Below, in pieces: positions 1 to 64,000 of a stretch of DNA of 64,000 nt. The translations under genes and the position numbers were made by a program. The stretch's first letter is position 1. Each line of letters starts with the position of its first letter. Source of the DNA: Terriglobia bacterium (GTDB lineage Bacteria; Acidobacteriota; Terriglobia; Bryobacterales; UBA6623); NCBI GenBank assembly GCA_009838515.1, contig VXRL01000081.1, positions 25,838 through 89,837 of the forward strand. Reading direction: 5' to 3'. Under the pieces are notes generated by a model. It was not told the DNA's origin and searched no databases. It worked only from the letters and a program-made list of their open reading frames with translations.

Positions 1-2765
<2,765 letters not shown>

Positions 2766-2874
2766 CGACCGGGATGCTGGCTGGTCCGCGGTTCTTGGAG
2801 GCCAGCTACCAGCTGACGAGCACGCGTCGTGGCACCCTCGCCGAATCGCCTTGAATCTTGTGTCAGCAGTGCGG

Positions 2875-3522
2875 CTAGTGGTAGCGCCTGTGGACCGCTA
2901 GCAGGCGGCCCTGCACTTCCACCCGCGAGGCGGGAACGATGATCGGGTCCATTTCGACGTTGGCCGGTTGCAAGCGCACCATTTCGCCTTCGAGATAGAA
3001 GCGCTTCAGCGTAGACTCCGATCCGTCTACGACCGCGACCACGATCTCGCCGTTGTGGGCGTGGCGGGTCTTCTCGAGCAGGACGTAGTCCCCGTCGAGG
3101 ATGTGGTCGTCGATCATCGATTGCCCGGTCACCCGCAATGCGAAGACGTTGTCCACGGTGAGCAGCGGCGCGAACGACAGGGTCTCGCGCTCCGGGTACT
3201 GCTGCAGCGGCGCGCCCGCCGTGATCGTGCCCACGAGCGGAGCGGTCAGCTCATCCCTCCCCTTGTGGAACGAGTACAGCTTCTGCCGGTTGGCGCGCAT
3301 CTCGTCGTAGTACTTCGGCGAGATTTCCAGCGCGCGGCTGCGGTTGAAGCTGCGCTCGAGGTAGCCCTTCTCCTGCAGTACCTGCAAGTGCTTGTGGACC
3401 GTCGCGACGGACGACAGGTTCATGTTCTGAGCGATTTCTTCGAAGCTCGGGCTGTAGTGATTCTCGGCGATAAACTCCGCCAAGAAGTCCAGCACTTGCT
3501 TCTGTCTTTTGGTTAGAGCCAC
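2875..3522 (-). CDS. lexA: LexA repressor
   Basis: N-terminal winged HTH (LTKRQKQVLDFLAEFIAENHYSPSFEEIAQ), Ala-Gly cleavage site (ITAGAPL), catalytic Ser (GQSMIDDHI) and Lys (STLKRFY). Confidence 0.96.
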   Translation of the reverse strand: MALTKRQKQVLDFLAEFIAENHYSPSFEEIAQNMNLSSVATVHKHLQVLQEKGYLERSFNRSRALEISPKYYDEMRANRQKLYSFHKGRDELTAPLVGTITAGAPLQQYPERETLSFAPLLTVDNVFALRVTGQSMIDDHILDGDYVLLEKTRHAHNGEIVVAVVDGSESTLKRFYLEGEMVRLQPANVEMDPIIVPASRVEVQGRLLAVHRRYH

Positions 3523-3631
3523 AATGCCCTCCCTTTCTTTGCCATTTATTCTAGAACGTTAGCGCTGATTGCGCAACTCCATTGTGAAATTTCTTATTTC
3601 TGTTCGGCTAGTGAAGCTACAATCGTGACTC

Positions 3632-4801
3632 ATGCAGGTTTCCGAGGTTCAGGCTCAACTCCACGCCCAAGGGCTGGATGGCTGGCTCCTATTCGACCAC
3701 CATGTGCGCGACCCAATCGCCTATCGCGTGCTGGGGCTAGATTCAGGCGGGCATGTCTCGCGCCGCTGGTACTACTGGATCCCCGCAAGTGGCGAGCCGG
3801 CCAAGCTGGTGCACGCGATCGAAGATGCCCGCCTCGACAGCTTGCCCGGTTCCAAGCTCGTCTACTCCAGCTGGCAGTCGCATCACGAGCACCTCGGAAC
3901 AATCCTGGCAGGCAAGGGCCGCGTCGCCATGCAGTTTTCGCCGCAGTGCATGATTCCGGTGGTCTCGCTGGTGGATGCAGGAACGGTCGACTTGGTGCGC
4001 TCGTTCGGGGTCGAAGTGCTGTCGTCAGCCGCGTTAGTGCAGTATTTCGAGGCGCGCTGGAGCAAGGCTCAGAAAGACTCTCACTTCGAGGCCGGCCGTC
4101 GCGTCGACTCGGTCCTGAAGGAGGCGTTCGAGCAGATCCGCCACGACATCGACCTGGAGGGAACCAGCAGCGAGTACGGCATCGCACAGTTCATCGTCCG
4201 GCGCTTCCGGGAATCTGGCATGGTGACGGCTGACGGTCCCATCGTCGCTGTCAACTCCAACAGCGGCGATCCGCACTACGGACCGGATCCGGAACGCTCC
4301 CGGCCGATCCGGTCCGGAGACTTCGTCCTCATCGACCTGTGGGCCAAGCTCGACACCCCTGGGGCCGTCTATTACGACATCACGTGGACCGGCTTCTGCG
4401 GCGAGCGGCCCTCCGAACACGTGCAAAGGGTCTTCGAGGTCGTCACCGGCGCTCGCGATCTGGCGCTGAGCGCCGCCGATGCAGCGATGCGTGAGGGAAG
4501 GGGAATCCAGGGCTGGGAGATCGACAAGGTAGCGCGGGACCACATCGTCGCCCATGGCTACGGTGACGCCTTCGTCCACCGCCTCGGCCATTCCATTGGC
4601 GAAGAGGTCCACGGCAACGGTGCCAACATGGACAACCTGGAGATGCGCGACGAGCGCCCGCTCATCCCGGACACGTGCTTTTCGATAGAGCCCGGGGTGT
4701 ACCTGCCCGAGTTCGGCGTCCGCAGCGAGATCGATTGCTTCGTTCAGGCGGATAGCGCGGTTGCCACCGGCACTGTCCAGACCGAGATCGTGCGGATCTG
4801 A
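3632..4801 (+). CDS. M24 family metallopeptidase (Xaa-Pro aminopeptidase-like)
   Basis: Creatinase-like N-domain and M24 metal site motifs (LIDLWAKLD, HRLGHSIGEEVHG, CFSIEPGVYLPEFGVRSEID). Confidence 0.85.
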   Translation: MQVSEVQAQLHAQGLDGWLLFDHHVRDPIAYRVLGLDSGGHVSRRWYYWIPASGEPAKLVHAIEDARLDSLPGSKLVYSSWQSHHEHLGTILAGKGRVAMQFSPQCMIPVVSLVDAGTVDLVRSFGVEVLSSAALVQYFEARWSKAQKDSHFEAGRRVDSVLKEAFEQIRHDIDLEGTSSEYGIAQFIVRRFRESGMVTADGPIVAVNSNSGDPHYGPDPERSRPIRSGDFVLIDLWAKLDTPGAVYYDITWTGFCGERPSEHVQRVFEVVTGARDLALSAADAAMREGRGIQGWEIDKVARDHIVAHGYGDAFVHRLGHSIGEEVHGNGANMDNLEMRDERPLIPDTCFSIEPGVYLPEFGVRSEIDCFVQADSAVATGTVQTEIVRI

Positions 4802-4825
4802 GCGGCGGGAGAGCGCTGCCTAGGG

Positions 4826-5989
4826 CTACTCCGCTCCGGTCTCAGCCCATTCTCGCGTGCGGCCCGACTCGATCACTGCGTCACACACCCTTTGTGTCTG
4901 GAGCGCGCACTTGAAGTCGGGCTGGGTGTGGTTGCCGGACTCGACGCCTGCGACGAAGTCCGCCAGGGCGTTGAGGAAGGTGTGCTCGTAGCCGATCGTC
5001 GTCCCGGGCACCCAGTACTTGTCCATGTAGGGGTGCTCCGAATTCGTCACGTGGATCTTGCGCCAGCCCGTAAGGTGGTCTTCGACCTTTTTCCCCGACT
5101 GCTTTTGCTGGTACTCGAAGAAGTGCAGGTGCTCCGGATCCTCTAGGTCGAAGTACACCGACCCATCCGCTCCGTTGAGCTCAAGCGTGTTGTAGTTCTT
5201 GCGCCCGCGGGCATAGCGCGTGGACTCGAACGTGCCCATCGAACCGTTCGCGAACTCGGCTAGGAACATGCAGGCGTCGTCGATGCCGACGGGCTGAACT
5301 TCGCCAGTATCGGCATGCATGCGCTCGGTGACGAACGTGCGCGTGCTGGCAACGACCCGAGCGATGGGGCCGTTGAGCCACATCGCCGTGTCGATGGAGT
5401 GCGCGAGCAGGTCGCCGGTCACGCCGGAACCGGCCACGTCCACATCCAGGCGCCATGTTCCAGCGCCTCCTTGGGGGACGTCCTCGGAAATGGTCCAGTC
5501 CTGCAAGTACGTGGCGCGGTAGTGAAACGGCTTGCCGACGCGACCCTCGTCAACGATCTGCTTGGCCAGCGCAATCGATGGCACGCGCCGGTAGTTGTAC
5601 CAGACCATGTTGGGCACGCCGTGCTTCTCGACGGCTTCGACCATCTGCTCGGCCTCGGCGACGGACATCGCCAATGGCTTCTCGCAGCAGATCATCTTGC
5701 CCGCTTCGGCGGCTGCGAGAACGATGTCCAAATGCAGGTGATTGGGGGCGCAGACGTCCACCAAGTCCACGTCGTCGGCGGTGGCAACCCTGCGCCAGTC
5801 GCTCTCGACTCGCTGGTAGCCCCAGTTGTCGGCGAATGATCGCACCTTGTCCGGATTGCGGGCCGCGACTGCCTGCAGCACCGGTCGGTGCTCGACCGGG
5901 AAGAAGTCGTTGAGCCGCTTGTAAGCGTTCGAGTGGGCGCGGCCCATGAAGCCGTAGCCGATCATGCCGATGCGCAGTTCTTTTGCCAT
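4826..5989 (-). CDS. Gfo/Idh/MocA family oxidoreductase
   Basis: N-terminal Rossmann GMIGYGFMGRAH, EKP motif (CCEKPLAMSVAEAEQM). Confidence 0.9.
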   Translation of the reverse strand: MAKELRIGMIGYGFMGRAHSNAYKRLNDFFPVEHRPVLQAVAARNPDKVRSFADNWGYQRVESDWRRVATADDVDLVDVCAPNHLHLDIVLAAAEAGKMICCEKPLAMSVAEAEQMVEAVEKHGVPNMVWYNYRRVPSIALAKQIVDEGRVGKPFHYRATYLQDWTISEDVPQGGAGTWRLDVDVAGSGVTGDLLAHSIDTAMWLNGPIARVVASTRTFVTERMHADTGEVQPVGIDDACMFLAEFANGSMGTFESTRYARGRKNYNTLELNGADGSVYFDLEDPEHLHFFEYQQKQSGKKVEDHLTGWRKIHVTNSEHPYMDKYWVPGTTIGYEHTFLNALADFVAGVESGNHTQPDFKCALQTQRVCDAVIESGRTREWAETGAE

Positions 5990-6157
5990 GAATGGATTTC
6001 CTCTGATTCCGTAATGCTAGCCGTGCCCCGCCGAGAGCGTCAAGCCACAGGAACGCTAGCCATTGCTGGGGTGGCCAGGGCGTGTGCGCAAAAGATCCCG
6101 CCGGACGCGAGCCCCGCGCTCAGCGGGCCGCTGGCAGTGTAGCAAACCGCTGCGTTC

Positions 6158-7141
6158 GTGCCGGGCCCCCACGAGTGTTCAGCCGGCCGCGAGGCGGAGG
6201 AGGCCGATACGAGCCGTGGCTCCGCCGTCGCCTCGGCACGCGACCGGGTGTCTCACGTTCAGCGCGACCGACGGAAGCGGACTGGCAGTACCTCCGACCG
6301 CGATTTGCCACACTGGAGCTTGGCTTGCACACCCCTTGAGATCCTCGACCCGGCATCAAGCGCGGCGGGTGCCCGGGTTGGGCTGTTCGACTTCGACGGG
6401 ACGCTGTCCTTGATCCGGGCCGGGTGGTTCGACGTCATGGTGCCGATGATGGTCGAGACGTTGCTCGACCTGCGCACCGGCGAGTCTGAAGCGGAACTCA
6501 CCGAGTTGGTCGAGGGGTATGTCGGCCACCTGACCGGGCGGCAGACGATCTACCAGATGATCGAGTTCACCGAGCAGATCACCAAGCGGGGCGGGACGCC
6601 CAAGGATCCTCTGGAATACAAGCACATCTATCTGGACCTGTTGATGGACAAGATCCGCCATCGCCGGGAAGACTTGCGATCCGGACGCGTCGATCCAGAC
6701 GAATTGATGGTGCCCGGTGCGCGACGCCTGCTGGATGCCATGCTGGAGCGCGGCTTGAGGCTGTACTTGGCAAGCGGCACCGACCAGCCGTACATGCAGG
6801 AAGAAGCACGCCTGTTGCGTATCGACTCCTACTTTGCCGGTGGAATGCACGGAGCATTGGACGACTACAAGAACTTCTCGAAGAAGATCTTGGTGGAGCG
6901 CATCATCGACGAAAGCGACTATGCGGGATCCGAGTTCCTAGGCTTTGGCGACGGCTTCGTGGAAATCGAGGTCGTCAAGACAGTCGGGGGCAGCGCGGTG
7001 GGTGTCGCCACCGATGAGCCCGACTGCGTATCCGTGGACAAGGTCAAGCGCGATCGGCTTGCTGCGGTGGGAGCTGACTGGATCGTGCCCAACTTCAACG
7101 CGCACAATGAACTTATGGCGGCCCTATTCGGCGCTTCCTGA
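6158..7141 (+). CDS. HAD family hydrolase/phosphatase (start codon uncertain, may be further downstream)
   Basis: HAD motif I GLFDFDGTL, motif II YLASGT, motif IV GFGDGFVEIE. Confidence 0.85.
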   Translation: MPGPHECSAGREAEEADTSRGSAVASARDRVSHVQRDRRKRTGSTSDRDLPHWSLACTPLEILDPASSAAGARVGLFDFDGTLSLIRAGWFDVMVPMMVETLLDLRTGESEAELTELVEGYVGHLTGRQTIYQMIEFTEQITKRGGTPKDPLEYKHIYLDLLMDKIRHRREDLRSGRVDPDELMVPGARRLLDAMLERGLRLYLASGTDQPYMQEEARLLRIDSYFAGGMHGALDDYKNFSKKILVERIIDESDYAGSEFLGFGDGFVEIEVVKTVGGSAVGVATDEPDCVSVDKVKRDRLAAVGADWIVPNFNAHNELMAALFGAS

Positions 7142-7179
7142 CCGAACTGCCCAAAGTTCCGCCACAGCGGCTCTTCAAC

Positions 7180-8166
7180 ATGCAATCGAAGTACCCGGCG
7201 TTTGACCGTTCGCGTCTGAACATCCGCCCGCTGGCCGAGCGTGCGCACGACATGGATCTCGGCTACTTGCTGGAACTCGACCAGCAGGTCGCAGAGGCCG
7301 ACCAGCGCCTGCGGGAATCTCTAGCAGTCATCGCGCCGCGGCTCGTCGCCGGCGATCAATGCGCGCGGATCTTGATGATGGGCGCGCACGTGATCAAGTC
7401 CGGCGTCTCGCGACAGGTAATCGACCTACTGCGGCACGGAGCGTTCACGCACGTGGCCATGAATGGCGCCGGCGCCATTCATGATTTCGAGCTCGCGCGC
7501 ATCGGCGCCACCACTGAGAGCGTCGCGCGTTACATCCGCACCGGGGAGTTTGGGCTCTGGGAGGAGACCTCAATCCTGAACGATTGGGCGGTAGACGCGG
7601 CCCAGCTGGGCTTGGGCTTGGGCGAGAACTTCGGGCGCCGCATCGTGGCCGAGAATTTCCCGCATCGCGACATCAGCATCCTCGCCAACGCCTACGAGTT
7701 GGACATCCCGGTCACTCTCCACGTGGGTGTCGGCTACGACATCACCCACGAGCACCCAAACTGCGATGGCGCAGCCTACGGGGAGGCCAGCTACCGGGAT
7801 TTTCTCGTGTACACCAAGGCGGTTGAGCGTCTGGAAGGCGGCATCATGGTTAGCCTCGGGTCGGCCATCATGGGCCCCGAAGTCTATCTCAAGGCGCTGT
7901 CGATGGCGCGCAACGTGGCGCACCAGGAAGGCCGCCGAATCGCCAACTTCATGACTGCGGTCTTCGATTTGGTTCCGATCCAAGGCGACGTCCATTCGGA
8001 GCTGCCCAAGTCCGACCCGGGCTACTACTTCCGCCCGCACAAGACGATTCTCGTGCGGACGGTCGCAGATGGCGGGCAAAGCCTGTACGTTTGCGGAGAC
8101 CATCGCGTCACGGTTCCAGCGCTTCGCAAGGCAGTCTTGGCGGCCGCCGACAGCTGCGTGGAATGA
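7180..8166 (+). CDS. deoxyhypusine synthase-like fold protein
   Basis: ILMMGAHVIKSGVSRQVIDLLRHG...HVAMNGAGAIHDFELA resembles the bacterial deoxyhypusine synthase-like family; located inside a sugar kinase/isomerase cluster. Confidence 0.6.
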   Translation: MQSKYPAFDRSRLNIRPLAERAHDMDLGYLLELDQQVAEADQRLRESLAVIAPRLVAGDQCARILMMGAHVIKSGVSRQVIDLLRHGAFTHVAMNGAGAIHDFELARIGATTESVARYIRTGEFGLWEETSILNDWAVDAAQLGLGLGENFGRRIVAENFPHRDISILANAYELDIPVTLHVGVGYDITHEHPNCDGAAYGEASYRDFLVYTKAVERLEGGIMVSLGSAIMGPEVYLKALSMARNVAHQEGRRIANFMTAVFDLVPIQGDVHSELPKSDPGYYFRPHKTILVRTVADGGQSLYVCGDHRVTVPALRKAVLAAADSCVE

Positions 8167-9155
8167 CTTGTTCCGAAATCTTGGAACGTTCATCCAGCGT
8201 GCGGGCGCTGGTAATCGGCGATATCTGTCTGGATCGATGGTGCAAGTACGATCCCGCGTTGGCAGAGCCTTCGCGCGAGACGGGAATTCCACGCTGCGCC
8301 GTGACCGAGACTGTCTGCACGCCGGGTGCGGGCGGAACGGTGGCCGGCAACCTGAAATCCCTGGGGGCCGGCCGCGTCAGGGTGATCGGTGCCATCGGCA
8401 ATGACGGTGCCGGGCGGGACTTGCGGGAGGCGCTGGATCGGGCCTCCATAGAGTCGAACCTGCTCGCGTTTCCGGACGTACAGACCTTCACGTATACCAA
8501 GCTGATCAACTCCGAGACTGGCGTTGAAGACCTCCCGAGAGTCGATTTCGTCAACACCGCGCCGTTGAACCCGGCCCACGAGCATGCCCTCGTGGGGACA
8601 TCCTGGGATTGCCTTCAAGAGTTCAATGTAGTTGTCGTGGCCGATCAGGCGGAGACCGCCCACGGCGGCACCGTGACGGCCAACGTCCGGAGGAACATCT
8701 GCGAGGTGGTGGCCCGATGCCCTGGCGCGGTCTTTGTCGCTGATTCGCGGCGTCGTGTGGAGCACTTCCGCAACGTGATCGCCACGCCCAACGAGTCCGA
8801 GGCCACGGCTGCTTGTCGCAGGGCATTCGGCGCGGTTGACTACGCCCGCCTGCACAGGTTGATCGGAGGGCCGGCAACCGTAGTGACAGCCGCCGAGCGG
8901 GGAGCATGGCTGATCGATGATGACGGAGAGCGCCTGCTGCCACCCCCGCAAGGGGTGACAGTGGTCGATCCGTGCGGGGCCGGAGACAGCCTTAGCGCGG
9001 GCTTCGCATTCGCCTTGGCAGTCGGCGCGACAACTGAAGCGGCCTTGCGCTTTGGGATAATCGTAGCTGCGATCACGGTGGGCAAACGAGGCACCGGCAA
9101 GGCCACTGTCGAAGAGGTGCTGGAGCTGGCCGCGACGACTGAGCTGGGCGGGTAA
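8163..9155 (+). CDS. PfkB family carbohydrate kinase (RfaE/HldE kinase-domain-like)
   Basis: VIGDICLDRW..., C-terminal PfkB signature VVDPCGAGDSLSAGFAFAL; ATGA overlap with upstream gene. Confidence 0.85.
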   Translation: MTCSEILERSSSVRALVIGDICLDRWCKYDPALAEPSRETGIPRCAVTETVCTPGAGGTVAGNLKSLGAGRVRVIGAIGNDGAGRDLREALDRASIESNLLAFPDVQTFTYTKLINSETGVEDLPRVDFVNTAPLNPAHEHALVGTSWDCLQEFNVVVVADQAETAHGGTVTANVRRNICEVVARCPGAVFVADSRRRVEHFRNVIATPNESEATAACRRAFGAVDYARLHRLIGGPATVVTAAERGAWLIDDDGERLLPPPQGVTVVDPCGAGDSLSAGFAFALAVGATTEAALRFGIIVAAITVGKRGTGKATVEEVLELAATTELGG

Positions 9156-9158
9156 GCG

Positions 9159-9707
9159 ATGCCTTTCGCCAAGGACTACAAGCAGCGGCTGCTAGCGGCG
9201 TTGGACACGGTCGATCTGGACCGTGTCGAGGCCCTAATCGAGGTCTTCCGCAGGGCTCGCGACGAGGATCGCCAGATATTCGTGTTCGGCAACGGTGGCA
9301 GCGCCGCGACCGCGAACCACTTCGCTTGCGACATCGTCAAGGGCGCGAGCTACGGCATGGATAAGCGCTTCAGGATCATGTCGCTGGCAGAGCAGATCCC
9401 GACCCTGACGGCCTATTCGAACGATGTGGGTTACGAGAGCGTGTTCGTCGAGCCCCTCAAGAACTTCGCGCGGCCCGGCGATATCGCAATGGCCATCAGC
9501 GGGAGCGGAAACTCGGAGAACGTGGTGCAGGCGATCAACTACGCCAACTCGATCGGCTGCTACACAGTGGGCCTGAGCGGCCTCAGCGGCGGGCGCCTGC
9601 GCCCCAGCGTCGATCTCAGCGTCCACGTCTCGGACGACCACATGGGCCGGGTGGAAGACGCCCACTTCGTCGTGTGCCACATGGTCTGCTATCACTTCAT
9701 GGACTAG
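9159..9707 (+). CDS. SIS domain protein, GmhA-like phosphoheptose isomerase
   Basis: FGNGGSAATANHFACDIVKG and AISGSGNSENVVQAI are SIS/GmhA motifs. Confidence 0.85.
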   Translation: MPFAKDYKQRLLAALDTVDLDRVEALIEVFRRARDEDRQIFVFGNGGSAATANHFACDIVKGASYGMDKRFRIMSLAEQIPTLTAYSNDVGYESVFVEPLKNFARPGDIAMAISGSGNSENVVQAINYANSIGCYTVGLSGLSGGRLRPSVDLSVHVSDDHMGRVEDAHFVVCHMVCYHFMD

Positions 9708-9718
9708 CCGGTGGTCGG

Positions 9719-10597
9719 ATGATCAAGGTGGTGAGCTGGAACATCGGCAAGCGCCATGATCCATGGCGCGAGCTGGTGCAGATGGCCGACGACGGTGATG
9801 CGGACTTGGCGCTATTGCAGGAAGTTGGTAGCCCGCCCGGAGACTTGGTGGATCGGATCGACTACAGCCACGGGGTGTTCTGGAACTGGCAGTTGTGTGA
9901 CCGTTGGCCGCTTGTCGTGAAGCTGTCCGACCGAGTCACCGTCGAGCCGTACCGTCAAGTGCCTCCGACCAGCGAACTCGGTGGGGATTTGATCGGAGTC
10001 AGTGGCATTGGCACCATCGCCGCCGCGAGAGTGCTCCCGCACGGCAACGAGGAAGAGTCTTTTGTGGCAGTCTCGATGTACGCAAGCTGGCTTAGGGTTC
10101 ATCCGTCGAGCAACAGCAGTTGGATCTACTCGGACGCCTCCGCACATCGGATCATTTCGGACTTGTCCACGTTCATTGGTCACTCCGATCCCGCGAAGCA
10201 CAGGATTCTGGCTGCGGGTGATCTGAGCATGTTCTACGGCTCGACCGGTTGGAGGCTGTCGCTGCCGGACCGCGACCGTACGGTGTGGGACAGGATGCAG
10301 GCGCTCGGGCTGGAGTTTCTGGGGCCGCAGGCGCCGCATGGGCGTCAGTCAGAGACCCAGCCAGACGACGTACCGCCGGACACGAAGAATGTGCCGACGT
10401 ACTCTCACCGGGCCGGCCCGGAAGCTGCAGTGAATCAGTTGGACTACGCCTTCTCGTCGCGCGGGTTTCACGAACAGGTATCGGTGCGCGCAATGAACGA
10501 GATTGAGGAATGGGGATCCAGCGATCACTGCCGCCTGCTGATCGAAATAAAGTGTGACGGCGAGAGTCGACAGCCGCTGACTGGACCGCCGCGCTAG
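9719..10597 (+). CDS. endonuclease/exonuclease/phosphatase family protein
   Basis: VVSWNIGKRHDPW...LALLQEVG...AAGDLSMFYG...SSDHCRLLIEI is the EEP active-site pattern; upstream ATG at 9674 less likely. Confidence 0.75.
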   Translation: MIKVVSWNIGKRHDPWRELVQMADDGDADLALLQEVGSPPGDLVDRIDYSHGVFWNWQLCDRWPLVVKLSDRVTVEPYRQVPPTSELGGDLIGVSGIGTIAAARVLPHGNEEESFVAVSMYASWLRVHPSSNSSWIYSDASAHRIISDLSTFIGHSDPAKHRILAAGDLSMFYGSTGWRLSLPDRDRTVWDRMQALGLEFLGPQAPHGRQSETQPDDVPPDTKNVPTYSHRAGPEAAVNQLDYAFSSRGFHEQVSVRAMNEIEEWGSSDHCRLLIEIKCDGESRQPLTGPPR

Positions 10598-10676
10598 CGA
10601 TGATGAATCACGCCCGCTAGCGTCAGATTGAGACCCGCGGCGGCGTCTCCACTAGCCCGAGTGCTGGGAGGGCCTG

Positions 10677-11513
10677 CTAGAGCGGAAGCCGTCCGATGCC
10701 GATCGGAACACCTCGTCCGATGCGGCCCCGGTTGTTGCGGTCATTGCGCCTCGGATCGGGTCCCGGGCCGATGTTTGGCCGCGATCCTGTAACGGACCCC
10801 AATCCTTGTAGCTCGTCCTCCGAGAAGTGCAAGTCCTGCTCAAGCAGCATCTCGATGTGCGTGCCGCGGTCAAGCATGGCATCCGCACCCCTGGTCAGCA
10901 GAACTTTCGCCAGCCCTGCGGCCGCGCCAGCGGCTGACCCGACACCGAGACCGGTACCGGTCCTGCCGCCGATCGCACCGCCGATAGTTCCGATCGAAGC
11001 TCCAGTCGCGGTGGTACTTGCGATATCCGTGGCGTCTTCCCCTTTCGTTCCGGGCGCCTTGACGGTGCCTGTTTCCCGGTCGAAGTTGTCGGGAGACCGG
11101 CCATCGAGCGCAGCGGGCCGACCGGACAGGTCGCGGATGACGCCGTTCGGCAGGATCATCTGCTCGAGGCGAATGCCCAGCTGTCCGCGCCCCTTCACGC
11201 GCCCTGGGCGCTTGGAGTGAATCACTGTTCCTGAGACGTTCGTTCCGGCCGGCACCATGATCCGGCCGTCCACGACGACGGGGTAGACGCTTTCCAGATA
11301 GACCGGGTCTCCCGGCTCCGAGTGCTTGGAACTGATGCTGTTGATCATGACCAGCGGGACGCGCGTTCCGGCCGGGACGACCAACCCTGGAGCGGCTGTC
11401 TCGGCCTGTGCCTGAGATTCGGCCCCCGGCGCGGCCGCCGAGTCCGCGGCTTCGCCCAAAGCCAGGCCAGCGCAGATCGCGATCGCGGGAACGATTCGGA
11501 CGATTTGTCTCAT
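10677..11513 (-). CDS. secreted hypothetical protein with TrbI/VirB10-like beta region and glycine-zipper segment
   Basis: Signal peptide MRQIVRIVPAIAICAGLALGEA; VPAGTRVPLVMINSISSKHSEPGDPVYLESVYPVVVDGRIMVPAGTNVSGTV; Gly-rich GASIGTIGGAIGGRTGTGLGVGSAAGAAAG. Confidence 0.6.
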   Translation of the reverse strand: MRQIVRIVPAIAICAGLALGEAADSAAAPGAESQAQAETAAPGLVVPAGTRVPLVMINSISSKHSEPGDPVYLESVYPVVVDGRIMVPAGTNVSGTVIHSKRPGRVKGRGQLGIRLEQMILPNGVIRDLSGRPAALDGRSPDNFDRETGTVKAPGTKGEDATDIASTTATGASIGTIGGAIGGRTGTGLGVGSAAGAAAGLAKVLLTRGADAMLDRGTHIEMLLEQDLHFSEDELQGLGSVTGSRPNIGPGPDPRRNDRNNRGRIGRGVPIGIGRLPL

Positions 11514-11745
11514 AGCTGCTGCCCTCTCTGCCGTGAAGTGCGACGGTCGGAGCCCTTCGCGCCTCATTCTAACTAGTGAAACGGCTTGCGGGGGCAATGG
11601 GTTTCAGGCCGGCGGTCAGCGGCCGCCTGCCGCACGTCCGGGCTTGCTCGACAGTCTGCGGATCGGACGATGTTGGTAGAATCGAAAAAGCAGCAGGCGG
11701 CTGCGTGGGGCAGGTCGGCTGCTAGCCCGCCAAGGTACCAGCATC

Positions 11746-12102
11746 ATGCCACTCTATGAGTACGAGTGTCTGAAGTGCGGCGAGCGCTTTGAATTGATCC
11801 AGAAATTCTCCGACGCGCCCCTCACTGTGTGCTCTCAGAACGGCGGCTCGCAGTGCGACGGAGCTGTGCGCAAGCTGCTCTCCGCTCCGGCGATCCAGTT
11901 CAAGGGAAGCGGCTGGTACGTTACCGACTACGGCAAAGGCGGGCAAAAGCCGGAACAGGCCAGAGACGAGGGCTCTCCCAAGAAGGACTCCAAGTCAGAC
12001 GACTCCAAGTCAGCGAAGTCGTCCGAGAGCTCGGCGACTTCCGCTAGCGCAGCTTCAACCAAGCCCAAGGGCGGCGGCGAGTCCGCCTCTGCGGCAGCCT
12101 AG
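11746..12102 (+). CDS. FmdB family zinc-ribbon protein
   Basis: MPLYEYECLKCGERFELIQKFSDAPLTVC...IQFKGSGWYVTDYG, low-complexity Lys/Ser/Ala tail. Confidence 0.9.
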   Translation: MPLYEYECLKCGERFELIQKFSDAPLTVCSQNGGSQCDGAVRKLLSAPAIQFKGSGWYVTDYGKGGQKPEQARDEGSPKKDSKSDDSKSAKSSESSATSASAASTKPKGGGESASAAA

Positions 12103-12119
12103 CGCAAAGCGTCGGCGCA

Positions 12120-14018
12120 TCAAGCTGGCAGGGCGAATGCCTGCAATGCGTCCGTGAACTTGTGGCTGAGCTTGTTCCCGCCACCGGCCGCGATGACTAC
12201 GAACTGCCGCCCGGAGTCGGGGCCTTCGTATGTCATCGGGTTGGCATGGCCGCTGCCGTCGAGTTCGGCCTCCCACAGCACGCTGCCTGTATCTGCGTCA
12301 AACGCCCGGAACCGGCGGTCGTTACTCCCTGCGATAAACAGCAGGCCTCCCGCTGTGACGATCGGCCCTCCCATGTTGATCGTGCCTGTGACTGGCACGC
12401 CGCGGGCAGTCAGCTCGGGGACTTCGCCGAGCGGGACTTGCCAGTCATAGTCGCCTGTCGCGAGATTGATCGAGCTCAGAACTCCCCAGGGCGGCTGTTG
12501 GCACGGCCAGAGCGTCTGCGGATCCCAGAACTTGTTCTGGCGCACGTCGATTCGCTTGCGGCGGTAGGTCACTGATTCGCTCAAGCCTTCGCGCGTGATG
12601 ATCTCGCGACCGACCGGGCGGCCAGGCTGCTCCGCCCTTCGGGCCTCCATCACGACGATGTCCGCGAGGTTGGTCCCGTTGATAAAGAAGCGGCCGGTCT
12701 TCGGATCGAAACAGCCTCCGCCCCATTCCCCGCCGCCTTGGTTGCACGGAAAGATGATCACGCCTCGTTCCGTGCCCGGGTGGTACAGCGGCGCGATCTG
12801 GTAGCGCGCGGCAAGTTCCTTGGCCCACCGATGGTGCTCGGGCGTTACCGTGGACAGTTCGTCTGGAGACATCGATTGCCTCACGAACGGGGCTGGCTTG
12901 GCCGGAACGGGCTGCGTCGCTGCCGGCTGCTCGCCGGGAGCGCAGTGTTGCGGAACGGGAACTTCGTCGATCTCAAACAGCGGCTCGCCAGTCTCGCGGT
13001 GCAGCACGTACGCAAAGCCCTGCTTGCTGGTCTGCACCACGGCCGGGATCGTGCCGCCGTCGCGCTGGATGTCGCAGAGCACCGGCTGGGCGCACAGGTC
13101 GTAGTCCCAGATGTCGTGGTGGGTGGCTTGGAAGTGCCAGACGTACTCCCCGCTCGAGGCATCTAACGCCAGCACGCAGTTGGAGTACAGGTTGTCTCCG
13201 GCGCGATCGGCCCCGTAATAGTCATAGGTCGGCGAATCGGTAGGCACGAACAATAGGCCGCGTTCGATGTCCGCACTGAGTGGAGGCCAGGCGACTCCGC
13301 CACGGCGTTGCTTCCAAGAGTCCCCTTCCCATGTCTGCTTGGCCGACCTGTCATCCGGCGGCACTTTGTGCCTGGTCCAGGCCAGCTTGCCGCTGCGGAC
13401 ATCGAAGGCTCGCAGGGTCGGTACGTTTCCTCCGATGATTGCCAAGTCGCCCGCGATCGTCGGCGGAGAAGTCAGTCGTGCGCCGACGCTTACCGTCCCG
13501 CTGTCGCCGAAATCGGCGCAGGGCTTCCCGGTCGATGGATCCAGCGCGATGAGGCGCCCGTCCAGCGTGCCGTGCAGCAGCCGCCGCTCAGAGCCACTGC
13601 GCCAGAGGCTAACGCCGCGATTGGCCCAGAGGTTGTAGCGCTTGGCCAGATCGAGGCCCGGATCGAACGCCCAGCGCTCGCTCCCGGTCTCAGGGTCTAG
13701 CGCTAGCACTCGGTTGAACGGCGTGGCGACGTACAGCAAGCCGTCTGCCATCAATGGCGTGCACTCGTACGCGGTCCGGGTGGGGTTGCGAGAGCCGTCG
13801 CTGACCTCCCCGCAGCGATGTGTCCACGCCAATTGGAGTTCAGCGACATTGGCGCGGTGGATCTGGGCCAGCGGACTGTACCGCGTCCCGCCAGCTTCGC
13901 GGCCCCACTCGGGCCACTCGCCGGCGGTAGACCGGCCGCAGGAAGTGGTCAGCGAACCTAGTGCGATGGCACTTCCGAGGCTTGCGCTGAAATCGCGGCG
14001 GGTGAGCGGTGCGGCCAT
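12120..14018 (-). CDS. PQQ-dependent dehydrogenase (quinoprotein), Tat-exported
   Basis: Tat-like signal LTRRDFSASLGSAIALGSLTTSC; PQQ propeller repeats (LDPETGSERWAFDP, GDNLYSNCVLALDASSGEYVWHFQATHHDIWDYDL). Confidence 0.9.
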   Translation of the reverse strand: MAAPLTRRDFSASLGSAIALGSLTTSCGRSTAGEWPEWGREAGGTRYSPLAQIHRANVAELQLAWTHRCGEVSDGSRNPTRTAYECTPLMADGLLYVATPFNRVLALDPETGSERWAFDPGLDLAKRYNLWANRGVSLWRSGSERRLLHGTLDGRLIALDPSTGKPCADFGDSGTVSVGARLTSPPTIAGDLAIIGGNVPTLRAFDVRSGKLAWTRHKVPPDDRSAKQTWEGDSWKQRRGGVAWPPLSADIERGLLFVPTDSPTYDYYGADRAGDNLYSNCVLALDASSGEYVWHFQATHHDIWDYDLCAQPVLCDIQRDGGTIPAVVQTSKQGFAYVLHRETGEPLFEIDEVPVPQHCAPGEQPAATQPVPAKPAPFVRQSMSPDELSTVTPEHHRWAKELAARYQIAPLYHPGTERGVIIFPCNQGGGEWGGGCFDPKTGRFFINGTNLADIVVMEARRAEQPGRPVGREIITREGLSESVTYRRKRIDVRQNKFWDPQTLWPCQQPPWGVLSSINLATGDYDWQVPLGEVPELTARGVPVTGTINMGGPIVTAGGLLFIAGSNDRRFRAFDADTGSVLWEAELDGSGHANPMTYEGPDSGRQFVVIAAGGGNKLSHKFTDALQAFALPA

Positions 14019-14062
14019 CGCAACCTATAGTGGCCGCTTGCGCGGCTAAGATGCAATCCGCG

Positions 14063-14689
14063 CTAGCGCCTGCCCCCGTTGGAGACCAGTGCAAGGAACT
14101 CTTCCCTAGTCTTCGGATTGTCGCGGAACACGCCCAGCATCGCGCTCGTGATCGTCGCCGAGTGCTGCTTTTCCACGCCGCGCATCATCATGCACAGGTG
14201 TTGGGCTTCGCAGACCACTCCGACTCCGGCAGGTTGAATCGCGCCTTGGATCGTTTCCGCCACTTGCTGCGTCAGGCGTTCCTGGATCTGCAAGCGACGG
14301 GCGAAGATGTCGACGATCCGCGCCGTCTTGCTCAGGCCGATGACTTTCTTCTGGGGGATGTAGGCGATGTGCATGCGGCCGAAGAACGGCAGCATGTGAT
14401 GCTCGCACAGCGAGAACACCTCGATGTCCTTGACGATGACCATCTCGTCGTAGGTGCAGTCGAACATCGCCGATTGCAACACTACGTCGGGGTCTTGGTC
14501 GTAGCCTTGGGTCAGCTCGCGCATGACCCTCGCGTAGCGCACGGGAGTTTCGCGCAAGCCATCCCGGTCAATGTCTTCGCCCAAGCTTCCAAGAATGTGC
14601 TCTGCGCAGGCCTCGATTGGGTCCGGAGAGTCGGAGCGGGGCTCTGGCGTGGAGCCTTCTGCGGCTCCATACGGGTCGAAGCGTTTCAT
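14063..14689 (-). CDS. folE: GTP cyclohydrolase I
   Basis: [58 protein letters not shown] overlap with the upstream gene supports start at 14689. Confidence 0.95.
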
Positions 14690-15129
14690 GACAGGTCGGT
14701 GGCGGCAGTCCGTGCGTTGCGAAAGCTGTTGCGCGGGGTCTCTTCCAAGCGCAGGCTGGCCAAGCGCAGGGACTGGCCGGGAAAATAGTCGGGCCACGCC
14801 GCGCGCAGCCAGCCCTCGATCACAACCAGCAGGTTCTCGGAAGTCGGGACAAGCTCGCCGAATTCAGTGATTTCCGAATTGAGATGGGTGTGGTCAACGC
14901 GCCGGATGACCGCTCCTTGGACCCAGCGGTCCATGGCTGACCGCTGCACGACCATGCCGCTGCGCGGGTCTGGCTCGCCTTGGAGGCTGACCTCGAGGGA
15001 GTAGTTGTGTCCGTGTCCGAACGGGTTGGCGCACTTTCCGAAGATCTCGCGATTGCGCTCTTCGCTCAGCGAGGGCGCGCACAGCCGGTGCGAGGCGGCG
15101 AAGCCGTACCGTTTGGTGAGCGTAGTCAC
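14686..15129 (-). CDS. 6-pyruvoyl tetrahydropterin synthase family protein (canonical Cys form)
   Basis: [46 protein letters not shown]. Confidence 0.88.
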
Positions 15130-15545
15130 TTCGCGTGTGGCTCGCAGACTTCCACGAACAGGTCGTCGCTCTCGTGCAGACGGACGGAATGCAGCTGCGA
15201 ACCCAGCCTGCCGATTGGCCCGTCGAGGCGTTGCCAGATGTCGCTGGCGATGTTCTCGGTGGTCGGCACGACCTTGTCGAACGGCGGGACCTCGCGGTTG
15301 AGGAACCGGTGGTCGTAGATGTTCAAGACGTTCTCTCGAATGACTTCCTTGAGTTCTTTTAGGTCAAGGACCATGCCGTGGACCGGGTTGACATCCCCGC
15401 GCACAGTGACCTCGAGCACGTAGTTGTGCCCGTGACCGTTGGGACGGCTCTCTAGGCCGTACAGGCGTTCGTTTTCTTCCGGCGACAGCTCAGCGTTGGA
15501 ACAGACATGCGATGCCGAGAACTCGGCCTTGCGCGTGATCAGCAT
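15126..15545 (-). CDS. 6-pyruvoyl tetrahydropterin synthase family protein (Glu in place of catalytic Cys)
   Basis: EFSASHVC, LYGLESRPNGHGHNYVLEVTVRGD, VVPTTENIASDIW. Confidence 0.88.
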   Translation of the reverse strand: MLITRKAEFSASHVCSNAELSPEENERLYGLESRPNGHGHNYVLEVTVRGDVNPVHGMVLDLKELKEVIRENVLNIYDHRFLNREVPPFDKVVPTTENIASDIWQRLDGPIGRLGSQLHSVRLHESDDLFVEVCEPHAK

Positions 15546-15601
15546 CGCTGGGAACTTGGCTTCAGCCCCTCTCGGCGGTAGAGTGGAACTGTACCTCGAT
15601 T

Positions 15602-16123
15602 ATGGCACGCATCGGCAGGGAGACCGTGGTCTACGGCTTGGCGCTGGCCCTTGCCATCGTGATGGTGTACCGCGTGCAGGGCTACCTGCGTGTCTACGAC
15701 GTCTCGGAAGGGGACCGCGCCCCGGGCTTCAGCGTGACCGATGACCAAGGCGTCGGCGTCAGCCTCGATGACTACGGCGGCAAGGTGGTGCTGCTAAACT
15801 TCTGGGCCACTTGGTGCCCGCCCTGTGTTCAAGAGATGCCCTCTCTCGATGCGACCTATCGGCAGCTGCGCGATCAAGGCTTCGTGGTGGTCGGCATCAG
15901 CGTCGATGAGGACGCCGACCAGTACCGCAGGTTCTTGGATAGCTCGCGGGTGAGCTTTCCGACGGCCCGCGATCCGGAGCGGACCGTCAGCGTGCGGTAC
16001 GGCACGATGAAGTATCCGGAGTCGTACCTGATCTCGCGAGAGGGCAGGGTGCTGCGCAAGTACGTCGGCCCGGAGGACTGGCAACGGCCCGAGATCTCGA
16101 ACTACCTGCGATCGGTCTTGTGA
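15602..16123 (+). CDS. TlpA/ResA-like thiol-disulfide oxidoreductase
   Basis: N-terminal TM anchor, LLNFWATWCPPCVQEMP active site. Confidence 0.9.
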   Translation: MARIGRETVVYGLALALAIVMVYRVQGYLRVYDVSEGDRAPGFSVTDDQGVGVSLDDYGGKVVLLNFWATWCPPCVQEMPSLDATYRQLRDQGFVVVGISVDEDADQYRRFLDSSRVSFPTARDPERTVSVRYGTMKYPESYLISREGRVLRKYVGPEDWQRPEISNYLRSVL

Positions 16124-16190
16124 GAGACTTGAGCCGGGCCCACTTGACGCGCGCGGCCAGCGGGCTGCAAGATACAACGGAGGTTCTGAC

Positions 16191-16592
16191 ATGCCACTGC
16201 GTCTGATCCTAGCCTTGGCGCTGTTCGTGTGCGGTGCGGTCGCGCAGCAACGGACCGTCAGTTCGAGCACGCGCCCAGGCGTCAATGACAACGCAGATGG
16301 CGCGCTCGAGGGAACGCGCCCCGAGAAAGTGCTCAAGGTGGTCAAGTCCAAGGGCACCGTGACTGCAATCGACCTCCAGAAGCGGACCCTGAACCTGACC
16401 TTGGCCAAGACCGGCGCGGTGGAGCTGGCATTCGCCCAGCCTGTGGGCCGTGAGCACGTCAAGGCCGGCAAGAGGGCCGCGAAGCGAATCGGCAAATCGC
16501 GCCTGAGCTTGGAAGAGGTCCCCGTCGGTGCCAAGGTGCGGGTTCAGTACTACCCGCTGATCAGCCAGTTAATGGAAGTAGTGCTCGACTAG
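16191..16592 (+). CDS. secreted hypothetical protein
   Basis: Signal peptide MPLRLILALALFVCGAVAQ; plausible RBS (acggagg) upstream; no recognised family. Confidence 0.5.
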   Translation: MPLRLILALALFVCGAVAQQRTVSSSTRPGVNDNADGALEGTRPEKVLKVVKSKGTVTAIDLQKRTLNLTLAKTGAVELAFAQPVGREHVKAGKRAAKRIGKSRLSLEEVPVGAKVRVQYYPLISQLMEVVLD

Positions 16593-17077
16593 GCAGCGGC
16601 AGCGGCCGCGTCCGGGAGTTGCTGGGACAGGTAGATGCCCAGCCCCATGTCGTCGATCATCTGAAGCTGGGACTCCAGCCAGTCGACGTGTTCTTCCTCG
16701 TCCTTGAGGATCGTCTCGAACAGCTCGCGTGAGGCGTTGTCGTCAGCCGCGACCGCGTCCTTGATGGCGGCGTTGAGGATCTGCACGGCCTCGTATTCCA
16801 GCTGCAGGTCGTTGCCGAGCTGCTGCTGGACGTTCTGGCCGACGTTGAGCGGGCTGAGCTCGCCCATGCCGGGCACTCCCTCGAGAAACAGGATGCGCTC
16901 GATCAATATCTCGGCGTGGCGCATCTCGCCGATGGCCTGCTGCTTGATGAACGCCCCAAGCTTGCTGTAGCCCCAGTTGTCACACATCTCTGCGTGCACG
17001 ATGTACTGGTGGATTGCCGTGAACTCGCCCTTAAGCACGCGGTTGAGGTGCTCGATGACCTTTGCATCGCCTTGCAT
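16589..17077 (-). CDS. bfr: bacterioferritin
   Basis: MQGDAKVIEHLNRVLKGEFTAIHQY, GEMRHAEILIERILFLEG (heme Met position conserved), ILKDEEEHVDWLESQL. Confidence 0.95.
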   Translation of the reverse strand: MQGDAKVIEHLNRVLKGEFTAIHQYIVHAEMCDNWGYSKLGAFIKQQAIGEMRHAEILIERILFLEGVPGMGELSPLNVGQNVQQQLGNDLQLEYEAVQILNAAIKDAVAADDNASRELFETILKDEEEHVDWLESQLQMIDDMGLGIYLSQQLPDAAAAAA

Positions 17078-17274
17078 GCTCCGATTATAAAGGGTGCGCC
17101 TGCCGCGCCTTGCGCGCCCGTGACCTGCCCTTGACGGCGCTTGCGCCGAGAGGCCGATGGCAGCGCTAGCTTCGTCAAACCAGGCTTGAGATCTGGGCGC
17201 AGCGCGGCCAATTCCTACGGAGGGGGCGTGCTAGAATCTCAGCGTCTGCAGTGCAGGCACGGGAGTATCCGACC

Positions 17275-18126
17275 ATGAAGTCAACGACCAGACGCTCGTT
17301 CCTCGGCACAGCCGCGGTGCTGCCCGCGGCTTCAGCGGCCGCTGCCTCGACACAGCAGGCGAGCAACGGTGCAGGGCCGCACCATTGGGACGACCTCAAG
17401 CTGGCGGTCGCAACCTATTCTCTGCGCAAGTTTAGCCGGTCGGCGGCGATTGACATCTGCCGCCAGCTCGGCGTCAAGTACGTCAACGTCAAATCGTTCC
17501 ACATGCCGTACTACCTCTCCGCAGATGACCTCAAGGCGGCCCGCAAGGAATTCGAGAAGGCCGGCTTGGAGGTCGTCGCCGGGGGCAACATCTCCCTTAG
17601 GAGCGACGACAGCAGCGAACTGGAGCACTACTTCAAGTACGCGGTCGCGGCCGGGATGCCCATCATGGTCTGCGCGCCGACGCACTCCAATCTTGGGGCG
17701 ATCGAAAAGCTTGCTATCAAGTACGACCGCAAGATGGCTATCCACAACCACGGCCCGGAGGACAAGTTCTACCCGGCTCCCAGCGACGTGATCAAGCGCG
17801 TCAAGAACATGGATCCGCGCATGGGTCTGTGTGTCGACGTTGGCCACGCCGTGCGGACGGGCGCCGATATCCTCGAGGAGATCGATGGTGCCTGGGATCG
17901 GATCTACGATTTCCACGTCAAGGATCTGGCGGACTTCGGCAGCAAGGAGAGTCGCGTGGACGTGGGCGACGGCAAGATGCCGATCGCCGCGATCTTCAAG
18001 ATGCTCAAGGAGCGGAAGTACCAAGGCGTCGTGGGCTTGGAGTATGAAGTGGTCGCCGACCATCCTCAGCTGGGCATGGCGAAGTCTTTCTCGTACATGC
18101 GCGGCGTGCTGGATGGCCAGGCCTGA
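17275..18126 (+). CDS. sugar phosphate isomerase/epimerase (AP endonuclease 2-like TIM barrel), Tat signal
   Basis: STTRRSFLGTAAVLPAASA Tat signal; MAIHNHGPEDKF, MGLCVDVGHAVRTGADI, YDFHVKDL. Confidence 0.85.
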   Translation: MKSTTRRSFLGTAAVLPAASAAAASTQQASNGAGPHHWDDLKLAVATYSLRKFSRSAAIDICRQLGVKYVNVKSFHMPYYLSADDLKAARKEFEKAGLEVVAGGNISLRSDDSSELEHYFKYAVAAGMPIMVCAPTHSNLGAIEKLAIKYDRKMAIHNHGPEDKFYPAPSDVIKRVKNMDPRMGLCVDVGHAVRTGADILEEIDGAWDRIYDFHVKDLADFGSKESRVDVGDGKMPIAAIFKMLKERKYQGVVGLEYEVVADHPQLGMAKSFSYMRGVLDGQA

Positions 18127-18303
18127 GCTGGCGTCGAGGGGGCGTCCAATTTCGTCGCGTCGGTCGCCGCACACAGCTACGCGGTTCTGCCTCTCTGCAG
18201 CAGCGTCCCTCGCCTCGAGTGCACCTCTCGCGGCGACACTCCGAACCGAGACTCTAGCGCGGCTGCCTGGAGTAGAAGCGCTTGTGCCACAGGAGGCTCC
18301 TGG

Positions 18304-19518
18304 ATGAGTGCTGGCAGGCGCTTGGTGGCAAGGCTGGTGGCCAGATTGATCAGGCACTCAAGGCCTCTGTCAAGCGAGGATCGGCGGATCGAACGAGACG
18401 CTGGTGCGAATGCGAGATCGGCCTGCGCCACTGCAATCTCGCTGCAGTCTGGATGGCTCTGTAGATTCGCCGTTGCGCTTGGCGCAGTCGCCGTGGCACT
18501 GCTCCCGGCCGCCCTACTTGCCGAGGACGCGGCAGTAGTTGTCGGGGTAGCGAGCTTCCCCCCGCTCGTGATCGAAACCGGCGAGAGTTTCGAAGGATTC
18601 GATGTTGACATTTGGAGCGAGGTGTCGGACGCGATCGGCGTCGACTCGACCTATCGCCTCATGCAATTCGGGGACCTCATGGAGGCGCTGAAAAGCGGCG
18701 AGATCGACGTCGCGCTGGCTGGGATCAGCATCACGCGCGATCGGGAACTCGAGATGGACTTCAGCCATCCGTATATGGACACCGGATTGCGACTCCTCAC
18801 TGTCGTGGACGAAGATCCCGGGTGGCTTCGGGTACTGCGGTCCCTGGAGGCCAAAGCGACGCTCCGTGTGCTTGGCTCCCTCATGGCGTTTGTCCTTCTC
18901 TGCGCGCATATCCTGTTCTTCGCGGAACGGGGAAGCTCCGACATCAGTAACCGGTACTTCCCGGGAATCCTCGAAGCCAGCTGGTGCATTCTGGCAACGA
19001 TCACGACCGTTGGCTATGGAGACGTGGCGCCGCGGCGCTGGCTTGGCCGGCTTGCAGCCGCAGTCATGATGCTGATCGGCATCTCTCTGTTCGGAGTGGC
19101 GATCGCTCACCTGTCAGCCGGACTGACGATGGCTGCACTCCAGAGCGATATATCGGGACCGGAAGACCTCGAAGGGCGCACTGTCGCAACTGTCTCAGGG
19201 ACAACCAGCACCGAGACGGCGATCCGCTACGGTGCCCGATTGCGCGAGGTGGAGAAGATCGAAGACGCATACGGCCTGCTCGAAGGGGGAGAGGTCGATG
19301 CGATCCTGTTCGATGCGGCTCCGTTGATGCGATACGCCGTGGAAGACGGGAATAACACAGTGATGATCGTGGGCCCTTTAATCGAGCGGCAGTCCTACGG
19401 AATCGCGTTTCCAGCGGGTAGCGGACTGCGGGAACCTGTGAACCGGGCACTCTTGGAGCTCGAGGAGTCCGGCAGGCTCGGAAGGATCCGCGCTAGGTGG
19501 TTTGGATCCTCGGACTGA
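18304..19518 (+). CDS. GluR0-like ionotropic receptor: periplasmic binding-protein domain split by a K+ channel pore
   Basis: SBP lobe 1 (VGVASFPPLVIETGESFEGFDVDIWSEVSDAIG...GISITRDRELEMDFSHPYM), two TM segments around TTVGYGD filter, then SBP lobe 2 (GPEDLEGRTVATVSGTTSTETAI). Start codon uncertain. Confidence 0.85.
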   Translation: MSAGRRLVARLVARLIRHSRPLSSEDRRIERDAGANARSACATAISLQSGWLCRFAVALGAVAVALLPAALLAEDAAVVVGVASFPPLVIETGESFEGFDVDIWSEVSDAIGVDSTYRLMQFGDLMEALKSGEIDVALAGISITRDRELEMDFSHPYMDTGLRLLTVVDEDPGWLRVLRSLEAKATLRVLGSLMAFVLLCAHILFFAERGSSDISNRYFPGILEASWCILATITTVGYGDVAPRRWLGRLAAAVMMLIGISLFGVAIAHLSAGLTMAALQSDISGPEDLEGRTVATVSGTTSTETAIRYGARLREVEKIEDAYGLLEGGEVDAILFDAAPLMRYAVEDGNNTVMIVGPLIERQSYGIAFPAGSGLREPVNRALLELEESGRLGRIRARWFGSSD

Positions 19519-19579
19519 GGCTGGCCCAGCGGGGCGTCCAAGTGGGCGCAGATCCAGCCCGTGCGCGACCCGCAGCAGG

Positions 19580-20887
19580 CTAGTTGACAGATCCGCCGGC
19601 CGCGCTGTACGCCTGGTCCAGCAGTTCGACCACGTGCAAGACCGGCATCGGCCGCAAAAAGCGTCGAGTGCCTGCCTGCAGCTGCAGCATGCAGCCGGGG
19701 TTGGCCGTCACGATCGTGTCGGCCCTCGTGGACGCGATCATGCGCATCTTGTCTTCCAGCAGTGACATGGAGATGTCCGTGTGCTCCACGTTGTACACAC
19801 CTGCGGAGCCGCAGCAGATCTCGCTCATGGGCAGTTCGTGCAATTTCACGCCGGGAATCGCTTGGAGCAATTGTCGCGGAGGTGTCGAGATCTTCTGTCC
19901 GTGCAGGAGATGACAGGAGTCCTGGTAGGTGACGGTCCGTTCTAGCCGGCCGAATTCGGTGTTGAGGTCGATGGATGCCAAGAACTCGCTCACGTCGCGC
20001 ATCTTGCCGGCAAAACCTTGGGCTCGCTCGTGCCATTCCGGGTCGTGCTCGAAGAGTTCCGGATATTCTTTCAGCACCGATCCGCAGCCAGCGGTGTTCG
20101 TGATGATTGCGTCGAAACCGCCGGATTCCAGGGCCACGATGTTCTTCTTCGCCTGCTCGCGGCCGATCGCGCGCAGGCCGGCATGCACCTGCAGCGCCCC
20201 GCAGCACTCCTGCTCTGCCGGAACGGTGACCTCGCAGCCGTTCTTGCACAGGACGCGAACCGTCGCTTCGTTTAGCCGGCTGAAGAACACGTTCTGCATA
20301 CAACCAGCCATCAGGGCCACTCGATACTTGGTTTCGCCGTCGGCCGGAAACACTTTGCCGATGCTGGAAAAGAAGAACGGCGCCTGCGCCTGGGGGGCGA
20401 GCTGCGCCAGCTCACCCAGCCTGCCCAGCGAGGCCAGAAATCCGGACTCCCGCATCATTCGGTCGAGGCCGCCGCGCTGGTAGATCAGCAGTCCCAGGCC
20501 GACGGTTCTAAGGAGCAGCCGGCTACGCAGCAGCCAACTGTACGCGAACCAGCGCACGAGACGCTGCGGGACGCTGCGGCGGGTGGCATTCTCGATCTGT
20601 GCCAGCGCGCCTTCGATCAGGCGGCCGTACTGCACGCCGGAGGGACAAGCCGTTTCGCAGGATCGGCACGCCAGGCACAACTCGATGTGCTCGATGTAGT
20701 CCTCGGAGATCGGGCTGCGGCCTTCGGCGACTTCCACCATCTGGTAGATCCGCCCGCGCGGCGAATCCATTTCCACGCCGAGTTCCCGGTAGGTCGGGCA
20801 GGCATTGAGGCAGAGCCCGCAGTGCACGCACTTGCGGAGATCGGCTTCTTGCGGGACATCCGCCGGAACCGCGATTTCGGACGGCAC
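19580..20887 (-). CDS. glycolate oxidase iron-sulfur subunit-like (GlcF family)
   Basis: Two 4Fe-4S motifs CVHCGLCLNACPTYRELG and CLACRSCETACPSGVQYG; two CCG domains (QECCGALQVHAG, EICCGSAGVYN). Confidence 0.88.
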   Translation of the reverse strand: MPSEIAVPADVPQEADLRKCVHCGLCLNACPTYRELGVEMDSPRGRIYQMVEVAEGRSPISEDYIEHIELCLACRSCETACPSGVQYGRLIEGALAQIENATRRSVPQRLVRWFAYSWLLRSRLLLRTVGLGLLIYQRGGLDRMMRESGFLASLGRLGELAQLAPQAQAPFFFSSIGKVFPADGETKYRVALMAGCMQNVFFSRLNEATVRVLCKNGCEVTVPAEQECCGALQVHAGLRAIGREQAKKNIVALESGGFDAIITNTAGCGSVLKEYPELFEHDPEWHERAQGFAGKMRDVSEFLASIDLNTEFGRLERTVTYQDSCHLLHGQKISTPPRQLLQAIPGVKLHELPMSEICCGSAGVYNVEHTDISMSLLEDKMRMIASTRADTIVTANPGCMLQLQAGTRRFLRPMPVLHVVELLDQAYSAAGGSVN

Positions 20888-20923
20888 GTGCGAGCGAGAC
20901 CCCTGTTCGAGAAGACCGAAATC

Positions 20924-22381
20924 CTACGTCAAGATGTCGTGATGGACCAAGCCTGCTACGTCGGTCAGCCGGAAGTCCCGGCCCGAGAAGTGGTATGTCA
21001 GCTTCTCGTGGTCCAGTCCCAGCAGGTGCAGCACAGTGGCATGGAAGTCGTGGATATGCATCCGGTTTGCTTCCGAATGGTAGCCGATCTCGTCGGTAGC
21101 CCCGTATTGGAAGCCCTTCTTCACGCCGGCCCCGGCCATCCAGATCGTGTAGCCGTAAGGGTTGTGGTCGCGGCCGTCGCCGCCCTGGCTGACCGGCGTG
21201 CGGCCGAACTCGCCCGCCCAGATCACCAATGTCTCATCGAGCATGCCGAGTGACTTGAGATCCTTGAGCAGGCCGGCGATGGGCTTGTCGACTTCCGCGG
21301 CGTTGGTGTTGTGGCGGTTGAAGAGATCGGAGTGCTGGTCCCACTTGTAGGAGTGGGTGCACTGCACGAATCGCACGTCGCGCTGGCTCAGCCGGCGGGC
21401 CAGCAAGCACTGCCAGCCGAAGTCCGCTGTCACCGGATCGTCGAGGCCGTATAGCTTGCGAGTGGCCTCGGACTCCTTCTCCACCTCGAACGCTTCAGGC
21501 GCCTGCACCTGCATGCGGAATGCGAGTTCGAACGACTGGATGCGCGCTTCCAAGCGCGGGTCGAACTTCCGCATCTCAGCGTGCCGCCTGTTGACGTTGC
21601 GCAGCATGTCGAGTTCGTACCGCTGCTTCTCTTGCGACAGGCCCTTGTTCACCAAGTACTCGATCGGCTCGCCCTGCACGTCCGAGACATTCAATCCGGC
21701 ATGGCCGATCGGCGTGCCTTGGAAGGACCCCGGCAAGAACGCCGACGACCAATTCTTGGCGCCGCCGTGGGACAGCGCGGGCTTGATAGTGACGTAGCCG
21801 GGGAGGTTCTTGTTCTCGGTTCCGAGGCCGTAGACTACCCACGAGCCGAGGCTCGGGCGCGTGAAGGTGCTGGAACCCGTGAACGTCTGCAGCAGCGCCG
21901 CGCCGTGGTCTACCCCCTCGCCCACCATCGAATGCACGAAGCACATGTCATCCACGCATTCGCGCACGTGGGGGAAGAGATCGCTGACCTTGATGCCGCT
22001 CTGGCCGCCCGGCTTGAAATCCCACAGGGGCTTCATCAACGGCCCCGGCTCTTCGTCGTCAAAGGCCAGCGGGCGCTCGATCGGCAGCGGCTCGCCGTGG
22101 TGCCGCTCCAGATAGGGCTTGTGCTCGAAGGTGTCCACCGACGAGGGGCCGCCGTGCATGAACAGGAAGATCACGCGCTTCGCGCGCGGTTGGAAGTGGG
22201 GCTCGCGCACCGCGAGGGGGCTGGCCGGGTCGAATTCGACGTTCGCCGCCATGGCGTGGTTCCGCTCGAACAGGCTGCCGAGCGCCAGCATGCCGAAACC
22301 GCACGCTGAGTCGCGCAGCATGCCCCTGCGGGTCGTCGGCTGAACCGCGTTCATGTGCTCGATCATCTGCTTGTAATCCAT
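20924..22381 (-). CDS. DUF1501 domain-containing protein
   Basis: TRRGMLRDSACGFGMLALGSL; RVIFLFMHGGPSSVDTFEHKP; LVIWAGEFGRTPVSQGGDGRDHNPYGYTIWMAG. Confidence 0.92.
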   Translation of the reverse strand: MDYKQMIEHMNAVQPTTRRGMLRDSACGFGMLALGSLFERNHAMAANVEFDPASPLAVREPHFQPRAKRVIFLFMHGGPSSVDTFEHKPYLERHHGEPLPIERPLAFDDEEPGPLMKPLWDFKPGGQSGIKVSDLFPHVRECVDDMCFVHSMVGEGVDHGAALLQTFTGSSTFTRPSLGSWVVYGLGTENKNLPGYVTIKPALSHGGAKNWSSAFLPGSFQGTPIGHAGLNVSDVQGEPIEYLVNKGLSQEKQRYELDMLRNVNRRHAEMRKFDPRLEARIQSFELAFRMQVQAPEAFEVEKESEATRKLYGLDDPVTADFGWQCLLARRLSQRDVRFVQCTHSYKWDQHSDLFNRHNTNAAEVDKPIAGLLKDLKSLGMLDETLVIWAGEFGRTPVSQGGDGRDHNPYGYTIWMAGAGVKKGFQYGATDEIGYHSEANRMHIHDFHATVLHLLGLDHEKLTYHFSGRDFRLTDVAGLVHHDILT

Positions 22382-22428
22382 CGCTCGCGCCGCTCCCTGA
22401 AGTATCTCGGTCTTTCCCTTCGCCAGGC

Positions 22429-25263
22429 TCAGTCTACGTAGATGAAGTCGTTCGAGGCGAGCAGGATTCGGCAGTAGCTCTGCCAGGCCTCCCGCGGCGT
22501 CGAGCCGTCGAAGCGCGCCGTGTAGTTCCCGACGTACGACAGAGCCGAATCGATCTCGCCCGCATCCGGCTCCCGCGTCAATACCGCCATGTAAGCGTGG
22601 TGGGCGCGTTCGCTTTCCGTCCAAGCAGGGTCTGCTAGCAGTTGCTCGGCCAGGTTTCCGGCGCGCGAGGCCACGAATTCGCTATTCATCATGAAGAGCG
22701 CTTGCGGGGCCACGTTGGTCACCGGGCGCTTCCCCAGAGACGTGACCGCATCGCCGAAGTCGAAAAGGTTCAGCAGGGTCGGCAGGTTTGCCCGGCGCAG
22801 CGGCAGGTAGACCATGCGCCGCACCGAAGTGGTCGGATCGACGCTGAGCCGGGAGTTGGAGTTCTCGCGGTCTGTCCCGAAGCCGGACTGCAGCGTGCCG
22901 CCCATGGTGAGGTCGAGTGAGTTGTCGATCGCCAGCATGCCATCCCGCAACTCCTCGACATCGAGACGCCGCCGGTTGAAATGCGACAGCCATTGGTTGC
23001 CCGGATCGCTCTTGGCCGCCGCCGCACTTGCCGTACTGCCCATGCGGTAAGCGCTCGAGAGCATGATCTTGCGGTGCATCTCCTTGGCTGACCAGCCCTC
23101 CCGCACGAACGTCGAGGCCAGCCAGTCGAGCAGCTCGGGGTGCGTGGGCGGCGTGCCTAGCTTGCCGAAGTTGCTCGGCGTCCGCACGATCCCGTCGCCG
23201 AAGTGCTTCTGCCAGATGCGGTTGGCCATGACTCGGGCCGTCAAGGGGTTGGATGGCGAGGCGATCCAGTCCGCCAGTTCCAAGCGGCCGCTTCCGGCGC
23301 TGACCGGTGTTTGGTCGAATCCAGCGATGATCGCTGGAAAAACCTTTGGCGCTGCCTCGCCCTCGGCGTTGTAGTCGCCCCGCACGAACACTCTTTGCTC
23401 CACCGCCTGGCCCTCTTCGACGGCGTTTGCCATCGGGGGCTCCGGCAGGGCGTTGGCTTCGAGTTCGGCGACCTCCACTCGCAACTTCTTGATCGTGGCC
23501 ACGGTTTCGGGCTTCAGGATCGCGTTGCGCTCTTCGCCTGCGAAGCGCAATGGCGCGTTCTTGGCGTGATAAACGTCATAGAAAAAGCGGTCCCGTCCCG
23601 GCAAGAAACGGGGTTTCGGTGGCGGCGGCATGGTGCCGGTCCGGATCAAGTCGATGGCACTCTCCCGCCAGCGTCGGATCGTGTGGTGCCACTCTTCGAG
23701 CGTCTTCGCAAAGGCCTGCTGGTAGGCGGCCGCCACATCGGAGCGTTTCGACGCCATGGCCTCGCGCCAGGCGGCTAGCTGTCCGCGCGGTGTGTCTGCG
23801 GGTTTGAGGTAGGCGATCCATTTCCCGAGCTGGGTTGGATCGAGGTCGCGCTCCGCCGCGAGGTCGGCCTCATCGGCACCGTCTTCATAGACCTCGCCAG
23901 CCGCCAGCATGTAGTCCGCGATCCGGCCCGCGGCCCCGTCAACGTATTGCTCGAGTTCGATGTCAGCCAAGTTGTCCAGCTCGATGCGCTTGTTCTTGAT
24001 GACGCGCTGCTCAGCCTCGTAGCGGTCGTAGACTTCTTGCTCCACCAATGGCTTGAACAGCAGTGCCGAGACGTGCCTGGAAGGGTCCTTGTAACTTCGG
24101 GTCGAGGCGAAGATGCCAGCCAGCGAGTAGTAGTCCTTGGTCAGGATCGGATCGAACTTGTGGTCGTGGCAGCGAGCGCAGGCGACGGTCAGGCCCAGCA
24201 TGCTCTTGGAGACGACCTCGATCTGCTCGTCGTACACGTCATAGAGCATGCGCTGCTTGTCTTGCTGCGCGATGGCTTTCGGGCCGAGCGCCAGAAAACC
24301 GGTGGCGATGATGCCGCGTCGGTTCACTTTGCCGGGATTGTCGCCGGGCAGCAGATCGCCCGCGATCTGTTCCCGCACGAATTGGTCGTAGGGCATGTCG
24401 CTGTTGAATGCCTCAATGACGTAGTCGCGATACTTCCAAGCGTACGGATAGCGGTGATCCTCGTCGTTGCCGGTCGAATCCGCAAAGCGCGCAACGTCCA
24501 GCCAGTGACGGCCCCAGCGCTCGCCGTACAATGGCGATGCGAGCAGGCGCTCGACCACACGCTCGTAGGCTTCGAGGGAAGCATCCTTGAGGAATGCTTT
24601 CGCCTCAGCAGGAGTTGGCGGCAGTCCCGTCAGGTCGAATGTCGCCCTGCGCAGCCAAGTCAGCTTGTCGGCTGGCGCGGCGGGTTGCAAGCCGTGCTCC
24701 TGCATCTTGGCCAGCACGAAGCGGTCGATCGGGTTCTGGTTCCAGGCGGGATCGCCCACCGTCGGCGGGTCGCGATGGACCACTGGCTGAAACGCCCAGT
24801 AGTTCTTCTGCTCGTCTGTGAAGATGCCTTGCTGGCCCTCCGGGATCATTGCCTCGTGCTGCTCTGCCCCAGGCCACGGAGCGCCCTGCAGTACCCAGTC
24901 GCGCAGGACCGCCAACTCGTTATCGGGAAGCTTGCCGCCCGGAGGCATCTTGACGCGAGCTTGGTAGCCGACGATTGCGAGCAGACGGCTGGACTGAGGA
25001 TCCTGCGTCGAGATCAGTGCAGCCTCGTCACGGGCCTTCAAGAACCCCTGCACGCCAGAAAAGTCGACGTTGCCGCTCGTCAACTCAGCGTTGTGGCAGG
25101 CTTGGCACTTGGCGACCAGCAGCGGGCGCACGTGCTTCTCGAAGTGCTCGAGCGCTTCCGATTGTGCGCCAAGCGCGGGCAGGGAGGCCAGCAGCGACAA
25201 TCCCCACGTCCCAGCCGCGAACTTCCAGTGCCGGGTGAACCAGCGAAACACAAGGGTGCTCAT
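22429..25263 (-). CDS. PSD1 / DUF1549-DUF1553 planctomycete-type cytochrome domain protein
   Basis: CQACHN heme-like motif, RWGRHWLDVARFADSTGNDEDHRYPYAWKYRDYVIEAFN, NRIWQKHFGDGIVRTPSNFGKLGTPPTHPELLDWLA. Confidence 0.93.
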   Translation of the reverse strand: MSTLVFRWFTRHWKFAAGTWGLSLLASLPALGAQSEALEHFEKHVRPLLVAKCQACHNAELTSGNVDFSGVQGFLKARDEAALISTQDPQSSRLLAIVGYQARVKMPPGGKLPDNELAVLRDWVLQGAPWPGAEQHEAMIPEGQQGIFTDEQKNYWAFQPVVHRDPPTVGDPAWNQNPIDRFVLAKMQEHGLQPAAPADKLTWLRRATFDLTGLPPTPAEAKAFLKDASLEAYERVVERLLASPLYGERWGRHWLDVARFADSTGNDEDHRYPYAWKYRDYVIEAFNSDMPYDQFVREQIAGDLLPGDNPGKVNRRGIIATGFLALGPKAIAQQDKQRMLYDVYDEQIEVVSKSMLGLTVACARCHDHKFDPILTKDYYSLAGIFASTRSYKDPSRHVSALLFKPLVEQEVYDRYEAEQRVIKNKRIELDNLADIELEQYVDGAAGRIADYMLAAGEVYEDGADEADLAAERDLDPTQLGKWIAYLKPADTPRGQLAAWREAMASKRSDVAAAYQQAFAKTLEEWHHTIRRWRESAIDLIRTGTMPPPPKPRFLPGRDRFFYDVYHAKNAPLRFAGEERNAILKPETVATIKKLRVEVAELEANALPEPPMANAVEEGQAVEQRVFVRGDYNAEGEAAPKVFPAIIAGFDQTPVSAGSGRLELADWIASPSNPLTARVMANRIWQKHFGDGIVRTPSNFGKLGTPPTHPELLDWLASTFVREGWSAKEMHRKIMLSSAYRMGSTASAAAAKSDPGNQWLSHFNRRRLDVEELRDGMLAIDNSLDLTMGGTLQSGFGTDRENSNSRLSVDPTTSVRRMVYLPLRRANLPTLLNLFDFGDAVTSLGKRPVTNVAPQALFMMNSEFVASRAGNLAEQLLADPAWTESERAHHAYMAVLTREPDAGEIDSALSYVGNYTARFDGSTPREAWQSYCRILLASNDFIYVD

Positions 25264-25708
25264 CGATTCTCTGCCCATCCTGATGATACCGAACTGTCGA
25301 TTTGCGCTGCGAAGCCTCATCCGAATCACGGTTTAGTGACGGGTGAGCGCAAATTGGGGCGATTTCGGGTCGACTGTGAAAGTACGAGGAGCCTCCGGCA
25401 GCCAAGCCTGGTCGCTGAGCACCACAAGATGTTGCCAGAGGGGTGCTTCATGCTCCCGCTTGTCTTGGATGCGCCTCCGGCCGCATCGCCATCAAGGCCG
25501 TTTCCCCTGCGAAGCTAACCGCGAGCCTGTTTGAGTGAGCCGAGCGCGTCCGTCATCTTGCAGAGCCTCTCGATCGACCTAGAATTCCCTAAGTCGAGAA
25601 TCGCTGCCTCAGAATGAGCGCCAGGCTCTGCGTCGCGGCGCAGCTCGGGCGAAACTTTCCCGGCTGTGCAGTGTTTCCTTCCACGGGCGGTGCCTCGACG
25701 CGGGTGGC

Positions 25709-26242
25709 ATGAACGACTCACTCGAGTTCGAGAACTTCGTCCGGCAGCATCAGGACATGGTTTTTGGCATGGCAGTGCGGATGTTGGCGGACCCGAGCGA
25801 GGCCGAGGACATCACCCAGACCGTTTTCCTCAAGGCGTACGAGCGGTTCGACGCCTTACGGCGCTCGCCGGCGGTTGCGGGCTGGCTCCGCACGGTGACA
25901 ACGAACCTCTGCTTGAACCATTTGACGAGGTTTCGTGCGCGCTGGAGTCTTTTCAGCCAGCGGCGCTCGAGCGAGGAGGGCCACAGCTGGTCGTATGAGG
26001 ACACGCTCGTGGCCAGGGACGACCCGTCGGAAGATCTTGCGCGCGCCGAGAGGTACGCCAGACTGGAGCGCGGGATCCGCCGCCTGCCGCCGCACCAGAG
26101 GGTCCCCATCGTGCTGTATCACTTCGAAGAACGCAGCTACCTGGAGATTGCAGAGGCTTTGGGCGTATCGGTGGGCAAGATCAAGACCGACATCCACCGC
26201 GGGCGCCTGGCCTTGCGCAAATTGATCGGAGAGGACCGATGA
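25709..26242 (+). CDS. ECF-type RNA polymerase sigma factor
   Basis: Region 2 (QHQDMVFGMAVRMLADPSEAEDITQTVFLKAYERFD) and region 4 (LPPHQRVPIVLYHFEERSYLEIAEALGVSVGKIKTDIHRGR). Confidence 0.94.
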   Translation: MNDSLEFENFVRQHQDMVFGMAVRMLADPSEAEDITQTVFLKAYERFDALRRSPAVAGWLRTVTTNLCLNHLTRFRARWSLFSQRRSSEEGHSWSYEDTLVARDDPSEDLARAERYARLERGIRRLPPHQRVPIVLYHFEERSYLEIAEALGVSVGKIKTDIHRGRLALRKLIGEDR

Positions 26243-26646
26243 CACCCGTTGAACTCGAAGCGTTTGTGGATCGACAGTTGGCCACGCTGCCCCGGCCAAA
26301 GGCGCCTCCGGCGCTGGTTCCACGAATCCTGTCTGCAGTCCGCCAGAGCCAAGGAGAGCCTTGGCATCGTCGCCCCTGGCGCGCTTGGCCCGCCACATCG
26401 AGACTCGCGGCGGGCCTGCTTTGCGCGGGCTTGGCGTTGGTGGTGGCGTACGCATGGGACGCGATTGCCGCCACCGCTCCTCCAGACGTGTTGGTAGCCG
26501 CAGGTGTGGTGTGGCGAAGCGTGGTGCAACCGGCCGCGATCTACTTGGCAGCGATTGGTGTTGCGATGTTCGTCGCGACCGCGATGTGCTGCACCGCGTT
26601 GGCACTCGTGCTAAGGCAAGGAGGACCTAACTATGAAGCGCTTTAG
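26239..26646 (+). CDS. small membrane protein, candidate anti-sigma factor
   Basis: ATGA overlap with sigma gene; cytosolic N-terminus followed by two TM segments; no classical zinc-binding anti-sigma motif seen. Confidence 0.6.
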   Translation: MTPVELEAFVDRQLATLPRPKAPPALVPRILSAVRQSQGEPWHRRPWRAWPATSRLAAGLLCAGLALVVAYAWDAIAATAPPDVLVAAGVVWRSVVQPAAIYLAAIGVAMFVATAMCCTALALVLRQGGPNYEAL

Positions 26647-28126
26647 CAATAGGTTGAGCTCGATCGCGATTCCCCTGGTGCTGTTCTCGGCCGCATGGGG
26701 CCAGGTGCCGGACGATTCCGGCACTGTGCCGCGGGTGCAGGAGTCTCGCGCAAACCCTCACTTCAGGTTCGGCTCGTCACTTGAGCTACCGGCTGGGGAT
26801 CGCGCAGATGACGTCGCCGTCATCTTCGGCTCGGCCAAGATCGATGGCACGGTTGAGGGTGACGTGTTTGTCCTGCTCGGATCGCTAACGCTCGGCAGCA
26901 CGTCCGTTGTTGAACGCGATGCGGTCGTGATTGGAGGATCGGCCAAGGTCTTGCCGGGTGCAGTTGCGGATGGCGATTTCGTTGTCGTTGGTGGGGAATT
27001 GGATGCGCCGGAGAGCTTCTCGCCTCGAGGTGATCTCGCCGTTGTTGGAGGAGGTGGCGGCGCGGAGTTCTTCGCGCCAGCCATCACGTGGCTGACCAGT
27101 GGACTGCTGCTGGGGCGTCCGCTAGTTCCCGATCTTCTCTGGGCATGGATCTTCGTCGCGGTATTCGCACTGCTGTACCTAGGAACGAACTGGGTCTTCG
27201 AGCGGCCTGTCCGCGAGGTTGCCACTGCGCTCGGCTCCAAGCCGCTGACCTGCTTCCTAGTGGGTGGGCTGGTCGTGCTCCTGATCGGTCCGGTCTCGTT
27301 GCTGCTGGTCGCATCCGTCGTCGGGCTGCCTGCGGTGCCGTTGCTGTGGCTCGCGCTCCTTCTGGCGGTGATTCTGGGAAAGGTCGGCGTGACTCGTTGG
27401 ATCGGCGGGCGAGTGGTTCCAGAACAGTTCCCTGGAGACCGCGTGCAGGCGGCGCGGTCTGTCGCGATCGGGCTGGCGATAGTGAGCCTCGCCTACATGG
27501 TGCCAGTGCTCGGCATCACGGCATGGACGGTGCTCGGCGTATTGGCGCTGGGCGCCGCAACCACGACAGCGGCCCAATCGTTGCGGCGCGAGAATCCGAG
27601 ACCGGCTGTGCCCGCCCGTGCCCCGGTCGTCACTGCCGCCCAGACGGGAGGGGGTGAGCCCTCAGGGGTCGCTACACCTGAAGCCGACGGAGATCATCAG
27701 CCTGAGAGCGAACTCGGCCGGGGAGAAGAGCCGACGATTGAGCCCGGCACGGCAGTGGACCTATCCTTGGCTAGCTTTCCCGCTCGAATCGGTGCCGTAG
27801 CCTTGGACTTCATACCCTTCGTGATCATCGGTCAAGCGCTGAACGTCGGCATCCTGCTGACCTTGCTGATGTTCTTGGTGTACAACACTGCGATGTGGGC
27901 GTGGAGAGGCACGACCGTCGGTGGCATGATCTGCCGAGTGCGCTTGGTTCGCACCGACGGCCGCGCATTGGCCCCTCAGGACGGGGTCGTGAGGGGCGTT
28001 GCCAGCGTGGTTTCCATCGCATTTCTGGGGCTCGGCTGGATCTGGGCGGCGTGGGACGAGAAACGGCAGTCGTGGCATGACCGCGCTGCTGGCACCTATG
28101 TGGTGCGGGACGAGAGCGACTTCTAG
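26633..28126 (+). CDS. bactofilin-like beta-repeat / multi-TM / RDD domain fusion protein
   Basis: Repeats DDVAVIFGSAKIDGTVEGDVFVLLGSLTLGSTSVVERDAVVIGGSAKVLPGAVADGDFVVVGGEL; TM block; RDD-like FPARIGAVALDFIPFVIIGQAL...GGMICRVRLVRTDGRALAPQDGVVRG...WDEKRQSWHDRAAGTYVV. Confidence 0.8.
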   Translation: MKRFSNRLSSIAIPLVLFSAAWGQVPDDSGTVPRVQESRANPHFRFGSSLELPAGDRADDVAVIFGSAKIDGTVEGDVFVLLGSLTLGSTSVVERDAVVIGGSAKVLPGAVADGDFVVVGGELDAPESFSPRGDLAVVGGGGGAEFFAPAITWLTSGLLLGRPLVPDLLWAWIFVAVFALLYLGTNWVFERPVREVATALGSKPLTCFLVGGLVVLLIGPVSLLLVASVVGLPAVPLLWLALLLAVILGKVGVTRWIGGRVVPEQFPGDRVQAARSVAIGLAIVSLAYMVPVLGITAWTVLGVLALGAATTTAAQSLRRENPRPAVPARAPVVTAAQTGGGEPSGVATPEADGDHQPESELGRGEEPTIEPGTAVDLSLASFPARIGAVALDFIPFVIIGQALNVGILLTLLMFLVYNTAMWAWRGTTVGGMICRVRLVRTDGRALAPQDGVVRGVASVVSIAFLGLGWIWAAWDEKRQSWHDRAAGTYVVRDESDF

Positions 28127-28315
28127 GCCTGAATCGTGGATTCCGCTCTGCTGGGTCGGCAGGTCCGGCCGCGCCACTTGAGTATGTTGTAGCGATTGGC
28201 CCGGGGGCGGTCCTTGCGTGCTGCGACGGGGATGCCCAGGGTTCGGCCCGGATCGCACCCGAGCCCCGAATGAATGGGTCAGGCCAGTCGGTGACGGCAC
28301 ACCGCTCGGGGGGAG

Positions 28316-28834
28316 CTACGGTCGACGAATCCGATTGATCGCTGCGGTCGCTGCGTCGCGGACAGCTTGGTCGTCGCTTTGCCGAAGCCGTGCCAAGCCT
28401 GTCAGCGCCAAGGGATCTCGCCGGACGCCAATCGAGTTGATCACGCCCACAAGCAAACCGCCGTTCAGCCTGCCCAGTGCCTCGCGCAAAGCCTGGTCGG
28501 CCGTGCCGGAGGGCATCGGCTCTAGGGCCGTTCGCGCGTAGTGGGCCAGACGCGGGTCATCCAGCAATTCCACCAAAGCCGGAACCGCGCTGGGCTCGCC
28601 TACCACGGCGAGCCGCTGGCAGGCCTTGGCCTTGGCAAACTCGGTGGAGTCAGAATTCTTGAGAATGGCCACGAGATCCGCCGAGGCCATGCCCATGATC
28701 TCCTCTGACTTGTGAGGCGTTGACGCGAGTTGGGCGTCGGTCATGCGTTGCAGTTCGCCGCGGTCTTGGCCGCGCAAGCGCTTGCCGACTCCGACGGCCA
28801 CTGCCGTTATGGCAAAGAACGTTCGTCTTAGCAT
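28316..28834 (-). CDS. HEAT-repeat protein, exported
   Basis: Repeats of CQRLAVVGEPSAVPALVELLDDPRLAHYARTALE type; N-terminal hydrophobic segment. Confidence 0.65.
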   Translation of the reverse strand: MLRRTFFAITAVAVGVGKRLRGQDRGELQRMTDAQLASTPHKSEEIMGMASADLVAILKNSDSTEFAKAKACQRLAVVGEPSAVPALVELLDDPRLAHYARTALEPMPSGTADQALREALGRLNGGLLVGVINSIGVRRDPLALTGLARLRQSDDQAVRDAATAAINRIRRP

Positions 28835-28847
28835 CTTCGGCCTCCGT

Positions 28848-30152
28848 TCACACGAGTCGCCATGGCTCGCGCATGGCGCGAGAGCGCATTCTGTTGGCAG
28901 CGTCGCTGCGAGGGAAACTGTCGGTCGCTGGATCGAACTCCAGAGTCTCCCCCAATTGGTACGCGATGTACGCCGCGTGGCACGCCACGTGCGTTTGGCA
29001 TGCCGCCAACGCGTTGGCCCGGGTATCCTCGCGCGATTTGACGCAATTCAAGAAGTCCCGCACGTGGCGCGTCGTAGCCTCGCGGGCATCCTCAAAGGTC
29101 TTGCGGTACTGCGCCATGCTGTCGGACGCCTCCACAATGCCCGCGTCACCTGTCTGCACCCAGCCCGCTTCGCCCTCGAAGCGAACGGCACACGGGCCCA
29201 AGCCCTCCCAGCCCGAGTCGCGCAGTACGATTTCCAGTCCGTTCGCGTAGCGACAGTCGACCGAGTACGGCGTAACCCCTTGTGCAAGATGGGGCGTGAA
29301 TTCTACTGGCGCGGTCTCGTCCAGTCTGGCAGCGGCGTGGCACAGGTCCAGGGTGTGCGATCCCCACTCTAGGATTCCCCCTCCGTGAAAGTCGAAAAAG
29401 CCCCGCCAACGACTCTTGACGTACAGCGAGTTGTACGGCCGCCACGGTGCTGGCCCCAGCCAGCGGTCCCAATCCACGACGCTCTTGGGCGGCTCCGGTT
29501 CTGCCGGCAGCCAGTCGTGGGTGGTTGAGGGCGTGTAGCGGTCTCCGGGCGCCGCATTGGCTTCCAGCTTCGTCAGCTTGCCGAGCTTGCCGCTGCGCGC
29601 CAGATCGATGCAGTACTCGAAGTTCGTGCCGTTGCGCCGCTGGGTGCCCGCTTGGTAGACCCGGCCGAGGCGATGGTACGTGTCGGCCAGCGCCCGACTC
29701 TCCGCGATCGTCATCGAGCAGGGCTTTTCGCAGTAGACGTCCTTGCCCGACTTGGCGGTGAGGATCGACAGCAACGTATGCCACCGGTCACCGGTCGCGA
29801 TCAGCACTGCATCGATGTCTCGCCGTTCCCAAAGCTCGAACATGTCGCCGTACATCTCGCAGTCGTTGTTGCCGTGATGCTTGTCGACCTTCGACTTGAT
29901 CGCTTCGCGGCGCTCGTTGCGCGCATCGCAGATCGCCCGGAACTGCACATCGTCCTGGGCGAGGAACGACTCGAGGTCGCGCTCACCTCGTCCGCCGATA
30001 CCCAATCCGGCTAAATTGATCCGGTCACTGGGAGGGACTGCGCCGGACAAGCCCAAGACAGTGCCGGGAATGAAGAGCGGAACGGCGGCTTGAAATACCC
30101 TGCGCCTCGGGATTTGGCTCGGCGCTACAGCCTCACCGGTTGTGTCACTCAT
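28848..30152 (-). CDS. Gfo/Idh/MocA family oxidoreductase
   Basis: INLAGLGIGGRGERDLESFL, YCEKPCSMTIAESRALADTYHRLGRVYQAGTQRRNG. Confidence 0.9.
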   Translation of the reverse strand: MSDTTGEAVAPSQIPRRRVFQAAVPLFIPGTVLGLSGAVPPSDRINLAGLGIGGRGERDLESFLAQDDVQFRAICDARNERREAIKSKVDKHHGNNDCEMYGDMFELWERRDIDAVLIATGDRWHTLLSILTAKSGKDVYCEKPCSMTIAESRALADTYHRLGRVYQAGTQRRNGTNFEYCIDLARSGKLGKLTKLEANAAPGDRYTPSTTHDWLPAEPEPPKSVVDWDRWLGPAPWRPYNSLYVKSRWRGFFDFHGGGILEWGSHTLDLCHAAARLDETAPVEFTPHLAQGVTPYSVDCRYANGLEIVLRDSGWEGLGPCAVRFEGEAGWVQTGDAGIVEASDSMAQYRKTFEDAREATTRHVRDFLNCVKSREDTRANALAACQTHVACHAAYIAYQLGETLEFDPATDSFPRSDAANRMRSRAMREPWRLV

Positions 30153-30350
30153 GCATCAGGTCCTCCGACTGGATTCCTTGTTCTCGCGTGCCAGGCCGGC
30201 GCGCGCCACGCCGATGGTCTCGCACTGCGCACATAGGATATCGCAGGGGTGCTTGGGCACTTGCTGCCACTTCCGGACAGCCCGAGCGGGTTAGCCGGCA
30301 CCTAGCTGGGAATCTGCAGTCCCGAGCATGGCACCGGGCTGCCTCCCTCC

Positions 30351-31940
30351 TCAGGGTCCGTCCGGGTACGGCACCGGGGCACTGGTGGCCTTGCGGGTCG
30401 GCATGATGGCGTTGGTCTCGCGCAGGAACTTGCCAAGCGCAGCGGACAAGTCCGCAACCAACTCGGGCTGGTCCGCGGCCAGATTGCGCGTCTCGCCGAT
30501 GTCGGCCCGGAGGTTGAACAGCTCCTTGCGCCCGTCCACGTGCCAATAGACCAGCTTCCAATCGCCCCTCTTGATCGTGCTGGTGGCCCCGATCCCGGGC
30601 CCTTCCACTCGGGGCCGGCTAAGTCCGCCCCAAGCGTGCGGAAAGTGCCAGTAGAGCGTCCTCTCTGGATTTCCGGCCTCGCCGCGCAGCAGGGGAACGA
30701 AGCTCTCCCCGTCTAGCTCGGGCCCTAGCTGGATTATGCCGTCATCATTGAAGATTGCTCCGCTCTGACCGCTGAACTCGACACCCGCGATATCCAAGAT
30801 TGTGGGAAACATGTCCTCGATAGTGATTGGCGTGTCACTCACCCTGCCCGGCTGGGTGACACCCGGCCACTTGGCCAGCATCGGCACGCGCAGGCCGCCC
30901 TCGTAGGTCGAGCCCTTGCCGCTGTTCAACGGTGCGTTGTGGGTGTTCGGCTCGCCATCGCGCTCGATCATGTTCCTCACGCCGCCGTTGTCCGAAGTGA
31001 AGAATAGCGCTGTGTTGTCTGCTACGCCCAACCCCTCGAGCGTGTCCATGATGTCCCCCAGACTCTTGTCCACGCCTTCAATCATGGAGGCGTACGCGGC
31101 CTCCCGCTCCGGCAGGCCGGCATCGAGGTAGCGCTGGACGAATCGCTGGTCGAGCATGATCGGGGTGTGCGGCGCAAATTGCGCGAAATACAGGAAGAAT
31201 GGCTGTCCGTCGGCGACCGCTTCCTTCACGGCTGTGATGGCCTCGAGGGTTAGCGCCTCGGTCAGGTAGATCTCTTGGCCGAAGTACTTTTCCATGTCCC
31301 ACGCTCTCCAAGGCGTGGAATCCGGATCGCCGCCGGACGCGAAGTTGTCCGTTCCGTAGTAGCTTCCGGGCGCGCCCGAGAAGCGCCCTCCGATCCGCAC
31401 GTCGAAGCCGAGCGCCTTCGGGTCTTCGCCCGGAGTGCCCCTTGTGCCGAAGTGGCCCTTGCCGATGTGGATCGTGCGGTATCCCGCATTTCGCAGTTCT
31501 TGCGGGAGCGTCTTGGCGTGCAGCGACAGTGGGATGTCCGGCACTGGTTGGAGGCCGTTCGTGTTCCATCTTGGGATGATCAGGTCCGGGTGCGGCCGAT
31601 CCGTGGCCTCGTCGCGAAAATGCGTCCAGTTGGAGATTCGGGTGCGAACTTGGTTCAACCCTGTCAGCAGCTCGACTCGAGTGGGCGTGCAGACGGCATT
31701 GGAATACGAGTTCGTGAACTTCATCCCCTCGGACGCTAGGCGCTCCATGTTGGGCGTGCGATAGAGATCGTTCTGGGGAGTTCTCTCGTCCGCAAACGGT
31801 TCGGAGGTGTCCTGCCACCCTTGGTCGTCCGTCAGCATGAGGACGATGTTGGGCCGAGAAATCTGTTCTGGGACGTCAGGCGCGCAACTGCAGGCAAGGC
31901 AGGGTAGGGCAGCCAAGGTGATCAACTGAGATCGATACAT
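30351..31940 (-). CDS. sulfatase family protein with intact CxPxR formylglycine motif
   Basis: RPNIVLMLTDDQGWQD; NAVCTPTRVELLTG; YRTIHIGKGHFG; lipoprotein-like signal ALPCLACSC. Confidence 0.92.
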   Translation of the reverse strand: MYRSQLITLAALPCLACSCAPDVPEQISRPNIVLMLTDDQGWQDTSEPFADERTPQNDLYRTPNMERLASEGMKFTNSYSNAVCTPTRVELLTGLNQVRTRISNWTHFRDEATDRPHPDLIIPRWNTNGLQPVPDIPLSLHAKTLPQELRNAGYRTIHIGKGHFGTRGTPGEDPKALGFDVRIGGRFSGAPGSYYGTDNFASGGDPDSTPWRAWDMEKYFGQEIYLTEALTLEAITAVKEAVADGQPFFLYFAQFAPHTPIMLDQRFVQRYLDAGLPEREAAYASMIEGVDKSLGDIMDTLEGLGVADNTALFFTSDNGGVRNMIERDGEPNTHNAPLNSGKGSTYEGGLRVPMLAKWPGVTQPGRVSDTPITIEDMFPTILDIAGVEFSGQSGAIFNDDGIIQLGPELDGESFVPLLRGEAGNPERTLYWHFPHAWGGLSRPRVEGPGIGATSTIKRGDWKLVYWHVDGRKELFNLRADIGETRNLAADQPELVADLSAALGKFLRETNAIMPTRKATSAPVPYPDGP

Positions 31941-32184
31941 AATGCCGCAGAAATGATATCCCACGCTCGGCTGGAGTGGAGTCGACAGATGGCACGAAAT
32001 CGTCGAGTGGTCCGGCCGGCTAGGGACCACAAGCGTATGTCAATCGTCCGGGTGCTGCCACGCGGGTGGAATCCGAGCCCGCATAGATTCGATTATGCTT
32101 GATCGATCAGGCGTTCTTGAACGCGAGATGGAAGCGAAGTGTAAGCACTTCGGATCCGTCCAATGCGTTGTAAATCGCGACCAT

Positions 32185-32928
32185 ATGACCCCCGAAACGA
32201 ACTGTGACCCGTTCACCATCCGAATCGGCACTTGGAACACTAGGTGGGCCAAGCCAAGCAGCATCGGCGGCAAGATCATCAGCAAGGTGCTCGCCGCTTC
32301 AGACTGCGACGTGCTGTGCGTAACCGAAGGATTCGCGGGGATCCTCCCCGAAGGAGGTCATGTCATCGATGCAGGCAAGGATTGGGGCTACCGCATCTAC
32401 AAGGGCCGCAGGAAGGTGCTGTTGTGGAGCAAGCAACCTTGGACTCCCCACATTGATGCCGTCGGCTCCGCAGATCTGCCAGGCGGTAGGTTCGTGGCGG
32501 GTAGCACAGAAACACTGTCGGGGGCTTGCCTGACTGCCGTTGGCGTCTGCATCCCTTGGAGCGGTGCGCACGTGAAGAGTGGCCGCAAGGACCGCACGTG
32601 GTGGCAGGATCATGAAGCATGGCTAGCAGGATTCGGGAAGCTGCGTAGCGGAATGTCCGAATCGCGAACCATCATCTTGGGCGACTTCAACCAGAGGATT
32701 CCGAAGACCCACGCACCGCTCCGGGCATACAAGGCGCTCAACTGCGCGTTCAATGGGTTCAAGTTTGCGACCGAGGGGGAGTTGTCAGGGGGACAGAGGT
32801 TGATTGATCATATTGCGCATACACCTGACCTCACCCCAGGCAGTATAGGGGTCTGGGACAAGCAGGCTGCCGATGGGACATCCCTATCGGACCATTTCGG
32901 CGTATGGTGCGACTTCAGCGCAGGCTAG
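32185..32928 (+). CDS. endonuclease/exonuclease/phosphatase family protein (start uncertain: 32095 or 32185)
   Basis: IRIGTWNTRWAKPS...DVLCVTEGF...IILGDFNQRIP...SLSDHFGVWCDFS. Confidence 0.75.
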   Translation: MTPETNCDPFTIRIGTWNTRWAKPSSIGGKIISKVLAASDCDVLCVTEGFAGILPEGGHVIDAGKDWGYRIYKGRRKVLLWSKQPWTPHIDAVGSADLPGGRFVAGSTETLSGACLTAVGVCIPWSGAHVKSGRKDRTWWQDHEAWLAGFGKLRSGMSESRTIILGDFNQRIPKTHAPLRAYKALNCAFNGFKFATEGELSGGQRLIDHIAHTPDLTPGSIGVWDKQAADGTSLSDHFGVWCDFSAG

Positions 32929-33274
32929 CGGCCTGACAGGAGGAGTCTTCGGTGTCGACTACGGTCACAGCCTATCTCGGTCACGGTCGGCAATAGCTGA
33001 GTGAACAAGGGTGCGGTGGGTCTGTCGGATCAAGCGTGTAAGCAGCGGGGATGCCATTCGCGCGTTGAAGACCACAATGGATCTCTCCCGGCCTGACAGG
33101 GATGACAGACTTGGGAGTACTCTGCCGTGATCGCCTGCGACGACTTCCTCGTGCGATTTGCAGCAGCCCCTGTCTGCGTTCACGATGAAGCTTGGGATGA
33201 CCCCGACGATACTCCCGCCCCCTTTGTCTTCGATCATTCATAGTTGCGGGCGTGTCTCGCAATACCGGCCAGGT

Positions 33275-34750
33275 CTAGGCAGCGCCCCATCTGGGAACTC
33301 GGGCACATCGCAGCAAGGCATCAACGTCAAGGTCTGATGCGAGCGCGTCGGCAACTTCGTCAAGCGCTTTATCGACGGCAGTTGCGTAGCGAATCGAGGA
33401 ATCGGGCCTTGCGCCGAGCCTTTTAAGCCACTCGCGTCGGTATCTGTCGTTCGCCAGCAAGCCGTGCAGATAGGTACCTTCGATCCGTCCGTCCTCGCTG
33501 CGGGCCCCGTCCGGACCGCCGTCCATATGCAGCAGTGGATTCTGCAACTGAGGACCAGCCGTCCGCCCGGCATGGATCTCATAGCCGCAAACCGGTATCC
33601 CGGAGACCGCGCATCGACCTTGGGCCTGCCTCACGGTCTTTTGAGCCACCATCGTCGTGGAAACATCGAGCAAACCCAATCCGGCCCCGGCAGCTGCTGC
33701 GCCGTCCACGCCACTGGGGTCGCGAACGTTGTGTCCCAGCATCTGGAATCCGCCGCATATTCCCAGCACATAGCCGCCATTCCTAGCGTGCGAGATTACG
33801 TCGTGGTGCCAGCCCTGAGATCGCAGAAACTTGAGTTCCGAAACCGTTGACTTGGTGCCGCACAGGATGATCGCATCGGCATCGCGAGGAATCGCGCTTC
33901 CCGGATGCACAAACGAGAAGTCCACTTCGGGCTCAAGGCGCAGCGCATCCAAATCGTCGGAATTGGCGATCCGTGACAGCACGGGCGCAACAACGCGCAG
34001 GTGACCGCCCGGGTGACGCCGCTCCGATCTCAATGACGTCGCATCTTCGGCGGGAAGCGTAGCGGCCGACTCGAGCCAGCGGACCATGCCGAAGCAGTGC
34101 CAACCTGTTCGTTGACGCACGACGGACAGCCCGTCCTCGAACAGCCCCGGGTCGCCCCGGAACTTGTTGACGATGAATCCGCAGACCTGCTGCCGGTCTT
34201 CGTCGCCCAGAACGGCATGGGTGCCGACGAGAGCGGCTATCACTCCGCCACGATCGATGTCACCGACGATGCAGACTGGCACGTCAGCCTTTGTTGCGAA
34301 GCCCATGTTGGCGATATCTCCGGGGCGTAGATTGACCTCAGCTGGGCTTCCGGCCCCTTCTACCACCAGCAGGTCGTACTCTCGAGCCAGCCTTTCCAGC
34401 GACTCCTTGATGGCTGGGAGAAGCGTCTTGCTGTAGCCGCGAAATCCGCTCGCGCCCAGCGAGCCGGAGGGGTGCCCGTGGACGATGACTTGGGACACAC
34501 GGTCCGCTTGCGGCTTGAGCAGGACCGGGTTGAAGTCCGTGCAAGGCTCTATCCCGGCGGCCATTGCTTGGAGCGCCTGTGCCCTGCCGATTTCTCCGCC
34601 TCCCGGACAGACGGCGGCTTGGTTGGACATGTTCTGAGGCTTGAAGGGGGCTGCGTGAATGCCCCGTTTGCGGGCGAGTCGGCATAGCCCCGCCACGATT
34701 AGGGACTTGCCGACATCGCTGCCGGTCCCTTGGATCATGATGGCCTTCAT
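33275..34750 (-). CDS. cobQ: cobyric acid synthase
   Basis: MKAIMIQGTGSDVGKSLIVAGLCRLARKRGIHAAPFKPQNMSNQAAV; GAT triad Cys in YVLGICGGFQMLG; YEIHAGRT. Confidence 0.94.
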   Translation of the reverse strand: MKAIMIQGTGSDVGKSLIVAGLCRLARKRGIHAAPFKPQNMSNQAAVCPGGGEIGRAQALQAMAAGIEPCTDFNPVLLKPQADRVSQVIVHGHPSGSLGASGFRGYSKTLLPAIKESLERLAREYDLLVVEGAGSPAEVNLRPGDIANMGFATKADVPVCIVGDIDRGGVIAALVGTHAVLGDEDRQQVCGFIVNKFRGDPGLFEDGLSVVRQRTGWHCFGMVRWLESAATLPAEDATSLRSERRHPGGHLRVVAPVLSRIANSDDLDALRLEPEVDFSFVHPGSAIPRDADAIILCGTKSTVSELKFLRSQGWHHDVISHARNGGYVLGICGGFQMLGHNVRDPSGVDGAAAAGAGLGLLDVSTTMVAQKTVRQAQGRCAVSGIPVCGYEIHAGRTAGPQLQNPLLHMDGGPDGARSEDGRIEGTYLHGLLANDRYRREWLKRLGARPDSSIRYATAVDKALDEVADALASDLDVDALLRCARVPRWGAA

Positions 34751-34995
34751 CGCCACCGTTGTCGCAGCCTTCCGCGTCGCGACTCGCGCTCGCGTCCCGC
34801 GTGCTCGGGGAACATGCGGGCCATTCCCGAACAGACGAGCAGGTTCATCGAGCCGTCGTCTCAGCAATCCCCAGATTCGCGGGCCTGGACGCAGCGGAGG
34901 CTGTGAGCGGCGCGGTGATGGGTGCGCCGAATCTGCTCGGATGCATTGCAGGCCCCTGCCGCATCGAATGTCACCCGATGACCATGACCCCGACC

Positions 34996-35811
34996 CTAGC
35001 GGGAGCCCGCGCCTCTCGCTCGCACGCCTTCAGACCGGGCCGCTAGGCGGTGGAAGACAAGCGTCTCGATGCCGTTGGCTGGGCGAAGGCGCTCAACCCT
35101 CACGCCGAACACGGGCTCTATCAGGTCGTCGCGCACCACGTCAGCAACCGTCCCGAACGCTTGGAGTCGACCTGCGTTCATCAGCGCGACTCGATCCGCC
35201 CACCGCAGCACGGCGTTGAGATCGTGCAATGCCACCGCGACGGCCTTGCCATCATCGGCAAGCTCCTGAAGCAGCTGGAGCGTTTCAAGCGAGTGGTCGA
35301 TGTCCAAGCTGGCCGTTGGCTCGTCTAGCAAGATCACCTTGGCCTCCGTAGCCAAGCTGCGTGCAATCAGAACTCGTTGGCGCTCGCCACCGGACAGTTC
35401 GTTTACGAGGCGGCGCTCCAAGTGCGCGACATCCGCTCGCGCCAGCGCGGCGTCAACGGCCTCAACGTCGGCGCTGCCGAGCAGGTCGAATCGGCCAACA
35501 TGCGGATAGCGCCCCATGCTGACAACATCCCGAACCGTGAACGCAAAATCGATCCGCGTGTCTTGCGGGACAAAGGTGATCTGGCGCGCTATTTCCTGCC
35601 GCGGCACACGGGCTAGGGTGTCCCCGTCCAGTTCCGCCCGCCCGTCGGTGGGTCTCCAGAGCCCGGCGAGCAGGCGGAGCACCGTTGACTTGCCGGAGCC
35701 GTTGGGTCCCACCACGGCCGTCACGCTCTGGGACTCGACCGAGAGCGAGACATCCCGGACTAGGGAGCGGCCGCCGATCTCGATGCCGGCATTGCACAAG
35801 GAAAGCCTCAA
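34996..35811 (-). CDS. ABC transporter ATP-binding protein, FecE/BtuD type (probable TTG start)
   Basis: Walker A GPNGSGKSTVLRLLAG, signature LSGGERQRVLIARSLA, Walker B VILLDEPTASLD; TTG overlaps the permease stop codon. Confidence 0.9.
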   Translation of the reverse strand: MRLSLCNAGIEIGGRSLVRDVSLSVESQSVTAVVGPNGSGKSTVLRLLAGLWRPTDGRAELDGDTLARVPRQEIARQITFVPQDTRIDFAFTVRDVVSMGRYPHVGRFDLLGSADVEAVDAALARADVAHLERRLVNELSGGERQRVLIARSLATEAKVILLDEPTASLDIDHSLETLQLLQELADDGKAVAVALHDLNAVLRWADRVALMNAGRLQAFGTVADVVRDDLIEPVFGVRVERLRPANGIETLVFHRLAARSEGVRARGAGSR

Positions 35812-36914
35812 AAGTATCCGATCTCCTTGCGTCGCTGCCGTAGCAGGTAGAGGAAAAATGGTGCCCCAAATGCCGCAGTCACGATGCCCAAGCGGATCTC
35901 GCCGGGAGGGTTGGCGGTCCGCGCCAACAGGTCGCATGCGATCACGAAAGTGGCGCCCGTCACGACGCTTCCCGCCAGCAGCATGCGGTGCGAAGGGCCT
36001 AGGACCAGTCGCAGCGCATGAGGCACGACGAGGCCGACGAAGCCGACCACTCCGCTCACTGAGACTGCGGACGCTGTCAGCAGTGCTGCCGCGACAAGAA
36101 CCGCTCTCCTGACCGGCTCCACGTCCACGCCGAGCGCAGAGGCCGTCTCTTCTCCGAGCAGCAGCAGGTCGAGGTCGCGCGAATACCAGAACGCGACCAA
36201 CAAGCCCAGAACCACGAACGGCGCGCAGATCAAGACATGCGTCCAAGTCCGACTGTCAAGCCCGCCCATCAGCCAGAACACAATTTCTCCCGCGATTTGC
36301 CAGTCGACGAAGCTGAGCGAAATGAGTAGAGACGAGCAGGCAGTGATCATGGCCCCCAGTGCGATGCCTGCAAGCAGCAGGGTGGCCACCGGTGCCCTTC
36401 CTGACTGGCTTGCGATCAAGTAGACAGTAAACAGGGCCAAGAATGCGCCAATGAATGCAGTCAATGGCAGCCACAGCGCCGAACTCGCCGTCAATCCGGT
36501 GATGAACGCGACCACCGCGCCCAACGCCGCTCCTTGACTCACTCCGATGATGCTGGATTCGGCCAGCGGGTTGCGAAACACGCCCTGCAACTGGGTCCCC
36601 GCAACAGCCAAGGCGGCGCCGACGAGGCCCGCGACAATGACCCGGGGCGTGCGGATCAACCAGACGATCGCTTGGTCGGCGTCGGAAACGGAGCCAGGGT
36701 CGATCCAGCCGGCCGGCAGGACCTTGGCCGCGATAACGCGAGCGACCACCTCCCAAGCGACCGCTGTGCTGCCGATCGCCACCCCCGCCACGGCCACGAC
36801 GACGAGCAGGGCCGATACGACGGGAAACACAACAAATGCCGGTGATCGCCACCTTCGACCACCTGGCGTGTCCGCGCCCAGACGTTCTCCTTCAGGAGAT
36901 GGGTTCGCCGTCAC
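35808..36914 (-). CDS. FecCD/BtuC-family ABC transporter permease
   Basis: RTPRVIVAGLVGAALAVAGTQLQGVFRNPLAESSIIGVSQGAALGAV; GVVGFVGLVVPHALRLVLGPSHR. Confidence 0.94.
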   Translation of the reverse strand: MTANPSPEGERLGADTPGGRRWRSPAFVVFPVVSALLVVVAVAGVAIGSTAVAWEVVARVIAAKVLPAGWIDPGSVSDADQAIVWLIRTPRVIVAGLVGAALAVAGTQLQGVFRNPLAESSIIGVSQGAALGAVVAFITGLTASSALWLPLTAFIGAFLALFTVYLIASQSGRAPVATLLLAGIALGAMITACSSLLISLSFVDWQIAGEIVFWLMGGLDSRTWTHVLICAPFVVLGLLVAFWYSRDLDLLLLGEETASALGVDVEPVRRAVLVAAALLTASAVSVSGVVGFVGLVVPHALRLVLGPSHRMLLAGSVVTGATFVIACDLLARTANPPGEIRLGIVTAAFGAPFFLYLLRQRRKEIGYF

Positions 36915-37891
36915 ATGCCCTCCCCAAAGAGCCCGCTGGCGATCGCTTCCATCAGACCAACCGCGTGCTGTGACATGGCCGTGAACTGGCGACTCTCCAC
37001 GAGCAGAATCTGCCCGTTGCGCCCTGCCTTGGTGACAGCGATGCCCGCGTCGGCAAGCAGCTGGCCCCGGACTTGGTCAGAGGCCCCCCGGTCGGCTGGA
37101 GCCACGATCCAGTCCGGGTCCCATGCAGCGACTTGCTCGCTGCTGATGTCGGCGTACTGCCCAAGGCCTTGCTCAGAGGCAACATTGATTGCCCCGAGTG
37201 CGGTCAGTATGTGATCGAACAGCGAGCCATGCCCCAAGGTGCTCCCGTAGGTCGAATAGGGCAACACGCGTGGTGCGTGCGCGCTGGGCGGCCTGCGCGC
37301 CTTGGCCTGGTCAACTCTCTCGCGAAGACGACGTATCTCCAGCTCAGCTGCGGAGTCATCGCCTGTGACAAATCCGACAGCGGCGATTCCCTGGGCGATC
37401 TGTTCGAAGTCCGCAAAGACTGTGCGCAAGCGAAACGTCGGAATGCCTGCATGCCGGAGTACATCCTCGAAATCTGCTCTGGCCCGGTCGGACAGCAGCA
37501 TCAGGTCGGGACTCGCGCGAAGCACGGCCTCCAAGTCGGAAGTGTCCGCCATGTGCATCCGCGCGGCGATCTCGTGTACAAAGCTGTAGCCCGGGTCCGT
37601 GGCGTATGGGCTCACCGCCACAATGCGGTCCAGATCGGTGATGGCAAACAAGAAATGGTCGATTGAAAGGGCCTGAGAGCCGATGGCTTGCGGCGGCGCT
37701 TCGATCAAGAGCTCCCGGCCGCTGGTGTCAACCGCGCGCCGCGGGAACTTCCCTGCAGAACCTAAGTCAGACAGGCGCGACCTAGATGTGAGTGCGCCCG
37801 GTAGCGCACCGTCGAATCGTAGTGCTACCGCGAACAGAACCGCACATAGGGCGATCCCAAGTGCCGCGACGATCCGGTATGGGTGTCTCAT
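36911..37891 (-). CDS. ABC transporter substrate-binding protein, BtuF-like (paralogue 1)
   Basis: RRAVDTSGRELLIEAPPQAIGSQALSIDHFLFAITDLDRIVAVSPYA; ADISSEQVAAWDPDWIV. Confidence 0.86.
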   Translation of the reverse strand: MRHPYRIVAALGIALCAVLFAVALRFDGALPGALTSRSRLSDLGSAGKFPRRAVDTSGRELLIEAPPQAIGSQALSIDHFLFAITDLDRIVAVSPYATDPGYSFVHEIAARMHMADTSDLEAVLRASPDLMLLSDRARADFEDVLRHAGIPTFRLRTVFADFEQIAQGIAAVGFVTGDDSAAELEIRRLRERVDQAKARRPPSAHAPRVLPYSTYGSTLGHGSLFDHILTALGAINVASEQGLGQYADISSEQVAAWDPDWIVAPADRGASDQVRGQLLADAGIAVTKAGRNGQILLVESRQFTAMSQHAVGLMEAIASGLFGEGM

Positions 37892-38892
37892 GCTGGGTCC
37901 GGGTAGAGAGCGACCGCCAACCGCTCGGCTAGGTCGATCACTCGGTGAGAAGTGGACAGGAAGATATGCGGCGGCAGTACCAAGATGCGGCCGTTGCGCC
38001 CTGCCTCCGTCACGGCGAAAGCGGGATCGCGCAAGAGAGTCGTCTGGTCACCGGAACCGTCGCCGGGCAGGGCCCCGGTCACGATCCAATCCGGGTTCCA
38101 GCGCGCCACCTGCTCGCTGGAAACACGGCCGTAGGAGACCATCCCTTGCTCTGCAGCTACGTTCGTGGCGCCCAGGGCGCTGACGATGTCGTGGAATATC
38201 GTCTCCGTCCCGTAACTGTATGACAGGGACCGGTCATAGCCCAACACGCGCGGCCCACGTCCCGGCGCAGCAGGACCACGATCTAGCGCGCGCTGGAATC
38301 GCAACTCGATAGATGCCGCGAGCTCCTCGGCACGAGCGTCCTCGCCGGTGATGTATCCGAGCTTCCGAATCAGTTCCGACAGCCCGGACATGGTGCGCAC
38401 GGTGTCGCCGACGCGGTAGATCGGCGCATCGCCGTGCCGCACTAGGTCCAGCCACTCGGCACGAGCGTGCAATCCCGCGAACACAAGGTCCGGCAGCAGG
38501 CTCAGCACTACCTCGGAGCTCTCGCTGGAGGGCAGCCCCAGTCGCGCCGCCGTCGCGGCCACGTCACTGTAGCGCCGGTCGAGGGAGTACCGGCTCACCG
38601 CCACGATCCGGTCCCTGTCCAGGATGGACAACAGCAAACCGTCGACGGTGATCGAGTTCGAGGCGATCCTTTCGGGGCGAGTCGCGATCGTGATCTGGTG
38701 GCCGCTGTCGTCCGTCACCGTTCGCGGGAACGGATCGCCGCCGTCGGCGAGCCGAGCCGGCGCCTCGGCGGGAACCCTGGCCGGGCCAAATCCGTTGAGC
38801 GTGACTGTCGCGACCCATGCCGAGATAGCCGCCGCGGCTACCACGGCCGTTCCAGCGATGGCGACTCGCGCCTCCGAACTCACAACGGGCAT
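37888..38892 (-). CDS. ABC transporter substrate-binding protein, BtuF-like (paralogue 2)
   Basis: RTVTDDSGHQITIATRPERIASNSITVDGLLLSILDRDRIVAVSRYS; GRVSSEQVARWNPDWIV. Confidence 0.86.
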   Translation of the reverse strand: MPVVSSEARVAIAGTAVVAAAAISAWVATVTLNGFGPARVPAEAPARLADGGDPFPRTVTDDSGHQITIATRPERIASNSITVDGLLLSILDRDRIVAVSRYSLDRRYSDVAATAARLGLPSSESSEVVLSLLPDLVFAGLHARAEWLDLVRHGDAPIYRVGDTVRTMSGLSELIRKLGYITGEDARAEELAASIELRFQRALDRGPAAPGRGPRVLGYDRSLSYSYGTETIFHDIVSALGATNVAAEQGMVSYGRVSSEQVARWNPDWIVTGALPGDGSGDQTTLLRDPAFAVTEAGRNGRILVLPPHIFLSTSHRVIDLAERLAVALYPDPA

Positions 38893-38957
38893 CTCTCTAC
38901 GGCTGCTCCGGGCTTGCCACCGGACAGAATGAACGACATCTCCGCGACCGCTGCCTG

Positions 38958-41498
38958 CTAGAAGTTGAGGCGCATTCCCCCGATGACCCAAAGTCCGGGC
39001 GAGCCGAAGCCGTTTTCGTAGTAGTCGTTGTTGAAAACGTTCTCGGCCTTTCCGTACACTTCCAAAGTCCTCGAGTCCGACAGCGGCAGGTCGTACCGGA
39101 CGACCAGATCAGCCTTGACCGGGCCGGAAAACACTAGCCGCCGTCCTTGGGCACCGTATGGAGAGAGCACGTAGTCGCTCAACGCGAACAGGTCGAACGT
39201 AACGTTGACGCGCTTGCCCAGCCACTGTGTAGCCGCCATGTAGAGCGACTGATTCGAGATTCCGGGAACGCTGAAGTAGTCGGGTCCGATGGTGGGGGTG
39301 CGCGAGTCCGAGTTGGTGAAGGTATACGCGCCGCGAAGGCTGGTACTCGACGTCGGAGAAATCTGTGTGCCCAGCTCGAATCCCCGGGCGATCCCTCCTC
39401 CGGACGTTCGGTACCCTCCAAAGCGCCCGAAGATGTCGTTGGCCGGGAAATTGGCGAAGTCGAAGATGACAGTTTCCTGGAGGTTGGTGTAGAAGAACGT
39501 ACCGCTCAGGCGCACCCTTGAGCCGTATAGCCACTGGTCGACACCACCGTCGACTGCAACCGACCGCTCCGGTCCAAGACGCGGGTCGCCCCAGTAGTTG
39601 AATCCGCCCGAATAGGACGAAAAAGATCCACCGAAGCGCTCGTACATCGACGGGGCGCGGAACGCATTCCCCGCATGGGCGCGCAGCTTGGTCTGGGACG
39701 CCTCGATGAAGTATGCGGCCGCCACATCGCCGGTGTAGGCGTTGCCGGGATTCGCGACGGGAGTTGTCTCGTATGGACTCGTCGCGCCTCCGAAGCGGGG
39801 CGATCCCGGATCGAAGCGCTGCAGCCGGCCCGAAAGGGAGACGAGCAGCCTGCCATCCAGCATCCGAATTTGGTCTTGCCCGAAGACGGCATGACTGATT
39901 TGGTCAATCTGCACTTGGCTTGCCGTGGGTTGCGGACTCTCGTCGGTGTTGAGATTGGCGAACTTCTCGGCTTCAAGCTCATACCCCAAGCTCAACAGGT
40001 TGTGAGCGCCCACCCGTTGGTCCGTGCGAGCTTGCAGCAGGTGCGTCTGGCCGTTGAAGCGGCTGTCGTTGCTGAACACCGGATCGTACAGCCCGGGCCC
40101 GGCAGGCCCGTCTTGGTACGAGCGCTTGGTCGCGACGTGCTGGTAGGCGATTCGGTAGGAGCTCTCGGCGGTTAGTTGGTGTCGAAGCGTAACCGCCGAA
40201 GCCGAGAAAGAAGACGATCGCCGGTTATCGGGATCGATCGCGCCGGGAACGAAGGTAGCATTGCCTGCTGAGAACGGCAGCCTCTGCTCGAACAGATCGA
40301 GTTGGTCGAGGGGCAGCGCACGTGCGGGCACATTGCCGGAATCAGGGAAATTGGCCACGATCTCGGCAGGGAACGCCGGGCTCTCGGTGAGGCTTAGGAA
40401 CGCGTCTGCCCCCCACACGCGGCCCGTGAGCGATAGCTTCTGGCTCAGGGCATACTTGCCAAAGCCTCTCGCGGTCGTGTTGCGAGACGGGCTGCGGCCT
40501 CGGTATCCGCCCGTCACGTTCAGATGAGACCCGCCGCCACTGTATACAAAGCGGTCGTTGGCCAGGCCGCCGCCGACCCTGGCGACGCCGCGCAGCATGC
40601 CGAGCCCACCCCCCTCGGTGCGCAGCTCGCCATGCGTGCCGCCGCCGCCCTGGGCGGAGGTGACGTTCATCACCCCGCCGATGGCATGGGAGCCATAGAG
40701 CGAGGATCCCGAGCCCCTCACGAACTCGACTCGATCCGTGCCCACCAAATTCATGTCACTGTAGAAGGCGGACGCATCCCCTTGGGTGCTGGCGGCATCG
40801 CGGAATCGCAGGCCATCGATCAAGACTGCTGTGTCATGGTTCCGCAGTCCGCGCGTCTGCACCGTGGTGAAACTCCCCGGACCGCGCAACTGCCTTATGC
40901 GGACTCCGGGGATTGCACGGAGCGCCTCCGAGAGAGCGAATTCGTTCCGGTCGGCGATCTGGAGTGAGTCGACGGCATCAAGTGCCTTCGCGACCTCCCG
41001 CTGGGTTAGAGGAGTGCTTGAGGCGGTCACTACGACCTCCACCCGCCCGCCCGAAACGGCGAGCTGCAGGTCCTGCTCGGCTTCTCCCTCAACCGCGATC
41101 TGCCTGTAGCCTGCTAGCGCCTCGTCGGCGGATTCCCCTGTTAGCAGATACTCTCCATCAGGCACGTTTGGGAAGGAATAGCGGCCATCGTCCATGCTCG
41201 AGACGCTGTGAATCTGGCCACTGTTACGGTCAAACAAGCGCACTTGCGCACCTGCGAGAACCTCGCCGCTGGGGGCAGAAATCAAGCCGTGCAAGCTGGC
41301 TGCGCCAAGAGCGCCTGCCAGGATCGTCGCAAGGGCGATTGCTGAAACGGCGATCGACCGCAGCAAGGCGCTGGGTATCCAATCTGCCGCCTCGCCGCCA
41401 CTCGCTCGCCGTGTGCTGGAACAGCGGCTAGATGCTTGGCCGCTGCTGGACCGCTCCGGGCTACGACCGGCGCGATGCTCAAATGGGTTATTCATTGG
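38958..41498 (-). CDS. TonB-dependent receptor with N-terminal carboxypeptidase-like regulatory domain, BtuB-like by context
   Basis: Plug VRIRQLRGPGSFTTVQTRGLRNHDTAVLIDGLRFRDAASTQG, beta-barrel, C-terminal aromatic ending GGMRLNF; preceded by cobalamin riboswitch. Confidence 0.9.
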   Translation of the reverse strand, partial: PMNNPFEHRAGRSPERSSSGQASSRCSSTRRASGGEAADWIPSALLRSIAVSAIALATILAGALGAASLHGLISAPSGEVLAGAQVRLFDRNSGQIHSVSSMDDGRYSFPNVPDGEYLLTGESADEALAGYRQIAVEGEAEQDLQLAVSGGRVEVVVTASSTPLTQREVAKALDAVDSLQIADRNEFALSEALRAIPGVRIRQLRGPGSFTTVQTRGLRNHDTAVLIDGLRFRDAASTQGDASAFYSDMNLVGTDRVEFVRGSGSSLYGSHAIGGVMNVTSAQGGGGTHGELRTEGGGLGMLRGVARVGGGLANDRFVYSGGGSHLNVTGGYRGRSPSRNTTARGFGKYALSQKLSLTGRVWGADAFLSLTESPAFPAEIVANFPDSGNVPARALPLDQLDLFEQRLPFSAGNATFVPGAIDPDNRRSSSFSASAVTLRHQLTAESSYRIAYQHVATKRSYQDGPAGPGLYDPVFSNDSRFNGQTHLLQARTDQRVGAHNLLSLGYELEAEKFANLNTDESPQPTASQVQIDQISHAVFGQDQIRMLDGRLLVSLSGRLQRFDPGSPRFGGATSPYETTPVANPGNAYTGDVAAAYFIEASQTKLRAHAGNAFRAPSMYERFGGSFSSYSGGFNYWGDPRLGPERSVAVDGGVDQWLYGSRVRLSGTFFYTNLQETVIFDFANFPANDIFGRFGGYRTSGGGIARGFELGTQISPTSSTSLRGAYTFTNSDSRTPTIGPDYFSVPGISNQSLYMAATQWLGKRVNVTFDLFALSDYVLSPYGAQGRRLVFSGPVKADLVVRYDLPLSDSRTLEVYGKAENVFNNDYYENGFGSPGLWVIGGMRLNF

Positions 41499-41709
41499 GT
41501 TGCCTCCTGGTCCGTCTCCGCGGACGCCAACAAGGCGCACCCTTCCGGGAGCCCGCAATCGCGGGCCCTGCGCTAGGGCCGGGATTCGAGAGAGGCTCGC
41601 TGGGACAACTTGGCAGAGCCTGATGCAGGCAGACTAGGGCCTGACTCTAGCGACAAGTATGTTTCCAGATCGCTCATCCGTACCTCGCGGAAGTGTGCGC
41701 TTCACACGC

Positions 41710-41885
41710 TCGGAGGCAGGTCTCCTGACTCGCGACTTCCAACGCAACAGATGCGCACGCCGAACCGACCTTCCCAAGGCTGCTGCCTCAGTGGTGTCTC
41801 GGACCAGCTTGTCGCTCACAGTGGCGGGACCGTGCCGGAATTGCACCGGACTTCCCTATTGAGCCCAAACGGGCTCCTCCAAGCA
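41710..41885 (-). promoter_or_regulatory. cobalamin (AdoCbl) riboswitch
   Basis: On the minus strand: AGGGAAGTCCGGTGCAATTCCGGCACGGTCCCGCCACTGTGA ... CCACTGAGGC..CCTTGGGAAGG ... CGCGAGTCAGGAGACCTGCC, matching the conserved cobalamin riboswitch core and B12 box. Confidence 0.93.
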
Positions 41886-42220
41886 GTACGAACGATAGCA
41901 TAGACGCTGCCGGCCGGTCAACGCTCGTTTCCGCGGGGCCGGAGACTCCCACCGAAGCATGGGCACCCGTCCTGTCGAATTCCGAATCGCTCGCACGGAA
42001 CCCTGATGCGTTGTGGCGGCGTCCTTCCATCCGCGCGAACTCCCGGCCCGGATCGTCGCCGGTTGGGTTCCTCGATGCCCGGGACTGTCTAGGGCGTGGC
42101 GGCGCAATTGCGCGCGTGTTGCGGCCGCGACAACCCAGCAAGTAGGTCAGGCCCATCCATCAGCCTGGCCCGGGGGCTGCCGTGCGCTTCAACCGCAACC
42201 GCTAGGGTGCAGAGGTACGA

Positions 42221-45151
42221 TCAATCGTCGCGAGGCAGCGGACGCACCCGGATGTTGCGCCACTTTACGATCAAGGGCTGGCTCGTCGTGATGCCCCTGC
42301 CGGCATGAACGGGCCGGGAGATGTCGTTCTCATTGATGCCGTGCACCTGAAGGCCGATGAAGCCTTGCTTGTGGGTCTTGTATACCTCCTCATTGACGAG
42401 GTCCTCGATCATGGCGCCGTTCACCCAAGTCTGGATGCGCGGCCCTTTCGCTACGATCCGAAGCTTGTTCCAGCCGTCCGCATGGTAGTGGCGGTGGCCC
42501 GCGTCGATCTTCTCTTGTGAGGACATCCACCCGATGCCCAGCGCTTCCCCGTACAGCACGCCGGTCGTGGGCTGGCCCGGGTAGTATCGCCGAATTTCCA
42601 TTTGCGGCCCATTCACTCTGCCCGCTCTTCCCGCCGTCCTCAGCGCGGCGTCCCCGGCCGCCGCCATGGGCCGGATCTTCGTTCGGATCTGAATGCCGGA
42701 GTTCGTGATCGGATCCAGGTAGGTTTCGGCCTCGAGCTCGAAGTCGTCAAACTGCCGCAGTGAGCACAGGAACGAGTTCATCCTCGCGCTGCCCTCCACG
42801 CTCCGCCCCACGATGGCACCGTTCTCGACGGTGAAGTTGTGAAAGCCGTTCATGTGCACCCACCCGTCCAGCGTCTTGCCGTCGAAAAGCTCGATCCAGT
42901 CCGAACCCGCTGCCGCACGCTCCTCTTCCTCGGGCAATGCGAACGCGATGATCGAGTCTCCTGACTTGGTGCCGTTCTTGCCGCTGCCGCCCGCCGCGAT
43001 CACCACATACTGCTTGCCTTCGGCTTGGTAAACGCTGGGCGTGGCGTACCCCCCGGCCGGCAGCTGGTACTCCCAGAGAACTCGGCCGGAGTGCTTTTCG
43101 AAGGCGCGGATTTTCTCGTCGGCCGTGGCGGCCACGAAGATAACGCCCCCGGCCGTGGCGACTACACCGCCGAAGTTCATCGTGCCGGTATCGTGGATGC
43201 CCTTGGCCACCAGCTCGGGATACTCGCCCAGCGGCACCTTCCAGCGGATCTTGCCGGTCAGCAGGTCGATCGCATTGAGCGTTCCCCAAGGGGGCGCAAT
43301 CGCTGGCACCCCGTGAGGATCCGTGAACACGGAGTAGCCGTCGATCGAATACCGGTGCGCACGTGACCCGCCGCTGCTGGCGGCCGTGTCCGGCGCGCTG
43401 TCGATGTAGGCGGCGATGGCATCCAGTTCATGCGCTCCGAACTGCGGGTAGGCGGGCATGTTGTTGCGCCCTTCGGAAATAGCGGCGTCTAACTCTTCGC
43501 GGTCCAAGCCGAGATTGACAAGGCTGGTACCCGGCTCGGACGTCCCGCGCCGGTCAGAGCCGTGGCAGGCCATGCAGTGGGTTTCGTAGATCTGTCGCCC
43601 CGTCTGGGCCATGGTCTGCTCATCGCGCGAGTCGCTTCCGTATGCAGGTCGCAGCCTCCCGATGGTCGGGGCCTCGTTGACGTTGACGTAGAGCGTGTTC
43701 AGCTGTGGGTCAAAGGACCCTCCGTTCCATTGGGAGCCGCCGAGATGGCCCGGCAGGGTCAGGGTTCCTTGCAGGCTCGGAGGCGTGTAGATCGAACCGG
43801 ACCGGTACTTCCTGAACTCCCGCAAGGCATGCTCGCGGGCCTCCGGCGTGATGTTCGTCAGATCCGCTTCCGTGATCCCGATGCGCCCCAGCGGCGGGGG
43901 GAGGATGGGAAACGGCTGAGTCGGCCACGTCTCCTCGCCTGGCACGTCCGAGCTCGGCACTGGCAGGTCATGAACCGGGAAGATCGGCTCGCCGGTATCG
44001 CGGTCTAGCACGAATGTGAGGCCCATCTTGGTTAGCTGGACGACAGCATCGCGCTCGTTGCCTCCAGATCGGAGAGTGACTAGGATCGGCGCCGCCGGCA
44101 GGTCGTAGTCCCAGATGTCGTGGCGAACGATTTGGTAATGCCACTTGCGTTCGCCGGTTGCGGCATCCAGCGCGATCACGCTGTTGGCGAACAGGTTCTT
44201 TCCCTTCCGGAATGCCCCGTAGAAGTCGTCCGTGACAGCGCCGGTGCCCACGAAAGCCCAGCCGCGTTCCTCATCAATCGTGACGCCGCCCCAAGCATTG
44301 CCGCCTCCGAACGTTTCCCCCTCCGGCCATGACCATGTGTCGTGTCCGAACTCCCCTGGGCGAGGGATCGTGTGGAAGGCCCACTCGAGCTTGCCGGTCA
44401 CCGCGTCGAACGCCCGGATCGGCCCGGGCGAGGAACCGTAGGACTCGTTCACCCTGCACCCGAGGATGAGCAGGTTCTTGTAAACCGCCCCCGGCGTGGT
44501 CATCTGCAGCGCGACTCCGTCCGGATCGACGCCGAGATTCTCCCGGAGGTCGATGTAGCCCCGGTTCCCAAACGACCGAATCAGATCTCCGGACCGCGCG
44601 TCAATGGCGTACGCTCGGTCGCGAACGAAGTGGAAGATCCTCTCGCCCTGGGCTCCTTCCCAGTACGTGACCCCGCGGTTCCGCTGCCGGATGACCGTGC
44701 TGTTGTTGTGCACGGAAGGGTCGAACAGCCAAATGCGCTCCCCGGTCGTGGCGTCCAAGGCGACCGCGTTCAGGCTTGGCGTGACGGCGTAGAGCACCCC
44801 ATCGACAACCAGCGGATTCGAGTACATCGTGGAGCGCTCCGCAGCGTCCCCTGCCCGGTACTCCCAAGCGGGCTGGAGGCGGTGCACGTTCGTTGCGTTG
44901 ATCTGGGCTAGCGGCGAATACTGACCCCTGGTCTGGTCCCCGAGGTATACCGGCCAATCCCAGTTCCCGAAAGCCTGAACGGTTTCGCTGAGATCATGCC
45001 GAACATTGGTGGTCTGTGCCGCGGCTGTCACAGCAAAGACCGGGAGAGCCGCCAGACACAATAGACGGCTCGCCAACGACCCGAGCGGGGTCACGTCGCC
45101 AACAAGCTTGGCCAGTGCCCGACGGCCTGGAGCACCACAGTGAAATCGCAT
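42221..45151 (-). CDS. PQQ-dependent dehydrogenase with internal c-type cytochrome and C-terminal DUF1080 (3-keto-disaccharide hydrolase) domain
   Basis: PQQ propeller (WPVYLGDQTRGQYSPLAQINATNVHRLQPAWEYRAGD), CMACH heme motif at about 43562-43576, then DUF1080 from about 42905 (WIELFDGKTLDGWVHMNGFHNFTVENGAIVGRS...FDDFELEAETYLDPITNSGIQIRTKI...GYIGLQVHG-type ending). Confidence 0.92.
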   Translation of the reverse strand: MRFHCGAPGRRALAKLVGDVTPLGSLASRLLCLAALPVFAVTAAAQTTNVRHDLSETVQAFGNWDWPVYLGDQTRGQYSPLAQINATNVHRLQPAWEYRAGDAAERSTMYSNPLVVDGVLYAVTPSLNAVALDATTGERIWLFDPSVHNNSTVIRQRNRGVTYWEGAQGERIFHFVRDRAYAIDARSGDLIRSFGNRGYIDLRENLGVDPDGVALQMTTPGAVYKNLLILGCRVNESYGSSPGPIRAFDAVTGKLEWAFHTIPRPGEFGHDTWSWPEGETFGGGNAWGGVTIDEERGWAFVGTGAVTDDFYGAFRKGKNLFANSVIALDAATGERKWHYQIVRHDIWDYDLPAAPILVTLRSGGNERDAVVQLTKMGLTFVLDRDTGEPIFPVHDLPVPSSDVPGEETWPTQPFPILPPPLGRIGITEADLTNITPEAREHALREFRKYRSGSIYTPPSLQGTLTLPGHLGGSQWNGGSFDPQLNTLYVNVNEAPTIGRLRPAYGSDSRDEQTMAQTGRQIYETHCMACHGSDRRGTSEPGTSLVNLGLDREELDAAISEGRNNMPAYPQFGAHELDAIAAYIDSAPDTAASSGGSRAHRYSIDGYSVFTDPHGVPAIAPPWGTLNAIDLLTGKIRWKVPLGEYPELVAKGIHDTGTMNFGGVVATAGGVIFVAATADEKIRAFEKHSGRVLWEYQLPAGGYATPSVYQAEGKQYVVIAAGGSGKNGTKSGDSIIAFALPEEEERAAAGSDWIELFDGKTLDGWVHMNGFHNFTVENGAIVGRSVEGSARMNSFLCSLRQFDDFELEAETYLDPITNSGIQIRTKIRPMAAAGDAALRTAGRAGRVNGPQMEIRRYYPGQPTTGVLYGEALGIGWMSSQEKIDAGHRHYHADGWNKLRIVAKGPRIQTWVNGAMIEDLVNEEVYKTHKQGFIGLQVHGINENDISRPVHAGRGITTSQPLIVKWRNIRVRPLPRDD

Positions 45152-45389
45152 AAGGCTGCCACCCCATTCTTGCCGATCAGACCGCGTTCCGGGTAGCCCT
45201 GTGGCACGGCGAGACTCACATGCGCGCCGTTCTGGATGCGCGGCAACCGCTCTCGCCACGCCATCCGGTGCCGCGGGCCAGCTTTGGCATGTAGGTGAAG
45301 ACATCTGTAGGTAAAGGCATCGGGTGCGGACAAGAGAGGTTTGCTAGACTCGGCGTTGAGGGCACCCGCCCGAGTAAGGAGATTGAATC

Positions 45390-45998
45390 ATGCGCTCATT
45401 TCGATTCCCGCTGATTGCGGCTGTGCTGCTGGTGGCTGCCAGCGCTGCTTTCGCCCAGCGCCCCGCCTCGCCTCGCGGCGAGGCCGCCATCCAGGTAGGA
45501 GGCTCGTATGAGGGCCGTAACTACGTTGGCGGCAAGTGGATCAGTATCGATTACGGGCGGCCCATTCTGCGCGGGCGCACCGGATTCTTCGGTGCCGGAA
45601 GCGACTATGGCAAGGGTGCGAACGCCGGCGCTCCGGTCTGGAGGGCCGGGGCGAACAAGTCGACGCGCTTGAAGACCGAGGCCGACCTCAAGTTTGGTGA
45701 CAAGACCGTGCCGGCGGGTGAGTACAGCATGTTCGTCGACCTCAAGGAAGGCGACTGGACGCTGATCCTGTCCACGCACGCCGCCAAGGATGGTTTCCGC
45801 GAGCCGGGCGAGGGCCTCTGGGGAGCGTACAACTACACGCCCGACAAGGACGTGCTGCGTGTCAGCATGGACCTCAGCAGCATGCCCGTGTCGTACGAGC
45901 AGCTCACGTATGCGTTCGTGGACGTGACAGCTGAGGGCGGCACGCTCGCGTTGATGTGGGAAAAGACCCTTGCAACGGCCAGCTTCTCGCTGCCCTAG
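45390..45998 (+). CDS. DUF2911 domain-containing secreted protein
   Basis: Signal peptide; ISIDYGRPILRGRTGFFG, VPAGEYSMFVDLKEGDWTLILST. Confidence 0.82.
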   Translation: MRSFRFPLIAAVLLVAASAAFAQRPASPRGEAAIQVGGSYEGRNYVGGKWISIDYGRPILRGRTGFFGAGSDYGKGANAGAPVWRAGANKSTRLKTEADLKFGDKTVPAGEYSMFVDLKEGDWTLILSTHAAKDGFREPGEGLWGAYNYTPDKDVLRVSMDLSSMPVSYEQLTYAFVDVTAEGGTLALMWEKTLATASFSLP

Positions 45999-46415
45999 CG
46001 CGTTGTCGCAGCTCAGTCTGGCACCCTGAATCTGCTCGTTTCGGGCCGGGCGACGACGGCTTTCCCGAATCGCCGGCGACGACCGGCGCTATGTCGAGTT
46101 TGCGGGAGGCTGCCGCGCTCGAACCTGCCGCACCAGCGCGCCTCCCAAGACCGATCTGCTGATGCCGTTTCGGGCGATGCCTACGGATTCCCCGCTCATC
46201 GGCAGGTCCTACGCCGGGCCTCGCCGCCCGTGCCGGCCCTCGGTTGGTCCGAGGCCGATCCAGAGACGCGGGGGCTCCACTGAGTGCATCGAAGTCGTTG
46301 AAGGTGTGGCTCGTAGCGGGAGTGTGCGGCTGCTGAGGTGTCACCTCAGCCGTCGGGCACCGAGAGCGCCTCGCTTCGAGAGCTGCGCGGCGGTAGGCGT
46401 GATATAGTGCCCGCT

Positions 46416-47840
46416 ATGGCGTCAATTCTGGCACTCGTGCTGTCGGCTTCGCTATGCGTTGCAAGTGCTTCTGAACTGGTCTGGGACAGGTTCCGCGGGC
46501 CCAACGGAACGGGCGTTTCCGCCGAGATCGGCATCCCCGAAGAATTCGGGCCCGAGACAAACGTCGTATGGAAAACTCCTCTGCCTGAAGGACTGTCGTC
46601 CCCGGTCTTCGGTGCGGACAGCATTTTCCTAACCGGCATTGCGGACGAGAAGCTAATCACGTTCTCGTTGGATCGCTCCACCGGCCGCATCAAGTGGCGC
46701 CGGGAAATTGTCCGCGAGCGGGCCGGCCAGCTACGCTCTCCCAACAATGCGGCCTCTCCGAGCGTCGCGACCGACGGGGAGAGCGTGTTCGCATTCTTCC
46801 AGGACTTCGGCTTGGTTGCCTACGGGCCGGATGGCAATGAGCTCTGGCGCATCCCGCTCGGGCCCTTCAACAACCCGATGGGGATGGGCTCGTCACCGCT
46901 ATTCGTCGAGGGCAAGGTGATCCAGATCTGCGATTCCGAGACGGATTCGTTCATGCTGGCAGTCGACGCATCCACCGGCGAAGTCGTTTGGCGCAACGAG
47001 AGGCCGTACTCGTTGCGCGCTTTTTCGACGCCCGTCGTGTACCAGCCGGACGAGGGCGGAGTGCAAGTGCTGGTGGCCGGATCGTACGAACTGTCCGCCT
47101 ATGACGTCGGCAGCGGCGAGAAGGTCTGGTGGGTCGAGGGCTTGACGTGGCAGCTCAAGCCGACGCCGGTGCTGGATGACCAAGGGTACGCTTATGTGCT
47201 CGGATGGGCTGGGAGCGCCGATCTGGGCCAGCAAGAAGAGGTTCCCCCGTTTGCGGACGTCCTGCCCGGCTTGGATACGGATGGCGACGGCAGGCTGTCA
47301 GCCGCCGAGCTATCGGAGCGTTTCGGCAAGCAGGTGCGCAACGGTCTCGGCAACTACGACCTGGACAGGTCCGGCTACATGGAACTGCGCGACTGGGAGC
47401 ATCACCGGCGCAAGCGACGTGCCGTCAACGCCGTGCGTAAGATCAGGCTCGGAGGCAAGGGCGACATGACCGACGGCGCCGTGCAGTGGCTCTATTACAA
47501 GAGCCTCCCCAATGTCCCGTCGCCGCTGCTCTACGATGGCGTCGTCTATCTGACCAAGGACGGCGGCATCATGACGGCGCTGAGCGCCGAGGACGGCAGC
47601 GTCCTGAAGCAAGCGCGGCTGCGCGAGGCCATGGGGCGCTACTTTTCTTCTCCGGTGGCTGCGGACGGCAAGATCTTCACCGCGGACGAGACCGGCCAGA
47701 TCTCGGTGATCAGGCCTGGACCTGAGTGGGAGGTCATTCGCACGAACGCGATGGGCGAAGAGGTATACGCGACTCCCGTGATCATGGATGGCAGGTTGTT
47801 CATCCGGACCAGCAAGGCTCTGTACTGCTTCGCCCGATAG
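46416..47840 (+). CDS. PQQ-binding-like beta-propeller protein with inserted EF-hand pair
   Basis: WDRFRGPNGTGVSAEIGIPEEFGPETNVVWKTPLPEGLSSPVF; EF-hand loops DTDGDGRLSAAEL and DLDRSGYMELRDW. Confidence 0.88.
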   Translation: MASILALVLSASLCVASASELVWDRFRGPNGTGVSAEIGIPEEFGPETNVVWKTPLPEGLSSPVFGADSIFLTGIADEKLITFSLDRSTGRIKWRREIVRERAGQLRSPNNAASPSVATDGESVFAFFQDFGLVAYGPDGNELWRIPLGPFNNPMGMGSSPLFVEGKVIQICDSETDSFMLAVDASTGEVVWRNERPYSLRAFSTPVVYQPDEGGVQVLVAGSYELSAYDVGSGEKVWWVEGLTWQLKPTPVLDDQGYAYVLGWAGSADLGQQEEVPPFADVLPGLDTDGDGRLSAAELSERFGKQVRNGLGNYDLDRSGYMELRDWEHHRRKRRAVNAVRKIRLGGKGDMTDGAVQWLYYKSLPNVPSPLLYDGVVYLTKDGGIMTALSAEDGSVLKQARLREAMGRYFSSPVAADGKIFTADETGQISVIRPGPEWEVIRTNAMGEEVYATPVIMDGRLFIRTSKALYCFAR

Positions 47841-47868
47841 AGCCGACCGGTGCTGGCGTTCCGATTCC

Positions 47869-49416
47869 CTAAGGGGCTGGCGTGAGCAGCCCGCGGACAA
47901 TCGCCCAGCCGAACGGTCGGAGCTTGAAGGCCGGATCGAGCCCGTCTTCGTATCGTCCTGCGTTCGTTCGCAGGCGGGCGACGACTTCCGGGTGGTGTTG
48001 AGCGACGTTGTCGCTCTCGGACGGGTCCGTGGGCAAGCGGTACAGCAGCGGCGGTTCGAATTCGCGCGAGCCCTTGGGCTGGCCATTCTTGCCCAAGGGC
48101 CGCTCGCGCAGGTGCAGCTTCCATACGCCCGACCGAACTGCGTTGATCTTGTTGCGATTGCTGAAGTAGAGATCCCTCTCTGGGGCATCGCTGACACCCC
48201 GCAGCACGGAGCTGATGTCGCTGCCGTCGAAGGTCCGGCCCCTGGGCATGGCCAGACCCGCCAGCGCGCTGACCGTGGGGAAAATGTCCATCAACGTCGC
48301 CAGTCCTGCTCGTGTCGCGCCCGCAGGCAAGCGGCCTGGCGCCCGGGCCAGCAGCGGAATCCGCAGGCCTCCTTCCCAGGTTGTGCCCTTGCCCCCTCGC
48401 AGGCCGCCGGTCGAACCGCCAGGCGTGGACGCATCGCCCGGCCACGGGCCGTTGTCGCTCGTGAAGAAGACGTAGGTATCCCCGTCCAAGCCCAGCTGCC
48501 CTAGCTTGGCTACCACTTGGCCCACGCTTGCGTCCAGTTCCTCGACCGCGTCCGCGTACAGGCCGTGGCCGGACCGCCCGGCGAACTCCCTTGACGCGGC
48601 CGGAGGCACGTGCGGCATCGTGTAAGCCAAATAGAGCAGGAACGGTCGGTCGGCATTGCGCTCGACGAATTCCAACGCCCGCTGGGTGTAGCGCCTCGTC
48701 AGCAGGCCGATGTCGGCGGGCGATTCAATCACTTGGGCGTTGTCGAAGAGTTCGAAGCGAGGCCATTGAAGGCGCTCCAGCCAGACCATGTTGTTGCTGT
48801 ACAGGACGCCGAAGAAGTCTTCGAAGCCGTGATTCTGCGGACGGTGCTGTTTGCGGCCACCCAGGTGCCACTTGCCGATGCAGGCTGTGGCGTAGCCGGC
48901 ATCCCGCAAGTGCTCCGCCAGAGTCAACTCCGCTGCTGGCAGGCCCTGGACTTCTTTAGGGACGAAGACTCGGGTGACCCCAGTGCGTAGAGGGTGGCGG
49001 CCAGTGAGCAACGCCGCCCTGGCCGGCGAGCAGGTTGGTGCCGGAGTGTAGAACTCTGTTAGGCGGACCCCCTCGGACGCGATCCGGTCCAACGCCGGTG
49101 TCTTGGCCTTGGTGCCGCCGTAGCAGCCCAGATCTCCTATTCCTAGATCGTCCGCGACGATGACGACGAAGTTCGGTGGCCTCGATTGTGCTGGGTCCGC
49201 GCGCGGGCCGATCAGCGATGTGATTGCGATCGCTAGGAATAGCCGTGAAAGTGATTTCCCGCTGGGACGAGATGGGGCCACTATGACGCCCGCGGGCGGC
49301 TCAGCCCCGCAGGTCGCGGAACCGCTTGGCCTTGGCCTGCCAGCGCGGCAGGCTGTTCCGTTCGACACTGCGCACTTCGACGCGGACGCCAAAGCTGCTA
49401 TTGACGTCCTCGGCAA
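47869..49416 (-). CDS. sulfatase family protein with intact CxPxR motif (start uncertain; GTG near 49281 plausible)
   Basis: PPNFVVIVADDLGIGDLGCYGG; APTCSPARAALLTGRHPLRTG; TACIGKWHLGG. Confidence 0.92.
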   Translation of the reverse strand: MPRTSIAALASASKCAVSNGTACRAGRPRPSGSATCGAEPPAGVIVAPSRPSGKSLSRLFLAIAITSLIGPRADPAQSRPPNFVVIVADDLGIGDLGCYGGTKAKTPALDRIASEGVRLTEFYTPAPTCSPARAALLTGRHPLRTGVTRVFVPKEVQGLPAAELTLAEHLRDAGYATACIGKWHLGGRKQHRPQNHGFEDFFGVLYSNNMVWLERLQWPRFELFDNAQVIESPADIGLLTRRYTQRALEFVERNADRPFLLYLAYTMPHVPPAASREFAGRSGHGLYADAVEELDASVGQVVAKLGQLGLDGDTYVFFTSDNGPWPGDASTPGGSTGGLRGGKGTTWEGGLRIPLLARAPGRLPAGATRAGLATLMDIFPTVSALAGLAMPRGRTFDGSDISSVLRGVSDAPERDLYFSNRNKINAVRSGVWKLHLRERPLGKNGQPKGSREFEPPLLYRLPTDPSESDNVAQHHPEVVARLRTNAGRYEDGLDPAFKLRPFGWAIVRGLLTPAP

Positions 49417-50554
49417 TCACGCCACACGCATCCGGCGCCGTTTCGACCTCGACTACGGCCTCGTCCATCGCCCCGGTACGCATCACCGTGATGCGGAACT
49501 CTGCCTTGCCTGCCGCCCGCCTGACGGCCCCCTCGATGGCGGAAGGGTGCAGGTTGACGCCCCGAACCAGCATCATCTGGTCGACGCGGCCCAAGACCCC
49601 GCCCTCCAGCAGCAACCCTTCGGGCAAGCGTCGCGCCCGCACCAAGTCCCCGGTGCGATAGCGCACGACCGGGCAGCAATCCCGGCCTAGGTTGGTGACC
49701 ACCAGCTCGCCCGTGGCGCCATCGGCGACCGGCTCTTCTCCGTCGACCGCGAGCACTTCGGCGATAAACTCCCGCTCGTTCATAAAGACGCCCCGGCCCT
49801 GGGGGCAGGGCAGGCCGTATGCGCCGACCTCGCTGGCGCCGGCGTGGTCGAACACCTGGGCACCCCAGGCTTCCGCGATGCGGTGCCTTGTCGCCGGGAT
49901 GCTGCCGCCGGGCTCGCCGGCCAGGATCACGCTGCGAATCGAGCTCTTGGCGGTGTCGATGCCGTGCTCTTCGGCGACCGCTGCCATGTGCAAAGAGTAG
50001 GTTGGCGTCGAGAACAATACTGTGCAGTCTAGGTCCCGCAGCAGCTGCAACCGCCGCACCGTGTGCGCGCCGCCGCCCGAGACCGACAGGATGCCCCTGC
50101 GCGCGACCGCGTCGTGCGCGGACCAGAACCCGATGAACGGCGCGTACGAGAAGGCGAAGAAGGCGCGGTCATCGTCCCGCAGGTCGCAGACATCCAGCAC
50201 GCTGTCCCAGCAATCGCACCACCAGTCCCAGCTTTGCGGCGTGTCCAGGACTAAGAGGGGCTTGCCGGTCGTGCCGGATGTCTGGTGGTACTTAGAGTAG
50301 TTGCCGAGCGGCTCCGACAGGTTCGAGCCAAATGGCGGGTGCTGGATCTGATCCGCGGATAGTTCGTGGTTCGAAGTCAGGGGCAGCTGCCGGTACTCTT
50401 CGAGGTTGCGCGGCGCCGCGAAGCCATCGAGCCGCTGTTGCCAGAAGGGGTTGCTGGAGGCGAGCTTGGCCAGCATCTCGCGCAGCCGCAATAGCCGCTC
50501 CCAGCGGCCTAGGTCGGTGTCGGCCGACGTCTCGCTGGTCAGGGCAACCGGCAT
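49301..50554 (-). CDS. phenylacetate-CoA ligase-like / CapK-family AMP-binding protein
   Basis: YHQTSGTTGKPLLVLDTPQSW, ILAGEPGGSIPATR, DHAGASEVGAYG, VVRYRTGDLV; start overlaps preceding feoB stop (TGATG). Confidence 0.85.
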   Translation of the reverse strand: MPVALTSETSADTDLGRWERLLRLREMLAKLASSNPFWQQRLDGFAAPRNLEEYRQLPLTSNHELSADQIQHPPFGSNLSEPLGNYSKYHQTSGTTGKPLLVLDTPQSWDWWCDCWDSVLDVCDLRDDDRAFFAFSYAPFIGFWSAHDAVARRGILSVSGGGAHTVRRLQLLRDLDCTVLFSTPTYSLHMAAVAEEHGIDTAKSSIRSVILAGEPGGSIPATRHRIAEAWGAQVFDHAGASEVGAYGLPCPQGRGVFMNEREFIAEVLAVDGEEPVADGATGELVVTNLGRDCCPVVRYRTGDLVRARRLPEGLLLEGGVLGRVDQMMLVRGVNLHPSAIEGAVRRAAGKAEFRITVMRTGAMDEAVVEVETAPDACGVIAEDVNSSFGVRVEVRSVERNSLPRWQAKAKRFRDLRG

Positions 50555-51951
50555 CAGAGCGGCAGCAGGCGGACGGCCTGGGCCGTCGCGAAGCAAACCA
50601 AGAACGCGAGCCCCAGCGGCATCAGGGCCCCGAGCGCCGTCCAGCGAGCGCTCCGCGTCTCCTTCCAAATCGTCAATATCGTTGTCGCACACGGGTTGTG
50701 CAGCAAAGAGAACAGCATGAGGTTGACCGCCGTGAGCAACGTCCAGCCGTGCTGGCCGACCAGCACTTCGCGGATCTGCTCGTAGGTAGTAATATCCATC
50801 ATCATAGCGCCACCTAGGTAGCACATCAGCATTGTGGGCACTACGATCTCGTTGGCAGGGATGGCGATCACGTAGGCCAGCAGGATCACGCCGTCCAGCC
50901 CGATCGCCGTTCCGAGCGGTTCCAGCAGTGCGATCGAGCGCTCCGCCAAGGTAGTCCCGCCGGCCTGCACATTGGCCAGGATCCAGATCAGCGCCCCCGC
51001 GGGCGCTGCCGTCAGCATGGCACGGCCGAGCACGAATATGGTCCGGTCGATCAGAGATGTGTACAGAATCCGCAGGATGCTCGGACGCCGATACGGCGGC
51101 ATCTCCAGCGTGAAGGCAGAGGCCTCGCCCGACAGCACGCTGCGCGACAGCGCCCACGACACGCCCAGCGTGAAGCACACGCCCAGAAGCACCACGGCCA
51201 TTACGGCGGCTGCGGCCGCAAACGCGGCCACGGCCGGCGGGAAGGCGGCCGCGACAAAGATCACCGCCAGCATGATGAGCGTCGGGAAGCGACCGTTGCA
51301 GGGCACGAAATTATTGGTCAGTATGGCCAGCAGGCGTTCGCGCGGGGAGTCGATGATGCGTGTCGAGGTGACTCCGGCGGCGTTGCAGCCGAACCCCATG
51401 GCCATCGTCAGGGCCTGTTTGCCATGCGCGCCTGCCTTGCGGAAGAGCCAGTCAAGGTTAAACGCCACGCGCGGCAGGTACCCCAAGTCCTCCAAGATCG
51501 TGAAGACCGGAAAGAAGATGGCCATGGGAGGCAGCATGACGCTCACCACCCACGCTAGCCCGCGGAAGGTGCCGTGCCAGACGAGTCCGGTCAGCCACCA
51601 AGGCGCTCCCATGCTCTCGAACCAGGCGGCGGCGGCCGCCTCGACCGCGAAGAACGCGTTGGCCAGCATCTGCGAGGGGACGTTCGCTCCAAGGATCGTG
51701 ACCCAGAACACCGCCCCGAGCAGCAGCAGCATGACCGGCAGCCCCAGCCACCGCGAGGTGAGGATCCGGTCGATCCGCTGGTCGAAGTCCCACTTGCCCG
51801 CGCCTTGCTCGCGGACCGACCTCCCGGCGAGCTCGCCGGCCCGCTGGTAGAGGCTGGTAACCATAGAATCGCGGAAGCTTCCGTCTAGGCCGCGGCGCAG
51901 CTCGTCGCTGCGGTCCAGCACCGCTTGGGGCGTGACTGACACCGGGGTCAT
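50554..51951 (-). CDS. feoB: FeoB-type ferrous iron transporter, membrane (permease) part
   Basis: Gate motifs MAMGFGCNAAGVTSTRIIDSPRERLLAILTNNFVPCNGRFPTL; starts with ATG overlapping upstream TGA. Confidence 0.9.
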   Translation of the reverse strand: MTPVSVTPQAVLDRSDELRRGLDGSFRDSMVTSLYQRAGELAGRSVREQGAGKWDFDQRIDRILTSRWLGLPVMLLLLGAVFWVTILGANVPSQMLANAFFAVEAAAAAWFESMGAPWWLTGLVWHGTFRGLAWVVSVMLPPMAIFFPVFTILEDLGYLPRVAFNLDWLFRKAGAHGKQALTMAMGFGCNAAGVTSTRIIDSPRERLLAILTNNFVPCNGRFPTLIMLAVIFVAAAFPPAVAAFAAAAAVMAVVLLGVCFTLGVSWALSRSVLSGEASAFTLEMPPYRRPSILRILYTSLIDRTIFVLGRAMLTAAPAGALIWILANVQAGGTTLAERSIALLEPLGTAIGLDGVILLAYVIAIPANEIVVPTMLMCYLGGAMMMDITTYEQIREVLVGQHGWTLLTAVNLMLFSLLHNPCATTILTIWKETRSARWTALGALMPLGLAFLVCFATAQAVRLLPL

Positions 51952-52766
51952 TGCGCCCCCGCGATCGCCTTGATCCTGCTTGCATCGAGCGGTGCCGCCT
52001 GCCGCTGCCGGTCTGCCAGCTCGGCGAGCTCGCCGCTCAGGAGCGCTTCCCGCACCTTGTGATCGCCGTCCAGCAGGCGTAACGCCACCCAGCGCGCGCT
52101 GGGCAGGCCGGGGGCCATCCCTTGGATCAGGGGTACCAGCCCATCGATGGCCTCTTGGACCTCCGCAGGGGGAGCGACTCGCGAAGGGGACGTCTTCGTC
52201 ACCCCGGAGGCCACTCCGGCGACGCTTGCCACGAGATCGGACAACCCCTCCTTGGTGCGGGCGACGGTCGACACCGCGGGCACCCCGAGATCGCGGGATA
52301 GGCTGCGCACGTCGACCTTGATGCCCTTGCGCTTGGCCTCGTCCATCAAGTTGACGCAAACCACTGCGCGATCAGTGATTTCCAGTACTTGCAGCACTAG
52401 GTTCAGGTTTCTCTCCAAGGCCGTCGCATCGACCACCACCACGGTGCAGTCCGGCTGCCCGAAGAGCAGGAAGTTACGGCTGATTTCCTCGTCTTGGGAT
52501 GCCGACAGGAGCGAGTATGTGCCGGGCAAGTCGACCAGCTTGTAGTGCTTGCCGCCGTACCCGAACGCCCCTTCCGCTCGCGTGACTGTCTTGCCGGTCC
52601 AGTTGCCCACGTGCTGGCGCAGGCCGGTCAGGGCATTAAATACGGAGGACTTGCCGGTGTTCGGGTTGCCCGCCAGCGCGACTACGTGATCGCAGTTCGC
52701 GATGTCGACGCCCATCTTGGCCATCTGCACATGGGCTGGGCAGCTGTCGCAGGCTTCGCTGTTCAT
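51948..52766 (-). CDS. feoB: FeoB-type G-protein domain (separate ORF)
   Basis: VVALAGNPNTGKSSVFNALTGLRQHVGNWTGKTVTRAEG, DLPGTYSL, VCVNLMDEA; ends before the membrane domain. Confidence 0.92.
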   Translation of the reverse strand: MNSEACDSCPAHVQMAKMGVDIANCDHVVALAGNPNTGKSSVFNALTGLRQHVGNWTGKTVTRAEGAFGYGGKHYKLVDLPGTYSLLSASQDEEISRNFLLFGQPDCTVVVVDATALERNLNLVLQVLEITDRAVVCVNLMDEAKRKGIKVDVRSLSRDLGVPAVSTVARTKEGLSDLVASVAGVASGVTKTSPSRVAPPAEVQEAIDGLVPLIQGMAPGLPSARWVALRLLDGDHKVREALLSGELAELADRQRQAAPLDASRIKAIAGAQ

Positions 52767-53797
52767 GGAGCGGCCTCCTTCCCGGAGAATGGTGGGAACG
52801 GCCGCATCAAGACCTGATCCGCCTGTTGTCGACGCAGGGCGACGGTCGTGCCGCGAACGCGGAACGCCCGTGGGTCGCCGAACGTGTTGTCCAGCGCCAC
52901 CTCCACGCGCGTGCCCGGCGTGAGCCCGAGGTCTAGCAGGCGGCGGCGCGAGAGACCCTGGCAGTCCGGGCTCAGGCCTGCCACCTCTCCGCATGCGCCT
53001 TGTGCCAGATCCGACAGGCGCGTCCGCGCCGAGGGCAGAGCGTCTTGGGGCCGGATTTCGCGCACGTGTATGTTGGCCGCCGTAGAGCGCTCGATGCGGT
53101 GCTGGCCGCCATCCACTTCGATGACTAGATGGTTGGGCCCGGATTCGGCTACTTTCACGACCCGCATCGGTCGCAGGTTTGCCAGCAGGATCTGCCGGAA
53201 TACCGCCTCCGGCTCGTCCTCCAAGTGGGCGATCAGCGCGGGCCTGCCGACCGGCCATTCGTTCAGGCTAACCGCGTGGAGCGCGCTGATCGTGCCGTCG
53301 GGGCGCGGGATCGGGTCACCGTGCGGATCGTGCTGCGGGTGCCCGAGGTGGGCGTCCAACTCGGCTACTTGTTCGCGGCTCAGGCTGTGCTCCGCCCGTT
53401 CGGCGGCTTGGTGCAGTTTCGCCATCGGCATGTTGGCGTCGTCGGAAAGGTGGCGCTCCCACAAGCGGTGCGCGCGCACCACCTGCAGGGCTCGTCGCTC
53501 GCCACTCGCGGTCAGCGCGATTCCGCCTGCGCTACTTTCGACCCAGCCCGCCGTCTGCAAGCTTGCCACCACTCTCAGCACGGCAGCCGGCCGGAGCCCC
53601 ATGGTGCCCGCGAGCGATTCGAGACTGGCCAGCTTCGAGCGGTGCTGCCAAGCCAGGATGTGCTTCAGCGCGTCCTCGGAGCGTGACTTCGCTCGGTAGG
53701 CGCGGTGCCGCTTCCACTTAGCGAGCAAGCCGAACTTGGGAACGGCAAGGCTTGCAACAAGCAGAGCGCCTGCCACGAGAATGCCGAGTGCACTCAT
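52763..53797 (-). CDS. membrane-anchored DtxR-like wHTH protein fused to FeoA domains
   Basis: N-terminal TM (ILVAGALLVASLAVPKFGLL), DtxR-like body (SGERRALQVVRAHRLWERHL...AERAEHSLSREQVAELDAHLGHPQHDPHGDPIPRPDG), C-terminal FeoA-like LSRRRLLDLGLTPGTRVEVAL. Confidence 0.82.
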   Translation of the reverse strand: MSALGILVAGALLVASLAVPKFGLLAKWKRHRAYRAKSRSEDALKHILAWQHRSKLASLESLAGTMGLRPAAVLRVVASLQTAGWVESSAGGIALTASGERRALQVVRAHRLWERHLSDDANMPMAKLHQAAERAEHSLSREQVAELDAHLGHPQHDPHGDPIPRPDGTISALHAVSLNEWPVGRPALIAHLEDEPEAVFRQILLANLRPMRVVKVAESGPNHLVIEVDGGQHRIERSTAANIHVREIRPQDALPSARTRLSDLAQGACGEVAGLSPDCQGLSRRRLLDLGLTPGTRVEVALDNTFGDPRAFRVRGTTVALRRQQADQVLMRPFPPFSGKEAAP

Positions 53798-54474
53798 GCC
53801 GCTGCGCTCCGGATGTCGCGAATCCGGATCGAGCCTGCCAGACGCGTCCCGAATGCATGCACGGCTTGGTCGTCCCCGACCCGCAGCATCAATGGACCGT
53901 CGAATGGCCTGCGCTCCAGCAAGTGGATCCGGACCCCTGGTCGGACGCCGATGCTCGACAGGTGCTGGAGCATGGTTGGGTCGTGGTCGGACACCCGCGA
54001 CACCTCTGCGTCAGTGCCGGGCTCCATGTCGATCAAGTCGGAATCCGCCCGGTCGGGCAGGGTGCCGTCGCGGCGCGGGATCGGATGCCCGTGAGGGTCG
54101 AACTCGGGATCACCCAAGACATGGGCGATGCGGTCCTCGAATGTCTCCGAGATCGCGTGCTCGAGCTTCTCGGCCTCCATGTGGACCTCGTCCCAGCTGT
54201 AGTCCAAGACCCGGTACAAGAACAACTCGATGAGCCGGTGGTGCCGAATGATCTCCAACGCCCTCGCCCGGCCTCGGTCAGTCAGGCGCGCGCCGTGGTG
54301 CTTCTGGTATTCGATCCAAGGCGGATCGGCCTCGGATAGCTTCTTGAGCATGCCCGTGACCGAGGCAGGCGCGATCGCGAGTTGCTCAGCCAATCCGGCG
54401 GTCGTGGCGCGATCGTTGTCTCCGGCCAGCTGAAAGATCGCCTTCAGGCAATTGTCGATGGCCTCGGTACCCAT
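53794..54474 (-). CDS. DtxR/MntR family metal-dependent transcriptional regulator
   Basis: LAEQLAIAPASVTGMLKKLSE...LTDRGRARALEIIRHHRLIELFLYRVLDYSWDEVHMEAEKLEHAISETFEDRI...DPHGHPIPRRDG. Confidence 0.92.
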   Translation of the reverse strand: MGTEAIDNCLKAIFQLAGDNDRATTAGLAEQLAIAPASVTGMLKKLSEADPPWIEYQKHHGARLTDRGRARALEIIRHHRLIELFLYRVLDYSWDEVHMEAEKLEHAISETFEDRIAHVLGDPEFDPHGHPIPRRDGTLPDRADSDLIDMEPGTDAEVSRVSDHDPTMLQHLSSIGVRPGVRIHLLERRPFDGPLMLRVGDDQAVHAFGTRLAGSIRIRDIRSAAA

Positions 54475-54475
54475 T

Positions 54476-54491
54476 TTTAGGCTTGCCTAAA
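54476..54491. promoter_or_regulatory. candidate DtxR/IdeR/MntR-type operator (inverted repeat TTTAGGC-tt-GCCTAAA)
   Basis: TTTAGGCTTGCCTAAA immediately upstream of the DtxR start codon, followed by a further half-site TTTAGGTT. Confidence 0.65.
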
Positions 54492-54700
54492 TTTAGGTTA
54501 TAGACAGCTTAAATCCATGTCAAGCAATGGCGGGCGAGCAGCGCCTAAAGGTTCGCGGCTGCGGGCTGACAGCGGACATCGGGTCCCTCACGGCGTTGCG
54601 GCTTCGTGTCGCGGGCGAGGTGCAAGCGTTCGCCCGACCCCGTAGCGGTGCAGGGCAGCGGCGGTCTGGACAGAAATCCGGCATGTACTACGCTGAAACC

Positions 54701-54976
54701 ATGGCGGAGAGGATGGTCAACTGCGTGAAGCTGGGAAGGGAACTGCCCGGGCTGGACGAGGTGCCGTTCGATTCGGAACTCGGCCAGAAGATCTACGACA
54801 ACGTGTCGAAGATCGCTTGGGCCCAGTGGGCCGAACACTTGAAGATGATCATCAACGAGTACCGCTTGAACCCGGCCACTCTGCAAGCCCAGGAGATGAT
54901 CGTCAAGCAGATGGAGGCGTACTTCTTCGGTGAAGGCGCGGCGCCTCCCCCCGAATACGTGGCGCCGGGATCATGA
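54701..54976 (+). CDS. YggX-like Fe(2+)-trafficking / oxidative damage protection protein
   Basis: MVNCVKLGRELPGLDEVPFDSELGQKIYDNVSKIAWAQWAEHLKMIINEYRLNPATLQAQEMIVKQMEAYFF; alternative starts 54683/54713. Confidence 0.88.
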   Translation: MAERMVNCVKLGRELPGLDEVPFDSELGQKIYDNVSKIAWAQWAEHLKMIINEYRLNPATLQAQEMIVKQMEAYFFGEGAAPPPEYVAPGS

Positions 54977-55512
54977 AGCGGCCAGTCCTCCTACTGTTTT
55001 TCCTGCTCGGAGCATGGAGTTGCGGCACTGTCTTCATGTGGCAAACGGCCATCCAGAATTTCTCCGTCGCCGAGGCGGTGGCGAGTTCCGACCATGAAGG
55101 CCTCGAGGCCGCCGCTGGAGGTCTCGCTCCGGACAGCCTGCGCGAAGTGGTCCGGTATCAGGCCTCGGAGGTCAATCGCCTCTTCTTCACCGGTTGGGCT
55201 TGGGTCCAGCTAGGGCTGGCCGCATTGTCCTTTGCGTTGGCCTGGGTCTCGCGCTCCGGGCGGGCCTTGCTCGTGCTCGTTGGCGCGATGCTGTTGATCA
55301 CGCTCGGTCTGGCTGTCTACGTCGTGCCGGAAACGGTGCGCCTAGGCCGGTTGATGGACTTCGCTGCCGACGGATCGCAGCCGCAAGTCGAAAGCATGTT
55401 CTGGACGCTGCACCACGCGTATACGAGCGTGGACATGCTGAAATTCGTCATGGGATTGGTTGCTGTGGTCATCGCCTGCCGCCGCGCCACTTCGAGCCCC
55501 GCTCCTGCCTGA
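54973..55512 (+). CDS. hypothetical membrane protein (DUF4149-like)
   Basis: Four hydrophobic segments; ATGA overlap with the YggX-like gene. Confidence 0.55.
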   Translation: MKRPVLLLFFLLGAWSCGTVFMWQTAIQNFSVAEAVASSDHEGLEAAAGGLAPDSLREVVRYQASEVNRLFFTGWAWVQLGLAALSFALAWVSRSGRALLVLVGAMLLITLGLAVYVVPETVRLGRLMDFAADGSQPQVESMFWTLHHAYTSVDMLKFVMGLVAVVIACRRATSSPAPA

Positions 55513-55539
55513 TCCGCGCGTGCGCGCTTCCGCTACGGC

Positions 55540-57483
55540 TTGACCGCGATGGATGGTCCGATCTGGACGCCTTCCCCAGAGCGCGTCGGCGCCAGCAGGC
55601 TAAAGCGCTTCATGGAAGAGGTCGGACATTCCGACTACGCCAGCCTGCATGGCTGGTCGGTGGACCGGCCGGAGGAATTCTGGTCTGCGCTGTGGGACTT
55701 CGTCGGGGTGGTCGCGCGGCGCGAGCCGGACCAAGTCGTCGAAGCGTTCGATCGCATGCCCGGTGCGCGCTGGTTTCCCGGGGCTGAACTGAACTTCGCC
55801 GAGAACCTGCTGCGGTTCGAAGACGATCGGCCGGCCTTGGTGGCTTGGAACGAGAAAGGGCGGGGGCGATCCCTGACCTATCGCCAGCTGCGCCTCGAAG
55901 TGGGAGCGCTTGCCGGAGCTATGGAGCGCGAGGGCATCCAGCCGGGAGACCGAGTCGCGGGCGTTGTGGCCAACGTGCCCGAGGCCGTGACAGCAATGCT
56001 CGCCGCCACCAGCCTCGGCGCGGTATGGTCCTCTTGCTCCCCCGATTTCGGTTCCGACGGGGCCATCGACCGACTTGGCCAGATCCATCCGCGGATCCTC
56101 TTCGCTTCAGCCGGGTACGTGTATGGAGGCAAGCGATACGACTGCTTCCAACGGCTGGCAGCCATCTGCCGCAGCATCGATTCGATCGAGCGGGTCGTGG
56201 TCATCCCTTCGGCGTCCGAGCCCGACCTTCGCGGGCTCAGATCCGCGCGGCTGTACGACGAGTATGTGGGCAAGCCAATGGCGCCGAGCTTCAAGCCGTT
56301 ACCGTTCGGCCACCCGGCCTACATCTTGTATACGTCGGGTACTACCGGACCGCCGAAATGTATCGTCCACAGTGCCGGAGGGACGCTGCTGCAACACCTG
56401 AAGGAACTTGCGCTGCATTCGGACTTGCAATGCCAGGACTGCATCTTCTTCTTCACCAGCTGCGGCTGGATGATGTGGAACTGGCTTGTCAGCGGCCTGG
56501 CGCTCGGATCTAAGATCGTCCTGTATGACGGTTCCCCATTCTGCCCACACCCCGGATCCCTGTTCGACCTGATCGACAGCGAGCGCATCTCGATCTTCGG
56601 AGTCGGGGCCAAGTACATCTCTGCCGTCGAGAAATCCGGCTTGGAGCCGGGTCGCAGCCACTCGCTGGCTTCGCTGCGGACGATCTTGTCGACGGGTTCC
56701 CCGCTCAGCCCTAGCAGTTTCGACTTCGTCTACGGCAAGATCAAGCGGGACGTGCACCTAGCATCGATCTCGGGAGGCACGGACATCGTTTCGTGCTTCG
56801 CGCTCGGAAATCCTACCCGGGCGGTCTACCGCGGCGAGCTGCAGGCGCCGGGCCTCGGAATGCGCGTAGATGTCTTCGGAGACGACGGTGTGCCTCTGCC
56901 CGTGGGAGCAACCGGGGAATTGGTTTGTACGCAGCCGTTTCCCGCCATGCCGCTGGGATTCTGGAACGACAGCGATGGCCGCAAGTACCGCGAGGCTTAC
57001 TTCGAGCGCTTCCCGGGAGTGTGGCACCACGGGGATCTCTGCGAGCGTCGCCCTAGCGGCGGGTTTCGGATCTGGGGGCGCTCCGATACCGTCCTGAACC
57101 CCGGTGGGGTGCGCATCGGTACAGCCGAGATCTATAACGCTGTTGAGGCGATGCCCGAGATCGCCGAAGCTGTGGCCGTCGGATTCCAGCGGGGCGGCGA
57201 CGAGCAAGTCGTATTGCTGGTGGTGCTGACCAATGACGCCGAATTGGACGATCGCCTCGTGGCGGACATCAAGCAGACGATTCTCAGGCGGGCTTCCCCG
57301 AGGCACGTGCCTGCCGCAGTGCTGCAAGTCGACGACATACCGCGGACGCGCAGCGGTAAGGTCGCCGAACTCGCGGTCAAGCGCGTGCTTGCCGGCAGGT
57401 CGGTTCCAAATACCATGGCCCTGGCAAATCCGGATACGCTGGATGCGTACAAGAGGATGCGGGACGAACTGCTGGCAAGATAG
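55540..57483 (+). CDS. acetoacetate--CoA ligase (acetoacetyl-CoA synthetase)
   Basis: IWTPSPERVGASRLKRFM..WFPGAELNFAENLL, ILYTSGTTGPPKCIVHSAGGTLLQHLKE, GRSDTVLNPGGVRIGTAEIY, PRTRSGKVAELAVKRVL. Confidence 0.92.
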   Translation: MTAMDGPIWTPSPERVGASRLKRFMEEVGHSDYASLHGWSVDRPEEFWSALWDFVGVVARREPDQVVEAFDRMPGARWFPGAELNFAENLLRFEDDRPALVAWNEKGRGRSLTYRQLRLEVGALAGAMEREGIQPGDRVAGVVANVPEAVTAMLAATSLGAVWSSCSPDFGSDGAIDRLGQIHPRILFASAGYVYGGKRYDCFQRLAAICRSIDSIERVVVIPSASEPDLRGLRSARLYDEYVGKPMAPSFKPLPFGHPAYILYTSGTTGPPKCIVHSAGGTLLQHLKELALHSDLQCQDCIFFFTSCGWMMWNWLVSGLALGSKIVLYDGSPFCPHPGSLFDLIDSERISIFGVGAKYISAVEKSGLEPGRSHSLASLRTILSTGSPLSPSSFDFVYGKIKRDVHLASISGGTDIVSCFALGNPTRAVYRGELQAPGLGMRVDVFGDDGVPLPVGATGELVCTQPFPAMPLGFWNDSDGRKYREAYFERFPGVWHHGDLCERRPSGGFRIWGRSDTVLNPGGVRIGTAEIYNAVEAMPEIAEAVAVGFQRGGDEQVVLLVVLTNDAELDDRLVADIKQTILRRASPRHVPAAVLQVDDIPRTRSGKVAELAVKRVLAGRSVPNTMALANPDTLDAYKRMRDELLAR

Positions 57484-57569
57484 TTACCCTCCGGTCTCGG
57501 GCTAGCGAGCCCCTTGCAAGGCTCGAGCTGGCACTCGCGAATCAAGAAAAACTCGAATCGATCCAACAG

Positions 57570-57773
57570 TCACAATGAGGAACTCCTAAGATCTAGCCCA
57601 GAGTGACGGCCGAGGTTCCGAGGGTGATGGACGAGGAGTGGAGGCAGTTGCAGTTCCATCGTCCCGGGTGTCTCGATGTCAGCGACACGCTGCATTGATG
57701 TATCTGCCGAGGGTTCTTCCTCGTCACCGATGCACTGGGCAAGAAACACTGAACTGTCGACGACCGCTGGCAT
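57570..57773 (-). pseudogene. truncated PIN-domain (VapC-like) toxin remnant
   Basis: Opens with PIN-like MPAVVDSSVFLAQCIGDEE, loses similarity and stops at 67 aa; TGATG overlap with the antitoxin. Confidence 0.55.
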
Positions 57774-58015
57774 CAGTAACGGTGGCCTTCGTGAACTGAT
57801 TTCAAGAGCTCTCTCATAGGTACGCCCTTGATGTGCCGCCGACGCTCGGAGATTCGCGCGACCGCTTCACGTGCCCGCGTCCGGTCGGTCTCGGCAGGAA
57901 CCAGCAGTGCAACCGGTTTTCCGTGACGGGTAATGGTGACGCTCTCGCCACGAGCTACTCGGTCGAGCAATTTGGACAGATGAGTCTTGGCTTCAAACGC
58001 TCCAATCGATTGCAT
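57773..58015 (-). CDS. Phd/YefM family antitoxin
   Basis: MQSIGAFEAKTHLSKLLDRVARGESVTITRHGKPVALLVP is the canonical Phd/YefM pattern. Confidence 0.9.
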   Translation of the reverse strand: MQSIGAFEAKTHLSKLLDRVARGESVTITRHGKPVALLVPAETDRTRAREAVARISERRRHIKGVPMRELLKSVHEGHRY

Positions 58016-58198
58016 GGGATTCTCCCCTTCTGTGCAATCTAGACCAGATTGATCAGCCAGTCTAATTCGTAAGCTTCACGTGGTCACCAGTGATGGAGAC
58101 AGGGGCCTATTCGCCAACGGACTCGAAGACTTAAGAGTACCCTCGAGCGTGCGCCTCAGCGGTATCTGCACCCTTCTGGTCGCACTGGATCCCCGCCC

Positions 58199-59368
58199 TC
58201 ACGTCGCAGGGCCTCGCGTGCTCAGATCGATCCATGTCCCGCCCCTCCGCGCCGACTCCGCTGCCGCGTGAACGACCGCGAGCGTGTGGAACCCGTCTTC
58301 CCCTGTGGGGTATGAGACGGCTGTCGGTGGCGCAGCCTCTGTAGTCTCTCGGCGGCGGATCTCCGCGGCCAGGTCCGAGTAGATATTCGCGAACGCCGGC
58401 AGCATGCCCTCGGCATGTCCGACCGTGATCCGCGAAGCCCGGTTCGCTTCCGGCGCAAGGCCGGCCGCCCCGCGCTCTAAGATCTGCGTTGGCTGCCCCA
58501 GGGGTGTCCAGGCGAGCTGGTTCGGCTGCTCCTGCGACCAGCGCAGTCCGCCTCGCTCTCCGAAGACTCTCAGGGTGAGACCGTGGATCTGGCCGACCGC
58601 AACCGCGCTGGCCCAGAGGCGGCCCACTTCGCCACCCGTAAAGCGCAGGCTCGCCATGGCATCGTCTTCGAGCACCCGGCCGTCCACGCACGACGCAAAG
58701 TCAGCCGCGACCTCCGCCACCCGGCGTCCGATCACATAGCACGCCATGTGCAGGGCGTGAAGGCCGGTGTCGGCCAGCACAGAGCTGACCCCCGCTTGGG
58801 CGGGATCGTAGCGCCAGCGCACCCGCGGGTTTTCGGCATCGGCGGCGTCTGCGTGCGATCCATGCGCGAATTCCGCGACAACCACTCGTATCGCGCCCAA
58901 GTCGCCAGCAGCGACCATGGCGCGCGCCTGCCGCACCATCGGGTAGCCCGTGTATCCGTAGTTCACCGCCAGGATCCGGCCTAGCTCGCGGGCGGTCAGC
59001 ACTAGCTGCTCGGCATCCTCGACTGTGGTCGTGAGCGGCTTCTCGCACAAAACGTGGAAGCCCTCGCGCATGAACGCCTGTGCAATCTCGAAATGCGTCG
59101 AGTTCGGAGTGGCGACGGTCACGAGGTCGAGCCGCTCGCCGGGCGGCAGTCTGCGCTCGCGCGCGAGCATTTCGCGCCAGTCGCCGTAGGCCCGCTCCGG
59201 CGAGATGCCGTGGAGCATCGCGAACTCGCGCCCCCTCTCAGGCACGATGTCCAGCGCTCCCGCCGCGAATTCGAAGAAGCCGTCAAGGCCTGCGCCGATC
59301 CGATGAGCGCTTCCGATCTGGCTGTCTTGGCCCCCGCCAACCATGCCCCAGAGGAGTTTGCGTTGCAT
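58199..59368 (-). CDS. Gfo/Idh/MocA family oxidoreductase
   Basis: WGMVGGGQDSQIGSAHRIGA, LCEKPLTTTVEDAEQLV, VNYGYTGYPMVRQARAMVAAGDLG. Confidence 0.92.
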   Translation of the reverse strand: MQRKLLWGMVGGGQDSQIGSAHRIGAGLDGFFEFAAGALDIVPERGREFAMLHGISPERAYGDWREMLARERRLPPGERLDLVTVATPNSTHFEIAQAFMREGFHVLCEKPLTTTVEDAEQLVLTARELGRILAVNYGYTGYPMVRQARAMVAAGDLGAIRVVVAEFAHGSHADAADAENPRVRWRYDPAQAGVSSVLADTGLHALHMACYVIGRRVAEVAADFASCVDGRVLEDDAMASLRFTGGEVGRLWASAVAVGQIHGLTLRVFGERGGLRWSQEQPNQLAWTPLGQPTQILERGAAGLAPEANRASRITVGHAEGMLPAFANIYSDLAAEIRRRETTEAAPPTAVSYPTGEDGFHTLAVVHAAAESARRGGTWIDLSTRGPAT

Positions 59369-59416
59369 TGAATTCGTCCCGTCTACGGCGCGCCGGTTCC
59401 GCAGGCTGGCGCCTGG

Positions 59417-60103
59417 TCAGCCCGAGGTCAGGATCGGCTCCATCACCAGCATGCCCAGCAGGGTATAGATCACGTCGAAGCCGACCAGCAGCCGCAGCCA
59501 CGGCCCGGTCTCCGCAACCGCCGTCGGATCGAACACGGCCCACGTCAAGCTCATGCACGCCACCAGCGCCGGAAGACAGACCGGGAACAGCAGCAGAGGC
59601 AGCATCAGCTCGCGCATCCGGTTTCGGGCAGTCACCGCTCCGAACGTGGTTCCTACCGCTGCGAACGACCAGCCACCGAGCGCGAGCACCGGCAGCAGCT
59701 GGCCGAAGCGCGGCAGCCAGCTGATGTCGTAGAAGATTCCGAACACGGGCAGTGAGATCAATTCGACCACTAGGATCAACACGAAACTCGCTAGGGTCTT
59801 GCCGAGAAACAGCGACTCGCCCGACAGGGGGGCCGCCACCAGCGCCTCGAGAGAATCGTTGGTCGTCTCGCGGCCGAAGCTGCGGTTGAGCACCAGGACG
59901 CCGGCGAAGAGATAGACCACCCACAGCAAGCCACCCGACAGGCTGCGCACCTCGACGTTCGTGTTCGGGTCAAACGTGAAGCTGAACATCAGCAGCACGA
60001 CGAGCGCGAAGGAAATCGCAGCGTTGAGCACTTGCCGGTCGCGCATCTCGCAGCGCAGGTCCTTCGCCGCGACCGTCCAGGCATCTGTCACGGTGCGGGT
60101 CAT
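59417..60103 (-). CDS. ccmB: heme exporter permease CcmB
   Basis: KDLRCEMRDRQVLNAAISFALVVLLMFSFTFDP...RSFGRETTNDSLEALVAAPLSGESLFLGK; overlaps ccmA (ATGA). Confidence 0.9.
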   Translation of the reverse strand: MTRTVTDAWTVAAKDLRCEMRDRQVLNAAISFALVVLLMFSFTFDPNTNVEVRSLSGGLLWVVYLFAGVLVLNRSFGRETTNDSLEALVAAPLSGESLFLGKTLASFVLILVVELISLPVFGIFYDISWLPRFGQLLPVLALGGWSFAAVGTTFGAVTARNRMRELMLPLLLFPVCLPALVACMSLTWAVFDPTAVAETGPWLRLLVGFDVIYTLLGMLVMEPILTSG

Positions 60104-60798
60104 GGCAAGCGCTCGTACAGGGACTGGGGAGCCTTTCTCAGGTCTGCGTCAACCGGGCCGCGATACGCTAGGCGGCCGCGATGCAGGAGCGCGACTTCGT
60201 CGGCAACCGCGATCGCCTCGCGCAATTGATGCGAGCAGATCACGATGGCGGAGTTGGCCTCGCGAGCTTTTTCCACCAGGGAGGAAAGTAACTCGACTGC
60301 CCGGTCGTCTAAGGAGGTCCACGGCTCGTCCAGCAGCAGTACCTCCGGCTTGTGCAAGAACGCCCGCGCGATGGTCAGTCGCTGGCGCATGCCGCGGGAA
60401 TATTCGCCCGCGCGCGAGTGACGGAAGCGCTCGAGGCCCACGCGGCTGAGCCATTCTGCGACCACAGAACCGGCCTCCGGAATCTTGTACAGCTTGCAAA
60501 AGAAGCGCAGGTTCTCCTCTGCCGTGAGATCGTCGTAGATCCACGTGCCGTGCCCGACGATGCCGATCCTGCCGCGTCGGTCGTCTGGGCCGCCGGAAGA
60601 TGCCGGAAACGAGATATCGCCCTGCGTCGGCCGGGACAGGCCTGCGAACATGCGCAGCAGTGTCGTCTTGCCCGCTCCGTTACGCCCGAGCATGGCCAGC
60701 ACCTTGCCCGGTGCCACTTCCAAGCTCACGTCGAGCAGCGCCGGGAAGTCGCCGAAGTACTTCGACACGCCGCTTGCCAGAATTGCGGGCTCGCTCAT
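60100..60798 (-). CDS. ccmA: heme exporter ATP-binding protein CcmA
   Basis: Walker A GRNGAGKTTLLRMFAG, signature YSRGMRQRLTIARAF, Walker B VLLLDEPWTSLD. Confidence 0.9.
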   Translation of the reverse strand: MSEPAILASGVSKYFGDFPALLDVSLEVAPGKVLAMLGRNGAGKTTLLRMFAGLSRPTQGDISFPASSGGPDDRRGRIGIVGHGTWIYDDLTAEENLRFFCKLYKIPEAGSVVAEWLSRVGLERFRHSRAGEYSRGMRQRLTIARAFLHKPEVLLLDEPWTSLDDRAVELLSSLVEKAREANSAIVICSHQLREAIAVADEVALLHRGRLAYRGPVDADLRKAPQSLYERLP

Positions 60799-60809
60799 TT
60801 GGGCTGACG

Positions 60810-61859
60810 CTAGCCTTGCTTGGCGACTCTGGCGCCGCTCTGCTGCGGTACCCGCGAGGACAACAGGTGGTAGAAGCCCAAGCCAAGTATCGCGATCGCT
60901 AGGCCGGCGATCCACGGCAGTTCCTTGGAGACGGGTGCTTGCTCGATGCTGATCTCTGCTTGTCCCCCCGCCCCGCTCGCCGCGCCCGTGCGCAGCTGGC
61001 CGCTGCCGCTAACTGTCAGGGTCACAGCCGGCCCTTCTGGCACGGTATAGATGGAAGCTAGGGTCGTAGGCTCCTGGCCGAGGCTGGCCACGCCGACTCC
61101 CTCGAGGCTCACGCCCGCCGGGGCGGCCAGGCGCGTGTTGACACGGGGATACGTAGACCGAGTGGTGAACGGCATCCCGTCTTCATAGGGCACGGCATAC
61201 TGCAAGTCGATGCGATTCTCGCCGGGCTTGAGCGGAAAGTCCACCTTGTAGATGTTTTCGGGACCAGCGGGAAGCGCGGAGCTGCGAAGCGGCATGCCGG
61301 CCGGCCCCGTGCCACTCACATCGACCCCGCCCTGCGCTTCCGGCGGCAGGTAGAAGTTCAGCGTTCCGTCCGCGCTGCTATATGTGACCGGCGGGTTGGA
61401 GTCGTTGACAAACTGGAAACTCTCGCGCAGCAGCAATTCTTCGCCGCCAGGTTCAAGGATCAAGACTCTGTTTATCGGTGCGGGCAACTGTCGCTCGCTG
61501 ACCGAGTACACGGTCACGCGCACGCTGTCGTGCGCCTCGCCGCCGCGCAGGATCTCCGTATAGCCAATGCCGTCGTGTTCGGCGCGAATGGCGCCCGCGA
61601 ACGGCTGCCCGGAGGACACCGCCGGCAGCGCCTTGCTGAACTCGAAGCTCCCGTCGGACTGAGAGACCGTCTCTTCGATTGGCGTCATCCCCCCTCGAAA
61701 GCTGGACAAAGTCAGCGCGACCCCGGCTTGCGGTGCTCCGGTTGTGCCGTTCACCACCGTGCCGCCGACGCCAAGGGCCAGTCGCGGTGCCACGACTGCG
61801 ATAGCGGCCGCCGCCGCAGCCGTCCTCAGCGCGCGCTTGCGCAGGTCACGCCCTGCCAT
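60810..61859 (-). CDS. exported carboxypeptidase-regulatory-like domain protein in ccm cluster, C-terminal TM anchor
   Basis: Signal peptide, GTVVNGTTGAPQAGVALTLSSF (CarboxypepD_reg-like), C-terminal TM WIAGLAIAILGLGFYHLL. Confidence 0.7.
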   Translation of the reverse strand: MAGRDLRKRALRTAAAAAAIAVVAPRLALGVGGTVVNGTTGAPQAGVALTLSSFRGGMTPIEETVSQSDGSFEFSKALPAVSSGQPFAGAIRAEHDGIGYTEILRGGEAHDSVRVTVYSVSERQLPAPINRVLILEPGGEELLLRESFQFVNDSNPPVTYSSADGTLNFYLPPEAQGGVDVSGTGPAGMPLRSSALPAGPENIYKVDFPLKPGENRIDLQYAVPYEDGMPFTTRSTYPRVNTRLAAPAGVSLEGVGVASLGQEPTTLASIYTVPEGPAVTLTVSGSGQLRTGAASGAGGQAEISIEQAPVSKELPWIAGLAIAILGLGFYHLLSSRVPQQSGARVAKQG

Positions 61860-62124
61860 TCCGCTCGACCTCCTCGATCGCCACCATGACGCCGGCCAGC
61901 TCGGCCTGCAGATCGCGCTTGCTGGCGGCGTAGTCGGCCTCGGACATCTTGCCCATCTGGAACTCACTGCGAAGGTCGCGCAGGTTCTCGTACACTGCCG
62001 CCTTGCGCTCCTCTAGGTGCTGGGTTGGCGAGATCGGCTCTGGCGCGGGGACATGCTTGGCGCGGACCACGAGCGGTAGCGCGAACGCGAGCAGAATCAT
62101 TGCGATGGCGGCCGCGACAAACAT
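61846..62124 (-). CDS. short CcmI-like / cytochrome c biogenesis accessory membrane protein
   Basis: N-terminal TM then ERKAAVYENLRDLRSEFQMGKMSEADYAASKRDLQAELAGVM, position in ccm cluster. Confidence 0.65.
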   Translation of the reverse strand: MFVAAAIAMILLAFALPLVVRAKHVPAPEPISPTQHLEERKAAVYENLRDLRSEFQMGKMSEADYAASKRDLQAELAGVMVAIEEVERNGRA

Positions 62125-62628
62125 AGCGTGCGCCCGAATTCGGGTTGGGACGGGCGGCCCGGCTGCGACTCCAATCTTCGAGTCTATTCCAATTCCTCGA
62201 GATCATCCTCGATCCGGGAGCGGAACCGCTCAACGACTTCCTCTGGCACGCCGGTGGCCCGTGAGCGAGCGCGGCTCGACCTGCGCCACCTGCGGATGAC
62301 CCACGGCACAAACGCCAGGCCCACCAGCAGGGTTGCGAACGGAGCAATCCAGCCTATCAAGCCGAAGCCAACGTCGGGCGGCTGGACGCGAGTCTCGCTG
62401 CCGTACTTGGCGTAGACGGCCTCAAGCACTTCCTCGTCGGATTGGCCGGCCTCTAGGCCGGTTCGGATATCCTGCAGTACCGGATCGCGGAAGTGGCAGT
62501 TGAGCATGTTGCAGCTGCCGACCGTGTACGCGCAGCTGCACTGGCAGGTGACGAGATCGCCAACTTGCCGCAACTTCTCGTACGGTACGTTCGCCTGGGC
62601 GCTGGCAGCCGCCAGAGCCAATAAGAGG

Positions 62629-64000
<1,372 letters not shown>

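Follow-up and report, generated by a model that had tools for sequence, protein, structure and literature searches.

In an uncultured Acidobacteria species, a gene on the reverse strand at 42221..45151 of the window, the whole 64-kb stretch of DNA that was analysed, encodes a PQQ dehydrogenase, a cytochrome c and a DUF1080 domain in one chain, and this fusion is confirmed to be a real protein and no artefact. What would such a protein do? We propose, tentatively and at a little under even chances, an exported quinohemoprotein in which the PQQ part oxidises a glycoside at a ring hydroxyl and the DUF1080 domain then cleaves the keto product.

Layout of the fused protein

One uninterrupted open frame runs from 45304 to 42221 on the reverse strand, as do all features of the gene given below. 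Its start codon is the ATG at 45151, the position at which the genus relatives also begin, giving 976 amino acids and a stop. Residues 1-46 (45014..45151) resemble a signal peptide, with the hydrophobic stretch LLCLAALPVFAVTAAAQ, and judged by this N-terminus the protein would be exported, with a probable location in the periplasm. The first part of the PQQ propeller (residues 66-515, 43607..44956) matches PF01011 well above threshold (643.5 bits against a Pfam cut-off of 26.7, E 5e-193). The cytochrome sits inside the propeller: residues 515-583 (43403..43609) match PF13442 (Cytochrome_CBB3, E 3.7e-13) and PF00034 (E 2.6e-6), and the propeller resumes at about residue 600 and runs to about 742 (42926..43354), with PF13360 (PQQ_2) at 623-717 and 65-98% identity to fused relatives. 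The C-terminus (residues 751-970, 42242..42901) is a full-length DUF1080, or 3keto-disac_hyd, domain, matched over positions 1-187 of the 187 in PF06439 (118.8 bits against a cut-off of 26.8, E 3.8e-34). An earlier note on this DNA had given the same limits and list of domains, with which Pfam agrees. Its placing of DUF1080 last stands, whereas the cytochrome has to be redrawn as an insertion in the propeller. Its description of an exported propeller with a c-type heme site fits the apparently intact PQQ and metal ligands and the CMACH motif, and its complete DUF1080 domain is borne out by the unbroken profile match and a low dN/dS.

As expected of a c-type cytochrome, the protein contains exactly one CXXCH, the heme-binding CMACH at residues 526-530 (43562..43576), together with MPAY, in which Met565 is likely the distal heme ligand. 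Of the 24 fused proteins, 23 have both CXXCH and the distal Met; the remaining one, from Opitutales (L044:6042-8597), is a natural fusion without any cytochrome. CcmF, a cytochrome c maturation protein for heme attachment, is encoded in the window. A second PQQ-dehydrogenase-like gene of 632 aa, without DUF1080, lies there at 12120-14018 on the reverse strand. The model of the full-length fused protein (pLDDT 84, pTM 0.87) finds its best PDB matches among quinohemoprotein and methanol/alcohol dehydrogenases, some of them described as DON-detoxifying.

Distribution, origin and neighbours of the fusion

The same single-ORF fusion was found in nine of the 11 genus genomes searched, at 80-100% identity over nearly the full length, and one of these copies lies on a single-contig chromosome of 6.19 Mb. 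Other relatives in that search match only the propeller and cytochrome. A wider scan with the DUF1080 domain as query, one genome per species and peptide patterns from four sequences gave at least 80 loci, in at least 23 of which PQQ and DUF1080 share a single frame. Among the matches listed, the hosts are Bryobacterales and Luteitalea (Acidobacteriota), Opitutaceae/Opitutales (Verrucomicrobiota), Chryseolinea and another Bacteroidota, one Planctomycetota and one Gemmatimonadota MAG, a spread of at least five phyla; further fusions may exist beyond these matches. Two more candidate loci (L042, L043) are interrupted by contig ends. A full-length match occurs in only 3 of 396 evenly drawn Acidobacteriota genomes, the source genome counted. 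The architecture is therefore rare and patchy in this phylum, and the earlier note's concern that it might be common falls away. Two copies call for separate mention. A 5.2-kb contig binned as Gemmatimonadetes (L026:1-5236) carries a protein about 88% identical to that of the window and is likely mis-binned, and an in-frame stop at L076:7287-7289 splits a fused gene between propeller and cytochrome, by sequencing error or decay.

Maximal support (100/100) unites the 24 fused rows as one clade in the propeller tree, and in the DUF1080-domain tree the fused rows again fall in one clade (100/99), which includes the stand-alone domain of L036. Because each tree gives a single fused clade, the fusion would have arisen once within this sample and been inherited or transferred as a unit. 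The stand-alone member (L036:7848-8618) adjoins a second DUF1080 gene and probably reflects loss of the dehydrogenase part. Against eight relatives, dN/dS is 0.06-0.13 for the first propeller part, 0.05-0.16 for DUF1080 and 0.12-0.28 for the cytochrome, values that are rough for the more distant pairs, where dS exceeds 1. All domains are under purifying selection, which acts as strongly on the DUF1080 half as on the propeller. Chance, an assembly chimera or a frameshift is excluded by the same layout in nine genus copies and five phyla, a pseudogene or drifting domain by dN/dS, and repeated independent fusion, for the sampled set, by both trees.

The neighbours of the gene in the window are a DUF2911 protein, a PQQ_2 propeller protein, a sulfatase and a B12-type import cluster. 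They offer no clue to an operon at this locus, and their association with the fused gene is not conserved in other phyla. On the reverse strand at 33275-41558 of the window, a TonB receptor, two periplasmic binding proteins, a FecCD permease, an ABC ATPase and a CobB/CobQ-like amidotransferase stand in a row, an arrangement suggestive of cobalamin uptake and salvage. A gene for ThuA, a family associated with the use of 3-keto sugars, lies close or next to the fused gene at three loci (L031, L042, L045). Such neighbour counts are weak evidence, since ThuA genes are frequent in these bacteria (10 matches in the source genome). Directly upstream of the fused gene lie a DUF6807 gene in two Bacteroidota (L034, L035) and a TRAP transporter in L076, and a sugar-type ABC transporter is upstream in L040. 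L030 has an outer-membrane beta-barrel gene upstream and GntR, enolase-type dehydratase and DHDPS-type aldolase genes downstream. The neighbourhoods thus point to sugars, with hints of sugar acids, and show no conserved operon among the loci compared. A UPF0261 gene followed by a PEP-hydrolase-like gene lies near the fused gene in two Acidobacteriota (L016:10273-12868, L030:50-2332).

Stand-alone DUF1080 genes occur near a PQQ dehydrogenase twice in the source genome (about 3 kb away on C19, about 0.4 kb on C1), against about 0.7 cases expected by a rough hand estimate, and this linkage is not significant. In a Woeseiaceae MAG (L069:5479-8585) stand-alone DUF1080 and PQQ dehydrogenase genes stand head to head, their frames about 24 bases apart. 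The source genome also encodes a ThuA-DUF1080 fusion, with both matches in one open frame of 552 aa (C42:24133-25488), and another neighbouring ThuA/DUF1080 pair (C54:46168-47636). A search of PHROGs returned nothing.

Proposed reaction and its alternatives

How might the fused protein work? A sugar, either a small glycoside or an oligosaccharide, would enter the periplasm, where PQQ acquired from the environment would oxidise a ring hydroxyl and take two electrons from the sugar. These electrons would pass from PQQ to the inserted heme c and on to a periplasmic carrier of the respiratory chain, and NAD would not be used. The keto product would be handed to the protein's own DUF1080 domain, which would split the glycosidic bond; beta-elimination, whether or not accompanied by hydration, is the most likely mechanism. 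We infer the activity itself, catalysis by DUF1080 and the transfer of substrate between the domains. The position oxidised would most likely be C3, and C3 oxidation followed by cleavage in one chain is plausible.

The DUF1080 domain is modelled with confidence as a PF06439-type fold (pLDDT 90.2). In the fold search it aligns best with the first domain of BT3469 (TM 0.76, 32% identity), and further PF06439 structures rank next, including 3-keto-2-hydroxy-glucal hydratase (8v31, 8tda) and 3-keto-glycoside eliminase/hydratase (8rr2, 9fbe). PF06439 chemistry is now annotated as elimination/hydration rather than plain hydrolysis, and of the "hydrolase" named in the earlier note the family holds, but the related structures are annotated as eliminase/hydratase. 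In the alignment the E-x-Q of annotated DUF1080 enzymes corresponds to Q-x-E both in the fused clade, where it reads P-Q-x-E, and more widely among BT3469-like proteins. The fused clade also has Val, Ile or Met at the Asp of QDHG (LQ[VIM]HG), with NSG and Q-x-H kept. Compared as sequence motifs, the E-x-Q pair and QDHG of the 8rr2/8v31/BT2157-type eliminase/hydratases are absent from the fused clade. Structure prediction, suggested earlier as a check of the active site, thus returned the fold, yet with the polar motif of the annotated enzymes altered. The clade has marks of its own, an Arg854-Arg855 pair and His771 (42839..42841), which is His in 24/24 fused proteins and mostly another residue in stand-alone homologues.

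Could the domain bind sugars instead of cleaving them? It would then be a carbohydrate-binding module that anchors the dehydrogenase on a polysaccharide, while PQQ oxidises sugars and the heme exports the electrons. The altered motif favours this reading, as does the existence of CcPDH, a tested cytochrome-PQQ-CBM protein of the same plan that binds cellulose (PMC4332668), and CBM66 and lectins, which share the concanavalin-like fold, are likewise among the fold matches. However, the first 17 matches in that search are PF06439 chains (E 1.4e-17 to 1.4e-9), the first CBM66 chain follows at E 9.9e-9, and CBM66 and lectins rank after the PF06439 structures. Moreover, H771, N817, R823, Q850, E852, Q935 and H937 show little or no variation across the fused clade, and the domain's dN/dS matches the low values of the propeller. 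We consider a binding module unlikely. The more general suspicion that the C-terminus is only a laminin-G/concanavalin-like module is likewise answered by the PF06439 score and by the rank of that fold ahead of CBM66 and lectins.

Which hydroxyl would the propeller oxidise? Arg159, Glu236, Asn285, Trp287, Asp348 and Lys375 are invariant in 24/24 aligned fused proteins, and Asn490 is present in 23/24. Their counterparts in E. coli Gcd are Arg266 for Arg159, Trp404 for Trp287, Asp466 for Asp348, Lys493 for Lys375 and Asn607 for Asn490. By this alignment Asp348 (44108..44110) is the catalytic base and Lys375 (44027..44029) a PQQ contact, and both are also found in 13/13 non-fused relatives. In our own reading, Glu236 and Asn285 would occupy the metal-ligand positions expected from methanol-type enzymes. 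The best subfamily match of the propeller is TIGR03074, the glucose/quinate/shikimate family. E. coli Gcd oxidises C1, as the glucose/quinate dehydrogenase family often does. Some PQQ enzymes are able to oxidise a secondary ring alcohol, among them quinate dehydrogenase and those that convert DON to its 3-keto form. With the propeller nearest to the glucose/quinate/shikimate family, C3 is a candidate site of oxidation.

Under C1 oxidation, aldoses or disaccharides would yield lactones or aldonates as with Gcd, DUF1080 would act on or bind the glycoside, and the products would go to sugar-acid catabolism. The subfamily match and the five shared Gcd residues agree with this, and so do the GntR, enolase-type dehydratase, DHDPS and TRAP genes at L030 and L076, which suit sugar acids rather than 3-keto sugars and to that extent count against a 3-keto product. 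But such a neighbourhood is seen in two loci only. The TIGR03074 score is 492.7 against a curated cut-off of 832.65, with the match beginning at profile position 139 of 783, the N-terminal membrane domain of that family and of Gcd is absent, and the position of Gcd His262 is Arg, Gln or Lys in the fused proteins. To our knowledge no DUF1080 enzyme acts on aldonates, which also counts against C1 oxidation. We regard it as improbable.

Where does the PQQ come from? PqqC is absent from all 11 genus genomes, and the same search detects it in two relatives. The source genome has no PqqE above the cut-off, only weak radical-SAM matches of a kind seen in all controls too; the PqqE search being non-discriminating, PqqC in relatives replaced it as the marker of PQQ synthesis. 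Because the genus lacks PqqC, any PQQ used by the fused protein must be imported or scavenged, and the genus seems to rely on PQQ that other organisms make. The missing synthesis genes and the existence of an acidobacterial "empty quinoprotein" family (TIGR04528) might suggest that the propeller is idle, a scaffold or binding protein, which we think very unlikely: it scores 236.9 against the TIGR04528 cut-off of 650, the ligands expected for PQQ and metal do not vary, the source genome retains about 20 PQQ-dehydrogenase-like genes, and PQQ import by non-producers is documented (PMC12124388). As its scores fall under both cut-offs, the fused protein belongs to neither TIGR03074 nor TIGR04528.

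Ring oxidation followed by cleavage is thus supported by the domains, the invariant PQQ ligands, the heme ligands in 23/24, the low dN/dS and one clade per tree, by the match of the DUF1080 model to 3-keto eliminase/hydratase structures, and by a multi-gene counterpart in Caulobacter, ThuA near three loci and CcmF in the window. It is weakened by Q-x-E in place of E-x-Q and Val/Ile/Met for the Asp of QDHG, by a nearest structure, BT3469, that carries no assigned function in the data consulted, and by a propeller nearest to a family whose E. coli member Gcd is a C1 oxidiser. Coupling of the two steps is not obligatory everywhere, since L036 keeps the DUF1080 part alone and L044 has no heme.

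That glycosides can be broken down by way of 3-keto intermediates instead of by hydrolysis was recognised recently, and not all oxidising partners of this route are known. The conserved fusion names a candidate partner, a PQQ-heme dehydrogenase, for one DUF1080 clade, and it would allow both steps, oxidation and cleavage, to be assayed jointly from one gene. Somewhat short of an even chance, in our judgement, is the whole scheme of oxidative sugar cleavage in one chain, in which PQQ makes a ring-keto glycoside, DUF1080 splits it by elimination/hydration and heme feeds respiration, all on scavenged PQQ and across five phyla. If true, it would offer a route other than glycoside hydrolases, independent of NAD and outside the cytoplasm, and it would tie sugar cleavage to PQQ supply between community members.

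Comparison with known systems

None of the protein's domains is new by itself, and the propeller-cytochrome core is commonplace among Acidobacteriota. Our literature search, with subscription papers mostly outside its scope, found no paper that treats DUF1080 together with PQQ, and in the literature so searched we found no description of the three-part fusion, its single origin in the sample or its five-phylum spread. The fused protein shares the 8-bladed PQQ propeller and the five matched site residues with TIGR03074 and E. coli Gcd. It is 35% identical to Gcd, from which it differs by the missing membrane domain, the cytochrome within the propeller and the DUF1080 domain at the C-terminus. 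Type II quinohemoprotein alcohol dehydrogenases (1kb0, 1kv9, 1yiq), the best sequence and structure matches, likewise join a propeller and heme c in one exported chain; however, their cytochrome follows the propeller at the C-terminus, a layout not seen in the fused protein, and they have no DUF1080. The non-fused acidobacterial PQQ-cytochrome proteins (e.g. L013, L018, L104) share about 46-53% identity with the fused protein. In those checked (L013, L018, L019) the cytochrome is inserted at the same point, but the non-fused proteins stop before DUF1080 and fall outside the fused clade.

The DUF1080 half shares the PF06439 fold, NSG and Q-x-H-G with the eliminase/hydratases (8rr2, 9fbe, 8v31, 8tda) and BT2157 (3osd), and differs from them in Q-x-E for E-x-Q and Q[VIM]HG for QDHG, at 16-20% identity in the fold alignment. 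CcPDH of Coprinopsis cinerea, with the order cytochrome b, AA12 PQQ domain and CBM1 (PMC4332668), also unites a cytochrome, a PQQ sugar dehydrogenase and a sugar-recognising domain in one chain, but it is fungal, uses heme b and a different PQQ catalytic family, and carries CBM1 instead of DUF1080. In Caulobacter, fitness data tie the periplasmic DUF1080 protein CCNA_01705 to the membrane lactose 3-dehydrogenase LacABC; the two are proposed to act in series, with the cleavage step proposed from the same data (PMC9007349). There too a disaccharide is oxidised in the periplasm and a DUF1080 protein follows, but the parts are encoded by separate genes and LacABC is a different, membrane-bound dehydrogenase.
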